Origin: Actinomyces marseillensis
GTDB taxonomy: Bacteria; Actinomycetota; Actinomycetes; Actinomycetales; Actinomycetaceae
DNA length: 64,000 nucleotides
Assembly: GCF_900155605.1 (NCBI RefSeq)
Contig: NZ_LT707420.1
Location: forward strand, 600,158-664,157
Reading direction: 5' to 3'
The position numbers were made by a program, and so were the translations under genes. Shown in pieces: positions 1 through 64,000 of the stretch. Under the pieces are notes generated by a model. That model worked only from the letters and a program-made list of their open reading frames with translations, was not told the origin of the DNA and searched no databases. The first letter of the stretch is position 1. Every line of letters starts with the position of its first letter.

Positions 1-1
1 C

Positions 2-2947
2 CCCGCCGCCAACTTCGCGGTGACCACCGGCGACACCTGGCGCGACAACACGAGCCGCAAGCCAGCGACCACCGGCACCGTGTCGGTCACGAAGCCCACG
101 GCTTCCTCCGCCTCGGCGCGCAACAAGTACATGGCGCCCACCGAGACACTCGCGTCGCTGACCCCCATCGCCTTCGGTGAGGGAGGCGCAAAGTACGACT
201 CAAACTTCATTCCCTTCGAGGTTGGCAACTCTGACTTCACCATTTCGGAAAATCAGATTGCTGATCCGCAGTGGAAGCTCAAAGACATCAAGTGTGTCAA
301 CGGTATCGGCGAAGACGTCGCCGTCACCAAGACGGAACGCGGCGTCAACTTCAAGAACGTCGGCGGCGCAGCCTCGAACGAGGCAGCTCCCATCACGTGT
401 ACCTTTGTCAACGAATACGAAGCTCCGAAGGTCCCGAACCTGCGCGTTCAAAAGAGCATTGAAAACAACGGTGGCGTCACCGGCGCGACCGAGTTCGATG
501 TCGATTACAAGATCGTTGCCACCAACGATGGGAACGGCGCCGGTAACACCGGCAAGCTGACGGACAAGCCCGACTTTGCCAAGGGCCTCGAAATCCAGTC
601 CGCTAAGGTCGCCACGACCCAGGCCGGCCTCGCTGGTGCCGCAAACGCAACCGCAAGCGGCGGCGTCTACACCCTGACCAACGGAGTCAACCTCGATCCG
701 GGTAAGACCGCTGAGTTCTGGATCCGCTTCCACGTGAAGCGCAACGAAACTGCCGCTGGCTACGACGTCAAGAACCTCGAATGTAAGGTCACCGGAAACA
801 ACGTTCCGACCCCCGGATTCGGTCTCTTCAACCAGGTCGTCGCCGAAAACGGCAAGGACTCTGACGGTGAAGACAACAACAAGGCCTGTGGTCCGGTTCC
901 CGTCACCAAGATGCGCGTCGAAAAGAGCATCCAGGTAAACGGTGCAACCACGGGTGCCACCGACTTCATCGTCGACTACAAGATCGTTGCAACCAACGAC
1001 GGCAATACCAAGGCGTCGACCGGCAAGCTGACGGATAAGCCCGACTTTGCGAAGGGTCTTGAGATCCAGTCCGCTAAGGTCGCCACCACCCAGGCAGGCC
1101 TGACCGGCGCAGCCACTGTGACTCCCGCTAACGGTGTCTACACTCTGACCAACGGAGTGGAACTCGATCCGGGTAAGACCGCTGAGTTCTGGATCCGTTT
1201 CCAGGTCAAGCGCAACGAGTCGGCCACTGGCTACGACGTTAAGAACCTCGAATGTAAGCTCGACGCCAACGGTATTCCCACCGCCGGCTATGGCCTCTTC
1301 AACCAGGTCGTCGCAGAAAGCGGTAAGGACCACGACGGTGAAGACAACAACAAGGCCTGTGGCCCGGTTCCCGTTACCAAGATTCGTGTTCAGAAGAGCA
1401 TCGAAGCAAATGGCGGCGCAAACACCGGCGCGACCGAGTTCGATGTCGATTACAAGATCGTTGCAACCAACGACGGAAACCTGAAGACCTCGACCGGAAT
1501 CCTCACGGACAAGCCCGAGTTCGCCAAGGGTCTTGAGATCCAGTCCGCTAAGGTCGCCACGACCCAGGCCGGCCTCGCTGGTGCTGCAAACGCAACCGCT
1601 GCAAACGGCACCTACACTCTGACAAACGGTGTGGAGGTTGAGCCCGGCAAGACCGCCGAGTTCTGGATCCGCTTCCACGTCAAGTTCAACTCCGCAGCAG
1701 CTGGCTACGACGAGACCGCTCTCGAATGTAAGCTCGACGCCAAGGGAATCCCCACCGCCGGCTTTGGCCTCTTCAACCAGGTCAACGCTCAGACGGGCAA
1801 GGACCACGACGGCATCGACAACAACAAGGCCTGCGGCCCCTACGTGCCCGCAAAGGTCCGCGTTGAAAAGAGCATCGAAGCAAACGGTGGCGCCACCGGT
1901 GCAGCCGAATTCGATGTCGACTACAAGATCGTCGCAACCAACGACGGACAGATCGCAACCACCACCGGCAAGCTCACGGATAAGCCGGAGTTCGCTAAGG
2001 GTCTTGAGATCCAGTCCGCAAAGATCGCGACCACGCAGGCCGGCCTTACTGGTGCTGCAAACGCAACCGCAGCTAACGGTGTCTACACGCTGACCAACGG
2101 AGTCACCCTCCAGCCCGGCACTACCGCCGAGTTCTGGATCCGCTTCCACGTCAAGCGCAACACCGCTGCCTCCGGCTACAGCGAAACCAACCTCGCCTGC
2201 CACCTCGATCAGAAGAACCTCCCGGTTCCCGGTTTCGGCCTCTTCAACCAGGTCTACGCCGAGAACGGTAAGGATCACGACGGCATTGATAACAACAAGG
2301 CCTGTGGTCCCAACGTTCCTCACGAGATCGTCGTCGTGAAGGCCGGTACCCAGAACACGGGTAAGACCTTCACCGACCCGACCAACCAGTACACCTCCGG
2401 AGACGGATCGGCGCTCTACCCGCTCAGTGGTGCAGAGTTCGCGATCTACAGCGGCGGTAACCCGCAGAGCTCCACCTCCGCGACCCTCGTCAAGACCCTG
2501 TCCGCAGGAACCACGACGGATGTCTACTACTGGTCAGTCACCGGCCTTGAACTCAACACCGACTACTGGTTGGTTGAGACCAAGGCACCGGCTGGACACA
2601 GCCTCCTGCCTCGTCCGATCCCCTTCCGCCTGACCACGGATGGCAACGGCACCGTTGTCACCCTGGGCGCGGAGGTGCGCGATCAGACCAAGTGGGCCAA
2701 CTCGGCCGTCCAGGCCTACGCCTCCGTCACAAACGCAACACTGCCCCAGAGCGATCAGGGCTTCGTTGTGGGCGGCGCACGCAAGGCCACCATCTTGGTC
2801 AAGGACACGGAGGTAGGACACCTGCCCGTCTCGGGCAGCCTCGGAATCTACCCGTACATCGGTGTCGCAATGGCGCTTATGGGCGGGGCGATGGTGATCT
2901 CTCTGGTCACCATGAAACAGCGTCGCAAGGCGGAAAACTTCGCCTGA
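2..2947 (+). CDS. Pilus tip-like wall-anchored surface protein, 5' truncated
   Basis: The reading frame is open back to base 2, so the N-terminus and signal peptide lie outside the window. The visible 981 residues hold an N-terminal stretch, four tandem repeats of about 155 residues (each with a conserved LTDKP(D/E)FAKGLEIQSAK core), then one prealbumin-like (SpaA/Cna-B type) domain ending in an E-box-like WLVETKAPAGH segment. The C-terminus has a cell-wall sorting signal: LPVSG, a hydrophobic span and a KQRRK tail. LPVSG departs from the usual LPXTG by Ser for Thr. It sits 80 bases before the shaft pilin and ahead of a class C sortase, the order seen in Actinomyces fimbrial loci (tip, shaft, sortase), so it is probably the tip adhesin; that role is inferred from position. 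Confidence 0.88.
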   Translation, partial: PAANFAVTTGDTWRDNTSRKPATTGTVSVTKPTASSASARNKYMAPTETLASLTPIAFGEGGAKYDSNFIPFEVGNSDFTISENQIADPQWKLKDIKCVNGIGEDVAVTKTERGVNFKNVGGAASNEAAPITCTFVNEYEAPKVPNLRVQKSIENNGGVTGATEFDVDYKIVATNDGNGAGNTGKLTDKPDFAKGLEIQSAKVATTQAGLAGAANATASGGVYTLTNGVNLDPGKTAEFWIRFHVKRNETAAGYDVKNLECKVTGNNVPTPGFGLFNQVVAENGKDSDGEDNNKACGPVPVTKMRVEKSIQVNGATTGATDFIVDYKIVATNDGNTKASTGKLTDKPDFAKGLEIQSAKVATTQAGLTGAATVTPANGVYTLTNGVELDPGKTAEFWIRFQVKRNESATGYDVKNLECKLDANGIPTAGYGLFNQVVAESGKDHDGEDNNKACGPVPVTKIRVQKSIEANGGANTGATEFDVDYKIVATNDGNLKTSTGILTDKPEFAKGLEIQSAKVATTQAGLAGAANATAANGTYTLTNGVEVEPGKTAEFWIRFHVKFNSAAAGYDETALECKLDAKGIPTAGFGLFNQVNAQTGKDHDGIDNNKACGPYVPAKVRVEKSIEANGGATGAAEFDVDYKIVATNDGQIATTTGKLTDKPEFAKGLEIQSAKIATTQAGLTGAANATAANGVYTLTNGVTLQPGTTAEFWIRFHVKRNTAASGYSETNLACHLDQKNLPVPGFGLFNQVYAENGKDHDGIDNNKACGPNVPHEIVVVKAGTQNTGKTFTDPTNQYTSGDGSALYPLSGAEFAIYSGGNPQSSTSATLVKTLSAGTTTDVYYWSVTGLELNTDYWLVETKAPAGHSLLPRPIPFRLTTDGNGTVVTLGAEVRDQTKWANSAVQAYASVTNATLPQSDQGFVVGGARKATILVKDTEVGHLPVSGSLGIYPYIGVAMALMGGAMVISLVTMKQRRKAENFA
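430..2322 (+). repeat. Four tandem intragenic repeats of about 470 bp
   Basis: Units begin near 430, 900, 1377 and 1855 and end near 2320. Each encodes about 155 residues opening with (L/M/I/V)RV(Q/E)KSI and closing with DNNKACGP. Stretches such as the segment encoding AEFWIRFHVK are nearly identical at DNA level between units, implying recent duplication or homogenisation and a potential for copy-number change by recombination. Confidence 0.9.
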
Positions 2948-3027
2948 GACACTGACCCTAGTTGATGACTAGTTCACATCACCATCACTCGATCTGTTCA
3001 AAGATCCCGTACAACAGGAGAACACAA

Positions 3028-4653
3028 ATGACAACTCTTAAGACCCGTCGAGGCATCAGCCTCCTCGCCGTCATCGCAGTTGCTGCTGGCGCTGCTGCGG
3101 TTCCGGGTATTGCTACGGCAGCCCCGACCGCATCCGCATTCGGCGTCGTTGCAACCGCTCCCCAGCTCCCCTCGCTGGTCGACCTGGACCCCGCCAAGAC
3201 CGGCTCCATCACCATCCACAAGCTGGTGAAGGATGACACCAACGGCACCACCGAAGGCACCGGCCTTGAGGACACCACGGTCACCGGCACCGGCCTCGAC
3301 GGCGCAAAGTTCACCGTCCAGCGCCTGACCGGCGTCGACCTGACCACTCAGGCCGGCTGGGAAAAGCTCGTGGGCTACAACGGCAACGTTGACGCCGCAA
3401 AGGCTGACGGCGTTGACGCCCCGGTCGAGAAGACGACCGCTGGCGGCGGCCTCGCAAAGTTCGAGAACCTGCCCCTCGGCGCCTACATCGTCACCGAGAC
3501 CGTGACCCCCGCGGGCTACATCGGCTCCAAGCCCTTCATCATCACCGTCCCGATGACGCACCCCACCGAGAAGAACGAGTGGAACTACAACCTGCACGTC
3601 TACCCCAAGAACTCCAAGGCTGGCGTTGACAAGCAGGTCAAGGACGACACCACTCCCGCGGTTGGCTCCGAGATCAACTACACCATTAACTCCGACATCC
3701 CCAGCCTCCCCGCTGGCGACAAGCTGAAGACCTACATGGTCGCCGACCAGTACGACAAGCGCGTCACCATTGCGACCAGCGATGTCACCCTGGCGCTGTC
3801 TGACGGCACCGCTCTTGTGGCCGGCACCGACTACGATCTCAAGACCGCTACCGGAACCGTTGCTGCTGGTACAGACAACTACAAGTTCATCACCGCTGTC
3901 TTCACCGAAGCCGGCCGTAACAAGATTGCTGCCGCCCGTGCAGCAGGAACCGACGCCACCAAGGTCGTCATGAAGCTCAAGGGCACCGTCACCGGTCCGC
4001 TCTCCGGAAACGGCCTGGTCCCCAACAAGGTCACCCTGATCCCGAACACCCCGGCAACCCCGTGGGATCCCGAGTCGGGCACCACTCCTCCCCCGGAGTA
4101 CCCGAACTCTGAGGTCGTCTCCAAGTTCGGCAAGGTCAAGATCACCAAGGTCTCCGCAGCCGATCCGACCGCCAAGCTCAAGGACGCCGAGTTCTCGGTC
4201 TACAAGTGCACCCCCACCGGACTGACCTCCGGCACCGACAACTTCGTTTCCACCAACGCAACTCTCGGTGACAAGATCACCGTTAATGGCAAGGACACCT
4301 TCACCACCGACGCCGACGGCGTCGTGGAGATCGACTCCCTGCGCAACAACGACTGGGAGAACAACAAGCAGGTCGACAACCCCGGTTGGTACTGCCTCGT
4401 TGAAACCAAGGCTCCTGCAGGCTTCGAGCTCCAGACCCGCCCGATCGCCTTCCAGATCCTCCAGTCCAACTCCAAGGCCGACAACCAGTACACCCTGGAG
4501 ACCACGGTCAAGGATGCTCCTCACAACGGTGGATTCCGCCTGCCCGTCACCGGTGCTGCCGGTGTGGGCGTGCTGATCGCAGCTGGCTCGGCACTCGTTG
4601 CTGGCGCTGGCGCCATCACCATTGCGAACAAGCGTCGCAAGGAAAACGCCTGA
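3028..4653 (+). CDS. fimA: Major fimbrial shaft pilin, sortase-polymerised
   Basis: A 541-residue isopeptide-forming shaft pilin. An earlier in-frame ATG exists, but the ATG at 3028 follows an AGGAG box at 3016-3020 and gives a normal signal peptide (basic TLKTRRG, hydrophobic core, cleavage after ATA). Domains: N-terminal region, pilin motif WNYNLHVYPKN with the candidate cross-linking lysine at residue 194, central Cna-B-type domains, E-box YCLVETKAPAGFE near residue 455, sorting signal LPVTG at 505-509, membrane span and NKRRKENA tail. The pilin-motif lysine is normally joined by the sortase to the LPXTG threonine of the next subunit. It lies between the tip-like protein and the sortase. 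The symbol is by analogy to Actinomyces type 2 fimbriae; it could equally be the fimP type. Confidence 0.92.
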   Translation: MTTLKTRRGISLLAVIAVAAGAAAVPGIATAAPTASAFGVVATAPQLPSLVDLDPAKTGSITIHKLVKDDTNGTTEGTGLEDTTVTGTGLDGAKFTVQRLTGVDLTTQAGWEKLVGYNGNVDAAKADGVDAPVEKTTAGGGLAKFENLPLGAYIVTETVTPAGYIGSKPFIITVPMTHPTEKNEWNYNLHVYPKNSKAGVDKQVKDDTTPAVGSEINYTINSDIPSLPAGDKLKTYMVADQYDKRVTIATSDVTLALSDGTALVAGTDYDLKTATGTVAAGTDNYKFITAVFTEAGRNKIAAARAAGTDATKVVMKLKGTVTGPLSGNGLVPNKVTLIPNTPATPWDPESGTTPPPEYPNSEVVSKFGKVKITKVSAADPTAKLKDAEFSVYKCTPTGLTSGTDNFVSTNATLGDKITVNGKDTFTTDADGVVEIDSLRNNDWENNKQVDNPGWYCLVETKAPAGFELQTRPIAFQILQSNSKADNQYTLETTVKDAPHNGGFRLPVTGAAGVGVLIAAGSALVAGAGAITIANKRRKENA

Positions 4654-4672
4654 TCTCTAACTGAGATTTAGC

Positions 4673-4712
4673 CGGGTGCGGGAAGGCCCACAGGTCTTCC
4701 CGCACCCGTTTC
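4673..4712 (+). terminator. Terminator between shaft pilin and sortase
   Basis: Perfect 13-bp stem: CGGGTGCGGGAAG at 4673-4685 and its complement at 4696-4708, followed by TTTCT. Placed after the pilin gene, it should let abundant pilin mRNA end here while a minority reads through to the sortase. Confidence 0.8.
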
Positions 4713-4758
4713 TGTACAATCAACACCAACTCCCATCACCCCATCCAAAAGGCGACTC

Positions 4759-5823
4759 ATGAGCGAGAACGACATCCACGCAGACGACAGCCTCACAAGC
4801 ACCCCGGTTCAGGACGACACGCCCGAAACTGCGGAAGCACGCGAGCATAGACTCCGCAAGGCAAAACGTCGCCGTCGCCTCTTCACCATCCTCCCCCCGA
4901 TCCTGCTGATCCTCGGAATCTTGGTCCTGCTCTACCCAGTCGTTTCGACCTACCAAAACAACGTCGAACAACAGCGCATCGCCAAAGCATTCAGCGCCGA
5001 ACAAACCAACGTCGGTCGAGATGTCGTTAAAGACGAACTCGCACGCGCTGACGAATACAACCGCCAAGCCGCCGAAGCACCCATTCTTGACCCCTGGTTG
5101 GAATCCCAGCGGCCTAATACCCCCCAATACTCCGATTACCTGTCACAACTGAACGTGAACACCGTCATGGCGACCGTTAAGGTCCCCAAGGCCGATATCA
5201 GCCTCCCCGTCTACCACGGCACAGAAACCTCCACTCTTGAAAAGGGCGTCGGACACCTCTTTGGAACCGCACTCCCCGTCGGCGGCGAAGGAACCCACAC
5301 GGTTCTCACCGGCCACTCGGGCCTGGGAAGCGCAACCATGTTCGACCACCTCAACCGCGTCGAACTCGGTGACGTCTTCTACATCGAAGTCTTAGGGCGC
5401 CACCTCAAGTACAAGGTCACCGACATCCGGACCGTTCTCCCGAACGAAACGGAAACCCTGAACAAGGTCGCAGGAAAAGACCTCGCAACCCTGATCACCT
5501 GTACTCCATACGGAATCAACACTCACCGCCTCCTGGTCACCGGCGAGCGCATCCCCATGGACGATGCGCAGGTCGCAGAAGAATCGGCCGATGTTGAACC
5601 CGCTGTCGTTCAGACCTGGATGATCGCCGTTGTCGTCGGCATTATCATCGTCCTCATCGCGACCGCAGTCCTATGGTTCCTCGCCCACAAGAACCGCAAG
5701 AAGCGCGAAGCAGCGCAGCTCGCAGCGGCAGAAAGTGGCGCACTCGAAGCTGAAGGCGACGCCGCACAAGGCCTCGAAAGCGGAAACACCCCGACCACTG
5801 ACGCTTCTGAAGCTCGCGAGTAG
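4759..5823 (+). CDS. srtC: Class C (pilin-polymerising) sortase
   Basis: A 354-residue membrane transpeptidase that joins pilin subunits. It has an N-terminal cytoplasmic stretch, a transmembrane segment (about residues 38-60), the lid motif DPW found in pilus sortases, then the sortase barrel with catalytic His186 (TGHSG), Cys248 (TLITC) and Arg257 (HRLLV). A second transmembrane segment near 288-312 and a charged, acidic cytoplasmic tail complete the class C layout. All three catalytic residues are present. It directly follows the pilin gene after a terminator and presumably polymerises that pilin with the tip protein. The giant LAKTG adhesin at 26-34 kb is not an expected substrate. Confidence 0.93.
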   Translation: MSENDIHADDSLTSTPVQDDTPETAEAREHRLRKAKRRRRLFTILPPILLILGILVLLYPVVSTYQNNVEQQRIAKAFSAEQTNVGRDVVKDELARADEYNRQAAEAPILDPWLESQRPNTPQYSDYLSQLNVNTVMATVKVPKADISLPVYHGTETSTLEKGVGHLFGTALPVGGEGTHTVLTGHSGLGSATMFDHLNRVELGDVFYIEVLGRHLKYKVTDIRTVLPNETETLNKVAGKDLATLITCTPYGINTHRLLVTGERIPMDDAQVAEESADVEPAVVQTWMIAVVVGIIIVLIATAVLWFLAHKNRKKREAAQLAAAESGALEAEGDAAQGLESGNTPTTDASEARE

Positions 5824-5850
5824 AGCTCACGCAATACGTCGTTCACACTC

Positions 5851-5884
5851 AGTGCCCCACCTTGGGAAACCAAGGTGGGGCACT
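5851..5884. terminator. Bidirectional terminator between srtC and sdaA
   Basis: Perfect 15-bp stem (AGTGCCCCACCTTGG at 5851-5865, complement at 5870-5884) with a GAAA tetraloop, lying between two convergent genes. No strong T run is present on either side, so its strength is uncertain, but position and symmetry fit a shared terminator. Confidence 0.75.
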
Positions 5885-5905
5885 GCGCTTCACGCACAAC
5901 GGCTC

Positions 5906-7639
5906 TTAACACTCGACAACGTTCACAGCCAAACCGCCAGCCGAGGTCTCCTTATATTTCGAGAGCATGTCATTTCCCGTTTGACGCATCGTCTCGATCG
6001 CGACGTCCAAAGATACAGTGTGCCGGCCATCGCCCCACAGGGCCATTCGAGCCGCATTAATTGCCTTCACAGCAGCAATCGCATTGCGCTCAATACACGG
6101 GATCTGAACCAGGCCGCCAACCGGATCACAGGTCAGTCCCAAGGAATGCTCCATCGCGATCTCAGCAGCATTCTCCACCTGCTCTGGAGTGCCACCCAAA
6201 GCCTGCGCAAGCCCCGCAGCGGCCATCGCCGAGGCCGAACCGACCTCACCCTGGCACCCCACCTCCGCGCCGGCAATCGACGCATTGGTCTTAATGAGAG
6301 CGCCAATCGCAGTCGCCGCGAGCAAGAACTCGTGAATGCACTCTTGTCGAGCGCGCGCGCACTCCGAATTCCCGCCCAGAGGAAGCTCCGAAATCCGGGC
6401 CATCTGCGCAGGAGAGCAATTCGGGAACTCAGCACCGGCCTCGGGGCAGAAAGAAACAAGGTAACCAAGAACAGCAGGGATCACACCAGCAGCGCCATTC
6501 GTCGGCGCAGTGACAATGCGGTGACCCGCAGCGTTCTCCTCGTTCACCGCAAGAGCGTAGAGGTTAACCCAGTCCATGGCGCGCAAAGGATCCTGCATAG
6601 CGCCGGCCCAGCCATGGCGCTTTTCCAAGCAAAAAGCCTTCTCTGCGCGGGCACGCAACTGCGCTGCCAGGGCATTTGCGCGCCTGGGCACATCCAAACC
6701 ACCCGGCAAAATACCCGTTGAGGCGATACCCGCATCGATCGCGCCGAACATCGTATGCGCAATGTGATCGAGGTATTCGGTGAGTGCAGCAGCGGGACGC
6801 GCGGAAAGTTCATTGGCGCGCACGAGCTCGGCGATCGAAAGCCCAGAGCGCGTGCACTGCTCCAAAAGCTCAGCGCCCGTCGAGAAGGGGAGAGGAGCGG
6901 GAGTGCACATTCCCGTCGTTTCCTGCGCCGAGGCCAGCGAAGCGATCTCGGGATGCTCGCTATCGTCATTCGTTTGCGCCATGACGAAACCGCCGCCCAC
7001 CGAATAGTAGGTGCGCTGCAACAGTAACTCACCCGGGTAATCGACCGATTCGGAAGACTTCCCGCAAGCTTGGTCATCACGGGCGATGCTGTCTTGGCCT
7101 CGGGAAGCGCCCGCCGTCGATGAAGCCTCACCGTAAGCACTGATCGTCAAAGCATTGACGTGATAGGGCAGGACCCTCCGCGGAAGAAAACGAATATCCG
7201 CCTCGATATCAAAGGGAATATCGCGCCCACCCGCAAAAGGAAGCATCCCGCTCGAGGCGATCGAAGGAATGACGCTCTCGACCGTATCGATAGAAACAGT
7301 CTCCGGGTCATAGCCCGCCAAACCCAGTAGAACTGCGCGATCGGTGTTGTGGCCTCGACCGGTCGCACCAAGAGAACCAAAAAGCTCGACGCACACGTGG
7401 GAGAGACGCGAATACTCGGGAAGCGCACACAGCTCCGTCGAAAAAGCCAAGCCCGCGCGCATGGGACCCACCGTGTGCGAAGAAGAAGGACCAATACCGA
7501 CCGAGAACATGTCGAAAACTGAAAGCGGACGAGCGGCCGAGCTTGCGGGGACTTCGCCGGCGACAATCGCGGCGGGAGTAGGCGTATCTGCGCTGTATTC
7601 GTCCTGTGTGGTGACGTCAATCGGCGGCTGAAGATCCAT
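5906..7639 (-). CDS. sdaA: L-serine ammonia-lyase, single-chain iron-sulfur type
   Basis: Converts L-serine to pyruvate and ammonia. The beta domain begins at [20 protein letters not shown], the family's usual N-terminus, about 40 residues after the chosen ATG; the alpha domain carries the cluster cysteines in GCQGEVG, TCDPVGG and IPCIERN. At 577 residues it is about 120 longer than typical, because of the N-terminal extension, a polar insert of about 35 residues in the beta domain and a Cys-containing insert in the alpha domain. It ends in Cys, as in the Legionella enzyme whose terminal Cys occupies the active site. The start is uncertain: no clear ribosome site precedes 7639. It converges on the pilus operon and is divergent from luxS. 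Confidence 0.9.
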
Positions 7640-7768
7640 GGGTTCTATTGTGCCCGAAAAAGCCCCGTGAAGTGGAAAAGAGGGGCACCAGGTACACGGG
7701 AGAAAACTCTCTTGCGCCATGCGAGACTGCCCCGCGCACTTTGGGCGAATCTCTATAAACTTGATGTC

Positions 7769-8248
7769 ATGACTGAACGCATGAATGTCGAATCCTTTAA
7801 CCTCGACCACCGCAGTGTCCTTGCCCCCTACGTTCGCGTTGCCGACCGCAAGACTCTCCCCGGTGGTGACGTCCTCATCAAGTACGATGTCCGCTTCACG
7901 CAGCCGAACAAGGCTCACCTGGAGATGCCTGCCGTTCACTCCATCGAACACCTGAGCGCAGAGCTTATGCGTAACCACACCACCAAGCTCATCGACTTCG
8001 GCCCCATGGGCTGCCAGACTGGCTTCTACGCGCTGCTCCTGGGCGTGGAAACCGAAGAATTCCTTCCCATCTTGCAGGCAACCTTCGAAGATATCCTCAA
8101 CGCAACCGAAGTTCCCGCCGCGAACGAGGTCCAGTGCGGCTGGGGCGCGAACCACTCCCTGTCCGCCGCGCAGGACGCCGTCCGCGAATTCCTCGCGCAC
8201 CGCGACGAGTGGCTTGTCGTCACTCAGGACGATGCGGCCTCGTGCTGA
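7769..8248 (+). CDS. luxS: S-ribosylhomocysteine lyase (AI-2 synthase)
   Basis: Cleaves S-ribosylhomocysteine to homocysteine and DPD, the precursor of autoinducer-2. Visible family residues: the metal-binding HSIEH motif, the active-site cysteine in MGCQTGFY and the second metal-site cysteine in QCGWGANHS. The ATG at 7769 gives 159 residues, a normal LuxS length; the frame stays open further upstream but with non-conserved sequence, and a second ATG lies at 7781. The next gene supplies its substrate from S-adenosylhomocysteine, so the two form the activated-methyl-cycle detoxification pair. Confidence 0.95.
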
Positions 8249-8304
8249 GGCGTGTGCCGCTTTCTTCAACCGACAACTGACGATCTTTCCCAGAGAGGCC
8301 ACTC

Positions 8305-9069
8305 ATGTCCTTGACCCTGACCCCTTCGCGCGTTCTTCCCACGGTTGACGCCTTCATTCAGTGTGCGATGGTCATGGAAGCACAGCCCTTCCTTGACGCC
8401 CTTGCGCCCCTCCCCGGTGCCGATGCGGTCGAGACCCTCAACGTCGGCGCGGAAGGTCACCACCAGCAGAGCTATGCCCTTGGCCAGTTTGCGGGCCACA
8501 CCGTCCTCGTCATCACCTCCGGCGTGGGCATCGCCAACGCCGCGGCAGCCGTCGCACGAGGCCTGACCATGGCCACCCCGAAGATCGTCATCGCGGGCGG
8601 CACCGCGGGTGGACTTGAAGGTGGAATCAAGGTTGGTGACGTCGCAGGCGCCATCTCCACGATCTACAACGACGCCGATGCCACCGTTTTTGGCTACGAA
8701 CTTGGCCAGATCCCGCGCATGCCAGTGGACTACCACTCCTCGCAGCATGCGATCGACGCTCTTGCCAAGCTCGGCGAGGCGCAGCCCCACACCGTGCGCA
8801 CGGGCCGCATCGTCACCGGCGATTCCTTTGCCTCCGAAAAGGTTGTTGCCCGAATTCGCGCTGGCTTCCCCGACGCGCTCGCGGTCGACATGGAAACCTG
8901 CGGAATGGCACAGGTGTGCTGGTCCAACGGCATCGACTGGATCTGCCTACGCGCGATCTCGGACCTGACCGGGGAAGGCGCCGATGAGGACTTCCACATG
9001 AACGGTGAAACCGCCGCATACCACTCTTTCGAGGCCGTGCGCGCATACCTCCCGCTCTTTTGCGCCTGA
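8305..9069 (+). CDS. mtnN: 5'-methylthioadenosine/S-adenosylhomocysteine nucleosidase
   Basis: Hydrolyses MTA and SAH to adenine plus the thioribose, feeding LuxS. The 254-residue protein is a phosphorylase-superfamily nucleosidase: AMVMEAQPF near the N-terminus, the glycine-rich VIAGGTAGGLEGGIKVGDV segment, the substrate-binding VDMETCGMAQVC motif and the catalytic-aspartate loop RAISDLTGE. It starts 56 bases after luxS in the same direction, and the tyrosine phosphatase gene begins 11 bases after its stop, so these genes probably share transcripts. Confidence 0.93.
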   Translation: MSLTLTPSRVLPTVDAFIQCAMVMEAQPFLDALAPLPGADAVETLNVGAEGHHQQSYALGQFAGHTVLVITSGVGIANAAAAVARGLTMATPKIVIAGGTAGGLEGGIKVGDVAGAISTIYNDADATVFGYELGQIPRMPVDYHSSQHAIDALAKLGEAQPHTVRTGRIVTGDSFASEKVVARIRAGFPDALAVDMETCGMAQVCWSNGIDWICLRAISDLTGEGADEDFHMNGETAAYHSFEAVRAYLPLFCA

Positions 9070-9080
9070 GAGGTGATGCC

Positions 9081-9569
9081 ATGTCCTTTTCAGTCCTGAT
9101 GGTCTGCACCGGCAACATTTGTCGCTCCGTGATGGCCGAGCAAATCCTTCGCGAGGCGGCCGCCAATAGTGGGGTCGACATTTGTGTTGATTCCGCGGGC
9201 ATCAGCGATGAAGAACACGGGCATGGCATTGATTCGCGTGCTGCACGTGCACTGCGCGAGGGCGGGTATCGCGTGCCCTCGCATCGTGCTCGCCAGGTTC
9301 AGGCGGGGGAACTCCAGCGCTGGGATCTGATCCTTGCGATGACCTCCTCCCACCTTCGCGCCCTTGAACGGCTTGCGGGTGGCCCCGATCCGAAGATCCG
9401 CATGTTCCGTGATTTCGAGGAGGTTGCAGGCAAGCCCGCTCGCGGGGGCAGTCGTGATGTGCCCGACCCCTGGTACGGTGATTATTCCGATTTCGAGGCC
9501 ACGCGCGCGACCATCGAAAAGTGCACTCCCGCGATCCTTGAGTATGCAGCAGGGAGCTTGAATCGGTGA
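9081..9569 (+). CDS. Low-molecular-weight protein tyrosine phosphatase
   Basis: 162-residue cytoplasmic phosphatase. The P-loop is CTGNICRS with nucleophile Cys9 and Arg15; the general-acid loop is DPWYGDYSDF. The frame is open from 9060, but the ATG at 9081 follows a GAGAGGTG ribosome site at 9068-9075 just after the mtnN stop, and it places the P-loop at the normal distance from the N-terminus. Such phosphatases often act on exopolysaccharide tyrosine kinases or phosphorylated arginine; no partner kinase is in the window. Its end overlaps the next gene by GTGA. Confidence 0.93.
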   Translation: MSFSVLMVCTGNICRSVMAEQILREAAANSGVDICVDSAGISDEEHGHGIDSRAARALREGGYRVPSHRARQVQAGELQRWDLILAMTSSHLRALERLAGGPDPKIRMFRDFEEVAGKPARGGSRDVPDPWYGDYSDFEATRATIEKCTPAILEYAAGSLNR

Positions 9570-10411
9570 CGAAACGATTCACGCGCACGCGCGCGCTTCT
9601 CACGCTGTGCGTGGCGGCGGCCTCGGCAATGGGGATCGGGGGCTGTGGGCAAGCAGAACCCGAGATCACCCAGACGCCTACGTCGGAAGCGCCCCGCGGA
9701 ATCGCGCTCGACTACACGGGGTTTGACCCGGAAAACTTTATTTCAGACCAAGTGCTGGATGATTCGACGACGATGACGGACGCGCAGATTGCGGCCTTCA
9801 TCGAAGAAAAAGGCGAAGGCTGCCGGGCGGGGCGTGCGAATGATCAAGATATCCCTTGCTTGAAGGATTTCTCGGTCGTCACTGAGAGCTATGCGGGCGA
9901 TGACTACTGTCCATGGGGATACCAGGGCGGTGAGGAAGAAAGCGCCGCGCAGATCATCGGGCAAGCCGCGCGTTCATGTGGAGTGAACCCGCAGGTTCTT
10001 CTGGTGACCCTCCAAAAAGAACAGGGCTTGATTTACGCCTCGGGCGGGGATTTTCAGTGGTTTAGCTACCCCAGCGCGATGGGGTACGCCTGTCCGGATA
10101 ACAGTACCTGCGATCCCGATTACGCGGGTTTTCAACGGCAGGTCTACTATGCAGCGCGGCAATTTGCGATCTACCGGATAAAGCCTGAGCGTTATCGATT
10201 CCAGGCGGGGCAGCGGGTTGAGGCTCGCTATGCGCCCGCACAAGAGTGCACCACGACGCAGATTACTCCTGCTAACCGAGCAACTGCGAGCATGTATAAC
10301 TACACGCCTTATGTGCCGAACAGGGGTGCGTTGAAAGGGCGTGGGGATGACTGCTCTGTCTATGGGAACGCAAATGTTTACGCATACATGCGAGCGTGGT
10401 TTCCACAATAA
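9566..10411 (+). CDS. Lysozyme-like secreted lipoprotein
   Basis: 281 residues starting at a GTG that overlaps the phosphatase stop. A lipoprotein signal is visible: basic TKRFTRTR, hydrophobic core, then lipobox IGGC. The mature part contains PQVLLVTLQKEQGLIY, which resembles the catalytic-glutamate helix of lysozyme-like or transglycosylase folds, and several cysteines that could form disulfides. Similar actinobacterial proteins are often annotated as hemagglutinin-like. The likely role is peptidoglycan cleavage at the membrane surface, but this rests on a fold impression and one motif. Confidence 0.75.
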   Translation: MTKRFTRTRALLTLCVAAASAMGIGGCGQAEPEITQTPTSEAPRGIALDYTGFDPENFISDQVLDDSTTMTDAQIAAFIEEKGEGCRAGRANDQDIPCLKDFSVVTESYAGDDYCPWGYQGGEEESAAQIIGQAARSCGVNPQVLLVTLQKEQGLIYASGGDFQWFSYPSAMGYACPDNSTCDPDYAGFQRQVYYAARQFAIYRIKPERYRFQAGQRVEARYAPAQECTTTQITPANRATASMYNYTPYVPNRGALKGRGDDCSVYGNANVYAYMRAWFPQ

Positions 10412-10479
10412 TGTTGCAACTCAAGCAATGATGGGTGGCGCGGGTATACACTGACTATGCTGAGCACGCCCGTGTTCGT

Positions 10480-10495
10480 GCGACAACGTTGTTGC
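10480..10495. promoter_or_regulatory. Near-palindromic candidate operator before the ROK gene
   Basis: GCGACAACGTTGTTGC is symmetrical at 14 of 16 positions around a central CG, 13 bases before the ROK-protein ATG. The shape fits a LacI/ROK-class operator; the binding protein is unknown. Confidence 0.35.
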
Positions 10496-10508
10496 AGAGG
10501 GGCTCGTC

Positions 10509-11603
10509 ATGGAACCGTATGATATACACAAAAGAACAGCGGATCCGCCGCAGGTCAAAACAAAGCCTCCGGGCTATGAACTATTTGATGAATGCGCGGT
10601 TGGAATCGCACTCTTACCGGGACGAATCCATGCTGTTGTCATGGATCGTTCGGGGCGTGTGCGCGAAGAACGTTCCCGCGTCATCACCAGTGACTCCGAC
10701 AAAGTCGTCACCACCATCAATAAGCTAGGTGAAGAACTTGTCCAAAGCGCTGAACCATATGGGGCGATCAGGGGAATTGGCCTGAGTATCGACGGGAGAG
10801 TGACCCGTCAGCGCACCTGTGTTCTGGAAGCTTTGGGCTGGGATCATTTCCCACTCCTCCAATACATCACCGTTGATGCGCGGCTTCCTCTATCGATCAT
10901 TACAAACCTTGAAGGCTTGGCAACCTACGAAATCGCCTATGGGGTTGGGCGGAGGATGGATGATTTCCTTGTCGCTCAAATTGCAGAAAAGGTTGCGTTC
11001 GTTGAGGTCGAGGGCGGAAAACTCATTACAGATCCCACCGGGAAATACGAACGAGTCCTCCACCTTCCTATCGCGGGGAGTAATGGTGTGTGCTCGCTGG
11101 GACACATGGGGTGCGCCAGCGGCGCGCTGATCCCCTCGGCTGTTCTTGCTCGTGCTCGAGGCGCACGCCTCGATGAAGGGAAAGACGACAGGCCGCGCGA
11201 CATAGAAGAACTCATCACCATGGCCCGCACCGGAGACTTCGTCTGCCGGCGAGTTGTCATGGAATTCGCCCGCAACCTTGCGGTTTTCTTGCAAGGACTC
11301 AGCTACATTACGCAAAAGGAGCGCATTGTCCTTGACGGAAGCGGGGTGCGAATCCTCGCCTCGGACTGGGCGGTGCTCTTCGAAGATGAACTCTTCTCTT
11401 TTTCTTCAAATGGAGTTGTCGCTCCGACTGTCGTCCACCGCTCAAACGCAGACAGTCGTTGGGCGTGCGGTGCGGCAGCGCATCTGTTTGCAACCGTTGG
11501 GGGTCCCAGGAACCTGCGGGTGATCAACCGGAATGGGGATATTCAAGGCACTGAGGTCGTACACCACCAGCGCGAGCACTACGCCTCTCTAGTTGCCTTG
11601 TAA
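10509..11603 (+). CDS. Degenerate ROK-family protein without HTH
   Basis: 364 residues with ROK (sugar kinase/repressor) organisation: the N-terminal VGIALLPGRIHAVVMDRSGRV strand pair, GIGLSIDGRV, then HLPIAGSNGVCSLGHMGC where the family zinc motif belongs. Two points are unusual. The zinc motif CxCGxxGC reads CSLGHMGC, so one cysteine is Leu; and the segment that normally contains the catalytic Asp (ENDAN-like) reads TNLEG. The usual winged-helix domain of ROK repressors is absent, since only about 30 residues precede the fold. It therefore looks neither kinase-active nor directly DNA-binding; a sensing or protein-interaction role is possible. The ATG follows AGAGGGG at 10496-10502. Confidence 0.78.
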   Translation: MEPYDIHKRTADPPQVKTKPPGYELFDECAVGIALLPGRIHAVVMDRSGRVREERSRVITSDSDKVVTTINKLGEELVQSAEPYGAIRGIGLSIDGRVTRQRTCVLEALGWDHFPLLQYITVDARLPLSIITNLEGLATYEIAYGVGRRMDDFLVAQIAEKVAFVEVEGGKLITDPTGKYERVLHLPIAGSNGVCSLGHMGCASGALIPSAVLARARGARLDEGKDDRPRDIEELITMARTGDFVCRRVVMEFARNLAVFLQGLSYITQKERIVLDGSGVRILASDWAVLFEDELFSFSSNGVVAPTVVHRSNADSRWACGAAAHLFATVGGPRNLRVINRNGDIQGTEVVHHQREHYASLVAL

Positions 11604-11631
11604 CGAGGCGTTGAGGGCCGGCAAAATAATC

Positions 11632-11660
11632 ACGGGACTGCGAGTAGCGCGCAGTCCCGT
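11632..11660. terminator. Bidirectional terminator
   Basis: 11-bp perfect stem (ACGGGACTGCG at 11632-11642, complement at 11650-11660) between the convergent ROK gene and phosphoribosyltransferase gene. AAAATAAT lies just upstream on +, giving a T-rich tail for the - strand transcript. Confidence 0.75.
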
Positions 11661-11705
11661 CATTGTGTGTCGTAGAGCCTAAGCGTGGAGCCTCAGCTCA
11701 AACGA

Positions 11706-12254
11706 CTACTGTGCCTGAACGACAGGCAGAACAGACCAGGGGAAGTTAATCCACAAATCGGTGTAGTGCCACACGAAATCCGGATCGATGATTGACACCG
11801 GCTTCTTGTAGATCACCGCGGAGCGTGCTTCGACCTTTGCGTGCGCCTGACCATCCAAGCTCAAACCGCGCTTTTCAATAAGCTCCATGACCTTCTTGAG
11901 GGTCTTACCCGAATCAGCAACGTCATCGACAACAAGGACCTTCTTGCCATCCATCGCGGAGACATCCATCAGCGGGGGAAGAACCTGCGGCTCATCCAAG
12001 GTTTCGCCCAGACCCGTGTAGAACTCCAGGTTCATGGTGCCGATTGCCTTCACACCCAGTGCATAGGAAAGCGCGCCGGCCGGAATCAGGCCGCCGCGCG
12101 CGATTGCAACAATAAGGTCGGGCATCCACCCGGAATTGACGATCTGCTGGGCAAGTTCGCGCGAAGCATCGCCAAACTGTTGCCAGCTCAGGTTTTCGCG
12201 GTTCTCACCGGTATTGGTAGTTGCGCCGTCGTCGAAGGGGGTGGAAGCAGTCAT
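11706..12254 (-). CDS. Purine-type phosphoribosyltransferase
   Basis: 182-residue type I phosphoribosyltransferase. The PRPP-binding loop is VLVVDDVADSGKTL, preceded by the pyrophosphate-loop region VAIARGGLIPAGAL; near the end a W-rich segment (DFVWHYTDLWINFPW) resembles the base-binding hood of xanthine/hypoxanthine-guanine enzymes. It probably salvages xanthine, guanine or hypoxanthine to the nucleotide; the exact base cannot be told. An AAAGGA ribosome site precedes the ATG. A nucleobase permease sits 12 kb away but is not linked. Confidence 0.85.
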   Translation of the reverse strand: MTASTPFDDGATTNTGENRENLSWQQFGDASRELAQQIVNSGWMPDLIVAIARGGLIPAGALSYALGVKAIGTMNLEFYTGLGETLDEPQVLPPLMDVSAMDGKKVLVVDDVADSGKTLKKVMELIEKRGLSLDGQAHAKVEARSAVIYKKPVSIIDPDFVWHYTDLWINFPWSVLPVVQAQ

Positions 12255-12304
12255 GCGATGAGTCCTTTGAATGGGATCAAAAAGATCGGGTGAATGGACA
12301 TATG

Positions 12305-12817
12305 TTAACGCGTGCGCTTCTTGAGCGCACGTAGCTGGCGAGCGTACTGCCCACCCGGCTCACGCGCCTGGCCGTTAAAAGACCACTGGAAAATCCGCGA
12401 GGGATCGAAAGTGCGCGAACATGCGCCACAGGAAGTGACCCTGCGGGGCATGGAATACAACTCCCGAACAGCCCCACACACGGGACACACTCCCCTCCAC
12501 GCGGGGCGAGGTGCAGGCAATCCTCCTGAAAGACGCGCACGATCGGGCGAACCTAACTCGCGGGCTTTCGCCTGCCACACCTCGTCGTGATTGTGACTGG
12601 ATCCCACAAGGGCGTGGGCGATCTCGTGGAGAATGACTCCGCGAACTGTTGGCGCGTCATACAGGGTGGTCAGCGGCCCAGAGAGGGTGATTTCCTTGCG
12701 GGAATGGACGCATGAACCTGCTCGCCTGCGTGCACGATCAAAACGAAAAGACCACTCACTCAAGCCGTGCTGGTTCATCAGCTCGCGCGCCATCTGTTGG
12801 GCGTCTTCACGTTCCAC
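12305..12817 (-). CDS. SprT-like zinc metalloprotease domain protein
   Basis: 170 residues from a GTG start. The SprT motif HEIAH (residues 64-68) with a following NHDEVW histidine gives the metal site; a C-terminal zinc ribbon is suggested by CPVCG and CGAC. Related SprT/Spartan domains act on DNA-protein cross-links, but the bacterial forms are poorly characterised. The frame is open upstream, but the GTG at 12817 is preceded by GGGGGAGG that overlaps the hrpA stop codon, and it begins only 8 bases after hrpA, so it is translationally coupled to the helicase. Confidence 0.85.
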   Translation of the reverse strand: MEREDAQQMARELMNQHGLSEWSFRFDRARRRAGSCVHSRKEITLSGPLTTLYDAPTVRGVILHEIAHALVGSSHNHDEVWQAKARELGSPDRARLSGGLPAPRPAWRGVCPVCGAVRELYSMPRRVTSCGACSRTFDPSRIFQWSFNGQAREPGGQYARQLRALKKRTR

Positions 12818-12825
12818 GCCTCCCC

Positions 12826-15800
12826 CTAGATGGCCTCGTGAAGGCGATCGATCGCGGCGAGCATGCGCTGCGGGGAAATCTTGCGTGCGGTTCCAAGTTC
12901 TTGAGCGAAGAGGGACACGCGCAATTCCTCGCGCATCCATAGGAGTTCTTCGAATGCGGCCTCGTGGCGCCCATCGAAGGGACGCGTATCCATGAGCTCG
13001 CGCAACTCCTCAACTTCCTCGTCAATCTGGGACAAGGCCGCGCGCGATTTCTCGTCGCGAGAAACATCTGCGGGCGAGCGCAGAGCCTTGCGCAGCCGCA
13101 CGGATTGCGCCTGAATGTAGCGAGGAAGGTTCAGCAGTCGCTCCAGCGGCGTTGCGGCAATGAAACCGTCAAAAACCAGTGAGGACGCGATCGCTTGAAC
13201 GTCACTGCGCAGGCTCGCATACGCGGGGCCGCTGGCCTCGGCAAGGTGGTCTTGCAGCTGTGCCCAAGATTCCATCGCGCGGACAACTACTTCGATGATC
13301 GAGTAGACCTGGTCCTCGTGGCGGTCGCGAATACGCGTGGAAAGATCCTCGAAGGCCGAGGCATCGCGGATCGCCCACAGCCCGCGGTCTCCCGCAAGGG
13401 TGTCGCTCAGAGCGCGCACGCTTGCCAATTGCGCATCGGCGATGAGCGCCTCGGTGCTCGGGTACGGCGTGGAGGTGAGCATGAGGGCTTCGCGTCCCGT
13501 CCAGCGGGTGGATACGCGCTTTGTGGACAGGCGAATCGCGCGCAGGACAAGGTTCGCAATACCCATACGGTGTTCGCTTCGCGCCTGAGAGGCATTCGCC
13601 ATGACGCGTACTCCGGCGAGCGGATTATCGCGATCCCCTTGGGGGACGAGCGCCGGGAAAGCGCGGATGAGCAAGCCCTGTGCGCGCGATTCAACTGATT
13701 GCGGAAGTGGTGCGCTGGGGAAGGCCTCAAGATTATCCGCGAAGAGTTCCCCTTCGCCGCTTTCCATCGCCGAGGCCGCGCCTGCAGGTGCTGTCAAGCC
13801 TGCGTTGGATGCGGGCGGATGGGCGCCGGTTGCGGTTTCTACTTCGGTCGGCACCGCGCCTGCCTGCGGCTCCCCCTGAGTCTGAGCTGTTTTCGCAGAG
13901 CGTTTCTGGGCCTCGCTCAGGGCTTGGCGAACAGCGGTGCGCAAGGCACGATCGGTTGCTCCAGCAAGGGTGCGCTTGAGGTAGCCAAGGTCCTTACCAC
14001 TTCCCAACTCGCGGCCGTCGTGATCGTGAACGACGAAAGTCATCCGCAAGTGATCGGGAAGAGAATCCTCCATCGCGCGCAGATCCGAATCACTGAGGTC
14101 AACTCCGCGCAATTCTCGCAGCGCCCGCGTGAATAGTTCGTTGAACGAGGCCGATTGTGCAGTACGTGCGGTGCCGTGTTCAGAAGAAGTAGCCGCGGCT
14201 TCGGCAGTGTCGCTTGGAACTGCCGATTCAGGAGAGTGCTTTGCAGGAGTTTGCGCAGTCCCCGCACTCTTGCGCGTGCTTCGCGCTTGCCCGGTTCGCT
14301 CGCCCCACGCAGCCAAACGCCCCAAAGCTGCGCTCAAAGACGCGGGGTCTTCCTCTTGAGCCTGCTGCTGCGTAGGCTGCGCTTTCTTTGGCGCAGGGGC
14401 ATTGAGGTCGACGCGGCCACGACGCACGTCCTCGATCCACGCTGCCACAGTCTTTGCGACCTCGGGAGCCGGGGCAAGTAGGCGACGCTTTGCCTTGGGG
14501 AGCGCGCGGATCGCCTCGGTGATGAGTTCTTCACGCATCCCGGGCACCAACCAATCAGTCCCCTCATCGCTCACGCGCCCCAGGGCCTCGATCGGGATCG
14601 ACATGGAGACTCCATCGCGCGGGGAACCCGGGTGGAACTCGTAGGACAGGGGAAGACGCAGCTCGCCCTGCGCCCAGTGATCGGGGAAGCCATCGCCGGT
14701 TTGGCCGAGGCCTCGGGGAAGAAGAAGCTCGGGAGGGTAGTCCAAAAGCTTGGGATCCGTGCGCTTCTTGTCCTTCCACCAACGGTTGAAGTGCCCGGTG
14801 GAAATAATCGACGCCGGAAGAATGTCGTCAAAGAACCTTTCAAGCGCCATTTCATCGGCGACGAGGCCGTGGGTGCGGCTCCTGCGTTCCGTTTCGCGTG
14901 CACGCTCGATCGCCTCGTCGTTGCGCCGTTGGAAGGCGTGGCGCTCACGCCACTGACCTTGAACAAGGGCATGGCGGATGAACATCTCACGGGCAAGCTC
15001 AGCCGCAGTGACAGGGGTGCTGAGGGCCGCTGCGAAGGGGGAGTCACTGGGCATTGCACCACGAATTGAACCCAGGGGAGTGGCCCCCAGGCGTCCGAGA
15101 AGAACCGGACGATCCGCGATTAAGGTCAAGCCGTAGAGCATGACTTTTTCTTGGACGTAGGCTGCGCCTCGCGAGGAATTCCAGGTCGGCTCGGAATAGA
15201 CGCGAGTGAGGAGATCCTTGGCAAGGGGCTCGACCCATTCGGGGCGAATCCGTGCCACCGTTCGCGCGAAAAGCCGTGAGGTTTCAACGAGTTCGGCCGT
15301 CATCACCCAATCGGGGTGACCGGTGATTCCAGAACCCGGCCAGATCGTGAAGTGGGTTCCGCGGCTCCCCGTGTAATCGCGAGTCACCGGGTCCCAGGCT
15401 CCTAGGCTGGATAAGAGCCCGACAAGAATCGAGCGGTGAATGTCATCCGTATCAACCGCGCTTGTCGATCGTGTATAGGAGACGGCGGCACGCGCGGCTG
15501 CGTCGGCGATTCCCGCGCGCGAGGCCTCGTTAACAACATCCTCGGCCGAAGGAATGCCGAGGGGCTCGGTGTGGATGCCGATAGTGCGGGCCATATCGCG
15601 TAGTTGGTGGGCAATGTCGCGCCACTCGCGGAAGCGTAGGTAGTGAATGAATTCGGCGCGGCACATGCGCCTAAAGGCCGTGCCTGACAAGTCGCGCTGT
15701 TGGATGTGGAGGTAGCGCCAGAGGTTGAGGTAGGTGAGGAAGTCCGAGTGTGGATCGGTGAAACGCGCGTGTGCGGTGTCTGCGGACTCCTGGTGGTCCA

Positions 15801-17574
15801 GAGGTCGTTCGCGAACGTCTTGAATCGATAGAGCCGCGACGATGATGAGAATTTCCGATGCGCAGCCCGCATCCTTGCCCGCAAGCAACATGCGTCCCAG
15901 ACGCGGGTCAATGGGAAGACGAGCAAGATCACGGCCAATAGGCGTGAGCTCAAAACCACTTTGCGAACTCGAAGAATTCTCCAAAGCACGAAGTGCCCCA
16001 ATTTCGACGAGCAGATTGATGCCGTCGCGAATAGCGCGCGAATCAGGAGCATCGACGAAGGGGAAGGAAGCCACATCACCCAAGCCCAAGGCACTCATCT
16101 GTAAAATGACGGACGCAAGCGAGGTGCGCAGGATTTCCGGCTCGGTAAAAGGCGGCCTCGACGCATAGTTTTCCGCGGAATACAGTCGAATTGCAATGCC
16201 GTCTGCCACACGCCCACAGCGTCCCGAACGCTGGTTTGCGCTTGCTTGCGAGACTTCTTCAATGGGGAGGCGCTGCACCTTCGTCTTGTTGGAATAGCGC
16301 GAAATACGCGCCAAACCCGGGTCAATGACGTAGCGGATTCCCGGAACCGTCAGAGAGGTTTCGGCAACGTTCGTTGCCAGGACGACGCGGCGGTGAGAGT
16401 GCGCCTCAAAAATTCGATGCTGCTCTGCCGAACTCAGACGTGCAAACAGGGGAAGGATCTCGATATCCGCCGGATTCTTCGAGCGCGACATGTCACGCGG
16501 TGCACGGTTGCCGAGGTGGTCGTGAAGGGCCTGCTCAACATCGCGGATATCGCGCTCGCCGGGCAGGAAAACCAAGATATCCCCGGGGCCTTCGGTGCAC
16601 AGTTCATCAACCGCGTGGCAGATTGCCGTCTCAAGGTCGATCTCGACCCCTGCACCGTAGCCCTCCACAGCGAGAGGATCATCCGCGTCCTCTAAAACCA
16701 GTTGTTCGACGCCGCTGCCGGCCAGGATTTCTTCCCCAGTTGCCGAGGCCGTGGGGGAGAGGAGCGCGTTCGTGTCCTTCCCGGAAGTCGAGGAGTACGA
16801 CGATGGCGTATCAGCGGCAAGCGGGCGATAGCGAATCTCAACAGGAAAGGTGCGTCCCGAAACCTCGATGACCGGGGCTGCCTGGAGCAGCGTACCCTCT
16901 CCGATCGGGCCATCCCAGGAGCCAAAGTGCTGGGCAAAACGATCCGAATCGATTGTTGCCGAGGTGATGATGACCTTGAGATCAGGGCGCATAGGGAGCA
17001 GCCGCGCAAGGTAACCCAAGATAAAGTCAATGTTGAGGCTGCGTTCGTGGGCCTCGTCAATGATCAAGGTATCGTAGCGGCGCAGCATCGGATCTGACTG
17101 GATTTCCGCCAAAAGAATGCCGTCCGTCATCAGCTTGACGAGGGTCGTGGGGCCGACCTCGTCGGTGAAACGCACCTGATAGCCAACGACCTCGCCGGCT
17201 TGTTTACCGACCTTTTGCCCCAGTTCCGAGGCGATTCTTTCCGCGACAGAGCGCGCGGCGATACGCCGAGGCTGGGTGTGGCCGATCATCCCGGCGATTC
17301 CGCGGCCCAATTCCAAGCAAATCTTGGGGATCTGCGTCGTCTTCCCCGAACCGGTCTCACCCGAAATAATGACAACCTGATGCTCGCGGATGGCCTGGGC
17401 GATTTCATCGCGCCTAGCGCTGACGGGAAGATCCGGGAAAGAAATGACCGGAAGCGCAGCGGCCCGAGCGGCAAGCTGTTCGGGCGTGAAAGGACGAAAA
17501 GGCGCGGGCGCATGGGCCAGACGGCCCCTGCGTGAGTGTGAGCGCCGACGTCTGGGCTGCTGGGAAGAGGACAC
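12826..17574 (-). CDS. hrpA: ATP-dependent RNA helicase HrpA
   Basis: 1582-residue DEAH-box helicase. Motifs in order: Walker A GETGSGKT at 72-79, DEAHERS, SATID, then QRSGRCGR (motif VI), followed by helicase-associated and OB-type domains and the long C-terminal HrpA extension. E. coli HrpA is about 1300 residues; the extra length here includes a disordered Q/A/T/S-rich linker around residues 1040-1130 and another near 1210-1260. Known members act on RNA and stalled translation. It lies between the alpha/beta hydrolase (45 bases upstream) and sprT-like (8 bases downstream), all on -, likely one operon. Confidence 0.94.
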   Translation of the reverse strand: MSSSQQPRRRRSHSRRGRLAHAPAPFRPFTPEQLAARAAALPVISFPDLPVSARRDEIAQAIREHQVVIISGETGSGKTTQIPKICLELGRGIAGMIGHTQPRRIAARSVAERIASELGQKVGKQAGEVVGYQVRFTDEVGPTTLVKLMTDGILLAEIQSDPMLRRYDTLIIDEAHERSLNIDFILGYLARLLPMRPDLKVIITSATIDSDRFAQHFGSWDGPIGEGTLLQAAPVIEVSGRTFPVEIRYRPLAADTPSSYSSTSGKDTNALLSPTASATGEEILAGSGVEQLVLEDADDPLAVEGYGAGVEIDLETAICHAVDELCTEGPGDILVFLPGERDIRDVEQALHDHLGNRAPRDMSRSKNPADIEILPLFARLSSAEQHRIFEAHSHRRVVLATNVAETSLTVPGIRYVIDPGLARISRYSNKTKVQRLPIEEVSQASANQRSGRCGRVADGIAIRLYSAENYASRPPFTEPEILRTSLASVILQMSALGLGDVASFPFVDAPDSRAIRDGINLLVEIGALRALENSSSSQSGFELTPIGRDLARLPIDPRLGRMLLAGKDAGCASEILIIVAALSIQDVRERPLDHQESADTAHARFTDPHSDFLTYLNLWRYLHIQQRDLSGTAFRRMCRAEFIHYLRFREWRDIAHQLRDMARTIGIHTEPLGIPSAEDVVNEASRAGIADAAARAAVSYTRSTSAVDTDDIHRSILVGLLSSLGAWDPVTRDYTGSRGTHFTIWPGSGITGHPDWVMTAELVETSRLFARTVARIRPEWVEPLAKDLLTRVYSEPTWNSSRGAAYVQEKVMLYGLTLIADRPVLLGRLGATPLGSIRGAMPSDSPFAAALSTPVTAAELAREMFIRHALVQGQWRERHAFQRRNDEAIERARETERRSRTHGLVADEMALERFFDDILPASIISTGHFNRWWKDKKRTDPKLLDYPPELLLPRGLGQTGDGFPDHWAQGELRLPLSYEFHPGSPRDGVSMSIPIEALGRVSDEGTDWLVPGMREELITEAIRALPKAKRRLLAPAPEVAKTVAAWIEDVRRGRVDLNAPAPKKAQPTQQQAQEEDPASLSAALGRLAAWGERTGQARSTRKSAGTAQTPAKHSPESAVPSDTAEAAATSSEHGTARTAQSASFNELFTRALRELRGVDLSDSDLRAMEDSLPDHLRMTFVVHDHDGRELGSGKDLGYLKRTLAGATDRALRTAVRQALSEAQKRSAKTAQTQGEPQAGAVPTEVETATGAHPPASNAGLTAPAGAASAMESGEGELFADNLEAFPSAPLPQSVESRAQGLLIRAFPALVPQGDRDNPLAGVRVMANASQARSEHRMGIANLVLRAIRLSTKRVSTRWTGREALMLTSTPYPSTEALIADAQLASVRALSDTLAGDRGLWAIRDASAFEDLSTRIRDRHEDQVYSIIEVVVRAMESWAQLQDHLAEASGPAYASLRSDVQAIASSLVFDGFIAATPLERLLNLPRYIQAQSVRLRKALRSPADVSRDEKSRAALSQIDEEVEELRELMDTRPFDGRHEAAFEELLWMREELRVSLFAQELGTARKISPQRMLAAIDRLHEAI

Positions 17575-17619
17575 CCCTTCAGAGTATCGAAGAACGCCTA
17601 GGCCAGCTGGGTGTGTGCG

Positions 17620-18399
17620 TTACTGGCGAAATTCTCCGCTGGGCTCAGCCCACAGCTGTGCCCACTCCAGCGCGGCCTCGCGCAGGATTTCAGGATGCTC
17701 GCCCGCACCAAAGGAGGTTTCGTGGATCAATTCCACGCGCGAGCCATCGGGAAGGCGAAGGAAGGCGTCGCGAGTAAGGTCCACGAGGTCTAGCTCGATA
17801 TCGTCAGCATCGTGGAGGATCAGGACGGGAGCTCCCGAAGGATCGATGATGCCCGGGTCAACCATCGACAGGTCCGCAAGTGTCTGCTTGGAAATGACGA
17901 AAGACTCACGGGGGCCCTCAGAGTCGTCGGGGATCCATGTGCGGCCCGTGTGCTCCAATTCGTCCAGCTGATTGCTGGAGAAAATCGCGCTCCAATCGTA
18001 GGAAAGGGGGCCCAGGACAGGTGCCGATAAGAAGAGCGCGGTCGCGTGGCTCAGACGCGCCGCAAGTGCGGTCACCGAGCCGAAAGAGTGGCCGTGAATG
18101 AGCTGGTTAGTGAAGCCCTGATCCGCAAGCCAGCCCGATGCTGCCTGGAGGTCTTCGATCTGGGACTCGCGAGAAATCACCTCATCATCAGAAAGGCCGT
18201 GCCCCGAATAATCGAATTGCAAAGTCGCGTAGCCCGCCTTGCGGTAGGCGCGCGCGAGATCGTCAAAATGGCCGCCGGAATGACGGTCTGCAAGGAAAGA
18301 GTGAGAAAACAGGACAACGGCGTCCCGAGAATCTACAGGCTGAACGAAAGTTCCCGACAGTGTGATCCCACGGGGAGTGTTCATACGTACTTCGCTCAT
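17620..18399 (-). CDS. Alpha/beta hydrolase
   Basis: 259-residue cytoplasmic serine hydrolase. The nucleophile elbow is GHSFG; the oxyanion region is VVLFSHSFLADRHSGG; the acid is probably in LILHDADDIELD and the catalytic His in ELIHETSFGAGEHPE. The fold resembles the osmC-associated/dienelactone hydrolase-like group that acts on small esters or acyl chains. No signal peptide. It is the first gene of the - strand run leading to hrpA; the substrate is unknown. Confidence 0.88.
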   Translation of the reverse strand: MSEVRMNTPRGITLSGTFVQPVDSRDAVVLFSHSFLADRHSGGHFDDLARAYRKAGYATLQFDYSGHGLSDDEVISRESQIEDLQAASGWLADQGFTNQLIHGHSFGSVTALAARLSHATALFLSAPVLGPLSYDWSAIFSSNQLDELEHTGRTWIPDDSEGPRESFVISKQTLADLSMVDPGIIDPSGAPVLILHDADDIELDLVDLTRDAFLRLPDGSRVELIHETSFGAGEHPEILREAALEWAQLWAEPSGEFRQ

Positions 18400-18567
18400 G
18401 ACTCCACCGTATCGGTTTCTTCTCGGATGCGAAATACCTCATCTCACAACGTGCGAAAAGGTAAACAAGTAGCGAATAGCTTTCGCCACCCACTAGGCTG
18501 GTTTCTATTCCAGACTCACATCGCACGACGGTGCGTTTAAGCGCCCGCGTTGAAAGAAAGGCGTCTC

Positions 18568-18855
18568 GTGGGAACGAAAATGGGAATCGCCGTCGGTTTC
18601 GGTATCGGCTACGTCCTAGGAACTCGAGCAGGCCGCGAACAATACGAAAGAATCTGCCATTTCGCCGCGAAAGTGCGCCGTTTCCCCGTGGTCGCACGTC
18701 CGCTAGACGCAGCCGGTGAAAAGGTCTCTTCCCTCGTGCGCACCCAGGGAGAGAAGGTCACCGATAAGGTCGCCGATGCCGTCAAGGAACGTCTCTTCCG
18801 GATGCCGGCCCAGGCCTCGGAAGACGACGAAGACCTACCGACCTACGCGGACTGA
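18568..18855 (+). CDS. Small YtxH-like membrane-associated protein
   Basis: 95 residues: a short glycine-rich hydrophobic N-terminus (MGIAVGFGIGYVLGTRAG) typical of YtxH/general-stress small proteins, an amphipathic charged middle with the repeated theme GEKV-S/T-DKV, and an acidic tail. GTG at 18568 is preceded by AAAGAAAGG; a TTG at 18550 and ATG at 18580 are alternatives. It is just upstream of the ferritin-VIT1 gene (21 bases), so may be co-transcribed. No function can be assigned. Confidence 0.75.
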   Translation: MGTKMGIAVGFGIGYVLGTRAGREQYERICHFAAKVRRFPVVARPLDAAGEKVSSLVRTQGEKVTDKVADAVKERLFRMPAQASEDDEDLPTYAD

Positions 18856-18876
18856 GCGAAAACACGCTGTCGAACA

Positions 18877-20019
18877 ATGACTGAATCCCTCAACACGGCA
18901 ACTGAGCCCACGCGCGCACAAATCCGCCGCTGGAGGCGCTATCTGGCCGAAGAACGCATGGAGGCACGCACCTATCGCGCGCTCGCGGAACAGCGAACCG
19001 GCGAGGAACGCCAAGTGCTTTTGGGCCTCGCCGAGGCAGAAGGGCGCCACGAAGAATACTGGCTCTCTTTGCTGGGCGAACATGCGCTTCCAGCGCCCCA
19101 CCCGCCGCTGCGTACCCGCATCTCGGCAATGCTCGCCTACATGTTTGGAACGATTTTCGTCCTGGCCATGGCCCAGCGCACCGAACAGCGATCCTCCTAT
19201 GAGGATGACGATGATGCTCCCGCACAAATGGCAGCCGATGAACGAATTCACGGTGAAGTTGTACGCTCGCTGGCTGAGCGTTCGCGCCAAACTCTGGCTG
19301 GGACCTTCCGCGCGGCAGTCTTTGGCATCAACGACGGTCTGGTCTCCAACCTTGCGTTGATTCTGGGCGTTGTCGGTGCGGGTATGAGTACCTCGAATAT
19401 TTTGACGACCGGTATTGCGGGCCTTCTCGCAGGCGCGCTGTCGATGGCCGCCGGCGAGTGGGTGAGTGTGCGCTCGCAGCGTGAACTCCTTGACGCCTCC
19501 ATTCCTGATCCCGAGGCCGATCGTTCCCTTCCCTCCCTCGACGTTGACGCGAACGAGTTGGCCCTGCTTTTCCGCGCGCGTGGTGAGGATGCGGAGCACG
19601 CTGATGCGCATGCCGCTGAGGTTTTCCGTCAGCTTGCCGAGGCCGAGGGGCGCGTGGGCGAAGACGCCGAGGACACGTACGCTATGCGTCGCCCGATCTT
19701 CGCCTCGCAAAATGAGCAGAACGCGGGGGCAAGCGAAGAAGTCGGAACCCCCATTCGGGCCGCGGCCTCGTCGTTTATTTGTTTCGCGACCGGTGCTCTC
19801 TTGCCGCTCATCCCTTACATTCTTGGCCTGAACGGAATGCTCGCAGCGGGGGTTGCGGTTGGACTTGTCGGCTTTGCGCTCATGTTCACCGGTGGAATCG
19901 TCGGTGTCCTTTCGGGACGGCCGCCCGCACCTCGAGCACTGCGCCAACTTCTCATCGGTTTTGGCGCGGCTGGTGCGACTTTCGCCCTTGGATTGCTTTT
20001 TGAGACGAGCGTGGCCTAG
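18877..20019 (+). CDS. Ferritin-like domain fused to VIT1/CCC1 metal transporter
   Basis: 380 residues. N-terminal ferritin-like/rubrerythrin half-domain (about 1-125) with metal-ligand patterns EERMEARTY and EAEGRHEEYW; C-terminal VIT1/CCC1 membrane domain starting at GTFRAAVFGINDGLVSNLALILGVVGAG, with the family segment AGALSMAAGEWVSVRSQREL and further hydrophobic helices at the C-terminus. In rhizobial MbfA the same fusion exports iron; manganese is the other candidate. The acidic stretch between helices (EADRSLPSLDVDANE onward) would be the cytoplasmic metal-binding region of the family. Probable role: relieving iron or manganese excess. Confidence 0.9.
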   Translation: MTESLNTATEPTRAQIRRWRRYLAEERMEARTYRALAEQRTGEERQVLLGLAEAEGRHEEYWLSLLGEHALPAPHPPLRTRISAMLAYMFGTIFVLAMAQRTEQRSSYEDDDDAPAQMAADERIHGEVVRSLAERSRQTLAGTFRAAVFGINDGLVSNLALILGVVGAGMSTSNILTTGIAGLLAGALSMAAGEWVSVRSQRELLDASIPDPEADRSLPSLDVDANELALLFRARGEDAEHADAHAAEVFRQLAEAEGRVGEDAEDTYAMRRPIFASQNEQNAGASEEVGTPIRAAASSFICFATGALLPLIPYILGLNGMLAAGVAVGLVGFALMFTGGIVGVLSGRPPAPRALRQLLIGFGAAGATFALGLLFETSVA

Positions 20020-20137
20020 GTAGCTTCACCTGGGGCGGGCGGAACTGAGCATGTCCGGGATACTGGGCTTGGCCTCGGCGCTCAATCTTGGGTTCTGAGA
20101 TCACCCCCGTCGCTCCTTGGAATCTCTTGAGAAGTGG

Positions 20138-20887
20138 ATGACAATAGGGACCGTGCTCGATACCCTCAATCAGACCTTGCCGGATCTCTTCCGCGCCATC
20201 GATCTTCTTGGCGTGCTGCTCAACGGGATTCTCGGCGGACGCATTGCGCGTATCAAGCGCTTTGATGCCGTGGGCTTCATGGTTCTGGCAATCATGTGCG
20301 CGCTCGCGGGAGGCATGCTCCGTGACATCATGCTCGATCAAGGCCCGCCCGTTGCCCTGACCGATCCCTTCTACTTGGGAACCGCGCTTGTCGGTGCGCT
20401 TGTCGCCATGCTCTGGCGCCTGGACTCGCGTTTTTGGCGGATCGCCCTGGTCCTGGCTGATGGCACGGTTTTGGGGTGCTGGGCAGCTACGGGTGCACTG
20501 AAGACGATTAATGCTGGGCTCGGTGTCGGACCGGCAATTTTGCTGGGAATTATGACTGCTGTGGGCGGCGGAATGATCCGCGATATCTCGGCTGGAATGG
20601 TTCCGCAGGTCTTTGGCGGGAACAATCTCTATGCAACACCGGCCTTCGTCTCTGCCGCGATCATGGCCGCTTTCGGGCAGTCGGGTCTGGAGCAGATCGG
20701 CATGTTGATTGCGACAATCGTGGGATCAAGTTTCACGGTTCTTGCACATTGGAGAAAATGGCAGCTTCCGTCGCATAATGACTGGACACTGACAATGACG
20801 GCAACGCAGCTTCGTGCACTGTTGCGCTTGCGTTCCGTCGATCATGAAGATGCACAGAAAATTATTGAGGAACGTTCGGATCAATGA
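20138..20887 (+). CDS. TRIC/UPF0126-family membrane protein
   Basis: 249 residues with about seven membrane spans and the duplicated UPF0126 signature: LAGGMLRDIMLDQGPP in the first half and VGGGMIRDISAGMVP in the second. The family is homologous to trimeric intracellular cation channels; bacterial members have been linked to cation or glycine movement, so the substrate is open. The ATG at 20138 has a GAGAAG upstream; a TTG at 20117 is in frame. Its stop overlaps the permease start by ATGA, so the two are co-translated. Confidence 0.88.
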   Translation: MTIGTVLDTLNQTLPDLFRAIDLLGVLLNGILGGRIARIKRFDAVGFMVLAIMCALAGGMLRDIMLDQGPPVALTDPFYLGTALVGALVAMLWRLDSRFWRIALVLADGTVLGCWAATGALKTINAGLGVGPAILLGIMTAVGGGMIRDISAGMVPQVFGGNNLYATPAFVSAAIMAAFGQSGLEQIGMLIATIVGSSFTVLAHWRKWQLPSHNDWTLTMTATQLRALLRLRSVDHEDAQKIIEERSDQ

Positions 20888-22383
20888 GCAATGAGGCACG
20901 TACATCGATAACAAATACACAGGCAGCAGCCACAACTGCACAGGGCCAAGCGCCGGTTCTTGGCGGAAACAAGTCCGGCTCGAAGAAGTTTAAGTCCTTC
21001 CACCTGCAGATGATGGCGCTGGGTAGCGCGATCGGCGCCGGGTTCTTTGTGGGCACCGGCGTTGCCGTTGCCGAGGCCGGTCCCGCAGTGCTGATCTCCT
21101 ATATCCTTGCTGCGCTGATCGTTGTTGCCGTGATGTATTCCCTCGCCGAGCTCGCTGCTGCGATTCCTTCCTCTGGTTCGTTCTCAACCTACGCGGAAGC
21201 TGGGATTGGACGCTGGGCTGGTTTCACTTCCGGCTGGCTCTACTGGGTCATGCTCATCATGGTGCTGGGATTGGAAATGACCGGCGCCGCGCAGATTTTC
21301 ACCCACTGGTTCCCGGGCGTTGCTCAGTGGGTCGTGACCTTGGTGATTGTCATTGTTCTGGGCGGGATTAACCTGCTGGCTGCCGGACACTTCGGAGCTG
21401 TCGAGGCGGGTCTTGCGGCCTTGAAGGTCCTGGCGATTGTGGCTTTCTTGGCTATCGGTCTGTTCATGCTCATCGGTTTCATCCCGGGGCGTACGCAGGG
21501 CTTGCACGAGGCCTTTGTCGGAAACGGTGGCTTTGCGCCCGCGGGCATTTCCGGAATCGCCGTCGGGCTCCTCGCGATCATCACCTCCTTTGGTGGCCTC
21601 GAAATCGTCACCATTGCCGCTGCCGAGGCCGATGACGCACGGCGCGCAATGTCGAAGGCAATCCGCTCAGTCATTTGGCGCATTCTGGTCTTCTACGTTG
21701 GTTCAGTGACCCTCCTGATTTGCCTGCTTCCGTGGAACTCCGTGGAAATGAGCAAGCGCCCCTTCGCGGCCGTCCTCGAAATGGCGCACTTCCCGGGGGT
21801 CGGCGTCATCATGGATATCATCATCTTCACTGCGCTGGTCAGTGCCTTCTCGGCAAATATCTACGCTTCTTCCCGTATCGCCTACTCCCTTGCTTCTCGT
21901 GGCATGGGTCCGCGTTGGCTTCTCGGATCGAAGGTGGAAGAAGCCACGCACACTGACGAAGGTGCCATTGAAGTTGCTGCTCTACACGGCGATATTGAGC
22001 ATGGTCGCACTCCCCGGAACGCGGTTGCGGTCTCGGTTGTGTTGTCCCTGATCTCGGTCGCCCTCAACTGGCTCTTGCCTGCCGTGATTTTGCAGATTCT
22101 GCTCAATGCGGTTGGAATGGTCTTGCTCATCGTGTGGATCATGATCGTCATTGCGCAGATCCGCCTGCACCCGTCTTTGGAAGCGCAGGGAGCTCTTTCG
22201 CTGCGCGTTCCGGGATGGCCGTGGGTTCCGAGGCTGTCGCTGCTTGGCCTCTTTGCGCTTATTGTCCTCATGCTCTTTAACGCTTCGGGACGTGCACAGC
22301 TGCTTGCGATGGGCTCGCTGACGCTGCTTTTGGTCTGTATTTACTTCGTGGACGAGAAGCTGCGTGAGCGGAAAGCTGTGTGA
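20884..22383 (+). CDS. Amino-acid permease, APC superfamily
   Basis: 499 residues with twelve hydrophobic spans. The APC signature is clear: FHLQMMALGSAIGAGFFVGTG in helix 1, the EAGPAVLISYILAALIV stretch, and the SSGSFSTYAEAGIGRWAGF loop typical of the AAT (proton-coupled amino-acid) subfamily. A hydrophilic, T/A/Q-rich head of about 35 residues precedes helix 1. Substrate not deducible; AAT members carry aromatic, basic or GABA-type amino acids. Translationally coupled to the TRIC-type gene. Confidence 0.9.
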   Translation: MSNEARTSITNTQAAATTAQGQAPVLGGNKSGSKKFKSFHLQMMALGSAIGAGFFVGTGVAVAEAGPAVLISYILAALIVVAVMYSLAELAAAIPSSGSFSTYAEAGIGRWAGFTSGWLYWVMLIMVLGLEMTGAAQIFTHWFPGVAQWVVTLVIVIVLGGINLLAAGHFGAVEAGLAALKVLAIVAFLAIGLFMLIGFIPGRTQGLHEAFVGNGGFAPAGISGIAVGLLAIITSFGGLEIVTIAAAEADDARRAMSKAIRSVIWRILVFYVGSVTLLICLLPWNSVEMSKRPFAAVLEMAHFPGVGVIMDIIIFTALVSAFSANIYASSRIAYSLASRGMGPRWLLGSKVEEATHTDEGAIEVAALHGDIEHGRTPRNAVAVSVVLSLISVALNWLLPAVILQILLNAVGMVLLIVWIMIVIAQIRLHPSLEAQGALSLRVPGWPWVPRLSLLGLFALIVLMLFNASGRAQLLAMGSLTLLLVCIYFVDEKLRERKAV

Positions 22384-22428
22384 GCGGATAGCGAGTCGCG
22401 CATAGATCGGCTGATGTGCGGCCTGAAT

Positions 22429-22476
22429 GCCTGAGCATCTGGATGCCTGGGCGTCTAGGCGCCGGAACGTCTGGGC
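22429..22476. repeat. Three imperfect 16-bp tandem repeats
   Basis: Units at 22429-22444 (GCCTGAGCATCTGGAT), 22445-22460 (GCCTGGGCGTCTAGGC) and 22461-22476 (GCCGGAACGTCTGGGC) lie in the 307-base spacer between the permease and the HNH nuclease. Apart from these repeats and the following terminator I see only a short AT-richer stretch that may hold the nuclease promoter. Confidence 0.5.
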
Positions 22477-22502
22477 GTTCGAACAGCATAGAAGTGCACT
22501 GG

Positions 22503-22540
22503 GAAGCCCGTCTCCTTCCAGGGAGGCGGGCTTCTTTTTA
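22503..22540 (+). terminator. Terminator after the amino-acid permease
   Basis: Stem of 13 pairs (GAAGCCCGTCTCC at 22503-22515 with GGAGGCGGGCTTC at 22522-22534, one G-U pair) followed by TTTTTA: a classic rho-independent terminator. Confidence 0.9.
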
Positions 22541-22690
22541 TCCACAGGGTGTAGGTCCTTTCGGCGTTTTCCACAGATCTGGGTGCTGTAGCGGGAAATG
22601 ATGACTCCTTGCGGCATAGTGTGAGGGAGGCATGGATGTTGTTTCCCTTAGGGTGTTGGTAGTTCTCAGGAAAGTCGGGAGGTGAGGAAG

Positions 22691-23392
22691 ATGAAACGCA
22701 CACACAGAGGGCGTCTGATCATTGTGTTCAGTGTCTTCCTCGCCGCTTTTGCGCTGCTGCTGGGATTCTGGTGGCGCGCCTCGGGGTCCACCCATGCAAC
22801 GGGACCGGCGGATGTGACCTTGGGGAGCGCTGATGATAGTCGCCGCGCGCTTGAAGAACTGCGCGTCATTGAGAAAGGGTCAGAATCAGTCCCGCAATAT
22901 TCTCGAGATCAATTCGGTCAGCGCTGGGCTGACGTGGACCGCAATGGTTGTGACACCAGAAACGACGTGTTGAAACGGGACCTGCGTGATCTTCAGATGA
23001 AGCGAAGCTCACCGCAGTGCGTTGTTGTGTCGGGGGTTTTAAACGATCCCTATACCGGGCGCCAGATCGAATTCCAACGAGGCGAGGATTCCTCCGAGGC
23101 CGTCCAGATTGATCACGTTGTTGCCCTTGCGAACGCCTGGAAGAGCGGGGCATGGCAGTGGGATGCAGCGCGGCGTCAAGACTTCGCTAACGATCCATTC
23201 AACCTGCTGGCTGTTGATGGGGCGGCGAATCAAGATAAAGGCGCGAGCAGTGCCGATCAGTGGTTGCCGTCCAACAGTGCATACCAATGCGCCTACGTCC
23301 AGAGGCAGATTGCAGTGAAAGCTTCATGGGGATTGGGGGTGACCCGGGCAGAAAAGAAAGCAATGACATCGGTTTTGGAACGGTGCCAGTAA
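22691..23392 (+). CDS. Membrane-anchored or secreted HNH-family nuclease (DUF1524-like)
   Basis: 233 residues. One N-terminal hydrophobic segment (IIVFSVFLAAFALLLGFWW) without a lipobox puts the catalytic part outside the membrane. The nuclease core shows FGQRWADVDRNGCDTRNDVLKRDL, the metal/catalytic QIDHVVALANAWKSGA and the NLLAVDGAANQDKG segment of secreted actinobacterial HNH proteins; two cysteine pairs may form disulfides. The ATG at 22691 follows GGAGGTGA at 22679-22686, close to the ideal ribosome site; a GTG at 22682 is possible. It could act in nutrient DNA scavenging, DNA uptake or attack on competitors; no immunity gene is visible. Confidence 0.88.
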   Translation: MKRTHRGRLIIVFSVFLAAFALLLGFWWRASGSTHATGPADVTLGSADDSRRALEELRVIEKGSESVPQYSRDQFGQRWADVDRNGCDTRNDVLKRDLRDLQMKRSSPQCVVVSGVLNDPYTGRQIEFQRGEDSSEAVQIDHVVALANAWKSGAWQWDAARRQDFANDPFNLLAVDGAANQDKGASSADQWLPSNSAYQCAYVQRQIAVKASWGLGVTRAEKKAMTSVLERCQ

Positions 23393-23447
23393 GGGAACTT
23401 GGTGGGGACCCTGGTTTCTCCGTGTCTTCCTCGAGCAACAAAAACAC

Positions 23448-23584
23448 CAACTTTCCCGTACCATCAGGCCGAAAAGTCAACACTTCAGCAACACGTAGTG
23501 TCCACCCTCCAAGTTGGTCGCCACCAACTTCAATACCGACTTTCCCGCAGCACTACACCAAAAAGTCCCCACATAACCAACACG
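23448..23584. repeat. Two 48-bp degenerate repeats flanking a small hairpin
   Basis: 23448-23495 and 23537-23584 align without gaps at 35 of 48 positions. Both begin C(A/G)ACTTTCCCG and end CCAACACG or GCAACACG, and each contains ACTTT and AAAGT as weak inverted arms. Between them AAGTTGGT-CGCC-ACCAACTT (23511-23530) is a perfect 8-bp hairpin that may terminate the HNH gene. The spacer 23393-23632 holds nothing else I recognise. Confidence 0.5.
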
Positions 23585-23632
23585 CTTTATCCTTTAACCC
23601 GCGTCGGCGCGTTCGAAAGCGGGTAAAGCAAA

Positions 23633-23663
23633 GCCCCGACCGGTGGGACGCACCGAGCGGGGC
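23633..23663 (-). terminator. Terminator of tRNA-Arg
   Basis: On the - strand, GCCCCG and CGGGGC bound a stem that also includes CGGTG/CACCG, followed by TTTGCTTT, just downstream of the tRNA 3' end. Confidence 0.7.
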
Positions 23664-23669
23664 CGCTTG

Positions 23670-23742
23670 CGCGCTCGAAGGGACTCGAACCCCCAACCTT
23701 CTGATCCGTAGTCAGATGCTCTATCCATTGAGCTACGAGCGC
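23670..23742 (-). tRNA. tRNA-Arg(ACG)
   Basis: Acceptor arms GCGCTCG / CGAGCGC pair fully; D-arm GCTCAATGGATAGAGC, anticodon stem CTGACTACGGATCAG with anticodon ACG at 23707-23709 (complement), T-arm GGGGGTTCGAGTCCC. No CCA is encoded; the discriminator is G. Confidence 0.95.
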
Positions 23743-23950
23743 AAAGCCGATTGATTGGCCGAGAAATAGTTTAAGCACAAGCTGCTCTGACAAGCAAACT
23801 CACAAATGCGTCATCAATCACATCCCCTGGTTTTCTGCTTCCCTGTGCCACGGAATTACCGCGCGATATCACGGAAGGAGGTGTGGCCTCGTCAACCAAA
23901 GAAATAGCAACGCGAATGGAGGGAACTTTCATTTGCTGGTCAAAATGAGT

Positions 23951-23972
23951 AAAAATGAAGAGGTCCATTTTT
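23951..23972. promoter_or_regulatory. Inverted repeat upstream of the nucleobase permease
   Basis: AAAAATG (23951-23957) and CATTTTT (23966-23972) form 7-bp arms around 8 bases, ending 23 bases before the permease ATG. It could be an operator or a leader hairpin. I find no purine riboswitch core in 23743-23995. Confidence 0.3.
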
Positions 23973-23995
23973 GAGTGACGTGCAGGAGCACAGCC

Positions 23996-25942
23996 ATGGC
24001 AAATAGCCAGCCAAAAATGTCCACCATCCACATCGACCCCGTCAATGCAGTCCCTTCTTTCCCCAAGCTCACAATCCTTGGTTTTCAACATGTCCTCGCG
24101 TTTTACGCCGGGGCAGTCGTTGTTCCGCTGGTTATTGCCACCGGATTGGGACTCGATTCGGCAACCACTGTTCACCTGATCAACGCGGACCTCTTCACCT
24201 GTGGTATCGCCTCGATCATTCAATCTGCAGGACTCGGACCCAAGATCGGTGTCCGCCTGCCGCTCCTTCAAGGAGTCACTTTCACTGCAGTCTCGCCCCT
24301 GATTGCTGTCGGTCTGGCGGCAGGCGGCGGAACTCAAGGCCTCGCAACAATGTATGGCTCCATCATTGTTGCCGGTATTGCAACCTTCCTTGCTGCGCCC
24401 TTCTTCGCGAAACTGCTGCGTTTCTTCCCGCCTGTTGTCACTGGTGCTTTGCTGACCGTCATGGGCACAACCCTTCTCTCGGTCGCGGCAAATGACATTG
24501 TCGCCTGGGGAAGTGCAGCGGCAAAGGTTGGCGCGGACCCCATTCCAGGAACCTTGCGAGGCCTCGCATACGCACTGGGAACCCTTGCAGTCATCGTCAT
24601 CATTCAGCGTATTTTCTCCGGCTTCATGGCGACTATCGCGGTCCTTCTTGGCTTGGTCGGAGGAACCCTTGTTGCGTGGCTCCTTGGAGACGCAAACTTC
24701 TCGGCTGTGGGGGAGGCGGCACCGGTGGGTGTCACCACCCCCTTCTTCTTTGGAATTCCGAAGTTCTCTGTCGCTGCGATCATCTCAATGCTGATCGTCA
24801 TGGCGATTACGGCGGTCGAGACCACGGGCGACGTTTTCGCCACGGGTGAGGTTGTTGGAAAGCGCATTACTCCCGCGCATATCGCTAATGCCCTGCGTGC
24901 CGATGGCCTTTCTACCGCTCTGGGCGGTGTCTTGAACTCCTTCCCCTACACCTGCTTCGCTCAAAACGTTGGTCTGGTGCGTCTGACTCGAGTGAAGTCC
25001 CGTTGGGTCGTCACCGCGGCCGGTGTCATCATGATCATCTTGGGTGTACTCCCCAAGGCTGGAGCCGTCGTAGCGTCGATTCCCAAGCCGGTGATCGGTG
25101 GCGCTTCCTTGGCGATGTTCGCTGCCGTTGCGGTTGTTGGTATTCAGACTCTGTCCACGGTTGATATGCGCGATAACCGTAATTCGGTGATCGTGTCGAC
25201 CTCAATCGGTCTGGGCCTGCTGGTGACCTTGAAGCCGGACTTAGCAGGATATGTGCCTTCGTGGGCGCAGATTCTGTTCGGATCCGGTGTGACTATCGGT
25301 TCGATCTGCGCGATCATCCTCAACATCATCTTCTTCCACATTGGTCGCAAGCCAGCTCCCGCGGTGTCGATGCTCGATGGTCGTCCGCTGGACTTGGACG
25401 CAGTCAATAGCTTGGGCGAAGAGAAGTTCGTTCGCGTGTTTGAGCCAATGTTCTCAGGCGTCACGTGGCCACTAGAGCGAGCATGGGCCCGCGCGCCTTT
25501 CGCTAACGTGTCAGAGTTGCGTTACGCCTTCCAAGACGCCGTTGCTCAGGCAAGCCCCGAGGAACAGGAATCACTGATTGCCGGCTACACCGATATCGTT
25601 GACCTCCTGTTGTCCGACGAGGCCGATGAGCAGGCTTTGGTGGACACCGGTTCCACCTTGCTGGGTGACTTTGACCCTGCGAAGCAAGAAGAGCTTCGCG
25701 TCTTGGGTAAGGCCTACCGCGAACGCTTCAATCGTCCGATGATCGTCTGTGTTTCACGCATTGATTCAGCGGATCAATTGTTGGCTGATGGTTGGCGCCG
25801 TGTTGAGAGCTCGGACTTGCGCGAAATGCGTGTGACCCTCAACGAGGTCATTGAGATCGCGGATAACCGTTTCGAAGCCATGGTCGCGGATGCGAATCCG
25901 ATCCACTCCGCGTGGATGCGCTCTTTCGACCAGCTCGACTGA
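23996..25942 (+). CDS. NCS2 nucleobase permease fused to an OHCU-decarboxylase-like domain
   Basis: 648 residues. Residues 1-460 form an NCS2 (xanthine/uric acid/uracil) symporter: FQHVLAFYAGAVVVPLVIATG at the start and the signature NSFPYTCFAQNVGLV. Residues about 475-640 match 2-oxo-4-hydroxy-4-carboxy-5-ureidoimidazoline decarboxylase, the last step from urate to S-allantoin: ERAWARAPFANVSELRYAF, ASPEEQESLIAGY, LGKAYRERFNRPMIVCVSR. The family's catalytic HPDL reads YTDI here (Tyr531 for His), while the DEQ glutamate and the later Arg remain. The tail may thus sense ligand or modulate transport rather than decarboxylate. ATG 23996 has AGGAG at 23984-23988; a GTG at 23975 is in frame. No other urate genes are nearby, so urate or xanthine as substrate is inferred. 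Confidence 0.88.
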   Translation: MANSQPKMSTIHIDPVNAVPSFPKLTILGFQHVLAFYAGAVVVPLVIATGLGLDSATTVHLINADLFTCGIASIIQSAGLGPKIGVRLPLLQGVTFTAVSPLIAVGLAAGGGTQGLATMYGSIIVAGIATFLAAPFFAKLLRFFPPVVTGALLTVMGTTLLSVAANDIVAWGSAAAKVGADPIPGTLRGLAYALGTLAVIVIIQRIFSGFMATIAVLLGLVGGTLVAWLLGDANFSAVGEAAPVGVTTPFFFGIPKFSVAAIISMLIVMAITAVETTGDVFATGEVVGKRITPAHIANALRADGLSTALGGVLNSFPYTCFAQNVGLVRLTRVKSRWVVTAAGVIMIILGVLPKAGAVVASIPKPVIGGASLAMFAAVAVVGIQTLSTVDMRDNRNSVIVSTSIGLGLLVTLKPDLAGYVPSWAQILFGSGVTIGSICAIILNIIFFHIGRKPAPAVSMLDGRPLDLDAVNSLGEEKFVRVFEPMFSGVTWPLERAWARAPFANVSELRYAFQDAVAQASPEEQESLIAGYTDIVDLLLSDEADEQALVDTGSTLLGDFDPAKQEELRVLGKAYRERFNRPMIVCVSRIDSADQLLADGWRRVESSDLREMRVTLNEVIEIADNRFEAMVADANPIHSAWMRSFDQLD

Positions 25943-25990
25943 GAAGCTTTTCAGGCAGCGGCTCATGCCGCCGCTTCTTGGCTAAGGCCG

Positions 25991-26024
25991 TGTGCCCCTG
26001 GGTGCTGCCGCACCCAGGGGCACA
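25991..26024 (+). terminator. Terminator after the permease fusion
   Basis: Perfect 14-bp stem TGTGCCCCTGGGTG (25991-26004) with complement at 26011-26024, loop of 6. No long T run follows. Confidence 0.7.
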
Positions 26025-26117
26025 GTCGTACCTGTACGGTCCCCAGGGCACGGGGTTGTCGGCGCGCGTTGCCCGGTGCGGCCTCGTTCCCGCGCTCTCT
26101 TCTTCTTCCTCCTCCCT

Positions 26118-26243
26118 CCCTCCTGGTTTAGCTCATTCATTCCGGGCCTATTGCTGTTCTAAGGCGGTAGGTGAGCGAGCTAAACCAGGAATGAGAGAGC
26201 TAACGGGGGAAGGGGAGAGCTAAAGCATGACTGCGCGATCTAA
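26118..26243. repeat. Dispersed palindromic repeat, copy A, with 20-bp GAGCTAA iterons
   Basis: TCCTGGTTTAGCTC (26121-26134) and its exact complement (26177-26190) bound a core containing CCTATTGCTGTTCT and GTAGGTG. Right of it GAGCTAA recurs at 26177, 26197 and 26217, with GATCTAA at 26237, exactly 20 bp apart. A homologous element lies at 50552-50637. It sits in the 468-base spacer between the permease terminator and the adhesin terminator, i.e. between convergent 3' ends. The rest of that spacer (26025-26117, 26244-26335) shows no gene. Confidence 0.8.
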
Positions 26244-26335
26244 GCCGCGGTGCGCGCACTGTTAAGACCGCAGGTTGGGCAGCACAAAGCGAACTCGCAA
26301 AAGCACGCCCCTGGAGACATAACGATAAAACACAC

Positions 26336-26374
26336 AAAAAGGGCCGGGCCCCGACTTTCGTCGAGGCCCGGCCC
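26336..26374 (-). terminator. Terminator of the giant adhesin gene
   Basis: GGGCCGGGCC (26341-26350) pairs with GGCCCGGCCC (26365-26374), extended inside by CGA/TCG; on the - strand the stem is followed by TTTTTGTG. Confidence 0.9.
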
Positions 26375-26410
26375 GAGCTTTGCGGTTAGAACCGCACTCG
26401 CGTCATGCGA

Positions 26411-29400
26411 TCAGTTGCGACGCTTGCGAGCGGTGCCAAGGACACCCACACCAGCGGTCAGCAACATGGCCGTGAGGATCGCGATCCACTGTGCATCCGA
26501 ACCGGTCTTCGCCAGGATCGACTTCGCAGGCTGCGAAGGCGTCGGGATCAAGGTGACCGGGAAGTCAATATCCAAGTTGACCTCGCCCTCCGTCACGCTA
26601 ACGGACTGAGCGGTCGACGCGGCCTCGTAACCGGAAGGAACCTCGATCGACACGGTGTAGGTGCCGGGGAGGACTCCCTCGAAGCGGTAGCGACCATCGG
26701 AGTCGGTCGTCGTACGCGCGACCTCGGTGCCGGAAGCATCCTTGAGGATCACGGTCACGCCGGGAACTCCGGGCTCACCATTGTCAACGCCGTTGTGATC
26801 CTGATCGTTCCACACGCGGTCGCCGATCGTTGCCGGCTTGACGAAGCCAAAGTCAACGCCCTGGACCGAGGAATCGGTGATGGTCACCGGTGCCTGGGTT
26901 GCGCCGCGTCCGGTGTAGGCCTGGGTGTTGGTCAGACCGGCCAAGACGCCCGTGTTCGGATCAACGATCGAGACACGGTAGGTGCCCACTCCGAGGCCAA
27001 CAAACTGGTAGTTGCCATCGGCATCGGTCACGGTCGTCATGGGGTTGCCATCGTGATTGAGGACGGGGTTGCCATCGCCATCGAGCAGGGCGACAGTCAC
27101 GCCGGCGAAACGCTCTTCGGTCGAGCTCTTGGAGAAGCTTGCATCGGAGTCACGGTAGATCGTGCCACCGAGGTTGTAGCCGCCCTTGAAGGACGCCGAG
27201 GACTCGTTGTTCGTAGGGTTGTCGCCCGCCTGATCCTGGTGGGAGACACGCGCGACGTTCGTGACGAGCGCGCCCGCACCTTCACCGGTGATCTCGACGG
27301 TGATTTCGATGGATTGATCATCACCCTTGGCGATGGTCTCTCCGGACAGGTTCCACACGCCGGCGGTCGCATCGTAGGTGCCGTCGCCTTCAGCCTTGAC
27401 GAACTTAACGCCCGCCGGGAGCTTGTCGGAGACGGTGACACCGGTTGCCACGCCCGGACCATTGTTGGACAGGGTCAGGGTGTAGGTGACCTTCTTACCG
27501 GGGGTGAACTCGAAGGTTTCCTGATCGACCTCGTCCGGATCGGTGATCGCCTTCTTGATGGCGGTGTCAGCCGAGATTCCGAAGCCCCAGTCCTGATCAA
27601 GGTTCTGGTTCTTCTCGCCCGTCAGAGTCAGGTTAGCCGTGAGCTTCATGGCGGTTGCGAAGGCGGTGGAATCAGCCTTGGTTGCATCACTGACCACGGT
27701 CTTGTTCTCAACATCTCCAGCAGGGGAGTGGGTGAGAACGTCGAGCAGCGGTTCGGCGGTCTGGAGAGTCTGAGGATCGATACTCACCTTGTAGTCGCCG
27801 GGCAGCAGGTTCTCGAACTTGTACTTGCCATCCGCATCGGTCGTGGTCTCGTAGGTGCGGGTGATTCCACCCGGGCCGGTCCAGGTCAAAGTGACCTTCA
27901 CGCCGGGCAGCACCTTGTCGCCAGCGTCGGGGGCATTGCCACCATTCTGGTTGACGTCGAGGAACAGCTGATCGCCGATGACACCGGTACCAACGGCACC
28001 GAAGTCAATCGTTTCATCCGTCTGATCCTGAGCCAGGGTGACCGAGGCCGTAGCTCCGTTGGAGTCGAGAGCGCGGTCGGTTCCGGCATCCGAGGTTGTG
28101 GCCTCGTAGCCTGCAGGTGCCTGGAAGGACACCTTGTAGTCGCCGGGCAGCAGGTTCTCGAACTTGTACTTGCCATTCGCGTCGCTTGTCTTCGCTGTCA
28201 CGGCATTGCCAGAGGCATCGGTCACGGCGGAGCCGTCCGCGTAGGTCAGGGTGACCGTCACGCCGGGCAGAGCCGGTTCGTCGGTATCCTGAATGCCATC
28301 GCGGTTGACGTCCATCCAGGTGTAGTCACCCAGCGAAGCGGGCTTGACGAAGCCGAAGTTCACGTCGATAACGGAACCGGTTTCAGCCTTGATCGTCACT
28401 TCAGCGCTGGTCTTGTAGCGACCCGTGTAGGCCTCGAGAGGCTTGGTGCCTGCGAGAGGACCAGAGGTCGGGTTAACAACATCCACCTTGTATTCACCCA
28501 GGGGAAGACCCGCGAAGGAGTACTTGCCGTCAGCGTCGGTCACAGCGGTTACAGGGTTGCCATCCTTGTCGAGGACAGGGGTGCCGTCCTTCTTGAGGAG
28601 CGCAACGGTAACACCCGAGTAGGGGTTTTCGCCGTTATCAGAGCTGAAGGATGCGTTGGCATCGTTGTAGAGCTTGCCAGCGATCGTGTAACCGGCGGTC
28701 AAGGGCACCGAGGAGGTGTTGTCCGCGGTCTTATCACCGAACTGATCCTGGTGTTCGATGGTCGCCGTGTTGGTGACGATCGAACCAGCGGCCTCGGGAG
28801 TCACTCGCACGACGATGGTGCGCGTGCGGGTTGCATCCTTCTCGATGACCTCATCGCTCAGGTCCCACTTGCCGGTGGCTGCATCGTAGGTGCCGTCGCC
28901 GGTAGAGCTCACGAAAGTCACACCCGTGGGGAGCTTATCCTGCGCGATGACACCGGTTGCAGGGTTGGGGCCCTCGTTCGTCAAGGTGATCGTGTAGGTG
29001 ACAGTCGTGCCGGGGGTGAAGCCACCCGCGGGCTCGGCTGCCGGATCCGTGATGGTCTTGACGATCGCGGTGTTCGCAGGACCGGTGAAAGCCCAGTCCT
29101 GAGAATCGTTGCTCATCTTGCCGGGGCTCAGAGTGACCTTCGAGCTCAGGGAGAGCGTCTGGTTCTCTGAAGGGGTCAGATTTCCTGAAGGAGCGTGGGT
29201 TTGTGCGGTGCACGCGGGGCATGCAGTCGTCAGCGAGGCCTGATCAACGGTGACCTTGTAGTCGCCGGGGGCCAGGTTCTCGAACTTGTACTTGCCGTCC
29301 GCGTCGGTCGTGGTCGTGAGCGTCTTCTCAACACCCGCCGGAGTCTTGAAGGTCAGCGTCACGGTTACGCCAGCCAGCGGCTTGTCCGGGCCCGAGGGCG

Positions 29401-32400
29401 CGGAGCCACCGTTGTTGTCGACGTCCCAGAACAGGGTGTCACCAATCGTGCCGTCGGCGACGAGGCCGAAGTCGACGGTCTCATCGTTCTGACCCTCGGT
29501 GAGCGTTACGGAGCTGTCGGCGCCGTTGGAGTCCTTCTCGCCGTCCGCAGCCGCGTAGCTCTTGGTCGCGGAGTAGCCGGCGGGAGGAGTGAAGGTGACC
29601 TTGTAGTTCTCCTCGCCCGCGTTCGCGACGATCCGATCGACGTTCGGCATCAGGTTCGTGAACTCGTACTTACCGTTGGCATCCGTGGTCACAGGCTTGA
29701 CGGGGTTGCCGTCCAGGTCGATGACTGGGTTGCCGGCACCGTCCGTCAGAGTGACGGTGACGCCGGCGACGCCGAACTCGTCCGCGTCCTGGATGCCATC
29801 CTTGTTCGCGTCGAACCACACGAAGTTACCCACCGAGGCGGGCTTCACGAACGCAAAGTCGACCTTCGTGGCGTTGGGCGCGGCACTCGTCAGGGCGATC
29901 GGGGTCGGCGTGACGAGCTTGCCCTTGCCGGCCTCGCTGCGCCTGGTTGACGAGCCGTAGCCGTAGGTCTGCTTGTAGTCGGCCAGGTTCACGTCGGTGC
30001 CGTCAACCTTCGCATCACCCGCAACGACCTCGACCTTGTACGAGCCCAGCGGCAGACGGGTGAAGGTGTACTTACCGTCGGCGTCGGTCTTCGTGGTGAT
30101 GTCGGCGCCGGACGAGTCCTTCACCGGGTTGCCGTCCGCGTCGAGCAGACGAACCGTCACACCCTCGAAAGGACTATCGAGGACGGGCGAATCGTTGAAC
30201 CAGGTCGCATCCTTGTCGTTGTAGATGGTGCCCGAGATGGTGCCGCCCACCTTGAAGGTCGCGCTGTCCTTGTTGTTGTCCGGGTTGGAGTCGATCTGGT
30301 CGAACTTACCCAGCGTCGCTGTGTTCGTGATGGTCGAACCCTCGGTCGAGGGCTTGACCTTCACGAGGAGATACAGCGTCTCGGTACCACCAACGTTGAG
30401 GTTGGTGTCGAGGATGCCGGACTCCATCGCACTCCAGGTACCGGCCGCCGCATCGTAGTTGGCGGTCGCGTAGACCGGGCCGGTGCAGGGGTTCGTCGCA
30501 CCATCCTGGCAGATACGCGTCTCGGAAGACACGTACTCCACACCAGAAGGCAGAGCGTCAGCAACGTTCATACCCGAGGCGACAGCAGGGCCCTTGGCCT
30601 TCAGGTTCACCTTGTACAGCATGTAGTCACCCGGCATGATCGGGTCCGTCGACTCAACCGTCTCGATGACGCCGTTAGCGTCACGAACCGGCTCGTCGCC
30701 GTTCATCTTCGCCCGGGCAACCGTCTTCTTCAGTTCGACGTCGGAGGAGACGTTGATGCCGACCTTGGGGGCCTCGTTGGGCAGCAGATAGGACACCTTG
30801 CCGTTCTGCATGGAGCCACCGGACATGGCCACGGAGTTCCAGGCGATGAGGTTGGCGTTGACCGGGGAGGTCATGGTCGCGACGAAGCGGATCTTCTCAC
30901 CCGGCTCGATGTCGCGGTTCATCACCAGGCGGAAGCCGGTGATCGTCGTCAGGTCGGCGGGAGCGTCGCCCCACGCATTGGGGGTACAACCGGCGGGGGC
31001 GTCATTCATGGCGCCACCCGCGGAGAGGACCTCGCCGCGGCAGGGGTTGGGAACCGTCGAGTACTGGACCGTGATGTCCGAGGCCGGAACAGCCGTGACC
31101 TCGGGATCGCGACCCGGCTTCTCCTTCACCGACTCGAACGCCCACGCCGTGGAGTTCAGGTTCGGCTTCCAGTGGGAGCCACGGGCCTGCGAGGAGGCGG
31201 GGCCGACACCCACGTCGTTCAGGTGGGGAAGGATGTCGTAGGCAACGACCTTGGTCAGCGGGGTGTTACCCGCGTTGGAGATCGTGAAACGGTAGGCGCC
31301 ATCGGCACCCGGGTCAATCTCGGCGACCTCGCCGGCCGGAACGAAGTCGGGGTTCTTATTACCCTTCACTTCCTTCTCGATGGCCATCGAGGGGGTCGTG
31401 GCGACGTTGAAGTCCCTCGCGGCGTTACAGATGTAGTCGGTCATCGAGCCGTTCTTGTTCACGTCGAAGGTGTCGACCGCGCGGCTACCGATGCAGTAGT
31501 TCGTGTTGCGCAAGCTCTTATCCTCGGTGGTCGCCTTCGCGCCGTCGCCGGGCATGAACGCCATGGCGTCGTTCGTGTTCTTACCAGCCGGAGCGGTCGC
31601 AAGCACGTTCACGTCGAAGGTCGAGTACAGGCTGCCCTCGACCGGATCCGGAACGTTCCAGCGAATCAGGGTACGGCCGGTGTTGTTGAAGTTCTTCTCG
31701 ATCTCCACCGTAACCTTGCTCAGGTCGTAGGGGGTGCCGTCGGGATTCTTCAGCGTCGAGCGCTTCTCGGGAACAATCTTGGAGACATCGTCCACATCAA
31801 AGCCCTCGGGCAGGAGGTCCACGATCGTGAACGGAGTGGGCGTGCCACCCTCGGACTTCGCCTTAGCGGTGCCGTTGATGAAGAACTGTGCGGGCTTCCC
31901 CACGACCACCGGGTTGGTGCGAACGACCTTGTAGGCCTGCACGGAGGGGAACTCGTCGCGCACGCGCATCCAGGAGCAGAGGTTGTCGTTCTGGACGAGG
32001 ACGCGGCCGCTGTCCTTGTCGGTGACGGTTCCGCTCGCGCAGTTCTGGAAGCGCACATAATCCGGGGAGGCCACGTAGTTGTAGTATCTCTCCGGCTGCG
32101 ACGCGGGGTTGTAGTGAGAGGCGAAGTCTGCGGGTTCAGTCTTCGGGAAATCCGTGGGAACGGTTCCGTGCAGCCACGCCGAGGGGCGGGACTGCGGAGC
32201 GGCGTCCGTGTCGATCGTGAAGCGGGTGATCCACTCGCCCTCGGGAAGCGTGAGGCCTGTGGTCTTGTTGTAGACCACGGTTTCATGGTTGCCCTTGTTG
32301 GTCCAGTACTCCAGCTTCCAGCCGCCGTTATCCTCGTACCCGGACTTGCTGAAGACGGTGAAGCGGTAGGGGCTGACCATGGTCGGGGTATCGCAGGAGT

Positions 32401-33814
32401 TTCCCGAGGCCTTGGCATCCTGGGAGGACCAGGTGCAGGGAAGCGTGTCCTCCCAGCGGAAGTGCAGCACGGTGTTACCGGTGTTGTCGCCGCCGAAGCG
32501 CCACTGGTAGAGGCCTCCGCGTACCTGGTACGCCCAGTCGTTACCGGCCTTGGAGATGCCGCCACCTGGCTTGCGCTCGGCGAAGCCGTGGCTGATCTCG
32601 GAGCTCTTGGTGACGATGGTCGAGGGGTCGTTCATGACCTCGGCGCTAATGGTCGCCTTGTTGGTGACCGTGTCGGCGGTCGTGACACTACCCGCGGGGT
32701 ACTTCACGGTGACGGTCGACTCGATCGGGTTCTGCCAGAACCACTTGTCGTAGGACCAGGTGACGGTATGGGTGGCCGGATCGTACACGCCGCCGTCGGA
32801 GGCCGTGACGAAGACGGCCTTGGCGGGCAGCGGGTCCACAACCTTGATGTTCTGGACACCCACGAAGCCGAGGCCGTTGAGGCCGTTCTTCAGCGAGGAG
32901 CCGTTCCAGCGGATGCCGACCTTGTTGGGGTTGGTCTGGTCGATCTGCTGGTAGCCGTAGCGGAGCCTGTAGGTCGTCTCGCCGCCGGCCGCGGGATAGT
33001 TGGAGGGATTCGTGGGGCCGCTCTTCTCGATGGCGACGTCGGTGGTGGCCGTCCACGTGGTGGTGAGCGCCTGCTCGACCGTCTGGGCGTTAGCCGCCCG
33101 GAAGGTCACCGTCTGGTTCGTCGTGGAGTTGTTCGGCGCGTCATAGTAGTCGTAGTGCCAGGTGACCTGGATTCGATCGGACGTGCCGGCGGGCAGCGGG
33201 TCCTTCAGCTTGAAGATGTAGTGCTGCACGCGGGTGCCGTCCGGGGTCTTTTCCGTCGAGTTCGTCGTCTTGGTGACGCTGTCGCCGGTGACGGGGACGA
33301 CCGTGTAGCCGCGCTCTGCGAGCTTGAGGCCGGCCGGCGTGATGGGGCCGGGCAGCGTGAGCTCAATTTCGGCGCCTTTACAGGGGGTGGTGACCGAGGA
33401 GCAGGAGAAATTGATCGTCGTGATCTGATCGTCGTGGATGCGCAGGGTCGGTTCATCGTTGACGACGTTCAGGGCCAGGGTCGCCTGGTCGTCCGCGACC
33501 GCACGGGCGCGGCGCGTGCGAGGGGTGTTCGCGTCTGCGCTCACTCCTGCGTTCTGTGCTGAAATCTCTGCGGGGGCTTCGGTATTTGTTGCCGGAGCAG
33601 GGGTTTCCTCAGCGGAGGCGCCGCTTGCTTCTTCGGTCGTGGCGTTTTCGCTGCCTGTATCCGAGGTTTGGGCTGCCTGAGTGGTCTCGCTGCTGTTATC
33701 AGCCGCTACGCTCCCGTATAGGGGGCTGAGCGGCGTGAACAGTAGCGAAAGTGTGGCAATACTTGCCGCACCAGCTATACGCACACGCGTATTGAGCAGT
33801 CGAGGGTGTGTCAT
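26411..33814 (-). CDS. Giant modular wall-anchored adhesin (SdrD B-like and DUF11 domains)
   Basis: 2467 residues. A signal peptide (about 1-40) is followed by a low-complexity S/T/E/A head (to about 110), a long N-terminal region of unclear folds with at least one DUF11-like segment, and from about residue 1190 eight SdrD B-like (Cna-B-type) modules (GTIYND-, GNFVWFD-, GDTLFWD- types in order) interleaved with DUF11 domains. The C-terminus is a sorting signal: LAKTG, hydrophobic span, ARKRRN. LAXTG is the substrate type of class E sortases. The N-terminal part is clearly richer in GC than the C-terminal modules. ATG 33814 has GAGAGAG upstream and gives the better signal peptide; ATG 33829 is in frame. 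Probable role: adhesion or a tip protein of another pilus. Confidence 0.9.
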   Translation of the reverse strand: MTHPRLLNTRVRIAGAASIATLSLLFTPLSPLYGSVAADNSSETTQAAQTSDTGSENATTEEASGASAEETPAPATNTEAPAEISAQNAGVSADANTPRTRRARAVADDQATLALNVVNDEPTLRIHDDQITTINFSCSSVTTPCKGAEIELTLPGPITPAGLKLAERGYTVVPVTGDSVTKTTNSTEKTPDGTRVQHYIFKLKDPLPAGTSDRIQVTWHYDYYDAPNNSTTNQTVTFRAANAQTVEQALTTTWTATTDVAIEKSGPTNPSNYPAAGGETTYRLRYGYQQIDQTNPNKVGIRWNGSSLKNGLNGLGFVGVQNIKVVDPLPAKAVFVTASDGGVYDPATHTVTWSYDKWFWQNPIESTVTVKYPAGSVTTADTVTNKATISAEVMNDPSTIVTKSSEISHGFAERKPGGGISKAGNDWAYQVRGGLYQWRFGGDNTGNTVLHFRWEDTLPCTWSSQDAKASGNSCDTPTMVSPYRFTVFSKSGYEDNGGWKLEYWTNKGNHETVVYNKTTGLTLPEGEWITRFTIDTDAAPQSRPSAWLHGTVPTDFPKTEPADFASHYNPASQPERYYNYVASPDYVRFQNCASGTVTDKDSGRVLVQNDNLCSWMRVRDEFPSVQAYKVVRTNPVVVGKPAQFFINGTAKAKSEGGTPTPFTIVDLLPEGFDVDDVSKIVPEKRSTLKNPDGTPYDLSKVTVEIEKNFNNTGRTLIRWNVPDPVEGSLYSTFDVNVLATAPAGKNTNDAMAFMPGDGAKATTEDKSLRNTNYCIGSRAVDTFDVNKNGSMTDYICNAARDFNVATTPSMAIEKEVKGNKNPDFVPAGEVAEIDPGADGAYRFTISNAGNTPLTKVVAYDILPHLNDVGVGPASSQARGSHWKPNLNSTAWAFESVKEKPGRDPEVTAVPASDITVQYSTVPNPCRGEVLSAGGAMNDAPAGCTPNAWGDAPADLTTITGFRLVMNRDIEPGEKIRFVATMTSPVNANLIAWNSVAMSGGSMQNGKVSYLLPNEAPKVGINVSSDVELKKTVARAKMNGDEPVRDANGVIETVESTDPIMPGDYMLYKVNLKAKGPAVASGMNVADALPSGVEYVSSETRICQDGATNPCTGPVYATANYDAAAGTWSAMESGILDTNLNVGGTETLYLLVKVKPSTEGSTITNTATLGKFDQIDSNPDNNKDSATFKVGGTISGTIYNDKDATWFNDSPVLDSPFEGVTVRLLDADGNPVKDSSGADITTKTDADGKYTFTRLPLGSYKVEVVAGDAKVDGTDVNLADYKQTYGYGSSTRRSEAGKGKLVTPTPIALTSAAPNATKVDFAFVKPASVGNFVWFDANKDGIQDADEFGVAGVTVTLTDGAGNPVIDLDGNPVKPVTTDANGKYEFTNLMPNVDRIVANAGEENYKVTFTPPAGYSATKSYAAADGEKDSNGADSSVTLTEGQNDETVDFGLVADGTIGDTLFWDVDNNGGSAPSGPDKPLAGVTVTLTFKTPAGVEKTLTTTTDADGKYKFENLAPGDYKVTVDQASLTTACPACTAQTHAPSGNLTPSENQTLSLSSKVTLSPGKMSNDSQDWAFTGPANTAIVKTITDPAAEPAGGFTPGTTVTYTITLTNEGPNPATGVIAQDKLPTGVTFVSSTGDGTYDAATGKWDLSDEVIEKDATRTRTIVVRVTPEAAGSIVTNTATIEHQDQFGDKTADNTSSVPLTAGYTIAGKLYNDANASFSSDNGENPYSGVTVALLKKDGTPVLDKDGNPVTAVTDADGKYSFAGLPLGEYKVDVVNPTSGPLAGTKPLEAYTGRYKTSAEVTIKAETGSVIDVNFGFVKPASLGDYTWMDVNRDGIQDTDEPALPGVTVTLTYADGSAVTDASGNAVTAKTSDANGKYKFENLLPGDYKVSFQAPAGYEATTSDAGTDRALDSNGATASVTLAQDQTDETIDFGAVGTGVIGDQLFLDVNQNGGNAPDAGDKVLPGVKVTLTWTGPGGITRTYETTTDADGKYKFENLLPGDYKVSIDPQTLQTAEPLLDVLTHSPAGDVENKTVVSDATKADSTAFATAMKLTANLTLTGEKNQNLDQDWGFGISADTAIKKAITDPDEVDQETFEFTPGKKVTYTLTLSNNGPGVATGVTVSDKLPAGVKFVKAEGDGTYDATAGVWNLSGETIAKGDDQSIEITVEITGEGAGALVTNVARVSHQDQAGDNPTNNESSASFKGGYNLGGTIYRDSDASFSKSSTEERFAGVTVALLDGDGNPVLNHDGNPMTTVTDADGNYQFVGLGVGTYRVSIVDPNTGVLAGLTNTQAYTGRGATQAPVTITDSSVQGVDFGFVKPATIGDRVWNDQDHNGVDNGEPGVPGVTVILKDASGTEVARTTTDSDGRYRFEGVLPGTYTVSIEVPSGYEAASTAQSVSVTEGEVNLDIDFPVTLIPTPSQPAKSILAKTGSDAQWIAILTAMLLTAGVGVLGTARKRRN
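26700..30250 (-). repeat. Super-repeat of adhesin modules
   Basis: The modules recur as blocks. Block 1 (residues about 1190-1707) = GTIYND, GNFVWFD, GDTLFWD modules plus DUF11; block 2 (about 1708-2214) = GKLYND, GDYTWMD, GDQLFLD plus DUF11; block 3 (from about 2215) = GTIYRD and GDRVWND, then the anchor. Period is about 510 residues (about 1.5 kb); the third copy is truncated. Confidence 0.75.
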
Positions 33815-33969
33815 GGAAATCTCTCTCATCGCACAATTTATAGGGATACAAGCTTTAATTTACTTTCTGCGTGCCACCTGGGCAATTGTTTGTGTATTTC
33901 ATCATTGTGACGAAAAGTGCTCAGACAAGTGGGTGACGGTGCAACAAGGTGCCAGCCTACCGAAATAGG

Positions 33970-34008
33970 CATAGAAAAACCCCGAGTTTTCAAGGAAAAC
34001 TCGGGGTT
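33970..34008 (-). terminator. Terminator of tRNA-Ser(GCT)
   Basis: AACCCCGAGTTTT (33978-33990) pairs with AAAACTCGGGGTT (33996-34008); on - it continues as TTTTTCTAT, immediately after the tRNA 3' end. Confidence 0.9.
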
Positions 34009-34013
34009 ATTTG

Positions 34014-34102
34014 CGGAGACGGCGGGATTTGAACCCGCGAGGGGCGTGAACCCCTACCTCCTTAGCAGGGAGGCGCACTCGACCGGACTATGCGACGTCT
34101 CC
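34014..34102 (-). tRNA. tRNA-Ser(GCT)
   Basis: Acceptor GGAGACG / CGTCTCC; long variable arm (GTAGGGGTTCACGCCCCTC region) typical of serine tRNAs; anticodon loop CTGCTAA gives GCT; T-arm GCGGGTTCAAATCCCGC. No encoded CCA. Confidence 0.95.
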
Positions 34103-34173
34103 AATGCCGACTACTCTAAGGCATTTTCTTCGCAGACGCGAAACGCACTGCGACCTTATTGTTGTCGGAACCG

Positions 34174-34260
34174 CGGAGGGCAAGGGATTCGAACCCCTGG
34201 TGCCATTGCTGACACAACGGTTTTCAAGACCGTCACCTTCGGCCACTCGGTCAGCCCTCC
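34174..34260 (-). tRNA. tRNA-Ser(TGA)
   Basis: Acceptor GGAGGGC / GCCCTCC; anticodon loop CTTGAAA gives TGA; long variable arm (TTGTGTCAGCAATGGCACCA region); T-arm AGGGGTTCGAATCCCTT. Lies 71 bases upstream, in transcription sense, of the other serine tRNA. Confidence 0.95.
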
Positions 34261-34337
34261 AGACCCGCCAATCATAGCGGATCTTGATCTATTCGCACAT
34301 TCGTCTTCCTGAATATGTAATAGATCCCTAATATTCC

Positions 34338-35702
34338 TCAGTGGCGTCGACGGAAAGGAACCCAGGAGCGACGGTCGGTAGGAGCCTCCTCAGGGTGGTC
34401 AAGAAGGCCTCGTGAAATGGCCGAAGCGAAAGGCGGCCACATCGGAATACGACCAATCAATACGGTCTGAATTGCCCACGCAATATCGCCACTGCGCGGG
34501 GTCGACTCTTCAGTCACCTGGTTGTCGAAAGAGAGGACGTGCAGCCACTGTCCCGGGCGGACAATGAGCTCATCGTTAATGAAATCGAGCCATGAACGAT
34601 AGCAGTGCTCATAGTGTTCGACTTCACCCTCGCTGGCGCCGTCATCGCGAAGCGCTCGCGCTAGAGAAACCGCCGCGCATACGCCCTCGCAGGCAACCCA
34701 CATGTAGTGGCGATTATCCAGAATCTGCTTCTCGTGATCATCGAAACCGACAGAGGTGACAAAGCCGGCATGGCCCAGCTGCCTCCACCCGTCGACGCGA
34801 GCACGCTCAAAGAATTCGGTCGCGGCCTCGAGAAGAGCATCATCGGGTTTGCGTCCCAAAGAGCGCAGCGCAGCGCGGACCTCGATCGACAAACGCGCCC
34901 AGCGCAACAGGGTACCGATCTGTACTCCCTCAAGCACGGGGGTCGAGGACCAGTGTTCCCACTTCTTTGCCCACCCCTGCTCGCCTTGGGCAACGGGGGA
35001 GGAGGTCTCGATATCGATGTATTCGCCGAGCCTCCACGAGGCCTCGCCTCCCATGCGCGCGACCGCAAGGGTGATCGCCTCTGCGCGGTCGATCCACACG
35101 GGGTCGGCGGTCGCTTCAGCGGCGGCAAGGTAGGCCTCGGTTGTCGAGGCCAGGGTCCCCAGGGAGATGATCGGAGCCTTGTGCTGTGTACTTCCCGAGG
35201 CAATTGCCCCGTAGACTAGCGAATTCGGCGCTAGCCAACGGCGTTCTTGTTCGTGAAGAGCCCCCAGGAGGAGTTCGTGTGCGCCGGGGCGGTTTGCAAC
35301 GGTGGCCGCGGCGCTCGCACTGATTAGTAGTGCGTTATCGAGCTGGTAGTCGATGTCTCCGCCGCGAACTTCTGCCTTATAAGCTTCCGAGTCGGTGTTT
35401 TCTTCTTCATCAACGGCGCTTGGGTCGGGGAGTTCCTTCAGGTGCTCGTCAATCACGCGACGCAGGGTACGCGTCGCGTGGTCGGCGTAGCGGCGAGAGC
35501 CCGGAAGCCCCAAGAGCGTCCCCAAAGAAAAGGCGTGGAGCATTCGAGCACTGAGGGTGAACTGGGCGCGAGGGTTGGGTTCCTCACCTTCCGGGCCTTC
35601 GCTGAAACCTGAAGGTGTTGTACTGACTTTTGCTTCTGCGATCAGAGCTTGAAGTTGCGCTGAAAGCCAGCGATTGTGCTCGATTGAATCCAACCAGCCC
35701 AT
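34338..35702 (-). CDS. AGE-family sugar epimerase/isomerase
   Basis: 454 residues, an (alpha/alpha)6-barrel protein of the N-acylglucosamine 2-epimerase/aldose-ketose isomerase group. Supporting segments: [14 protein letters not shown], the barrel helix [15 protein letters not shown] and [19 protein letters not shown], where His, Trp and Glu line the family's active site. An acidic insert ([15 protein letters not shown]) is not typical. Members convert mannose/glucose/fructose, cellobiose or sulfoquinovose; the substrate here is unknown. AAAGGAG precedes the ATG. It is divergent from phosphoglucomutase. Confidence 0.85.
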
Positions 35703-35877
35703 GGGGTTCTCCTTTGCCGTCCATGCCTGTCACTGTCAGCGTCGTTGCGAAAGCGACATCCTGATCGAGTTTAGCCCACGGGCGGCCAAGACGTCGGGGC
35801 TTGACGAATATTTACTCATGATTGTGCTCTATGTGGACTCTCTTGCACGCCTGAGGGAAACATTGCAGACTAAAAGC

Positions 35878-37551
35878 ATGTTTGATCGAGCTGGCACTGT
35901 TGCCCTTCCCGAAGACCTCACCGATATTGATGCGCTAATTTCCGCGTATTACGACATTGAACCGGACCCCTCAAACCCCGATCAACGGGTGTCTTTTGGT
36001 ACCTCCGGTCACCGCGGTAGCGCATTCGATGGCAAGTTCAATGAAGCACACATCGTTGCGATCACCCAGGCGATAGTCGACTACCGAGCCGAGCAGGGCT
36101 TCAATGGTCCGCTTTTCATTGGTCGCGACACCCACGCGCTGAGCGAACCCGCATGGCGGACCGCCCTGGAAGTCTTGGCCGCCAATAACGTTGATGTCCG
36201 CATTGATGCACGCGGATCTTTCACTCCGACCCCCGCGGTTTCTGTGGCGGTCCTCGGCGCAAATGGTGCACCCAAGCACCTGCGCATGGCAGGGGAGGGA
36301 CTGGCTGACGGTATCGTCGTCACCCCCAGCCACAACCCGCCTCGTGACGGCGGATTCAAGTACAACCCGCCTCACGGTGGTCCCGCGGACTCCGATGCGA
36401 CCTCGTGGATCGCCAAGCGCGCCAACGAAATCCTTGAAAAAGGCTGGCGCAGCGTCGATCGCGTGCTGGGTTCGGACCTGCTGGATCACCCCTGTATCCA
36501 CCGCTTCGACTACCTTGCCTACTACGTCGATCAGCTTGACCAGGTCATCGATATCGATGCGATTCGCGAGGCCGGCGTGCGCATTGGCGCCGATCCGCTG
36601 GGCGGAGCATCGGTGGACTACTGGGGCGCAATTGCCGAGCGCTACGGTCTTGAGCTCACCGTGGTCAACCCAATCGTTGATCCTGCATGGTCGTTCATGA
36701 CCTTGGACTGGGATGGAAAGATCCGTATGGACTGCTCCTCTCCCTATGCGATGGCCTCGTTGCGTAATGCGATGACTCCGGACGAAAACGGAAACACTCC
36801 CTACGATATTGCGACCGGAAATGACGCTGACTCGGACCGTCACGGAATCGTGACGCCCGACGGTTTGATGAACCCGAACCACTACTTGGCCGTTGCGATC
36901 GAATACCTCTTCACGCACCGCCCGAACTGGCCCGCAAACGCTGCAGTCGGTAAGACCTTGGTGTCCTCGGCACTCATCGACCGCGTCGCTGATTCTATTG
37001 GGCGAAAGCTCATTGAGGTCCCCGTCGGCTTCAAGTACTTCGTTCCCGGGCTGGTCAGCGCCGAGCTCGGTTTCGGCGGCGAGGAAAGCGCAGGAGCGTC
37101 CTTCCTTCGCAAGGATGGCACCGTGTGGTCCACCGATAAAGACGGAATCATCTTGGCCCTTCTGGCCTCTGAGATTTTGGCCGTTACCGGTAAGACACCC
37201 TCGCAGCTGCACGAAGAACAGGTCGAACGTTTCGGGGCTTCGGCTTATGCGCGAATCGATGCGCCTGCGAACCGTGAAGAAAAGGCAAAGCTTGCTGCTT
37301 TGTCTCCCGAGGATGTTTCCGCAACCGAACTGGCCGGTGACCCGATCACCGCAAAGCTCGTGCGTGCTCCAGGTAATGATGCAGCAATCGGTGGCCTGAA
37401 AGTGACGACTGACGTCGCGTGGTTTGCGGCTCGTCCTTCGGGCACGGAGGATGTCTACAAGATCTATGCTGAGTCCTTCCGCGGAGCCGAGCACCTTGCT
37501 CAGGTTCAGGAAGCGGCTAAGCAATTGGTGAGCGAGGCCTTGAAGGGCTGA
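35878..37551 (+). CDS. pgm: Phosphoglucomutase (alpha-D-glucose phosphate specific)
   Basis: Interconverts glucose 1- and 6-phosphate, linking glycolysis to glycogen and polysaccharide precursors. 557 residues; FGTSGHRGS at the start, phosphoserine Ser151 in [11 protein letters not shown], metal loop DADSD at 316-320, sugar-binding [10 protein letters not shown] and C-terminal phosphate loop [13 protein letters not shown]. The frame is open from 35674 with poorly conserved sequence; ATG 35878 ([14 protein letters not shown]) matches the family N-terminus, although no strong ribosome site precedes it. ATG 35818 is an alternative. Confidence 0.94.
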
Positions 37552-37573
37552 GCTCGCGTTCATAACCTTTGTG

Positions 37574-37608
37574 AGGGGTGCGGGGTCGTGTGACGGCCCC
37601 GCACCCCT
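37574..37608 (+). terminator. Terminator after pgm
   Basis: AGGGGTGCGGGG (37574-37585) pairs exactly with CCCCGCACCCCT (37597-37608), with extra loop-proximal pairing; weak T tail. Confidence 0.8.
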
Positions 37609-37707
37609 ATCCGTTATTCGCGTTCAGGATTTGCGGCTTGGTGGAAAAAGAGCCTCCTGACCGGTACCTTTAAGGGGTCTCATTAAAGCAGGAGAGGTCC
37701 GGTAAAA

Positions 37708-38925
37708 ATGGTGGAGAAAACGCGTGAAGGTGCGGATACCTTAACCTCTGCACGCCCGCCTTTTCCCTGGCCTCGAATGATCCTGCTCATGGGGGCAGCC
37801 CTCGCGCTTCTTGCGGGACTTGACGCAGCTCTTGTTCGCCTGGGGGCTCTTGCTCCCGTGAACTCGACGGATCTGGGTGCAATCCACGGAATCCTCATGG
37901 TCTACGGCTTCCTGGGAACAGCGATCTGTTTAGAGCGGGCAGTAGCGCTGAACTCTCGATGGGCCTACCTTTCCCCGGCCGCCTCGGCGCTCGCGGGAAT
38001 TGCAGCCATCGTCATCTCTCAAAGCCGCGCGGTCGCCAATTTCATTGCCACATTGCCGCTTCCGGCCTACCTGAGTCGCACCCTTCCCGGGTATCAATCC
38101 CAGCGAATGCTTCCGGCAGTCCTGTGGACAATCTCCATGATCACCCTGGTCATGATTTACCGGCATGTGTGGAAAAAGCGTCAAGCTTCGTACGCGGTCC
38201 TCATCCAATTGATCGGTGCATGTGTCGGCTTGTGCGGGATTCTTTTGTGGATGCGAGGACTGGAAGTCGCCCTCATCATGCCCTGGTGGCTATTCTTCTT
38301 GGTCCTGACGATCATTGGTGAGCGCCTCGAATTGGCGCGCCTTGCCTTCAGTGAAACAACCGAGAAGCGAGTCCTAGTCTGGGTCGGAGCTCTGGTCATC
38401 TCGCTTGCCCTGACGCTGATTGTTCCCCTTGTCGCCTACCCGCTTCTCGGGATCTCCCTTGCAGCCCTTGCGATCGACATGGGATATCACGACGTGGCTC
38501 TCAAAACGATCAAAATCCCTGGAATTCCGCGTCTTTCTGCGGTTGCGATGCTCGCGGGATACGGGTGGGCGATGCTCCCGGCTGTTCTGTGGATTACCGC
38601 GCCCCCGACCTTTTCCGGCTACGGCTACGATGCGATCGTCCACGCCCTGACCGTGGGTTTCGCGGTCTCAATGGTTATCGCGCACGCGCCGGTCATCATC
38701 CCCTCGGTGATTCGCCGCGAGGTTCCCTATCACCTTGCGATGTGGGTTCCCCTCATTCTTTTCCACTTGAGTCTGCTGATCCGTTTCCTTTCTGGTGCGC
38801 GCGAGGCTGCACTTCCCTGGCGCTTTGGGGGAACGCTGGGCGTGTGCGCCTTCCTCCTCTTTGTCGTCACGACGGCGAGCGTGACTATTGCGAACACGAG
38901 GCGCGAGCGGAGCACTCATGCCTGA
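37708..38925 (+). CDS. Polytopic membrane protein, NnrS-like, of the nitrite reductase operon
   Basis: 405 residues with about eleven or twelve hydrophobic spans. Histidines fall at helix edges: GAIHGILMVYGFLG near the N-terminus and DAIVHALTVGFAVSMVIAHAP near residue 315; the latter resembles the HALTVG segment of NnrS, a heme/copper-containing membrane protein of nitric oxide metabolism. It is the first gene of a three-gene operon, with its stop overlapping the next start by ATGCCTGA, and the third gene is a copper nitrite reductase. I infer a role in electron delivery or nitrosative-stress handling; the family assignment is tentative. Confidence 0.72.
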   Translation: MVEKTREGADTLTSARPPFPWPRMILLMGAALALLAGLDAALVRLGALAPVNSTDLGAIHGILMVYGFLGTAICLERAVALNSRWAYLSPAASALAGIAAIVISQSRAVANFIATLPLPAYLSRTLPGYQSQRMLPAVLWTISMITLVMIYRHVWKKRQASYAVLIQLIGACVGLCGILLWMRGLEVALIMPWWLFFLVLTIIGERLELARLAFSETTEKRVLVWVGALVISLALTLIVPLVAYPLLGISLAALAIDMGYHDVALKTIKIPGIPRLSAVAMLAGYGWAMLPAVLWITAPPTFSGYGYDAIVHALTVGFAVSMVIAHAPVIIPSVIRREVPYHLAMWVPLILFHLSLLIRFLSGAREAALPWRFGGTLGVCAFLLFVVTTASVTIANTRRERSTHA

Positions 38926-40255
38926 GATTGCTTCGCCTTCCGCATCCACGCTGACTCCCGCAAAAACTGCTCGACAGCGCACTGACACTTTCACCTCGAT
39001 CTGGATGATGATCGCGGTCGCAATGGCGCTTGCCACGCTGGTCGCTAAAAGCCGGATGCCCCAACCCCTGTGGACCATGATTCACCTGGTGACCCTGGGT
39101 GTCTTAAGCAATGGGATTTTTCAGTGGTCGTGGTTCTTCGCGCGCTCTCTGGCGCGCTTGTCCGCTGATGACCCGCGAGCGCGCCGACACAACACCATCC
39201 GCGTCCTGATCTTCAATGCCTTCTTCGCCTCGCTCTTTGTCTCAATGTGGCTGGGATGGATGGTCGGTACAGTGATCGCTGCGACCGGAATTGCCGCAGT
39301 CGCCGCGTGGCACGGCGCCGAAATGCTCTCGGTTCTTCGCGAACGCTTGGCTTCCCGCTTCGTCATCGTCGTGCGCTACTACGTGTGCTCGGCCTCGTTC
39401 TTTGTTCTTGCCGCGCTGCTGGCTTCCTTTGTCACCGTAACGATGTTTTCACCGTCCATTCCCGAGGCCATGGTCGCGATGCGCGATCGCCTGACCCTTG
39501 CTCACGCCCTCAGTGGCGTTGCGGGATGGGTTGGTCTCACGATAGGTGGAACGGTTATTACCTTGGGGCCGACAATTCTGCGCACTCGGATGTCTCCCGA
39601 TGCAGTCAGCGGCGGTGTGCGGGTTCTTCTTCCCTGGTGTTTGAGCTTGCTTCTTGCAATCGCTGGTGCCCTTCTGGGCGTGATGCCCCTGGTCGGAGCG
39701 GGGATCCTTGCGGTCGGGGCATGCGCAATTGTCGGGATCGTCTACCCTTACGCGAAAGTCCTTCGAAATAAAGGTCCGCGTGAGTATTCCGCCTGGTCAT
39801 TCCTGCTTGGTCTGCTGTGGATCAGCGTGGGAGTGTGCGCTCTAGGAGTGGCGGCACTGTTCGTCTCCACTCCCTCTCAGCTTCGTGCGCTCACCCTCAT
39901 GTGGCTTCCCATCATTGGAATCGCGGGTTTTACTCAGCTCTTCCAAGGCGCTCTGTCCTATCTGATGCCGGTCGTGATCGGCGGTGGCCCCTCCATCGTT
40001 CGAATCGGTATCGCAATCATCGACTGGCAGTTTCCCCTGCGTTTGGGGCTACGAAACAGCGCACTGATCCTCGAGCTATTTCTGTTCTTCGCAGGCGATA
40101 GCACCTCTGTTCACGTGCTTCGAATGGCGGGATGGTTCCTTGTGATCGCAACCTTCGTCATCGATGTCGTCATCTATGCAAAAACTGGCGTTACTCAAGC
40201 GCGGGCACGTCGTGCCCGCAGTGAAACCCTGAGTGAAAGTAGGCAGGTTCAATGA
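38918..40255 (+). CDS. Polytopic membrane protein, second partner of the nitrite reductase operon
   Basis: 445 residues and about twelve spans, with helix-edge histidines in WTMIHLVTLGVLSNGIFQWSW and LTLAHALSGVAGWVGL that recall heme-copper oxidase subunit I or NnrS-type helices. The N-terminal half and the preceding gene may be distant homologues. ATG 38918 lies within the previous stop region and ATGA links it to the reductase, so the three proteins are co-translated. Likely role: quinol or heme-linked electron route to the extracytoplasmic copper enzyme. No exact family can be named with certainty. Confidence 0.7.
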   Translation: MPEIASPSASTLTPAKTARQRTDTFTSIWMMIAVAMALATLVAKSRMPQPLWTMIHLVTLGVLSNGIFQWSWFFARSLARLSADDPRARRHNTIRVLIFNAFFASLFVSMWLGWMVGTVIAATGIAAVAAWHGAEMLSVLRERLASRFVIVVRYYVCSASFFVLAALLASFVTVTMFSPSIPEAMVAMRDRLTLAHALSGVAGWVGLTIGGTVITLGPTILRTRMSPDAVSGGVRVLLPWCLSLLLAIAGALLGVMPLVGAGILAVGACAIVGIVYPYAKVLRNKGPREYSAWSFLLGLLWISVGVCALGVAALFVSTPSQLRALTLMWLPIIGIAGFTQLFQGALSYLMPVVIGGGPSIVRIGIAIIDWQFPLRLGLRNSALILELFLFFAGDSTSVHVLRMAGWFLVIATFVIDVVIYAKTGVTQARARRARSETLSESRQVQ

Positions 40256-41676
40256 GCGAAGAAAACACCGGGCCCTCGCGGGCAGCGATGGTCTTCACTG
40301 GCCTTGGCGCAGTTGTGGCTCTCGTCGTTGCCAGCGTTCTCGCGGGAGGGACAAACCTGGGCACGACGGGCGCGGATGCGGGGGCACACTCAAGCGTGGC
40401 CTCGGCAACGCAGGTGAAAGAAACCGGTGAAACCACCCACGTGGAAATCGGTGTCCAAGGGATGTCCTTCACTCCTTCTGTCGTCCACGTTCCGGCGGGA
40501 AATCGACTGCACATTACTTTCACGAACACCGCGGAACAACGGCACGACCTCGTTCTTGCTAGTGGGCAAACGACCGGCTCTCTGGCCCCTGGAGCAAGCG
40601 CAGAACTGGACGCCGGAGTGATCACTGCCAACACTGAGGGCTGGTGTTCACTGCCGGGGCACCGCGAGATGGGAATGACGCTGAGCATTGTCGCCGATGG
40701 TGCACCGGGCGGCACTGGTTCAACAGGCTCGCACTCCGCCGGCAGCTCCCACAACCACGAGGTTGCAACGGGAACGGGAATCCCCACCGCGGATCAACTA
40801 CGAGCCTACGCAGCGAAAGTCGATCCCTATCCCGCTGAAGTTGCACCGGCCTCGGAAGAAAAAGACCACTACTACACCCTGGTTGCCCGCGACGATATCG
40901 TGCAGAACCTGAGCGACGATGTCAGCAGGACGGTCTGGACTTTCAATGGGAACACTCCCGCCCCCACCCTTCGAGGGAAGATCGGCGACACCTTCCACAT
41001 CACCCTCAAAAACGAAGGAACCATGGGGCATTCTCTGGACTTCCACGCGGGCGATATTGCGCCGGATGAGGCCATGAAGACGATCGATCCCGGGCAGACG
41101 CTGGAATACACCTTCACGGCCAAGGCAGCCGGTATCTGGATGTACCACTGCTCGACGCATCCCATGTCCATGCACATTGCCAACGGTATGACCGGTGCGG
41201 TGATTATTGACCCAAGCGATCTGCGCCCAGTGGATCACGAGTACGCGATGGTTGCGACCGAGCTGTATCTGGGGGATAACGGCGGAACCGCAAGCGCCAC
41301 GAAGATCGCCTCGATGATGCCTGACCTGCAGGCGTTTAATGGTCGCCCCTTCCAGTACGACGCGCACCCCCTCAAAGTGAAGGTTGGCGAGCGCGTGCGT
41401 TTCTGGCTGATGGATTCAGGCCCGAATACTCCCATGTCCTTCCACATCGTCGGTGGGCAATTCGATACCGTCTGGGACGAGGGTGGATATACGCTCATCG
41501 ACGGAGGCAATGCCATTAGCCGTGGGGGAGGGGGATCCCAAACCTTCCCCATGCTTCCCGCGCAGGGAGGTTTCGTGGAGCTCTCCTTCAAAGAACCGGG
41601 GACCTACACCTTCGTCAACCACGTCATGAGCCTTGCCGAGGCAGGGGCTCACGGAAAGATTGAAGTGACGAACTAA
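40252..41676 (+). CDS. nirK: Copper nitrite reductase, NirK type, with extra N-terminal cupredoxin
   Basis: 474 residues, anchored by one N-terminal membrane span and facing outward. Domain 1 (about 60-145) is a cupredoxin with its own type 1 copper ligands (RHDL, then C, H, M in WCSLPGHREM). Domains 2-3 match NirK: type 1 site His260, Cys300, His308, Met313; type 2 site His265, His299, His457; catalytic pair Asp263 (HSLDFH) and His398 (FHIVGG). The expected reaction is nitrite to nitric oxide. Only the proton-channel position after GG is changed (Gln where many have His). The extra cupredoxin is a likely intramolecular electron donor. The two membrane proteins upstream are probable partners. 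Some laccase-like oxidases share the fold, but the NirK ligand set is complete. Confidence 0.88.
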   Translation: MSEENTGPSRAAMVFTGLGAVVALVVASVLAGGTNLGTTGADAGAHSSVASATQVKETGETTHVEIGVQGMSFTPSVVHVPAGNRLHITFTNTAEQRHDLVLASGQTTGSLAPGASAELDAGVITANTEGWCSLPGHREMGMTLSIVADGAPGGTGSTGSHSAGSSHNHEVATGTGIPTADQLRAYAAKVDPYPAEVAPASEEKDHYYTLVARDDIVQNLSDDVSRTVWTFNGNTPAPTLRGKIGDTFHITLKNEGTMGHSLDFHAGDIAPDEAMKTIDPGQTLEYTFTAKAAGIWMYHCSTHPMSMHIANGMTGAVIIDPSDLRPVDHEYAMVATELYLGDNGGTASATKIASMMPDLQAFNGRPFQYDAHPLKVKVGERVRFWLMDSGPNTPMSFHIVGGQFDTVWDEGGYTLIDGGNAISRGGGGSQTFPMLPAQGGFVELSFKEPGTYTFVNHVMSLAEAGAHGKIEVTN

Positions 41677-41815
41677 GCCGTGGCGCGCGGTACGGACGAA
41701 GCGTACGCGGCGCGGAAATGGTCTAGGCCAAGCGCTGTTTAAGCGCTTTGGAGGGTGCGCGGCACCATACGCGTGGAGAGTGTCAAAGGTGCGTGGAAGC
41801 GCATAAACTGACACA

Positions 41816-43135
41816 GTGCTGTCGACTTATGGGGAAATTCTTCGTCTGAACCGTGCTTGGCGTTTTTCGGCTGCTGGGTTCATTTTGCGTCTACCCATGT
41901 CCATCATGCCGATCTCGATTATTTTGTCGATCCAGGCGGCATATGGAAACTACACCCTCGCGGGCGTGGTCTCGGCGATCAATATCATCACTTTGGCGGT
42001 GACTGCACCGATGTGGGCGCGACTGGTCGATCGCTATGGACAGCTCAAAGTCATGGGACCAGTTTTTGCGGTTTCAGCTATCGCGACCACGGTGCTCTTG
42101 TTTGCAACCCTAGAAGTCGCCTCCACATGGATCCTCTTCGTATCGGCAGGTATCGCGGGAGCCACGTGGGGTTCCCCGGGTGCCCTGCTTCGTGCACGTT
42201 GGATTCGCGCGACTGACACCGTTGCCCAGCTCAATAGTGCCTTCGCATTGGAGGCCGCAGTTGACGAGTTTGTCTACATCGTTGGCCCCGTGGTTGCAAC
42301 GGTTTTGGGTACTGCTCTTCACCCAACAACGGGCGTTGCCGTTTCCATCGTCTTCCTTATCCTCGGGGCTGCGCTTTTCTTGGGACAGCGCTCTTCCGAG
42401 CCGGTTCCCGTGTCCCATCGTTCGCCCGCCCACGGTGACGAGGCGGCGGACGCGTCCGGTGCTGTAGGCGGAGGTAAGCAAACACCTGCTGGTCCCGCGG
42501 CCTCGACCCCTCAGCGTTCCTTGCTTCTACTCCCCGCAATGATCGTCCTCATGCTGACGTACGCGGGAATGGGCGCGCAATTCGGAGCAAACGATATCGC
42601 CGTTGTTGCTTTTACGAAGGAGCTCGGGGTTCCGGCGCTTTCAGGCGTGTTGCTGGCCATGTTCTCCGTCGGTTCCTTAATTTCTGCCCTGCTCTATGGC
42701 GCGCGAAGCTGGCGCTACCCCCTGTGGAAGCTCTTCGCCGTGGGCGTCGTAGCCCTTGCCATTGGAATGACTGCATATCTGCTGGCGAACTCCTTGGTCT
42801 CGCTGGGGATCATCATGTTGATCAGTGGCATTGCCTGCGCGCCTACCATGACGAACGTCAACATGATGGTCACGAAGTCGGTTCCTCGCCATCGTCAAAC
42901 CGAGGGCTTGGCATGGCTGAGCACAGCGATCAACCTGGGTGTTTCCCTTGGTTCTTCCGCCTCTGGACCGGCAGTTGACCGCTATGGTTCCACCGGTGCC
43001 TACGTGATGATTGCGATTTTTGCTTGGCTTATGGTTCTGGGTATGGTTGTTGGCCTGCCGACATTGAAGAGGTCTTTGGAAAAGTCTGCACAGGAAGAGG
43101 CCGCCCGACAGCGCGAAGTTTTGGATGAGGATTGA
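41816..43135 (+). CDS. MFS transporter
   Basis: 439 residues, twelve spans in two halves joined by a polar loop (about residues 195-230). Loop 2-3 carries the MFS-type ARLVDRYGQLKVMG. The likely start is the GTG at 41816. Substrate cannot be deduced; such small MFS proteins next to phosphatases are often drug or sugar exporters. The 3' end abuts the App1-like gene (1 base between stop and ATG), so the two are coupled. In the upstream spacer, CCAAGCGCT and AGCGCTTTGG (41728-41751) form a short imperfect inverted repeat. Confidence 0.87.
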   Translation: MLSTYGEILRLNRAWRFSAAGFILRLPMSIMPISIILSIQAAYGNYTLAGVVSAINIITLAVTAPMWARLVDRYGQLKVMGPVFAVSAIATTVLLFATLEVASTWILFVSAGIAGATWGSPGALLRARWIRATDTVAQLNSAFALEAAVDEFVYIVGPVVATVLGTALHPTTGVAVSIVFLILGAALFLGQRSSEPVPVSHRSPAHGDEAADASGAVGGGKQTPAGPAASTPQRSLLLLPAMIVLMLTYAGMGAQFGANDIAVVAFTKELGVPALSGVLLAMFSVGSLISALLYGARSWRYPLWKLFAVGVVALAIGMTAYLLANSLVSLGIIMLISGIACAPTMTNVNMMVTKSVPRHRQTEGLAWLSTAINLGVSLGSSASGPAVDRYGSTGAYVMIAIFAWLMVLGMVVGLPTLKRSLEKSAQEEAARQREVLDED

Positions 43136-43136
43136 G

Positions 43137-44387
43137 ATGATCGATAACGAGACCCCATCCCTCGCGCTTTCCGTCGCTGCTTCCCTTGACGAGGCAACTT
43201 CCCGAGGCCTCGCAGGCCTGCTGGGGTGGGCGGGTTTCTACCCTGGGATCGTGGGTTTTGGCGGTTATGCCTCTGAGAAAACGGCTCGTGTCATGGCTCG
43301 AGTCATTATGGAGGACCGCGGTGGTGAGCGTTCATGGCTCAGCCAGCGTCGCGGCTGGCGTCAGTTTTTCGATGCACAGGTCCCCGGTCAACCTGTTGTC
43401 GTGACTTTTGGTCAGGCGCAAACTCTTGCTTTCAGTGACCGCGGCGGATACATCGATATTGACCTTGAGGGACACGGTTTGGCGCCGGGATGGCATACTG
43501 CTTCGATTCAGCCCTTGAACGCCTGTGATGTCGCAAAACTTGGTTTGCAAGAGGGCGAGAAGCTTTTCCATTTGTCTCAGCTTGGCCACGGTGAGCTCAG
43601 CGCGGGCGGCGAGTTGTTCCGCGTTCACAGTGCTGACGATGATCGTGTTTTGGGGCGAGTGCGCGCAGCAAAAGCGGTTGATGTCTCTTTGCGCGTGATT
43701 GGCAATGATGAAGAGTTTGGTGTGGTTTCCGATATCGATGACACCATCATTGTCTCGATGATTCCGCGACTTCTCACAGCTGCAAAGCATGCGCTGATGG
43801 AGCGAGTTTCTCAGCGCGAGGCCGTGCCTGGGATGGCCCGTTTCTTACGCAAACTTTCACGCCGGGGGATGCCGATCGTCGCCGGGGGAAAGGACACCGG
43901 TGGACGTGGGGGAGCGCGGCCTCGTGAGCTTCCAGTCATGTACCTGTCGACGGGGCCGTGGAACTTGGTTCCCGGTTTGCGTGAGTTTTTGCGACGTGCT
44001 GACTATCCGATGGGTGCTTTGCTCATGACGGATTTTGGACCCTCGAATACTGGGTGGTTCCGTTCTGGGATGGAACACAAGAGGCGCGAACTTCGTCGTT
44101 TACGCCAGACTTTTCCGCATATTCAATGGATCTTGGTCGGTGATGACGGGCAGCATGATCCTGAGATTTATGCCGAATTCGCGCGGGAATTTCCGCACAA
44201 TGTTGCGGGAATTGCTATTCGTTCGCTCTCGCAGATCGAGCAATTGATGGCGCACGGTACTTTTGAAGCGATTTCCTCAGGCGCTTTGGATGATGTGCCG
44301 GCGGGTATCCCCCGTTGGTGCGGCGAAGATGGAGATGCGTTAAGGCGGGCGGTTGCGACTGAGCAGCCGCAACCGCCAACCCCGTAA
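43137..44387 (+). CDS. App1-like HAD phosphatase (DUF2183)
   Basis: 416 residues. The C-terminal half carries the App1/DUF2183 catalytic signature: VSDIDDTI (HAD nucleophile Asp pair), LSTGPWNLVPGLREFLRR, LLMTDFGP, HKRRELRRL and LVGDDGQHDPEIY. Yeast App1 is a phosphatidate phosphatase; bacterial members are uncharacterised, so a lipid-phosphate substrate is only a guess. The N-terminal half (about 1-190) is a beta-rich region with no recognised motif. ATG 43137 has GAGG at 43127-43130; ATG 43125 overlaps the MFS gene. Confidence 0.88.
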   Translation: MIDNETPSLALSVAASLDEATSRGLAGLLGWAGFYPGIVGFGGYASEKTARVMARVIMEDRGGERSWLSQRRGWRQFFDAQVPGQPVVVTFGQAQTLAFSDRGGYIDIDLEGHGLAPGWHTASIQPLNACDVAKLGLQEGEKLFHLSQLGHGELSAGGELFRVHSADDDRVLGRVRAAKAVDVSLRVIGNDEEFGVVSDIDDTIIVSMIPRLLTAAKHALMERVSQREAVPGMARFLRKLSRRGMPIVAGGKDTGGRGGARPRELPVMYLSTGPWNLVPGLREFLRRADYPMGALLMTDFGPSNTGWFRSGMEHKRRELRRLRQTFPHIQWILVGDDGQHDPEIYAEFAREFPHNVAGIAIRSLSQIEQLMAHGTFEAISSGALDDVPAGIPRWCGEDGDALRRAVATEQPQPPTP

Positions 44388-44433
44388 CGTCTAACCGGAT
44401 ATTTGGACCGCTGAAGCAAGACCAAATATCCGG
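44348..44433 (+). terminator. Two consecutive hairpins at the end of the App1-like gene
   Basis: GGCGGTTGCG / CGCAACCGCC (44348-44377) lies inside the last codons; CCGGATATTTGG / CCAAATATCCGG (44395-44433) follows the stop, both perfect. Neither has a T run, so they may act together or as an mRNA 3' stabiliser. Confidence 0.6.
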
Positions 44434-44801
44434 CTGCAGTCCTCGAGGCGGCGAGTCCTGCACTGTTTAGAGTAGTCTGTTTCAGTTCATTACGGCAGGG
44501 GTTAGTTCGTGCGGAAAGCTAAATTTTCGCGCCATTTAGCGGGCTGTTGACTAGGCAATAAGCCTGATCGGAACGGGTATCAATGGTTGACGAGGAAGCA
44601 AAATTGATACCCCTGTGATATGTGGCATAGGTTGACATAATGAGCACTATTCTCAAAGAATCTTCTTTACCAAATCTTGACAATCGTAATCGAAATGTAA
44701 TGTTTAAATCATGGACACGTGAAGTTTTTGGGAAGAAAGTCGGCTATGCTCTCCGTCATCAGCACTTCTGATGAACAGCATTCCTAATAGGAGGAATCCT
44801 T
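44434..44801 (+). promoter_or_regulatory. AT-rich leader of the peptide-binding protein gene
   Basis: The 368 bases are clearly AT-richer than the surroundings and hold no gene. GGGTATCAAT (44575-44584) and ATTGATACCC (44603-44612) form a perfect 10-bp inverted repeat. TTGACA occurs at 44632-44637 and 44677-44682, the latter 15 bases before TAATGT, as candidate promoter elements. AGGAGGA stands before the ATG. Confidence 0.4.
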
Positions 44802-46412
44802 ATGAACCTCAAGAGGTCTTGGCTGGCAGTGCCCGCCGTCCTTGGTCTGACACTGACCGCCTGCTCTTCTGGCAGCACCGGCTCCAATGGTGGGTCGCCT
44901 GGTGGGTCTTCGGACAACATTGTCACCGTTAACGGTTCTGAGCCCCAGAACCCGCTGATCCCGGCGAACACCAACGAGACCGGTGGCGGCCGCATCGTCT
45001 CCAGCATCTTCTCGTCCCCCGCATACTACGCGGCTGACGGCTCGACCCAGCTGGACGCTGCAGAGTCCATCACCCCTAACTCTGACAACACCGAGTGGAC
45101 CATTAAGCTCCGTGCCGATGGTAAGTTCTCCGACGGCACCCCCGTTCTGGCAAAGAACTTCGTCGAGGCATGGAAGATGGCCACGAAGCAGAACCTCGGT
45201 TCCGCAGGCTTCTTCGCTGACGTTATCGGCACCGACGATGACGGCTCTGGCGACATGGAAGGCGGCCTCGAGATCCTCGATGACTACACCTTCGTTGTCA
45301 AGCTGAAGGGTCCCGAGTCGGACTTCATGAAGCGCCTGGGCTACACCGCCTACTCTCCGCTTCCCGACTCGACTCTGGCAGACCCCAAGAACGGTGGCGA
45401 GCACCCCGTGGGTAACGGCCCCTACATGCCTAACGGTGAGAATGCTTGGCAGCACTCCAAGCAGATCGATCTGGCCGTGAACCCCAACTACTCCGGTCCT
45501 CGTACCGCGAAGAATGGTGGCCTGCGCATCGTCTTCTACCAGTCCCTTGATGCTGCTTACGCTGACCTGAGCTCCAACGACCTCGACGTGCTCGATGCTG
45601 TCCCGAACTCGGTCTTCTCCAGCTACCAGCAGGAACTGTCCGGACGTACCGCCAACCAGCCTGCGGCCGTCATTCAGTACGTCACCATCCCCAGTCGCCT
45701 GGAGCACTTCTCCGGTGAAGAAGGCAAGCTGCGTCGCAAGGCCATCTCGATGTCGATCGACCGTGATTCGATCATCAAGACCGTCTTCGCAGGTACCCGT
45801 ACCGCTGCTAAGGACTTCACCTCTCCCGCAATCGATGGATACAAGGAAGGCCTGAAGGGTTCCGAGGTTCTGACCTACAACCCTGAGAAGGCTAAGGAAC
45901 TGTGGGCACAGGCCAACGCCATCTCCCCGTGGAGCGGCAAGCTGCAGATCGCTTACAACTCCGATGGTGGACACCAGCAGTGGGTTGACGCAACCTGCAA
46001 CTCCATCAAGAACACCCTGGGTATTGAGGCTGAAGGCGACGCCTACGCAGACTTCAAGTCCCTCTTGGGCGACATGAAGGCCGGCACCACTAAGGGCGGC
46101 TTCCGTCAGGGCTGGCAGGGCGACTACCCCTCGCTCTACAACTTCCTGTTCCCGACCTACTCCTCGAATGCTTCCTCCAACTACGCCGGTTGGAAGAACG
46201 CTGAGTTCGATAAGTACCTGAGCGACTCTCTGTCCGCTTCGGGCACCGAGGCTCTTGAGCTCCAGTACAAGGCAGAAGAGCTGCTCTTCGAGGATATGCC
46301 GGTTATCCCGACCTGGTACTCGAACACCAACGGTGCATGGTCCACCAAGGTGAGCAACGTTCAGTTCACCTGGAACTCGACCGTGAACTACTTCGCGATT
46401 ACCAAGAACTGA
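44802..46412 (+). CDS. Peptide ABC transporter substrate-binding lipoprotein
   Basis: 536 residues, family 5 (OppA/DppA) binding protein. Lipoprotein signal MNLKRSWLAVPAVLGLTLTAC with lipobox LTAC, then a flexible S/G linker, and the family core including WTIKLRADGKFSDGTPVLAKNFVEAW and the C-terminal DMPVIPTWYSN segment. It delivers oligo- or dipeptides to the downstream permeases. A strong terminator hairpin separates it from them, allowing the binding protein to be made in excess. The leader is long and AT-rich. Confidence 0.93.
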   Translation: MNLKRSWLAVPAVLGLTLTACSSGSTGSNGGSPGGSSDNIVTVNGSEPQNPLIPANTNETGGGRIVSSIFSSPAYYAADGSTQLDAAESITPNSDNTEWTIKLRADGKFSDGTPVLAKNFVEAWKMATKQNLGSAGFFADVIGTDDDGSGDMEGGLEILDDYTFVVKLKGPESDFMKRLGYTAYSPLPDSTLADPKNGGEHPVGNGPYMPNGENAWQHSKQIDLAVNPNYSGPRTAKNGGLRIVFYQSLDAAYADLSSNDLDVLDAVPNSVFSSYQQELSGRTANQPAAVIQYVTIPSRLEHFSGEEGKLRRKAISMSIDRDSIIKTVFAGTRTAAKDFTSPAIDGYKEGLKGSEVLTYNPEKAKELWAQANAISPWSGKLQIAYNSDGGHQQWVDATCNSIKNTLGIEAEGDAYADFKSLLGDMKAGTTKGGFRQGWQGDYPSLYNFLFPTYSSNASSNYAGWKNAEFDKYLSDSLSASGTEALELQYKAEELLFEDMPVIPTWYSNTNGAWSTKVSNVQFTWNSTVNYFAITKN

Positions 46413-46445
46413 ACATAGTTCTTCCCCGCTGAACATAGGCGGAAA

Positions 46446-46485
46446 AACTGTGGGGTGGAGGTCATTAGGCTTCCACCCCACAGTT
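46446..46485 (+). terminator. Partial terminator between binding protein and permease genes
   Basis: AACTGTGGGGTGGA (46446-46459) pairs exactly with TCCACCCCACAGTT (46472-46485). Its place in the cluster suggests a read-through terminator setting subunit ratios. Confidence 0.8.
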
Positions 46486-46719
46486 GTTCATGACTAATCG
46501 CGAAACGCAACTGTGTGCGCGTAATTAAAGACACACGATTGACCATTTACCACTTCTTTGCATTACTATGATCAGTAGTGCGCATGAGTAGCGTCGTGTA
46601 CCTGCTTTCGGCCCCAGGCTTGCAGAGTGTACGACCCATGCGAAATCCCGTTCATCTTGATGAACCCCGACGAGTTTGCGAAAACCATTCGTAAACGCAT
46701 GTATTAAAAGGACCTGTCC
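46486..46719 (+). promoter_or_regulatory. Spacer before the dpp-type permease genes
   Basis: Contains TTGACC (46539-46544) and TACTAT (46564-46569) 19 bases apart, a weak candidate promoter, then about 150 bases without a recognisable gene and an AAAAGGA ribosome site before the ATG at 46720. Confidence 0.3.
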
Positions 46720-47643
46720 ATGCTGCGATACATCGGACGACGTCTCCTGCAGACCATCCCGGTCTTCTTTGGAGCAACGTTCCTGATCTTTGCGATGGTC
46801 TACCTGATGCCAGGTGATCCCGTCGCGGCCCTCGGTGGCGATAAGGGCTTGACCGAGGCTGCGGCAGCTCGAATCCGCGAAGAATACAACCTCGATAAGC
46901 CTTTCTGGCTGCAGTACCTGCTCTACCTCAAGGGCATCTTCACCCTTGACTTCGGAAAGACCTTCTCCGGTCGACCGGTGACCGAGGTACTGGCAACCGC
47001 ATTCCCGATCACCATCCGCTTGGCCATTTACGCTCTGTTGATTGAAGCTATTCTCGGCATTCTCTTCGGTGTTATTGCGGGTGTGCGTCGCGGCGGTATC
47101 TTCGACTCGACGGTCCTGGTTCTCTCGCTGGTCGTCATTTCTGTGCCGACCTTCGTCATCGGCTTCCTCATGCAGTTCTTCCTTGGTATCAAGTGGGGTA
47201 TCTTCCCGCCAACGGCAAGTACTGTTTCATTGAAGTCATTGACGATGCCTGCAATTGTGCTAGGCGCAACCTCTCTCGCATACGTCATCCGACTCACGCG
47301 CCAATCGGTGTCCGAAAACGTCTCTGCCGATTACGTGCGTACCGCTCGCGCCAAGGGCCTGAAAGAAGGCACCGTGATGACGCGCCACATTCTGCGTAAC
47401 TCGCTGATCCCCGTCGCAACCTTCCTCGGTGGCGACTTGGGTGGCCTCATGGGTGGCGCAATCATCACCGAAGGTATCTTCAACATCAACGGTGTTGGCG
47501 GTACCTTGTGGCAGTCCATCGTCCGCGGTGAGCCCGCTACCGTTGTCTCCTTTACGACAGTCCTGGTCATGGTTTACATCACCGCAAACCTCCTTGTTGA
47601 CCTGCTGTACGCCGTTCTTGATCCGAGGATTCGCTATGAGTGA
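46720..47643 (+). CDS. dppB: Peptide ABC transporter permease, DppB/OppB type
   Basis: 307 residues. N-terminal span (RRLLQTIPVFFGATFLIF), the family GDPVAALGG segment, five further spans and the ATPase-contacting EAA-type loop YVRTARAKGLKEGTVMTRHILRNSLIPV. Ends by overlapping dppC through ATGAGTGA. Forms the channel with the next gene product. The symbol reflects family; opp versus dpp cannot be separated. Confidence 0.93.
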   Translation: MLRYIGRRLLQTIPVFFGATFLIFAMVYLMPGDPVAALGGDKGLTEAAAARIREEYNLDKPFWLQYLLYLKGIFTLDFGKTFSGRPVTEVLATAFPITIRLAIYALLIEAILGILFGVIAGVRRGGIFDSTVLVLSLVVISVPTFVIGFLMQFFLGIKWGIFPPTASTVSLKSLTMPAIVLGATSLAYVIRLTRQSVSENVSADYVRTARAKGLKEGTVMTRHILRNSLIPVATFLGGDLGGLMGGAIITEGIFNINGVGGTLWQSIVRGEPATVVSFTTVLVMVYITANLLVDLLYAVLDPRIRYE

Positions 47644-48604
47644 TTTCATCCCTTCGCAAGCTATTTCGCGTACTCGCGCCGGTCAGGAGCACTACGTCTC
47701 GGATATCGATGAGACCGGTCTGGGCGCAGTTGACGCCGTCGCCGATGAGTCCGCGCCCGCCTCAATGTGGGGTGAAGCGTGGAAGAATCTGCGCAAGCGT
47801 CCCCTGTTCTGGATCGCTGCGGTCATTATCGTTATTGCCGTTTTGATCTCTGCGTTCCCACAGCTTTTCACGAGCGTTAAGCCCGACTACTGCGAACTCT
47901 CGCACTCTCTGGGCAAGCCCGAGGCCGGACACCCCTTCGGCTACACCTTCCAGGGCTGCGATATCTACGCTCGCGTCATCTACGGTGCACGCGCCTCGGT
48001 CTCCGTCGGCGTTCTGACGACGATCTGCGTTGTCTTGATTGGTGCAACTCTTGGCTCCATCGCCGGCTTCCTCGGCGGCTGGATCGACGCCGTGATCTCA
48101 CGTGTCACTGACATCTTCTTCGCAGTTCCCCTGCTGCTCGCTGCAATTGTCTTCATGCAGATGTTCAAGCAGCACCGCAACATCTGGATGGTCATCTTGG
48201 TCTTGTCGATGTTCGGCTGGACTCAGATCGCACGTATCACGCGCGGTTCGGTCATGAGCGCCAAGAACGAAGAATTCGTGACGGCCGCGAAGGCAACCGG
48301 TGCATCGCGTTGGCGGATCCTGCTCTCCCACATCATCCCGAACTCCATGGCACCGATTATCGTCTACGCGACGGTTGCTCTGGGTTCCTTCATCGTCGCC
48401 GAGGCCTCGCTGTCCTTCATGGGTATTGGTCTTCCCCCGACGGTGGTGTCTTGGGGTGCTGACATCTCGCAGGCGAAGGATAACCTGAGGCAGGCACCGA
48501 TGGTTCTCTTCTACCCCGCTATGGCACTGGCCTTGACCGTGCTCAGCTTCATCACGATGGGTGACGCCGTTCGCGAAGCCCTTGACCCGAAGGCGAAGAA
48601 GTGA
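47636..48604 (+). CDS. dppC: Peptide ABC transporter permease, DppC/OppC type
   Basis: 322 residues. A cytoplasmic head (about 50 residues), first span, an extracytoplasmic loop with HPFGYTFQGCDIYARVIYGAR (family DxxGRDxxSRxxYGAR position), and EAA loop FVTAAKATGASRWRILLSHIIPNS. The ATG at 47636 overlaps dppB; the frame is open upstream but only as overlap. Its end overlaps the ATPase GTG by GTGA. Confidence 0.93.
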   Translation: MSDFIPSQAISRTRAGQEHYVSDIDETGLGAVDAVADESAPASMWGEAWKNLRKRPLFWIAAVIIVIAVLISAFPQLFTSVKPDYCELSHSLGKPEAGHPFGYTFQGCDIYARVIYGARASVSVGVLTTICVVLIGATLGSIAGFLGGWIDAVISRVTDIFFAVPLLLAAIVFMQMFKQHRNIWMVILVLSMFGWTQIARITRGSVMSAKNEEFVTAAKATGASRWRILLSHIIPNSMAPIIVYATVALGSFIVAEASLSFMGIGLPPTVVSWGADISQAKDNLRQAPMVLFYPAMALALTVLSFITMGDAVREALDPKAKK

Positions 48605-50445
48605 ACGAAGAACAATTCGAAGAGACTGTCACCGAGGTCATCCTCGAAGGCGCTGAGAAGGTCGAAGTCCACCCGGACGACGCCAACCCCTTGCTGAAGA
48701 TCACCGACCTGGAGGTCACCTTCACGACCTCGACCGGTGTCGTTCCCGCCGTTCGCGGAGCTAACCTGACCATTTACCCCGGTCAGACCGTCGCAATCGT
48801 CGGCGAGTCCGGTTCGGGTAAATCGACCACCGCCGCTGCAGTTATCGGCCTGCTTCCGGGTACCGGTAAGGTCACCGGCGGCTCCATCGAGTTCGACGGT
48901 AAGGAGCTCACCAAGATGAGCTCCAAGGAATGGATCGAACTTCGTGGATCTGGCATTGGCTTGGTTCCCCAGGACCCGATGAGTAACCTGAACCCCGTTC
49001 TTCGCGTGGGCACGCAGGTGAAGGAAGCCCTGCTGGCGAACAATATTGTTCCCCGCTCCGAAGCAGGGGAGCGCGTCACCGAGCTGCTCGAACAGGCGGG
49101 CCTTCCCGACGGCGAGCGCCGCGCAAAGCAGTACCCGCACGAGTTCTCGGGTGGTATGCGTCAGCGCGTGCTGATCGCAATCGGTCTTGCTTCTCGTCCC
49201 AAGCTGCTCATTGCTGACGAGCCTACCTCGGCACTGGACGTGACCGTTCAGCGTCGCATTCTCGATCACCTCGAGACTCTTACCAAGGAAATGGGCACGG
49301 CAGTGCTCTTCATTACCCACGACTTGGGTCTGGCTGCTGAGCGCGCCGAACAGCTCGTCGTTATGCACCGCGGTCGCATCGTGGAATCCGGTCCTGCTCT
49401 GGAGATTCTCCAGCACCCGCAGCACCCCTACACGAAGCGCCTGGTGTCCGCGGCCCCGTCCTTGGCCTCGGCACGTATTGAGTCCGCTCACGCGCGCGGC
49501 ATCACGCACACGGAAGAAGAACTCACCGGCTCGGCGAAGAATGCCTCGAGCGAGGAAATGATTCGCGTCGAGCACCTCACCAAGGAGTTCCACATCCGCG
49601 GTGCGAAGGGTGAGGCCTCGAAGCTTCTTGCGGTCGACGATGTCTCCTTCACGCTGCGCCGTGGAAAGACTCTGGCGGTTGTGGGTGAGTCCGGTTCGGG
49701 TAAGTCAACTGCCGCGAACATGATCCTCCACCTGCTGGAGCCGACCTCGGGCAAGATCTTCTTCGACGGTGAGGACACCTCGGAGTACAGCGAGGCGCAG
49801 CTTTTCGCGTTGCGTCGTCGCCTTCAGGCAGTGTTCCAGAACCCCTACGGTTCGCTCGACCCGATGTATTCGATCTACCGAATCATCGAAGAGCCGCTGC
49901 GCATCCACAGCTACGGCACGAAGGCCTACGCTCAGCAGGAAGTTGAGCGCGCGAAGGCGACCGGTCGCGATCCTGAACCGTGGGCCGTCGCCGCTCTTGA
50001 AGGTCACGGCGAAGCCGAGAAGAAGCTGCGTGCAGAGCGCGTCGCCGAGCTGCTCGACTTGGTCGCCCTGCCGCGAAGCGCCATGCGTCGTTACCCGAAT
50101 GAGCTTTCCGGTGGTCAGCGTCAGCGCGTTGCCGTTGCGCGTGCGCTTGCACTGAACCCCGAAGTGATCGTCCTGGACGAGGCCGTGTCTGCTCTGGACG
50201 TGCTGGTTCAGAACCAGATTCTGCACCTGCTGAACGATTTGCAGGCTCAGCTGGGATTGTCCTACCTCTTCATCACTCACGACCTGGCTGTTGTTCGCCA
50301 GATCGCTGATGATGTTGTGGTCATGGAAAAGGGACGCTTGGTTGAAGCGAATACGACCGATGCTCTCTTCGACAACCCGGTTCAGGATTACACTCGCGAG
50401 CTGATCGAGGCCGTTCCTGGTCGAAAGATCCAGCTGAACCTCTGA
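48601..50445 (+). CDS. dppDF: Fused double ATPase of the peptide ABC transporter (DppD-DppF)
   Basis: 614 residues with two complete ATPase domains. Domain 1 (about 35-295): Walker A GESGSGKST, signature FSGGMRQRVLIA, Walker B LLIADEPTSALD, His-loop ITHDLG. Domain 2 (about 320-605): GESGSGKST, LSGGQRQRVAVA, VIVLDEAVSALD, ITHDLA; the glutamates are intact. Domain 2 carries an insert (KAYAQQEVERAKATGRDPEPW) before the signature. In most bacteria these are two proteins; the fusion recurs in Actinobacteria. GTG start overlaps dppC. Confidence 0.94.
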   Translation: MNEEQFEETVTEVILEGAEKVEVHPDDANPLLKITDLEVTFTTSTGVVPAVRGANLTIYPGQTVAIVGESGSGKSTTAAAVIGLLPGTGKVTGGSIEFDGKELTKMSSKEWIELRGSGIGLVPQDPMSNLNPVLRVGTQVKEALLANNIVPRSEAGERVTELLEQAGLPDGERRAKQYPHEFSGGMRQRVLIAIGLASRPKLLIADEPTSALDVTVQRRILDHLETLTKEMGTAVLFITHDLGLAAERAEQLVVMHRGRIVESGPALEILQHPQHPYTKRLVSAAPSLASARIESAHARGITHTEEELTGSAKNASSEEMIRVEHLTKEFHIRGAKGEASKLLAVDDVSFTLRRGKTLAVVGESGSGKSTAANMILHLLEPTSGKIFFDGEDTSEYSEAQLFALRRRLQAVFQNPYGSLDPMYSIYRIIEEPLRIHSYGTKAYAQQEVERAKATGRDPEPWAVAALEGHGEAEKKLRAERVAELLDLVALPRSAMRRYPNELSGGQRQRVAVARALALNPEVIVLDEAVSALDVLVQNQILHLLNDLQAQLGLSYLFITHDLAVVRQIADDVVVMEKGRLVEANTTDALFDNPVQDYTRELIEAVPGRKIQLNL

Positions 50446-50465
50446 GTGTTCTTTCGCAGTTTTCT

Positions 50466-50497
50466 CGTGTGGGCAGGCCTTCGGGTCTGCCCACACG
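50466..50497 (+). terminator. Terminator after the peptide importer operon
   Basis: CGTGTGGGCAG (50466-50476) pairs exactly with CTGCCCACACG (50487-50497), loop of 10. Confidence 0.8.
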
Positions 50498-50551
50498 TGT
50501 ATGTGTGCGTCGGCCGCCTGTCGTTCTTCCCGCCCCCTCTATTCCTGCCCA

Positions 50552-50637
50552 CATTCCTGCTTTAGCTCACTTGTTCCTGTCCTATTGCTGTTCTGAGGCC
50601 GTAGGTGTGCGAGCTAAAACAGGAATGAGGGAGCTTA
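50552..50637. repeat. Dispersed palindromic repeat, copy B
   Basis: CATTCCTGCTTTAGCTC (50552-50568) and its complement at 50611-50627 match in 16 of 17 positions. The core shares CCTATTGCTGTTCT and GTAGGTG with the copy at 26118-26193. A further GAGCT at 50631 keeps the 20-bp period and the element runs into the lacI-type stop codon. It lies between convergent 3' ends, as copy A does. Confidence 0.8.
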
Positions 50638-51735
50638 GGCACGGACGGTCGAGCGGCGGATTGTCAGTGTGTGTGAGACCGTCACATCTGCCACGCCCTG
50701 AGCTTCTTCCCCTGGCGAGGCGGCGCCTTCCTCACCGCTCAGCTTCCCATCCGCTTCGCGCGCTTGCTTTCCACCCGAACCCCCGCGCCCCTCAATAAGC
50801 GCAATTAGCCCCTGGACGGCCTCGCGAGCAATTGCATGAGTATCGGGCGTGATCGTGGTCAACGTTGGCGTTGAGAAGCGTGAAAGAACCGTATCGTCCC
50901 ACGTGGAGACCAGCACGTCCTCGGGTACGCGCACATTCGCCTCGGCAAGCGCGCGCAGTGCACCAATCCCAAGGAGGTCGTTCATCGTGAAGATCGCATC
51001 GGGGAGGTTGTTGGACTCCAGCCACTGCGAGAGTGCTTCCTGCGCTCCACCTGCGGTCCACGGGGAAACTTCGACGCTGCGCCATGCCCACGAGTCCAAG
51101 CCGAGCTCGGCCAGCGCCTTCTCGATCCCGCGTTGGCGAAGTGCGCCCGCACTGGAGGTAGCCTGCGTGTGCGTCGATCCCAGAACCAGGAAACTGCGCG
51201 CTCCCTGATCGTAGAGATGATGGACCATTTCCGAGGCCGCGGAGACGTTATCCATTGAAAAGTGGGGGATACCCGCGTCTTGGATCCTTTCACCGAGCAG
51301 CACCAGCGGTGCGTCCAACTCGAGCTGGTTGAGGCCGTCAAGGTCGAGCTCGATGGGGGAGAGGATCAGTCCATCGATGAGATTGGTTCGGAAATCACGC
51401 AGGACCGAGACTTCATGTTCGCGCGAACCAGCAGTCTCGACAACCATGATCGAATATCCACTGCGCCGCGCCTCTTCTTGGATGAGGTGCGCGAGTTCCC
51501 CGAAGTAGGGCCATGCGAGGTTGGGAATTGCCAGTGCCAAGGTGTGGGTCTGTCCCTGTCGAAGGCGCTGCGCAGCAATGTTTGGCCGGTAACCCAGTTG
51601 ACGGATTGCGTCCTCAACTGCCTTCCGAGTAGCGGGGGAAATATGGGGGAAATTATTTACTACGTTTGAAACGGTGCGCTGTGAGACGCCGGCGAGTTGC
51701 GCAACATCGCGCATATTAGGCCGTGAAGCTTTCAT
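50635..51735 (-). CDS. LacI-family transcriptional regulator
   Basis: 366 residues. N-terminal HTH MRDVAQLAGVSQRTVSNVVNN (about 8-28) and hinge GYRPNIAAQRLRQG, then a periplasmic-binding-like sensor domain (LALAIPNLAWPYFGELAH onward, ending in VSTWDDTVLSRFSTPTLTTI). The C-terminus has a disordered G/E/A-rich insert (GGSGGKQAREADGKLSGEEG) before VSHTLTIRRST, atypical for the family. Divergent from the glycosidase/sugar-importer operon, it is probably its repressor; see the candidate operator. Confidence 0.92.
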   Translation of the reverse strand: MKASRPNMRDVAQLAGVSQRTVSNVVNNFPHISPATRKAVEDAIRQLGYRPNIAAQRLRQGQTHTLALAIPNLAWPYFGELAHLIQEEARRSGYSIMVVETAGSREHEVSVLRDFRTNLIDGLILSPIELDLDGLNQLELDAPLVLLGERIQDAGIPHFSMDNVSAASEMVHHLYDQGARSFLVLGSTHTQATSSAGALRQRGIEKALAELGLDSWAWRSVEVSPWTAGGAQEALSQWLESNNLPDAIFTMNDLLGIGALRALAEANVRVPEDVLVSTWDDTVLSRFSTPTLTTITPDTHAIAREAVQGLIALIEGRGGSGGKQAREADGKLSGEEGAASPGEEAQGVADVTVSHTLTIRRSTVRA

Positions 51736-51836
51736 GTCCGTCTCCGATAAAATCGCGGCGAGATGTGGAATTATCAGGGGCTATGGGCTCTAGTCTACTG
51801 AAAAATCAGGGAATCCGCTGAAGAGATTGCGATAAT

Positions 51837-51850
51837 TTGCTACGTTGCAA
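51837..51850. promoter_or_regulatory. Candidate LacI-type operator
   Basis: TTGCTACGTTGCAA is symmetrical at 12 of 14 positions around a central CG, the LacI-operator style, 29 bases before the glycosidase ATG. In the same spacer GGAATTATCA (51767-51776) and TGATAATTCC (51870-51879) are perfect inverted copies 93 bases apart. Confidence 0.5.
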
Positions 51851-51879
51851 TTTTTTGGAAAATCCTGCATGATAATTCC

Positions 51880-53805
51880 ATGAAGGTCAACGTAGACACT
51901 TTTGAAGCATGGAGCGACGCGCACTATCCTCGCCCCGATCTTTGCCGTGAATCATGGTTGAACCTAGGCGGCCAATGGGAATTCGCAACGGATCCTACCG
52001 ATGAAGGCCTCACCTTGGGATGGCACCTCCCCGGTGCTCACTTCTCGCACACAATCTGTGTTCCTTTCCCTCCCGGAAGCCCCAGCAGTCAGTGGAGTGG
52101 AGAGCACTCCGATGTTGTCTGGTATCGCAGACGCGTCACGCCTGAAGAAATCAAAGACGCCGGCCTAGCAGACGCCGGCCACCGCCCCCACCTCCTCATT
52201 CACTTCGAGGCCGTCGATTTCGCAAGCGACGTGTGGGTCAACGGACTTCACCTCGTCCATCATGAAGGTGGCTACACCCCCTTCAGCGTTGAGATTGATC
52301 CCAGTGACTACCTCGACGCAGGCTTCGAAATCGTTGTGAGAGCGCACGATCGCCTTGACGCGGTCGATCAGCCTCGCGGCAAGCAAGACTGGCAAGAACA
52401 TCCCCACGGTATCTGGTACCACTCCGTCGTCGGAATTTGGCGCGATGTGTGGATGGAAGTAGTGCCCGCAAACTACGTTCGCTCGCTGACCTGGTCATGG
52501 GACATCGAAGAAGCCCAAGTGACCTGCGATGTGGATTGCGCTGGCCTCCCCCTCAGCACGGGCACTCACGAGGCCGTCGAGGCAAGCCTCACCCTTGACC
52601 TCGCGGGCGCCACCTTGGCGGCAACAATGGTCCGTGCGCACTCAGGCCAGCTCCGCCTCGTCGCACAAATCCCCGCATTGGCAAACCGTCAGGAATGGGG
52701 CCGGCTGCTGTGGTCGCCCGCCCACCCCAACCTCATCAACGCGCGCATCTGCGTGGGTGAAGACGAGGTCGTCTCCTACGTGGGAATCCGCGACGTACAC
52801 CTCTCACACCGCTACCTCGAGATCAACCACCAGCCCACCTACTTGCGCGGCATCCTCGACCAGGGCTACTGGCCGAACTCATACTTCACCGCGCCCAGCG
52901 CCGAGGCGCTGAAAGCAGACCTGGAACTTGCCCGAGATATGGGCTTCAACTTCGTGCGAATCCACGAACGCAGTGCCGATCGGCGAACCCTGACATGGGC
53001 CGACCGCATGGGAATGATGGTGTGGGGAGAATCCGCCTCGGCCTACGCTTTCAGCGACCGAGCTGTCAGCGTCACCACGCAGGAATGGCACGACCTCGTT
53101 CTGCGCGACCGTAACCACCCCAGCGTCATCGTGTGGGTGCCCTTCAACGAAAGTTGGGGAGTAGACCTCATCGTCACCTCGCCGCGCCAGCAAGCGTTCG
53201 TTCGCTCGGTCGTCGCGCTCACCGAGGCACTCGACGGAACTCGCCCAGTCATCGCCAACGATGGCTGGGAACAGCTGGAAACCCCGATCGTCACAACTCA
53301 CGACTACGGGGTCTACGGCGAGCAGCTCCGCGTCAACTACGCCGACCGTGAATCGGTTGCAGAGCTGGTCAACGGAGTCGGCCCACAGGGACGCAAGATC
53401 CTTCTGGGCCAGCCATGGAGTGATGACCGCCCCGTCATGGTCACGGAGTTCGGCGGAATCTCATTGCCGCTAGACGCGGAAGACGCATGGGGCTACGCGG
53501 TTGTCCCCAACGCTCAGGCCTACGAAGAACGCGTGAGTGGTCTTTTCGAGGCCCTTGAAGCCTCCCCGATCCTCGCGGGCTTCTGCTACACGCAACTAAC
53601 CGACACTCGCCAAGAAACAAACGGCCTCGCTGACGAAAACCGCACTCCGAAGCTCCCGCTGGATGTGATTCGTGGTTTCGTCACCAGCTCCGCTCAGCAG
53701 AGCGGACAGATTCGGCCTCGCACGATTGTCGAGGCCAGCGCGGTGGTAGGCACCGACGAGCGCAGTGTCGTGTCAACGGCTTTCGAAGGTGATCACAATG
53801 CCTAA
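51880..53805 (+). CDS. Glycoside hydrolase family 2 protein
   Basis: 641 residues: N-terminal jelly-roll sugar-binding domain (WLNLGGQWEFATD, VVWYRRRV, WVNGLHLVHHEGGYTPF), an immunoglobulin-like domain and a TIM barrel. The acid/base is Glu424 (PFNESWG) and the nucleophile Glu523 (VTEFGG). No signal peptide, so it acts on imported sugars. Family members are beta-galactosidases, beta-mannosidases or beta-glucuronidases; the sequence alone does not choose. Last codons overlap the permease gene (ATGCCTAA). With the ABC importer it forms a scavenging unit. Confidence 0.9.
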   Translation: MKVNVDTFEAWSDAHYPRPDLCRESWLNLGGQWEFATDPTDEGLTLGWHLPGAHFSHTICVPFPPGSPSSQWSGEHSDVVWYRRRVTPEEIKDAGLADAGHRPHLLIHFEAVDFASDVWVNGLHLVHHEGGYTPFSVEIDPSDYLDAGFEIVVRAHDRLDAVDQPRGKQDWQEHPHGIWYHSVVGIWRDVWMEVVPANYVRSLTWSWDIEEAQVTCDVDCAGLPLSTGTHEAVEASLTLDLAGATLAATMVRAHSGQLRLVAQIPALANRQEWGRLLWSPAHPNLINARICVGEDEVVSYVGIRDVHLSHRYLEINHQPTYLRGILDQGYWPNSYFTAPSAEALKADLELARDMGFNFVRIHERSADRRTLTWADRMGMMVWGESASAYAFSDRAVSVTTQEWHDLVLRDRNHPSVIVWVPFNESWGVDLIVTSPRQQAFVRSVVALTEALDGTRPVIANDGWEQLETPIVTTHDYGVYGEQLRVNYADRESVAELVNGVGPQGRKILLGQPWSDDRPVMVTEFGGISLPLDAEDAWGYAVVPNAQAYEERVSGLFEALEASPILAGFCYTQLTDTRQETNGLADENRTPKLPLDVIRGFVTSSAQQSGQIRPRTIVEASAVVGTDERSVVSTAFEGDHNA

Positions 53806-54868
53806 GCCGCGCGTGCTTCGCAGATGGGCCGTGAATTTCGCCTTCACTCTCCCCTTCCTGATCTTCTATGGGATCTTCATCCTCTTCCCGGTCATCCAGG
53901 CTGTCCTCATGTCCTTCTTCAACTGGGACCTGCTGGGCAGCACCCGCGAATGGATCGGTTTGGAAAATTACACCCACATGCTTGGCGGTACCGGCCTGGT
54001 TTGGGACATCACTTCGATGTGGATGGTCCGACTGCTTTGCTTGGTGTGCGGAGTGTATGTGGCCGTCAAGGCGGTGCGCGAACGCGATCTGAACTCGGGC
54101 CGAATCCTCTTGATCGTCACTTTGATCGCTGCGGCAATCATCTTGGGAATCCATCCCGGTGATGGCGGTTCCTGGTCTGACCCGCGTTTTTGGAACGCGA
54201 TGAAGAACACCGCGATATTTACCCTGGTTTCGACGCCGATCATCGCGGGCCTCGGCCTGATCTACGCACTCCTCCTTCAACGAGGCGGACGGGCAAGCTC
54301 CTTCTACCGCGCGGCGCTCTTCGTCCCCTACGTTCTACCGGTCTCGGTTGCCACACTGATCTGGGGATACATGCTCAATCCCTCGCGCGGCATCGTCGCG
54401 CGCTTCACCGAATACATGGGATGGGGGACCATCTCGTGGCTTTCGGATCCGCAGTGGGCAATGACCGCAATCGTTGTAACAACCGTATGGTGGACGGTCG
54501 GCTTCAACCTCATCCTCTTTGGTGCGGGCCTTCAAGACATCGATCCGACACTGTACGAGGCCGCAAGCTTGGACGGCGCGAATTCCTTCCAAAAATTCGT
54601 CAACATCACCCTTCCGGGCCTTCGCCACGCAACGGTCTTGGTTCTGGTCACGCAGATCATTGCCTCGTTCCAAATCTTCGGTCAGGTCAACATCATGACC
54701 GCGGGCGGCCCCGGTGGAACAACGGATGTCCTCGTGCGCTACATCTACCAGACGGGCTTTAGGGATACCCAGCTTGGCTACGCCTCGGCAATGTCCTTGG
54801 TGCTCTTCGTCCTGATGGTCTTCATCTCTTTGATTCAATTCCTGATCTCACGCCAAAGGAGCCGCTGA
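53798..54868 (+). CDS. Sugar ABC transporter permease, MalF/UgpA type, with extra membrane hairpin
   Basis: 356 residues. The first span (FAFTLPFLIFYGIFILFPVIQAVLMSFFNWDLLG) and WIGLENYTHML are typical, but about 70 residues with two added hydrophobic segments (VRLLCLVCGVYVAVKAV and LLIVTLIAAAIILGI) then interrupt before DPRFWNAMKNTAIF. EAA loop EAASLDGANSFQKFVNITLPGL. ATG 53798 has the strong GAAGGTGA site; an in-frame GTG lies at 53765 inside the glycosidase. Pairs with the next gene. Confidence 0.9.
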   Translation: MPKPRVLRRWAVNFAFTLPFLIFYGIFILFPVIQAVLMSFFNWDLLGSTREWIGLENYTHMLGGTGLVWDITSMWMVRLLCLVCGVYVAVKAVRERDLNSGRILLIVTLIAAAIILGIHPGDGGSWSDPRFWNAMKNTAIFTLVSTPIIAGLGLIYALLLQRGGRASSFYRAALFVPYVLPVSVATLIWGYMLNPSRGIVARFTEYMGWGTISWLSDPQWAMTAIVVTTVWWTVGFNLILFGAGLQDIDPTLYEAASLDGANSFQKFVNITLPGLRHATVLVLVTQIIASFQIFGQVNIMTAGGPGGTTDVLVRYIYQTGFRDTQLGYASAMSLVLFVLMVFISLIQFLISRQRSR

Positions 54869-54869
54869 G

Positions 54870-55697
54870 ATGCGAGAGAAATTCAAGTCCTGCGGCTACC
54901 ACGTCGTCATGATGGCACTTGCTCTGCTGTGGCTGATTCCGCTGCTGTGGACGCTGGTCATCTCCCTGAGCTCTAACTCCTCACTGAAGACCAACTCGCA
55001 GATCCTTGTCCCCACCGAGCCGACCTTGTCGAACTACGTGGACGTTTTTAGAACTGGACTCGCGGGGCGCTGGTTCCTCAACTCGATGATTGTTTCGATC
55101 ACCGCCACGATCATCACCGTCCTCATCTGCGCGGCCGCCGGATACGCCTTCGCGAAACTGCCCTTCCCCGGGCGCACCGTAGTCTACGGGCTGACCTTGG
55201 CGGGAATGATGGTTCCTAAAGAGGCAATGTTCGTCCCCTTGTTCATGATGTTTTCCGAGGCCGGGCTGGCGAATTCCTACATTGCGCTGATTTTCCCCCG
55301 CGTGGCCTTCCCCCTGGGCGTTTTCATCATGACGCAGTTCTTCTCTCAGGTACCCAGCGAAATGGAAGAGGCGGCACAAGTTGATGGGGCTTCTCCGATT
55401 CGAGTCTTCTTCTCCATCATGGTTCCGCTGGCGCGACCGGCTTTGATCGCCCTGGCAACCTTCTCTTTCGTTCAGACCTGGAACGACTACCTGTGGCCCT
55501 TGGTTTCGGCGACAAAGCCCGAAATGTTCACGGTCACCACGGGCCTCGCATCCTTGCAGGGAACCTTCGCACAATCGACAGAATTGGGCTCGCTGATGGC
55601 CCGAGGAATCGTCGGTGCTGCACCCCTGCTCATTGTCTTCCTCCTGCTTCAGAAATATCTGATCAGAGGAATCTCACTGTCCAGTGGCGATAAGTAG
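54870..55697 (+). CDS. Sugar ABC transporter permease, MalG type
   Basis: 275 residues, six spans: N-terminal MALALLWLIPLLWTLVISL, the family loop FLNSMIVSITATIITVLI, EAA loop MEEAAQVDGASPIRVFFSIMVPLARPAL and C-terminal QKYLIRGISLSSGDK, which resembles the GlnALA end of this family where the ATPase docks. Begins one base after the MalF-type stop. No ATPase gene follows, so a shared MsiK-type ATPase elsewhere in the genome is expected. Confidence 0.92.
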   Translation: MREKFKSCGYHVVMMALALLWLIPLLWTLVISLSSNSSLKTNSQILVPTEPTLSNYVDVFRTGLAGRWFLNSMIVSITATIITVLICAAAGYAFAKLPFPGRTVVYGLTLAGMMVPKEAMFVPLFMMFSEAGLANSYIALIFPRVAFPLGVFIMTQFFSQVPSEMEEAAQVDGASPIRVFFSIMVPLARPALIALATFSFVQTWNDYLWPLVSATKPEMFTVTTGLASLQGTFAQSTELGSLMARGIVGAAPLLIVFLLLQKYLIRGISLSSGDK

Positions 55698-55827
55698 GCT
55701 ATCGCCACCTGCGCCACACGCCTGATCGGCTTTCCCGGGGTTCTCAACGATGGCCTCGGAAATGGCGATCTTACATACACAGGAAAACTCACCACACCAT
55801 TCACCACACAGATTGAAAGGCATGACA

Positions 55828-57210
55828 ATGCGACAAGGACGCGCACTGGCACGTCACGCGGGATTCAGCGCATGCGCGCTGGCAACGACCGCTCTCTTCG
55901 TGCTCACCGGATGCGGAGTGTCCTCCACATCCTCCTCAAAGACCGTCGACGGTGCAGCAATTGCCGGCGTGAGCGATGAGGACCTCAAGGGGACCACCAT
56001 CACCATGGCTCGATTCTTCGGCGACTGCCAGGAAAAGACCGAGGGAGTCACCGACCTGTCCAAGGCCAATAGCGAATGCACCGCCATCTCGATCCTCACG
56101 AACAAGTTCAATGCTGAGAACAAGTGGGGCATCAAGGTCGAGCGTATGGGCGGCGCCTCGTGGCACAGCTACTACGACTCGCTCAACGCTGCTCTGGCCT
56201 CGTCGGATCGCCCCGACGTGGCAATCATGCACGGCTCCAACCTGCCCGACTACGCGGCCAAGGGCCTGCTCATGGAGGTGCCCGATGGAGTGGGTATCGA
56301 CCTGTCCGGCTCGACGAAGCCCGCTTTGGACGCTGTGACCTACAAGGACAAGAAGTGGGGCGTTCCCTTCGACACCCACGCCATCATCAGCCACCTGAAC
56401 ATGGATATCCTCTCCCAGGCCGGATTGGTCGGTGAGGACGGCACCTACAAGCTTCCGACTTCGCCCGATGAGCTCCTTGAGCACGCAAAGGCCGTGAAGG
56501 AAAAGACCGGAAAGAACTACATCGATATCGCCCTGTCGAAGGACCCGATGGGCGAGCGCTTGTGGATGACCCTGGTCCAGCAGCAGGGCTCGGACATCAT
56601 TTCCGCGGACGGTACCAAGGCAAACATGAACTCGCCCGAGGCGAAGACCTCCCTGGAGTTCATCAACACCCTGGTCAAGGACGGCTACACGACCGTCAAC
56701 CACGATTACGATGCTTCCGTGCAGGCCTTCCTGCGTGGCGAGTCTGCAGTGATGTACAACGGCGTGTGGTCGGTCAACCAGTTCACCGCTGAAGCTCCCT
56801 TCAAGTACGAGACCAGCGATGCGCTCATGCTCTTCAAGGACAAGGCAACCTGGGCAAACTCCCACGTGTGGACCGTTCCCGTCTCGGCCAAGCCCGATGC
56901 TAAGAAGTACCGTGCAGCCTTCGAGTTCACCAAGTTCCTCAATGAGCACACCGGGGACTGGGCAATCGCGACGGGTCACATGCCTGCAACCCAGAAGGCT
57001 CTGGACTCCAGCGAGTACCTCAACGCTCCGCACCGCTCGCAGTACCTGAAGACCGCGACGACCTACGCCCGCATGGCACCGCGCGTCGAGGCCTGGCCGA
57101 AGATCGCCGACCAAATTCAGGAACAGATCGAGGCCACCTGGCTCAACGGCGCAGGTGTGGAAGAAACCTTGAACTCCTTGCAGGAAGCGGCAAGCTCATC
57201 TCTGAAGTAG
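55828..57210 (+). CDS. Sugar ABC transporter substrate-binding lipoprotein
   Basis: 460 residues, family 1 extracellular solute-binding protein. Signal peptide with lipobox LTGC (ATTALFVLTGCG), then an S-rich linker. Core segments include ISILTNKFNAENKWGIKVER, PDVAIMHGSNLPDYAAKGLL, WGVPFDTHAIISHLNMD, FLRGESAVMYNGVWSV and ATGHMPATQKALDSSEY. ATG 55828 lies 7 bases from AAAGG; ATG 55822 and 55750 are in frame. It is last in the operon, after both permeases, and captures the glycan cleaved by the cytoplasmic family 2 enzyme. Confidence 0.92.
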   Translation: MRQGRALARHAGFSACALATTALFVLTGCGVSSTSSSKTVDGAAIAGVSDEDLKGTTITMARFFGDCQEKTEGVTDLSKANSECTAISILTNKFNAENKWGIKVERMGGASWHSYYDSLNAALASSDRPDVAIMHGSNLPDYAAKGLLMEVPDGVGIDLSGSTKPALDAVTYKDKKWGVPFDTHAIISHLNMDILSQAGLVGEDGTYKLPTSPDELLEHAKAVKEKTGKNYIDIALSKDPMGERLWMTLVQQQGSDIISADGTKANMNSPEAKTSLEFINTLVKDGYTTVNHDYDASVQAFLRGESAVMYNGVWSVNQFTAEAPFKYETSDALMLFKDKATWANSHVWTVPVSAKPDAKKYRAAFEFTKFLNEHTGDWAIATGHMPATQKALDSSEYLNAPHRSQYLKTATTYARMAPRVEAWPKIADQIQEQIEATWLNGAGVEETLNSLQEAASSSLK

Positions 57211-57246
57211 CGAGAGGTAGCTGCTGCTCGTAGTAGGGCAGAGTAG

Positions 57247-57278
57247 CCGGGGGTGAAGGCGTGGGCTTTCGCCCCCGG
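57247..57278 (+). terminator. Terminator after the sugar importer operon
   Basis: CCGGGGG (57247-57253) pairs with CCCCCGG (57272-57278), with inner GAA/TTC pairing. No T run. Confidence 0.6.
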
Positions 57279-57343
57279 CGCACGTTTGTCTGCCCCGGTT
57301 CCGCTTGTGCCCTCCGCTTTGCTCCTGGCACACGTTTGTCTGC
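57277..57343. repeat. Direct repeat of 17 bp at 50-bp spacing
   Basis: GGCGCACGTTTGTCTGC (57277-57293) and GGCACACGTTTGTCTGC (57327-57343) differ at one position and lie in the 219-base spacer between convergent genes. Confidence 0.5.
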
Positions 57344-57372
57344 TGCCGTGTCTGCCCGCTGTCGCCCCCTCC

Positions 57373-57438
57373 ACACGAAGTCGCGAAATGACACAGCTTA
57401 TGGCCTGTGTCTTTTGTCGACTTCGTGTGTCATTTGCG
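57373..57438. other. Long nested hairpin at the gluQ 3' end
   Basis: ACACGAAGTCG (57373-57383) and CGACTTCGTGT (57419-57429) enclose GACACAG (57390-57396) and CTGTGTC (57405-57411); overall the 24-base arms match at 20 positions. The segment CGCGAAATGACAC can instead pair with GTGTCATTTGCG (57427-57438), inside the gluQ end, so two exclusive folds are possible. It may terminate both convergent genes. Confidence 0.5.
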
Positions 57439-58464
57439 GGGAAAGAGCCTCTCCAAGTCGGGTGTCCATGGCTCTTGTGGAAGTGCTCGCAGTCTCTCGA
57501 CGTCCATCGATTCAAGAAGCTGCGAGGCCGAGTGAACCCCTTTAACACCCATCGAATGAGCTAGAACCTCGATGATCTGGGCGATGCTCACTCCTTGCTC
57601 TGTCAGTTCTTCGATGGTAACTGCGCCGTCACGCTTGGCTAGGCGTGCCCCGGAGGCAGACAACACCAGCGGAACGTGAACGTAGGTGACCTCCGGATAG
57701 TCGAGTAATCGTGCAAGTACAGCTTGGCCGGGGGACTGAGATAAGAGATCATCTCCGCGAACGACCTGATCGACGCCTTGGAATGCGTCATCGACAACAA
57801 CCGCCAAGTTATAGGCAGGGGCGCCGTCAGAGCGCTGAATAACGAAATGGTCAACCGGGCCCGTGTAATCACCGAAATACTCATCATGGACAGTCCACTC
57901 GGCGACGGGAGCTTTCAAGCGCAACGCGGGACGGCGCCCCTCGGTGGCAAATTCTTCACGCTTTCGGCTGATTTCGGCCTCGCTCAGGTGCAGGCAGGTC
58001 CCGGGGTAGTGTCCCGGTGGAACGTGAGGGGCGGAGGAGGCCTCGCGAATGTCCTTACGCGAGCAGAAGCACTCGAAAGCGTAACCCTCGTGGAATAGGC
58101 GCGCGACGGCCTCGTCGTGGACCTGCGCGCGAGAGGACTGGATCAGAACCTCGCCATCCCAATCGATTCCCAGTGCGGTTAGCTCGTCGATTTGGCGTTG
58201 TGTGGAGCCCGAGCGCACGCGATCGATGTCCTCGATTCGCAGGACGAACTTCCTTCCGGTCGTGCGCGCCCACATCCACGCCAGCAGCGCCGTGCGAAGG
58301 TTCCCCAGGTGCAGGTCGCCGCTGGGGGAAGGTGCGAAGCGTCCCACGCCAGTTGCGTGCAGCGCAGTTTCTCCCATTGCCGAGGCCGTGCTCGCGAGGG
58401 TGGGAAAGGCGGAGTTTTCCGCACCATTGCTGGGATGGGAAGAAAAAGGTGCCGCAGTTGCCAT
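57430..58464 (-). CDS. gluQ: Glutamyl-Q tRNA(Asp) synthetase
   Basis: 344 residues. A truncated GluRS paralogue lacking the anticodon-binding domain that attaches glutamate to queuosine of tRNA-Asp. Class I motifs: SGDLHLGN at 48-55 (HIGH) and RLAKRDG (KMSKS-like). Zinc ligands C-F-C and Y..C in the ECFCSRKD...HYPGTC segment are present. An extra N-terminal head of about 37 low-complexity residues precedes GRFAPSPSG; internal ATG near residue 30 (MGETALHATG) is an alternative start. Its upstream region is divergent from the crcB pair. Confidence 0.93.
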   Translation of the reverse strand: MATAAPFSSHPSNGAENSAFPTLASTASAMGETALHATGVGRFAPSPSGDLHLGNLRTALLAWMWARTTGRKFVLRIEDIDRVRSGSTQRQIDELTALGIDWDGEVLIQSSRAQVHDEAVARLFHEGYAFECFCSRKDIREASSAPHVPPGHYPGTCLHLSEAEISRKREEFATEGRRPALRLKAPVAEWTVHDEYFGDYTGPVDHFVIQRSDGAPAYNLAVVVDDAFQGVDQVVRGDDLLSQSPGQAVLARLLDYPEVTYVHVPLVLSASGARLAKRDGAVTIEELTEQGVSIAQIIEVLAHSMGVKGVHSASQLLESMDVERLRALPQEPWTPDLERLFPRK

Positions 58465-58631
58465 ACCCCAAGACTAACCTTGAAGACGTGGAAGAACGAA
58501 GAGATCGCGGACGCGGCGCGGCAGAGGGAAGCACTTCAGCGTGCGGGACGAACGCGTCAGGCTGCGTGGGGACAGATGCGTCATACCGCGTGGGGACAGG
58601 CGTACCAGGCAGTGCCGTGACCCATACGCAT

Positions 58632-59240
58632 ATGGCGTGGGTGTCGAGTCTTCCTTCGTGGGTGTGTGTTGCTTTCGGAGCTTTCCTTGGCACAGCAATT
58701 CGTGCGGGATTGGATCTCGCTGCTACGGGCAGCGGGAAAGTTGCGGTTTTTTCTTGGTCCACGGTGGCCGTAAATCTTTGTGGGGCCTTCTTTCTTGGTT
58801 TTGTCACTGCATGGGCACAGGGATACTTCCGCGAGGATGCTGTGCGCAGAAAAGTCATGCTTGTCGCAGGGAGCGGCTTCGCCGGCGCTTTGACCACATA
58901 CGCCACCATGGTCATGGCAAGTATCCATAATGCAGTCCAGGCAATGACAGCGGTCCCCGCTGCTGGGAGTGACCTTTCCGGAGCTGTCTCTTCTTCGTTT
59001 AGTGCTGCGGTGGAGTCCTCCTTGCCTCTGCTGATCGAGGGAATGCTTGCAAGCCTTGTATTGCTTGTAGTCGGTATTGGGATTGCTGCTTTGGGGTACT
59101 CGCTGGGAATACGTGCGGGCGGATCATCTCAATTAGGTGACAATCAGAAAGCATCTGAAATGCCTGAGGTTCTACGCACTGCAAGTGCCTCTTCGCCCAC
59201 GTCAAATGAGGACTCTTGCCCTCGGGGGGCAAAGAAATGA
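58632..59240 (+). CDS. crcB: Fluoride channel, CrcB/Fluc family, first subunit
   Basis: About 202 residues. Four spans with the Fluc signatures: FGAFLGTAIRAGLD, STVAVNLCGAFFLGF and GSGFAGALTTYATMV. The C-terminal polar tail of about 50 residues and an insert (AVPAAGSDLSGAVSSSF) between spans 3 and 4 lengthen it beyond the usual 125-130. The start is uncertain: ATG 58632 sits right at the first span; GTG 58617 and GTG 58488 are in frame but the stretch they add is low-complexity. It overlaps the second subunit by ATGA. No crcB riboswitch core was seen upstream. Confidence 0.82.
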   Translation: MAWVSSLPSWVCVAFGAFLGTAIRAGLDLAATGSGKVAVFSWSTVAVNLCGAFFLGFVTAWAQGYFREDAVRRKVMLVAGSGFAGALTTYATMVMASIHNAVQAMTAVPAAGSDLSGAVSSSFSAAVESSLPLLIEGMLASLVLLVVGIGIAALGYSLGIRAGGSSQLGDNQKASEMPEVLRTASASSPTSNEDSCPRGAKK

Positions 59241-59614
59241 CCCCACTGCTCTTTCTTCTCGTGTGTGTTTTCGGCTCCCTGGGTGCGCTCTCTCGCTGGC
59301 AGCTGGATCTTTATCTCAAAAAGTGTCGTGCAAAGCGAACACCCCAGTGGGGGATCGGCCTTGTCAATATGCTGGGCTGTTTATGCGCGGGGCTGGTTGC
59401 TGGTTCGCTTGCTCCGGTTTCGCCACTGTACTTCCTGGTATCAACGGGGTTTTTAGGCGGATTTACAACCTTTTCGACCGCTGTGCTTGATGCGGTAACC
59501 CTCATTCGTGAGCGGCGATACCGCAGTGTTGCAGGCCTTGTTCTAGGGGTCTGGCTGGGCGCAAGCGTGTTGGCCGTTACCGGTTTCCTCATTGCTGTCA
59601 GTTTCGCTATGTGA
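59237..59614 (+). CDS. crcB2: Fluoride channel, CrcB/Fluc family, second subunit
   Basis: 125 residues, four spans, with FGSLGALSRWQLD, GIGLVNMLGCLCAGL and GFLGGFTTFSTAVLD, the latter carrying the conserved TTFST track. Paired CrcB genes make the dual-topology or heterodimer form of the channel, which expels fluoride. Its ATG overlaps the first subunit's stop. Confidence 0.9.
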   Translation: MTPLLFLLVCVFGSLGALSRWQLDLYLKKCRAKRTPQWGIGLVNMLGCLCAGLVAGSLAPVSPLYFLVSTGFLGGFTTFSTAVLDAVTLIRERRYRSVAGLVLGVWLGASVLAVTGFLIAVSFAM

Positions 59615-59632
59615 GGTTGTGTAACAAAAAAT

Positions 59633-59661
59633 TTGGACACTCCGGCAGGGACTCATAGTCT
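59633..59661 (+). promoter_or_regulatory. Candidate promoter of metNIQ
   Basis: TTGGAC (59633-59638), 17 bases, TAGTCT (59656-59661), ending 24 bases before the metN GTG. No SAM riboswitch fits in the 71-base spacer. Confidence 0.4.
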
Positions 59662-59685
59662 AAGACTGCATGGAAGGAGGACCCA

Positions 59686-60771
59686 GTGATTGATCTGATC
59701 GACGTCTCGAAGATCTATCCCGTGAAGGGAAGTGATGATGTCGTTGCCCTTGATCACGTGAATCTGCACGTTAAAGCAGGCAGTATTCACGGAATCGTCG
59801 GCCAGTCAGGTGCTGGTAAGTCAACACTCATTCGCTGTCTGACCGCTCTGGAAAAACCGACCTCTGGGTCGATCATCGTTGACGACATTGATCTGTCGCA
59901 GCTCCGCGGACGCGAATTGCGCCAAGCACGACGCAAGATTGGCATGGTCTTCCAAGCAGCGAACCTTTTCGATGCCAAGACTGCGGGAGAAAACATTGAA
60001 TTCCCGCTGAAGGTCGCGGCGAAGAAAGAATTCACCCGTGAGGAACGCAAAGAACGCGTTCGTGAACTTCTTGCCCTAGTCGGCCTTGAACATCGAGGCG
60101 GAGCCTACCCCTCCGAGCTTTCCGGCGGTCAGCGCCAGCGCGTGGGTATTGCACGCGCGCTCTCAGACACCCCCCAAGTTTTGCTCTGTGACGAGCCGAC
60201 CTCAGCACTTGACCCCGAATCAACCCGTGCGATCCTGTCATTGCTGCGCCAGGTTCGTGACGAAACCGGCGTCACCATCGTCATCATCACTCACGAGATG
60301 TCGGTTGTTCGCGAGATCTGTGACTCCGTGACGCTCCTGAAAAATGGCGGAATTGTCCAGAGTGGAACAATCGAAGAAGTCCTAGCCGACCCGGGTTCAC
60401 CTCTGGCAAAGGAATTGGTTCCCGCGCCCAGCGTCGACGAACTCGATGTCACTGACTTCAACCGCGAGCTGACTGAGCGTGAAATCGCTGCACAGAGCGA
60501 CTCGGCGGAAGGCGATACCCCAGCCCAGGCCTCGGAAGACGGAAATATTCTTCTGGACGTCATCTTCACCTCGCATCCGGGTGTCCCAACCGGTTCGAAT
60601 ATGCTCAATCTTGCCGCGAAGGTCGGAGCGGACGTGACCGCAGGAACTTTCGAATCAATGGGGTCTGTCCAGGTTGGACGCTTGGCTTTAGCGGTTCCCG
60701 CCGCCCAGCGGTTCTCGATCATTGACCAACTTCGCGCCCAGGGCGCACATGTGGAGGTGCGTTCGCTGTGA
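59686..60771 (+). CDS. metN: Methionine ABC transporter ATP-binding protein
   Basis: 361 residues. ATPase domain: Walker A GQSGAGKST, signature LSGGQRQRVGIARAL, Walker B VLLCDEPTSALD, His switch IITHEM. The C-terminal regulatory NIL (ACT-like) domain, about residues 285-361, binds methionine and inhibits transport in E. coli MetN. GTG 59686 follows an excellent GGAAGGAGG box. It is coupled to metI by GTGA overlap. Confidence 0.95.
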   Translation: MIDLIDVSKIYPVKGSDDVVALDHVNLHVKAGSIHGIVGQSGAGKSTLIRCLTALEKPTSGSIIVDDIDLSQLRGRELRQARRKIGMVFQAANLFDAKTAGENIEFPLKVAAKKEFTREERKERVRELLALVGLEHRGGAYPSELSGGQRQRVGIARALSDTPQVLLCDEPTSALDPESTRAILSLLRQVRDETGVTIVIITHEMSVVREICDSVTLLKNGGIVQSGTIEEVLADPGSPLAKELVPAPSVDELDVTDFNRELTEREIAAQSDSAEGDTPAQASEDGNILLDVIFTSHPGVPTGSNMLNLAAKVGADVTAGTFESMGSVQVGRLALAVPAAQRFSIIDQLRAQGAHVEVRSL

Positions 60772-61490
60772 AGCTTTCGGCTCTGTCAACAGTCCTTACG
60801 CTACTTCCGCTGGGCAAAGGCGACCCGACGTGGGGCGATAACCCCGCGCTCACCCAGCAGTTCCTCCCGGCAATCGGGGAGACCCTGCTCATGGTCGTCT
60901 TCGGCACGCTCTTTACCGTCCTCGTTGGTCTACCTCTCGGGCTGCTCCTTGTCCAGACATCGAAGACGGGCCTGACGCCTAACAAGATGATCAATCAAAT
61001 CGTTGGTTTAATCGTCAATGTTGGCCGCTCTTTCCCCTTCCTGATCCTCATCATCGTGCTGCTTCCGGTGACCAGACTTGTCATGCGCAGTGCGATTACC
61101 TGGCAGGGGGCAACCTTCCCCTTGGTTATCGGTGCGATTCCTTTCTTTGCCCGCCTGGTGGAAACCAACCTGCTTTCCGTCGAAAACGGTAAGGTCGAGG
61201 CCGCGCTTATGGCGGGGGCTTCCAACCGTCGGATCCGGTGGAGCATTCTGGTTCGCGAGGCCTTGCCTGGCATTATCCAGTCCGTGACGGTTTTGGCGAT
61301 CACCTTGGTGGGCTACTCGGCAATGGCGGGCGTCGTTGGTGCCGGTGGCCTCGGAAAGATGGCGATCGACTACGGGTACCACCGCTTCCAGACAGACACA
61401 ATGATCTGCTCGGTCGTTGCGATCATCATTATTGTTCAGTTAATTCAAATGATTGGCGACATGCTCAGCCGGCTGGTGGATCACCGCTGA
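60768..61490 (+). CDS. metI: Methionine ABC transporter permease
   Basis: 240 residues, five spans, with the MetI signature GDNPALTQQFLPAIGETLLMV at the start, GLPLGLLLVQTSKTGLTPNKM, and the coupling loop VEAALMAGASNRRIRWSILVREALPGII. Its 3' end forms a hairpin into the following spacer. Confidence 0.94.
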   Translation: MKLSALSTVLTLLPLGKGDPTWGDNPALTQQFLPAIGETLLMVVFGTLFTVLVGLPLGLLLVQTSKTGLTPNKMINQIVGLIVNVGRSFPFLILIIVLLPVTRLVMRSAITWQGATFPLVIGAIPFFARLVETNLLSVENGKVEAALMAGASNRRIRWSILVREALPGIIQSVTVLAITLVGYSAMAGVVGAGGLGKMAIDYGYHRFQTDTMICSVVAIIIIVQLIQMIGDMLSRLVDHR

Positions 61491-61505
61491 GCATCCACCA
61501 GCCGG
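61469..61505 (+). terminator. Hairpin across the metI stop codon
   Basis: CCGGCTGGTGGAT (61469-61481) pairs exactly with ATCCACCAGCCGG (61493-61505). There is no T run, so it is likelier a stabiliser or processing signal than a full terminator. Confidence 0.55.
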
Positions 61506-61609
61506 GTCGCGAACTCTGCTTGGTAATTAGGTAATAATTCGCGGGATTATCCCGGGCCACTCAGGTCCCCCCCGCTTGTAGGAAACAGACAATCTAAGGA
61601 ATTACTCTC

Positions 61610-62449
61610 ATGCGTCACTCTCGTTCACTTCGTACTCTTGCCGGTCTTGGCGTTGCAGCAGCACTGGTCCTCTCGGCCTGCTCCAGCGGCTCCGCGGGCT
61701 CTTCATCATCTTCGAACGGTGCAACCACCATCACCGTTGCAGCCAGCCCCTCGCCTCACGCAAAGATCCTCAAGTACATCCAGGACAACCTGGCAAAGGA
61801 CGCGGGAATCAACATCAACATCAAGGAATTCACCGACTACGATCTGCCCAACCGTGCGCTGGATCAGGGTGAAGTTGATGCAACCTACCACCAGACTGTT
61901 CCCTACTTGGAGAAGGCTGAGCAGCAGTTCAACTACGATTTCACTCCTGGTAAGGGCATTCACCTCGAGCCCCTGGCCATTTACTCCTCCAAGCACAAGT
62001 CGCTGGATGAGCTTCCCGAAAAGGGCGGAATCATTGGCGTGATCTCCGATGTCACCAACCAGGAACGCGCCCTGCGCCTCTTGGCTGCGAACGGCTTTGT
62101 TGAGATCCCCGCCAGCGGTGATGTCAACGTGTACACAGTCAAGAAGCTGAAGAACTTCGATTTCAAGGAAATCGACGGTCCTGTTCTGGTGAGCAACCTT
62201 GGTGAGACCGACTACTCGGTCATCAACGGTAACTTCGCACAGGAAGGCGGCCTTGCGCCTTCTCGCGATGGTCTGGCTGTCGAGTCCCCCGAGAACAACC
62301 CCTCGGTGAACGTTCTCGTGTGGAAGACCAGTGTTTCGGGCGATAAGGCCGAGGCCGTGAAGAAGCTCGATGAGCTCCTGCACTCCGACCAGGTGAAGAA
62401 GTACATCGAAGACACGTGGAAGGATGGCTCGGTGATTCCGGCCTTCTGA
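61610..62449 (+). CDS. metQ: Methionine-binding lipoprotein
   Basis: 279 residues, NlpA/MetQ family. Signal peptide with lipobox LSAC, a serine/glycine linker, then TITVAASPSPHAKILKYI, FTDYDLPNRALDQGEVDATYHQTVPYLE, the YSSKHKSLDELPEKGGIIGVISDVTNQERALRLL and NGNFAQEGGL segments of the family. It delivers D- or L-methionine to MetNI. AAGGAA precedes the ATG; a 119-base spacer separates it from metI. Confidence 0.95.
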   Translation: MRHSRSLRTLAGLGVAAALVLSACSSGSAGSSSSSNGATTITVAASPSPHAKILKYIQDNLAKDAGININIKEFTDYDLPNRALDQGEVDATYHQTVPYLEKAEQQFNYDFTPGKGIHLEPLAIYSSKHKSLDELPEKGGIIGVISDVTNQERALRLLAANGFVEIPASGDVNVYTVKKLKNFDFKEIDGPVLVSNLGETDYSVINGNFAQEGGLAPSRDGLAVESPENNPSVNVLVWKTSVSGDKAEAVKKLDELLHSDQVKKYIEDTWKDGSVIPAF

Positions 62450-62485
62450 TCAGGGGGTCTCGCGATTAACTGATCGCTACTTTGA

Positions 62486-62520
62486 TGTGTGGGGGCGCGG
62501 CTTGGCCGCGCCCCCACACA
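62486..62520 (+). terminator. Terminator after metQ
   Basis: TGTGTGGGGGCGCGGC (62486-62501), loop TTG, exact complement to 62520: a 16-bp stem. Confidence 0.85.
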
Positions 62521-62535
62521 TGTCCCACACGCATA

Positions 62536-62567
62536 AAGGTGCCGCGCCCAAAAGGGCGCGGCACCTT
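62536..62567 (-). terminator. Terminator after upp
   Basis: AAGGTGCCGCGCCC (62536-62549) with exact complement at 62554-62567, loop of four; on the - strand it ends in CCTTTATG, just beyond the upp stop. Confidence 0.8.
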
Positions 62568-62592
62568 GAGCGTTTAAAACCAGTCGCTAGAC

Positions 62593-63231
62593 TCAGTCGA
62601 CAATGCCGTAGAGGCGGTCGCCGGCGTCGCCCAGACCCGGGACGATGTAGGACTTTTCGTTGAGGCGCTCGTCAACGGATGCGACGACAACGGTGACATC
62701 GGCGCGGTCTCCGACGAACTCTTCGAGGACCTTCAGGCCTTCGGGAGCAGCCAGCAGGCAGACGCAGGTGACGTCCTTGGCTCCACGGTCGAAGAGGTAC
62801 TTCGTTGCTGCGACCATCGTGTGGCCGGTGGCCAGCATCGGGTCAAGAACGAAGCACTGGCGACCCGCGAGATCCTCGGGAAGACGGTTCGCGTAGGTCT
62901 CGACCTCGAGAGTCTTTTCATCGCGCTTCATTCCCAAGAAGCCAACCTCGGCGGTGGGAAGAAGACGAGTCATGCCTTCGAGCATGCCCAGTCCGGCGCG
63001 AAGAACGGGGACAACGATGGGGCGAGGCTCGCTGATGCGCTTGCCAACGGTGGGCGCAACGGGAGTATTGATTGCGATCTCAGTGGTTGACACGTGACGC
63101 GTGGCCTCGTAGGCAAGAAGCGTAACCAATTCGTCAACCAACTGGCGGAAAGTCGCCGAGTGAGTGTCGCGGTCACGCAGGACGGTGAGCTTGTGGGCAA
63201 TGAGCGGGTGATCTGCAATATGAAGGCGCAT
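62593..63231 (-). CDS. upp: Uracil phosphoribosyltransferase
   Basis: 212 residues. Forms UMP from uracil and PRPP. PRPP loop [15 protein letters not shown]; base/PRPP site [14 protein letters not shown] near residue 80; family uracil-binding end [15 protein letters not shown]. Full length for the family. Divergent from tadA, with only 57 bases between starts, so both promoters lie in that short spacer. Confidence 0.95.
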
Positions 63232-63288
63232 AGTTCAAGAGTAACCCGCGAAGGGCCCTTTACGCGATAGGCTTTGAGGGTGACAACA

Positions 63289-64000
63289 ATGGATCAGTAC
63301 AAAGAAGCGATGGCCCGCGCGCTCTTCTTGGCGAATAAAGCCCGAGAAATGGGGGATGTCCCCGTGGGCGCAGTCGTTATTGACTCTCTGGGACGCATTA
63401 TCGGCCGGGGTTGGAATTGCCGCGAAGCCTTGCATGATCCCTGTGGCCACGCCGAAATAATGGCCCTCCGCGAAGCCGGAGAGCGATTGAATCGTTGGAA
63501 CCTCATTGGGTGCACCTTGGTCGTCACCCTTGAGCCGTGCACGATGTGTGCAGGAGCCGCCGTCTCTTCACGAGTCGATCGCGTTGTTTTCGGCGCATGG
63601 GACCCGAAAGCCGGTGCCGCGGGCTCACTGCGCGACGTTTTGCGCGACTCTCGCCTCAACCATCAGGTCGAGGTCGTTCCCGGCGTTCTCGCCAAGGAAG
63701 CGACCGTTCAGCTGCGTGCCTTCTTTGAAACCCGTCGCGACCGTCCCGATAACCCCTTCGTTGGAGTTCCCCCGCGCGCTCACCGCGCCGAGGAGATCGA
63801 AACTCTGAGCGGTTGGGCCCCGGCAACGGTGCCCCCGGCAGCTACGGTTTCTGCACAAGAACCCGCCGCCGCGCTGGAGTCCGCCGTAGTCGCCTCACAA
63901 CCGCCCGTCCTTGCCCCGGGACCCGCCGCAGCGACTCGTCAGGAGCCTCGCGTCTCCGATTCTCCTGACGAGGCCATTGCCGCCATCCGCGCACGCCTGA
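63289..64000 (+). CDS. tadA: tRNA adenosine deaminase with extended C-terminus, 3' truncated by the window
   Basis: The 237 visible residues contain a full TadA: zinc ligands His54, Cys84 and Cys87, catalytic Glu56 (HAE, PCTMC), and the C-terminal family helices ending near residue 155. TadA converts A34 to inosine in tRNA-Arg(ACG), the very tRNA encoded at 23.7 kb. An extra tail of at least 80 residues follows, rich in A, P, E and V, without a stop before the window end; E. coli TadA is 167 residues. ATG 63289 follows GAGGGTGA at 63275-63282; GTG 63280 is an alternative. Confidence 0.92.
   Translation, partial: MDQYKEAMARALFLANKAREMGDVPVGAVVIDSLGRIIGRGWNCREALHDPCGHAEIMALREAGERLNRWNLIGCTLVVTLEPCTMCAGAAVSSRVDRVVFGAWDPKAGAAGSLRDVLRDSRLNHQVEVVPGVLAKEATVQLRAFFETRRDRPDNPFVGVPPRAHRAEEIETLSGWAPATVPPAATVSAQEPAAALESAVVASQPPVLAPGPAAATRQEPRVSDSPDEAIAAIRARL

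What the first reader, a model, noticed from the sequence alone, without database searches (positions are those of the whole stretch)
23996..25942. Nucleobase permease fused to an OHCU-decarboxylase-like domain with His replaced by Tyr
The C-terminal 165 residues align to OHCU decarboxylase (ureide pathway), but the HPDL histidine known to be catalytic in that family is Tyr531 here (YTDI). A transporter carrying a probably inactive enzyme domain suggests a built-in sensor for purine-degradation intermediates, or channelling of a labile compound if activity remains.
Basis: partly seen in the sequence, partly recalled or inferred. Interest (0 to 1): 0.62.

Follow-up and report, generated by a model that had tools for sequence, protein, structure and literature searches.

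The report
Purine transporter with dead-enzyme tail
A bacterial purine transporter carries, as its inner tail, a copy of a uric-acid-pathway enzyme whose catalytic histidine is replaced and which is kept even where the pathway is gone, so it has probably been turned from an enzyme into a built-in regulator of transport.

Summary
Window 23996-25942 (+) encodes a 648-residue xanthine/urate-type NCS2 permease (PF00860, E 5e-93) with a C-terminal OHCU-decarboxylase fold (PF09349, residues 471-627, E 4e-26; predicted fold Z 20.4 to zebrafish OHCU decarboxylase). Tyr531 aligns with catalytic His67. This is no local quirk: in 109 distinct fused domains read here the position is Tyr (105) or Phe (4), never His; in 71 distinct free-standing domains it is always His. 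The Arg161 equivalent is kept in 109 of 109; the Glu87 equivalent is Asp or Glu in 104. The tree is consistent with one origin. In the family, 0 of 55 genomes with the fusion have uricase, HIU hydrolase or MoCoBD_2 xanthine dehydrogenase, whereas all 11 with free-standing UraD have the first two; 54 of 55 orthologous permeases keep the tail. In 16 of 24 more distant genomes an intact UraD lies within 3 kb. Best reading: an old, maintained pseudo-decarboxylase tail that binds a purine-like ligand and/or mediates assembly to regulate transport, comparable with STAS tails of SLC26. Inactivity, ligand and effect are inferred. Channelling by an active decarboxylase is very unlikely here.

The parts
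23996..25942 (+). CDS, 648 aa: NCS2 xanthine/urate-type permease fused to a pseudo-OHCU-decarboxylase tail
   Evidence: ORF and translation; Pfam and NCBIfam
24065..25237 (+). NCS2 transporter domain, residues 24-414 (PF00860; full-length model matches UapA, UraA and SVCT1 folds)
24086..24091 (+). TM1 Gln-His motif, Q31-H32
   Evidence: invariant in alignment A3 (45 rows); TM1 position and name of the motif partly recalled, passages of PMC5972032
24818..24832 (+). TM8 motif E275-T-T-G-D279
   Evidence: invariant in A3; motif as in PMC5972032 passages
24962..24991 (+). TM10 NAT signature Q323-N-V-G-L-V-R-L-T-R332, the Gln type with Phe321 two before it (as in xanthine/urate-specific UapA)
25334..25405 (+). 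linker, residues 447-470, with predicted short strands at 456-460 and 463-466
25406..25876 (+). OHCU-decarboxylase-like tail domain, residues 471-627 (PF09349)
   Evidence: predicted fold Z 20.4 to 2o70_F
25586..25588 (+). Tyr531, at the position of catalytic His67
25643..25645 (+). Asp550, at the position of catalytic Glu87
25868..25870 (+). Arg625, at the position of active-site Arg161, kept in 109 of 109 fused domains
25886..25915 (+). C-terminal motif ADANP-x-x-x-AW, residues 631-640, after the domain; strict form in 62 of 110 fused rows and 0 of 72 free-standing rows

Best explanation
The gene encodes a proton-coupled (by family) xanthine/urate-type permease whose cytoplasmic tail is a pseudoenzyme derived from OHCU decarboxylase. 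A UraD gene near a purine permease was fused to the permease, probably once, lost the catalytic His (to Tyr) at or near the time of fusion, and has since been kept as a non-decarboxylating module with the fold and the pocket Arg intact. Most likely mechanism (inferred): the tail lies on the cytoplasmic side of the permease dimer, binds a purine or purine-derived ligand in the former active site, and so adjusts transport or transporter assembly to the internal purine level. Shown here: fusion, predicted fold, one clade in the sampled tree, loss of His with Arg retained in every fused domain read, purifying selection between close relatives, retention without the pathway. Inferred: loss of decarboxylase activity, ligand binding, effect on transport.
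For: 109 of 109 distinct fused domains lack the His (Tyr 105, Phe 4) and keep the Arg; 71 of 71 distinct free-standing domains have His, Glu, Arg (pooling). The 48 fused rows of an 87-row tree lie on one side of one branch (87/96; 89% of bootstrap trees). 0 of 55 fused genomes of the family have uricase, HIU hydrolase or MoCoBD_2; the 11 genomes with free-standing UraD all have the first two and 10 have the third. Orthologous permeases (64% identity or more over 428 aa) occur in 55 of 151 family genomes and 54 of these keep the tail. Window against its nearest relative L161: dN/dS 0.037 in the tail, 0.040 in the transporter. Fold kept. UapA and UraA form tight dimers essential for transport (PMC5972032, passage).
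Against: No ligand, no transport data, no measured loss of activity. Pocket geometry was not examined in coordinates. The tail diverges faster than the transporter (31-77% against 60-94% identity to the window); over the 228 of 496 pairs kept, the median dN/dS was 0.51 in the tail and 0.28 in the transporter, up to 1.34 in the tail, though dS nears saturation there. One family relative (G025) has the permease without a tail, one (G032) has a broken gene, and in 3 of the 53 genome-contig loci (L169, L211, L213) the permease is split over two frames. No xanthine phosphoribosyltransferase passes its cut-off in the genome, so the use of imported xanthine is unclear. The full-length model has pTM 0.64, so the placing of the tail is not reliable.
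Confidence: 0.6

Rival explanations
1. The tail is an assembly or docking module without ligand: UraD is a dimer (recalled), so the tail could strengthen the permease dimer, or in genomes with both genes pair with the intact UraD and hold urate-degrading enzymes at the membrane.
For: In 16 of 24 genome search genomes outside the family whose fused gene was read, an intact free-standing UraD lies within 3 kb, in 12 directly adjacent; at least six of these loci were found through that neighbour, which raises the share. Precedent: E. coli allantoinase interacts with the allantoin transporter (PMC10163214, abstract).
Against: The former pocket keeps Arg (109 of 109) and a nearly uniform Tyr (105 of 109), which a pure scaffold would not need; the 55 fused genomes of the family have no second PF09349 gene (the two matches in G032 are pieces of the broken fused gene), and none of the 53 genome-contig loci shows a free-standing UraD in its roughly 12.5 kb.
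Confidence: 0.22
2. The tail is an enzyme with changed chemistry: Tyr with Asp/Glu and Arg act on another purine-derived substrate.
For: Tyr (105 of 109), Asp/Glu (104 of 109) and Arg (109 of 109) are kept at the three catalytic positions, as a working site would be; some members (L141, L220) still have an enzyme-like Glu-Gln motif beside the changed His.
Against: Gln88, the same in 39 of 39 free-standing rows, varies in the fused rows; four members have Phe in place of Tyr; no shared neighbouring gene among the 53 loci.
Confidence: 0.1
3. The tail still decarboxylates OHCU and channels the labile compound.
For: Fold and Arg kept.
Against: Catalytic His absent in 109 of 109; score below the decarboxylase cut-off; no uricase or HIU hydrolase in the genome to make OHCU; in 16 of 24 more distant genomes a separate intact UraD is also kept.
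Confidence: 0.03
4. The tail is a decaying leftover without function.
For: Faster divergence than the transporter; higher median dN/dS in the tail over distant pairs; one clean loss (G025) and one broken gene (G032) in the family.
Against: 54 of 55 orthologous permeases keep the tail; low dN/dS in most of the closest pairs; Trp491, Pro492, Phe502, Leu527, Tyr531, Phe578, Pro581, Arg602, Glu610, Arg625, Ala633 invariant in 54 of 54 family sequences.
Confidence: 0.05

Closest known systems
OHCU decarboxylase (UraD, PF09349; zebrafish 2o70, Klebsiella 3o7h)
   Same: Fold (Z 20.4 and 17.0), profile match, Arg161 equivalent
   Different: Catalytic His replaced by Tyr, Glu by Asp, fused to a transporter, below the enzyme's NCBIfam cut-off, no uricase or HIU hydrolase in the genome
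NAT/NCS2 xanthine/urate permeases (UapA, PbuX, UraA)
   Same: Three NAT motifs, fold, pbuX model above cut-off
   Different: Extra tail of about 180 residues
SLC26/SulP transporters with C-terminal STAS domain
   Same: SLC26 transporters appear in the fold list of the full-length model; a C-terminal cytosolic STAS domain with a part in regulation is recalled, and the comparison is by analogy
   Different: The tail here matches OHCU decarboxylases and derives from a purine enzyme
Bifunctional UraD fusions (plant TTL, B. subtilis PucL)
   Same: UraD domain fused to another purine-pathway protein
   Different: There the partner is an enzyme and the UraD part is active (TTL: PMC2834698 passages; PucL recalled); here the partner is a transporter and the site is altered
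E. coli AllB-AllW (allantoinase and its transporter)
   Same: A purine-pathway enzyme that interacts with a transporter
   Different: Separate proteins, active enzyme (PMC10163214, abstract)

Membership tests
NAT/NCS2 nucleobase transporters | PF00860 / pbuX profile above cut-off | tested here: met
NAT/NCS2 nucleobase transporters | TM1 QH, TM8 ExxGD, TM10 QNxGxxxxTR motifs | tested here: met
   Q31 H32, E275..D279, Q323..R332; motif definitions from PMC5972032 passages, the TM1 one partly recalled
NAT/NCS2 nucleobase transporters | proton-coupled purine uptake | not testable with these tools
   needs a transport assay
OHCU decarboxylase | UraD fold / PF09349 | tested here: met
OHCU decarboxylase | catalytic His (zebrafish H67) | tested here: not met
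   Tyr531; 0 of 109 fused domains have His
OHCU decarboxylase | Glu87 and Gln88 | tested here: not met
   Asp550 and Thr551 in the window; their part in catalysis is recalled
OHCU decarboxylase | Arg161 | tested here: met
   Arg625
OHCU decarboxylase | score over the enzyme's equivalog cut-off | tested here: not met
   TIGR03164 53.6 against 96.25 bits; TIGR03180 20.1 against 139.4
OHCU decarboxylase | uricase and HIU hydrolase in the same genome | tested here: not met
   no PF01014 or PF00576 match in G000; non-homologous uricases (HpxO, HpyO, PuuD; PMC4562309 passages) were not searched
OHCU decarboxylase | decarboxylation of OHCU | not testable with these tools
   needs an enzyme assay

The most novel reading that the evidence does not exclude
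A dead decarboxylase has become a purine receptor built into an elevator-type transporter: the tail binds cytosolic purine in the old active site (Tyr/Asp/Arg) and gates the NCS2 dimer, a kind of regulatory domain that I know of in no other NCS2 transporter, acquired probably once in Actinomycetota and kept after the catabolic pathway was lost.
Probability: 0.35. Interest if true: 0.75.

Novelty: new variant of a known kind. Interest (0 to 1): 0.52.

Why it matters
As far as I know NCS2 transporters are treated as single-domain carriers; a widespread, maintained pseudoenzyme tail would give the family a regulatory module and a direct experimental handle on purine uptake in Actinomyces, Schaalia, Corynebacterium and relatives, many of them (by name) from people and animals. 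It is also a clean case of an enzyme turned pseudoenzyme at a gene fusion: apparently one origin, one hallmark residue, and in some genomes an intact paralogue next door for comparison. A practical point: PF09349 hits should not be counted as UraD when uric-acid degradation is predicted; 55 of the 66 PF09349-positive genomes of this family carry only the fused, His-less form or, in G032, its broken remains.

Tried and rejected
Riboswitch control: Rfam over the window at gathering thresholds found only three tRNAs. Conserved neighbours: clustering ORFs of the 53 genome-contig loci and the window gave no gene shared by most loci other than the permease and what look like its shadow frames; the next cluster is in 17 of 54. 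Xanthine phosphoribosyltransferase in the genome: only a sub-threshold match. Chance match or misaligned His: rejected by profile, structure and the pooled alignment. Scripts (gene calling by longest ORF, pulling uricase and HIU hydrolase pieces) led nowhere and were replaced. Literature: searches (open-licence PMC only, no preprints) listed no paper that I could recognise as being about an NCS2-OHCU fusion; I saw listings, and opened six papers (passages or outline only). The catalytic-residue papers for zebrafish and Klebsiella UraD are not held, so the catalytic role of H67, E87 and R161 is recalled.

Limits of counts: the Glu87 column depends on the alignment (in one search four Phe-type domains read Ala there; one search counts only two Ala in all). 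The distinct sequences come from 202 rows with identical cores collapsed. (class) had 164 positive genomes of 345, its match list was cut, and only its best 30 loci, plus G463, were read. Of the 53 loci, 50 gave a full-length permease for alignment; 44 of these went into A3 and 49 into A4. The 87 tree rows were chosen by hand.

Full report
What is there. Window 23996-25942 (+) is one open frame of 648 residues. Residues 24-414 match Xan_ur_permease (PF00860, E 5.3e-93) and residues 471-627 match OHCU_decarbox over its whole length (PF09349, E 3.8e-26). NCBIfam calls the first part a PbuX-type xanthine permease above its cut-off; its decarboxylase models match below theirs. The transporter carries the three NAT motifs: QH (31-32), E-x-x-G-D (275-279) and Q-N-x-G-x-x-x-x-T-R (323-332) with Phe at 321, the combination described for the xanthine/urate transporter UapA (PMC5972032, passages). 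The window's 2.0-Mb genome has no other PF09349 match and two further NCS2 permeases.

Fold and active site. A model of the tail built from the window and 49 relatives has mean pLDDT 84.5 and pTM 0.80. The eight entries with Z above 14 are OHCU decarboxylases, (S)-allantoin synthase and the uncharacterised homologue Atu2327: 2o70_F Z 20.4, rmsd 2.3, 164 residues; 5z5m Z 17.6; 3o7h Z 17.0; the next chain has Z 5.5. By sequence Tyr531 lies at His67, Asp550 at Glu87 and Arg625 at Arg161, and the ranges of the structural match agree. That these three are the catalytic residues is recalled; the papers are not held. The only His in the tail, H637, lies after the domain and is Arg in most relatives. 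The full-length model (mean pLDDT 80.6, pTM 0.64) matches SVCT1, UapA and UraA in the transporter part; its placing of the tail should not be trusted.

Distribution in the family. PF09349 hits 66 of 151 genomes of the window's family: 11 with a free-standing UraD and 55 with the fusion (one of them, G032, broken into several frames). Uricase (PF01014) and HIU hydrolase (PF00576) occur in 11 of 151 genomes each, exactly the 11 with free-standing UraD. MoCoBD_2, standing for xanthine dehydrogenase, occurs in 16 of 151, among them 10 of those 11 (the eleventh, G113, is 57% complete) and 0 of the 55. So in this family the fused domain is not part of a working ureide pathway. Non-homologous uricases (named in PMC4562309, passages) were not searched, but the missing HIU hydrolase makes the same point. 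With the transporter part alone as query, orthologues at 64% identity or more occur in 55 of 151 genomes; 54 have the tail and one, G025, ends cleanly after the transporter. The next best permeases of the family are at 48% or less, in the genomes whose only PF09349 match is free-standing.

Wider distribution. A scan of 84,980 species genomes with the tail alignment gave 53 loci, by title mostly Actinomycetaceae, Propionibacteriaceae and Corynebacteriaceae (the scan pattern lies in the C-terminal ADANP motif, so members without it are missed). All 53 have Tyr and Arg at the two positions; none shows a free-standing UraD in its roughly 12.5 kb; three have the permease split over two frames. Searches across class, phylum and order led to fused proteins in 24 genomes of six further family codes (f4, f8, f11, f57, f59, f120). 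Pooling 202 rows and collapsing identical cores leaves 109 distinct fused and 71 distinct free-standing domains. Fused: Tyr 105, Phe 4, His 0; Arg 109; Asp 87, Glu 17, other 5 at the Glu87 column. Free-standing: His 71, Glu 71, Arg 71. Not every PF09349 hit was read (of the class search the best 30 loci and G463), so a fusion with His elsewhere cannot be ruled out.

Origin. In a tree of 87 of these domains (48 fused, 39 free, chosen by hand to cover the diversity, His and Glu columns removed) the fused ones lie on one side of one branch (87/96; 89% of bootstrap trees), next to a free-standing UraD of f98 (80/89) amid an unresolved set of free-standing UraD, most of family f57. One origin is thus consistent with the data, not proved. 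The His column needs two changes on this tree, most simply His to Tyr and then Tyr to Phe within f11. In L141 and L220 the motif around Glu87-Gln88 still looks like an enzyme's (SPESRREQ, PDSAQEQ) while the His is already Tyr. I infer that the His change came early and marks the fusion clade.

Setting in more distant genomes. In L140 the fused gene is followed by an intact UraD, uricase, an amidohydrolase and an IclR regulator, and preceded by xanthine dehydrogenase subunits and a deaminase-family protein. L135 has uricase, a second NCS2 permease, the fused gene and UraD in a row. L144 has the fused gene, a deaminase, a tail-less permease and uricase; L138 amidohydrolases; L141 a deaminase; L137 only UraD among the genes scanned. 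Of the 24 genomes, 16 have an intact UraD within 3 kb, 12 of them directly adjacent; at least six of these loci were found through the free-standing gene, which biases the share upward, and of the nine loci only one has it. A likely history is a UraD copy beside a permease, fusion with loss of His, and later loss of the pathway in lineages such as Actinomycetaceae with retention of the fused protein. Transfer of the fused gene into pathway-free lineages is not excluded.

Selection. Eleven tail residues are invariant in 54 of 54 family sequences. Between the window and its nearest relative L161 dN/dS is 0.037 in the tail and 0.040 in the transporter; the eight closest pairs listed (transporter dS 0.25 or less) give 0 to 0.46 in the tail. 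Over the 228 of 496 pairs kept, medians are 0.51 and 0.28 and the tail reaches 1.34, but dS nears saturation in these genes, so I give this less weight. A further mark is the C-terminal ADANP-x-x-x-AW motif, in strict form in 62 of 110 fused rows and in none of 72 free-standing rows; looser forms occur in f4, f8, f11 and f120, none in f57 and f59, and it is worn in some family members.

How it most likely works. The cell shows no way of making OHCU, the His is gone, and yet the domain, its Arg and a nearly uniform Tyr are kept. I therefore favour a pseudoenzyme tail that binds a purine-like ligand and regulates transport or assembly (0.6 for the pseudoenzyme-regulator reading as a whole; 0.35 for direct purine gating). 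That the UraD pocket can hold a purine is recalled (a zebrafish complex with guanine; entries 2o73 and 2o74 appear without ligand names). UapA and UraA act as dimers (PMC5972032, passage), UraD is a dimer (recalled), so the tail could act across the transporter dimer, as STAS domains may in SLC26 carriers (analogy, recalled). Ligand, orientation and effect are inference.

Novelty. Ten searches of open-licence PMC listed no paper that I could recognise as describing this fusion; the NCS2 survey PMC6308229 has no occurrence of 'OHCU' in its main text, and PMC4016543 (one table passage) lists permease and OHCU decarboxylase of Rubrobacter xylanophilus as separate neighbours. Subscription papers and database annotations could not be checked. 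Both domains are known families and the architecture follows from Pfam matches, so I rate it a new variant of a known kind.

Noticed in passing
L162, L181, L184, L198 (genome contigs records): Records titled Trueperella pyogenes 331_TPYO, Sanguibacter keddieii 250_SKED, Xylanimonas cellulosilytica 352_XCEL and Tissierella sp. Marseille-P2918: contigs of the same lengths belong to genomes classed in the window's genus (G132, G066, G146) or family (G044), so these records look misnamed.
   Followed up: partly
window 26120-26200: Downstream of the gene an inverted repeat (cctggtttagctc ... gagctaaaccagg) with further gagctaa copies; purpose unknown.
   Followed up: no
window 26341-26374: Strong 15-pair hairpin with a T run on the minus strand, probably the terminator of the large minus-strand gene.
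   Followed up: no
window 26411-33829 (-): 2472-residue repeat-rich protein with a C-terminal sorting-signal-like end (LAKTG ... RKRRN), probably a surface protein; several long plus-strand frames opposite it look like shadow frames.
   Followed up: no
L218 (G025) and L066 (G032): Two family members in which the tail is cleanly absent, or the whole gene is broken into several frames.
   Followed up: yes
L144:5096-9637, L154: Clusters with a fused permease, then a second tail-less NCS2 permease that runs straight into an intact UraD in another frame: a possible picture of the gene order before fusion.
   Followed up: partly
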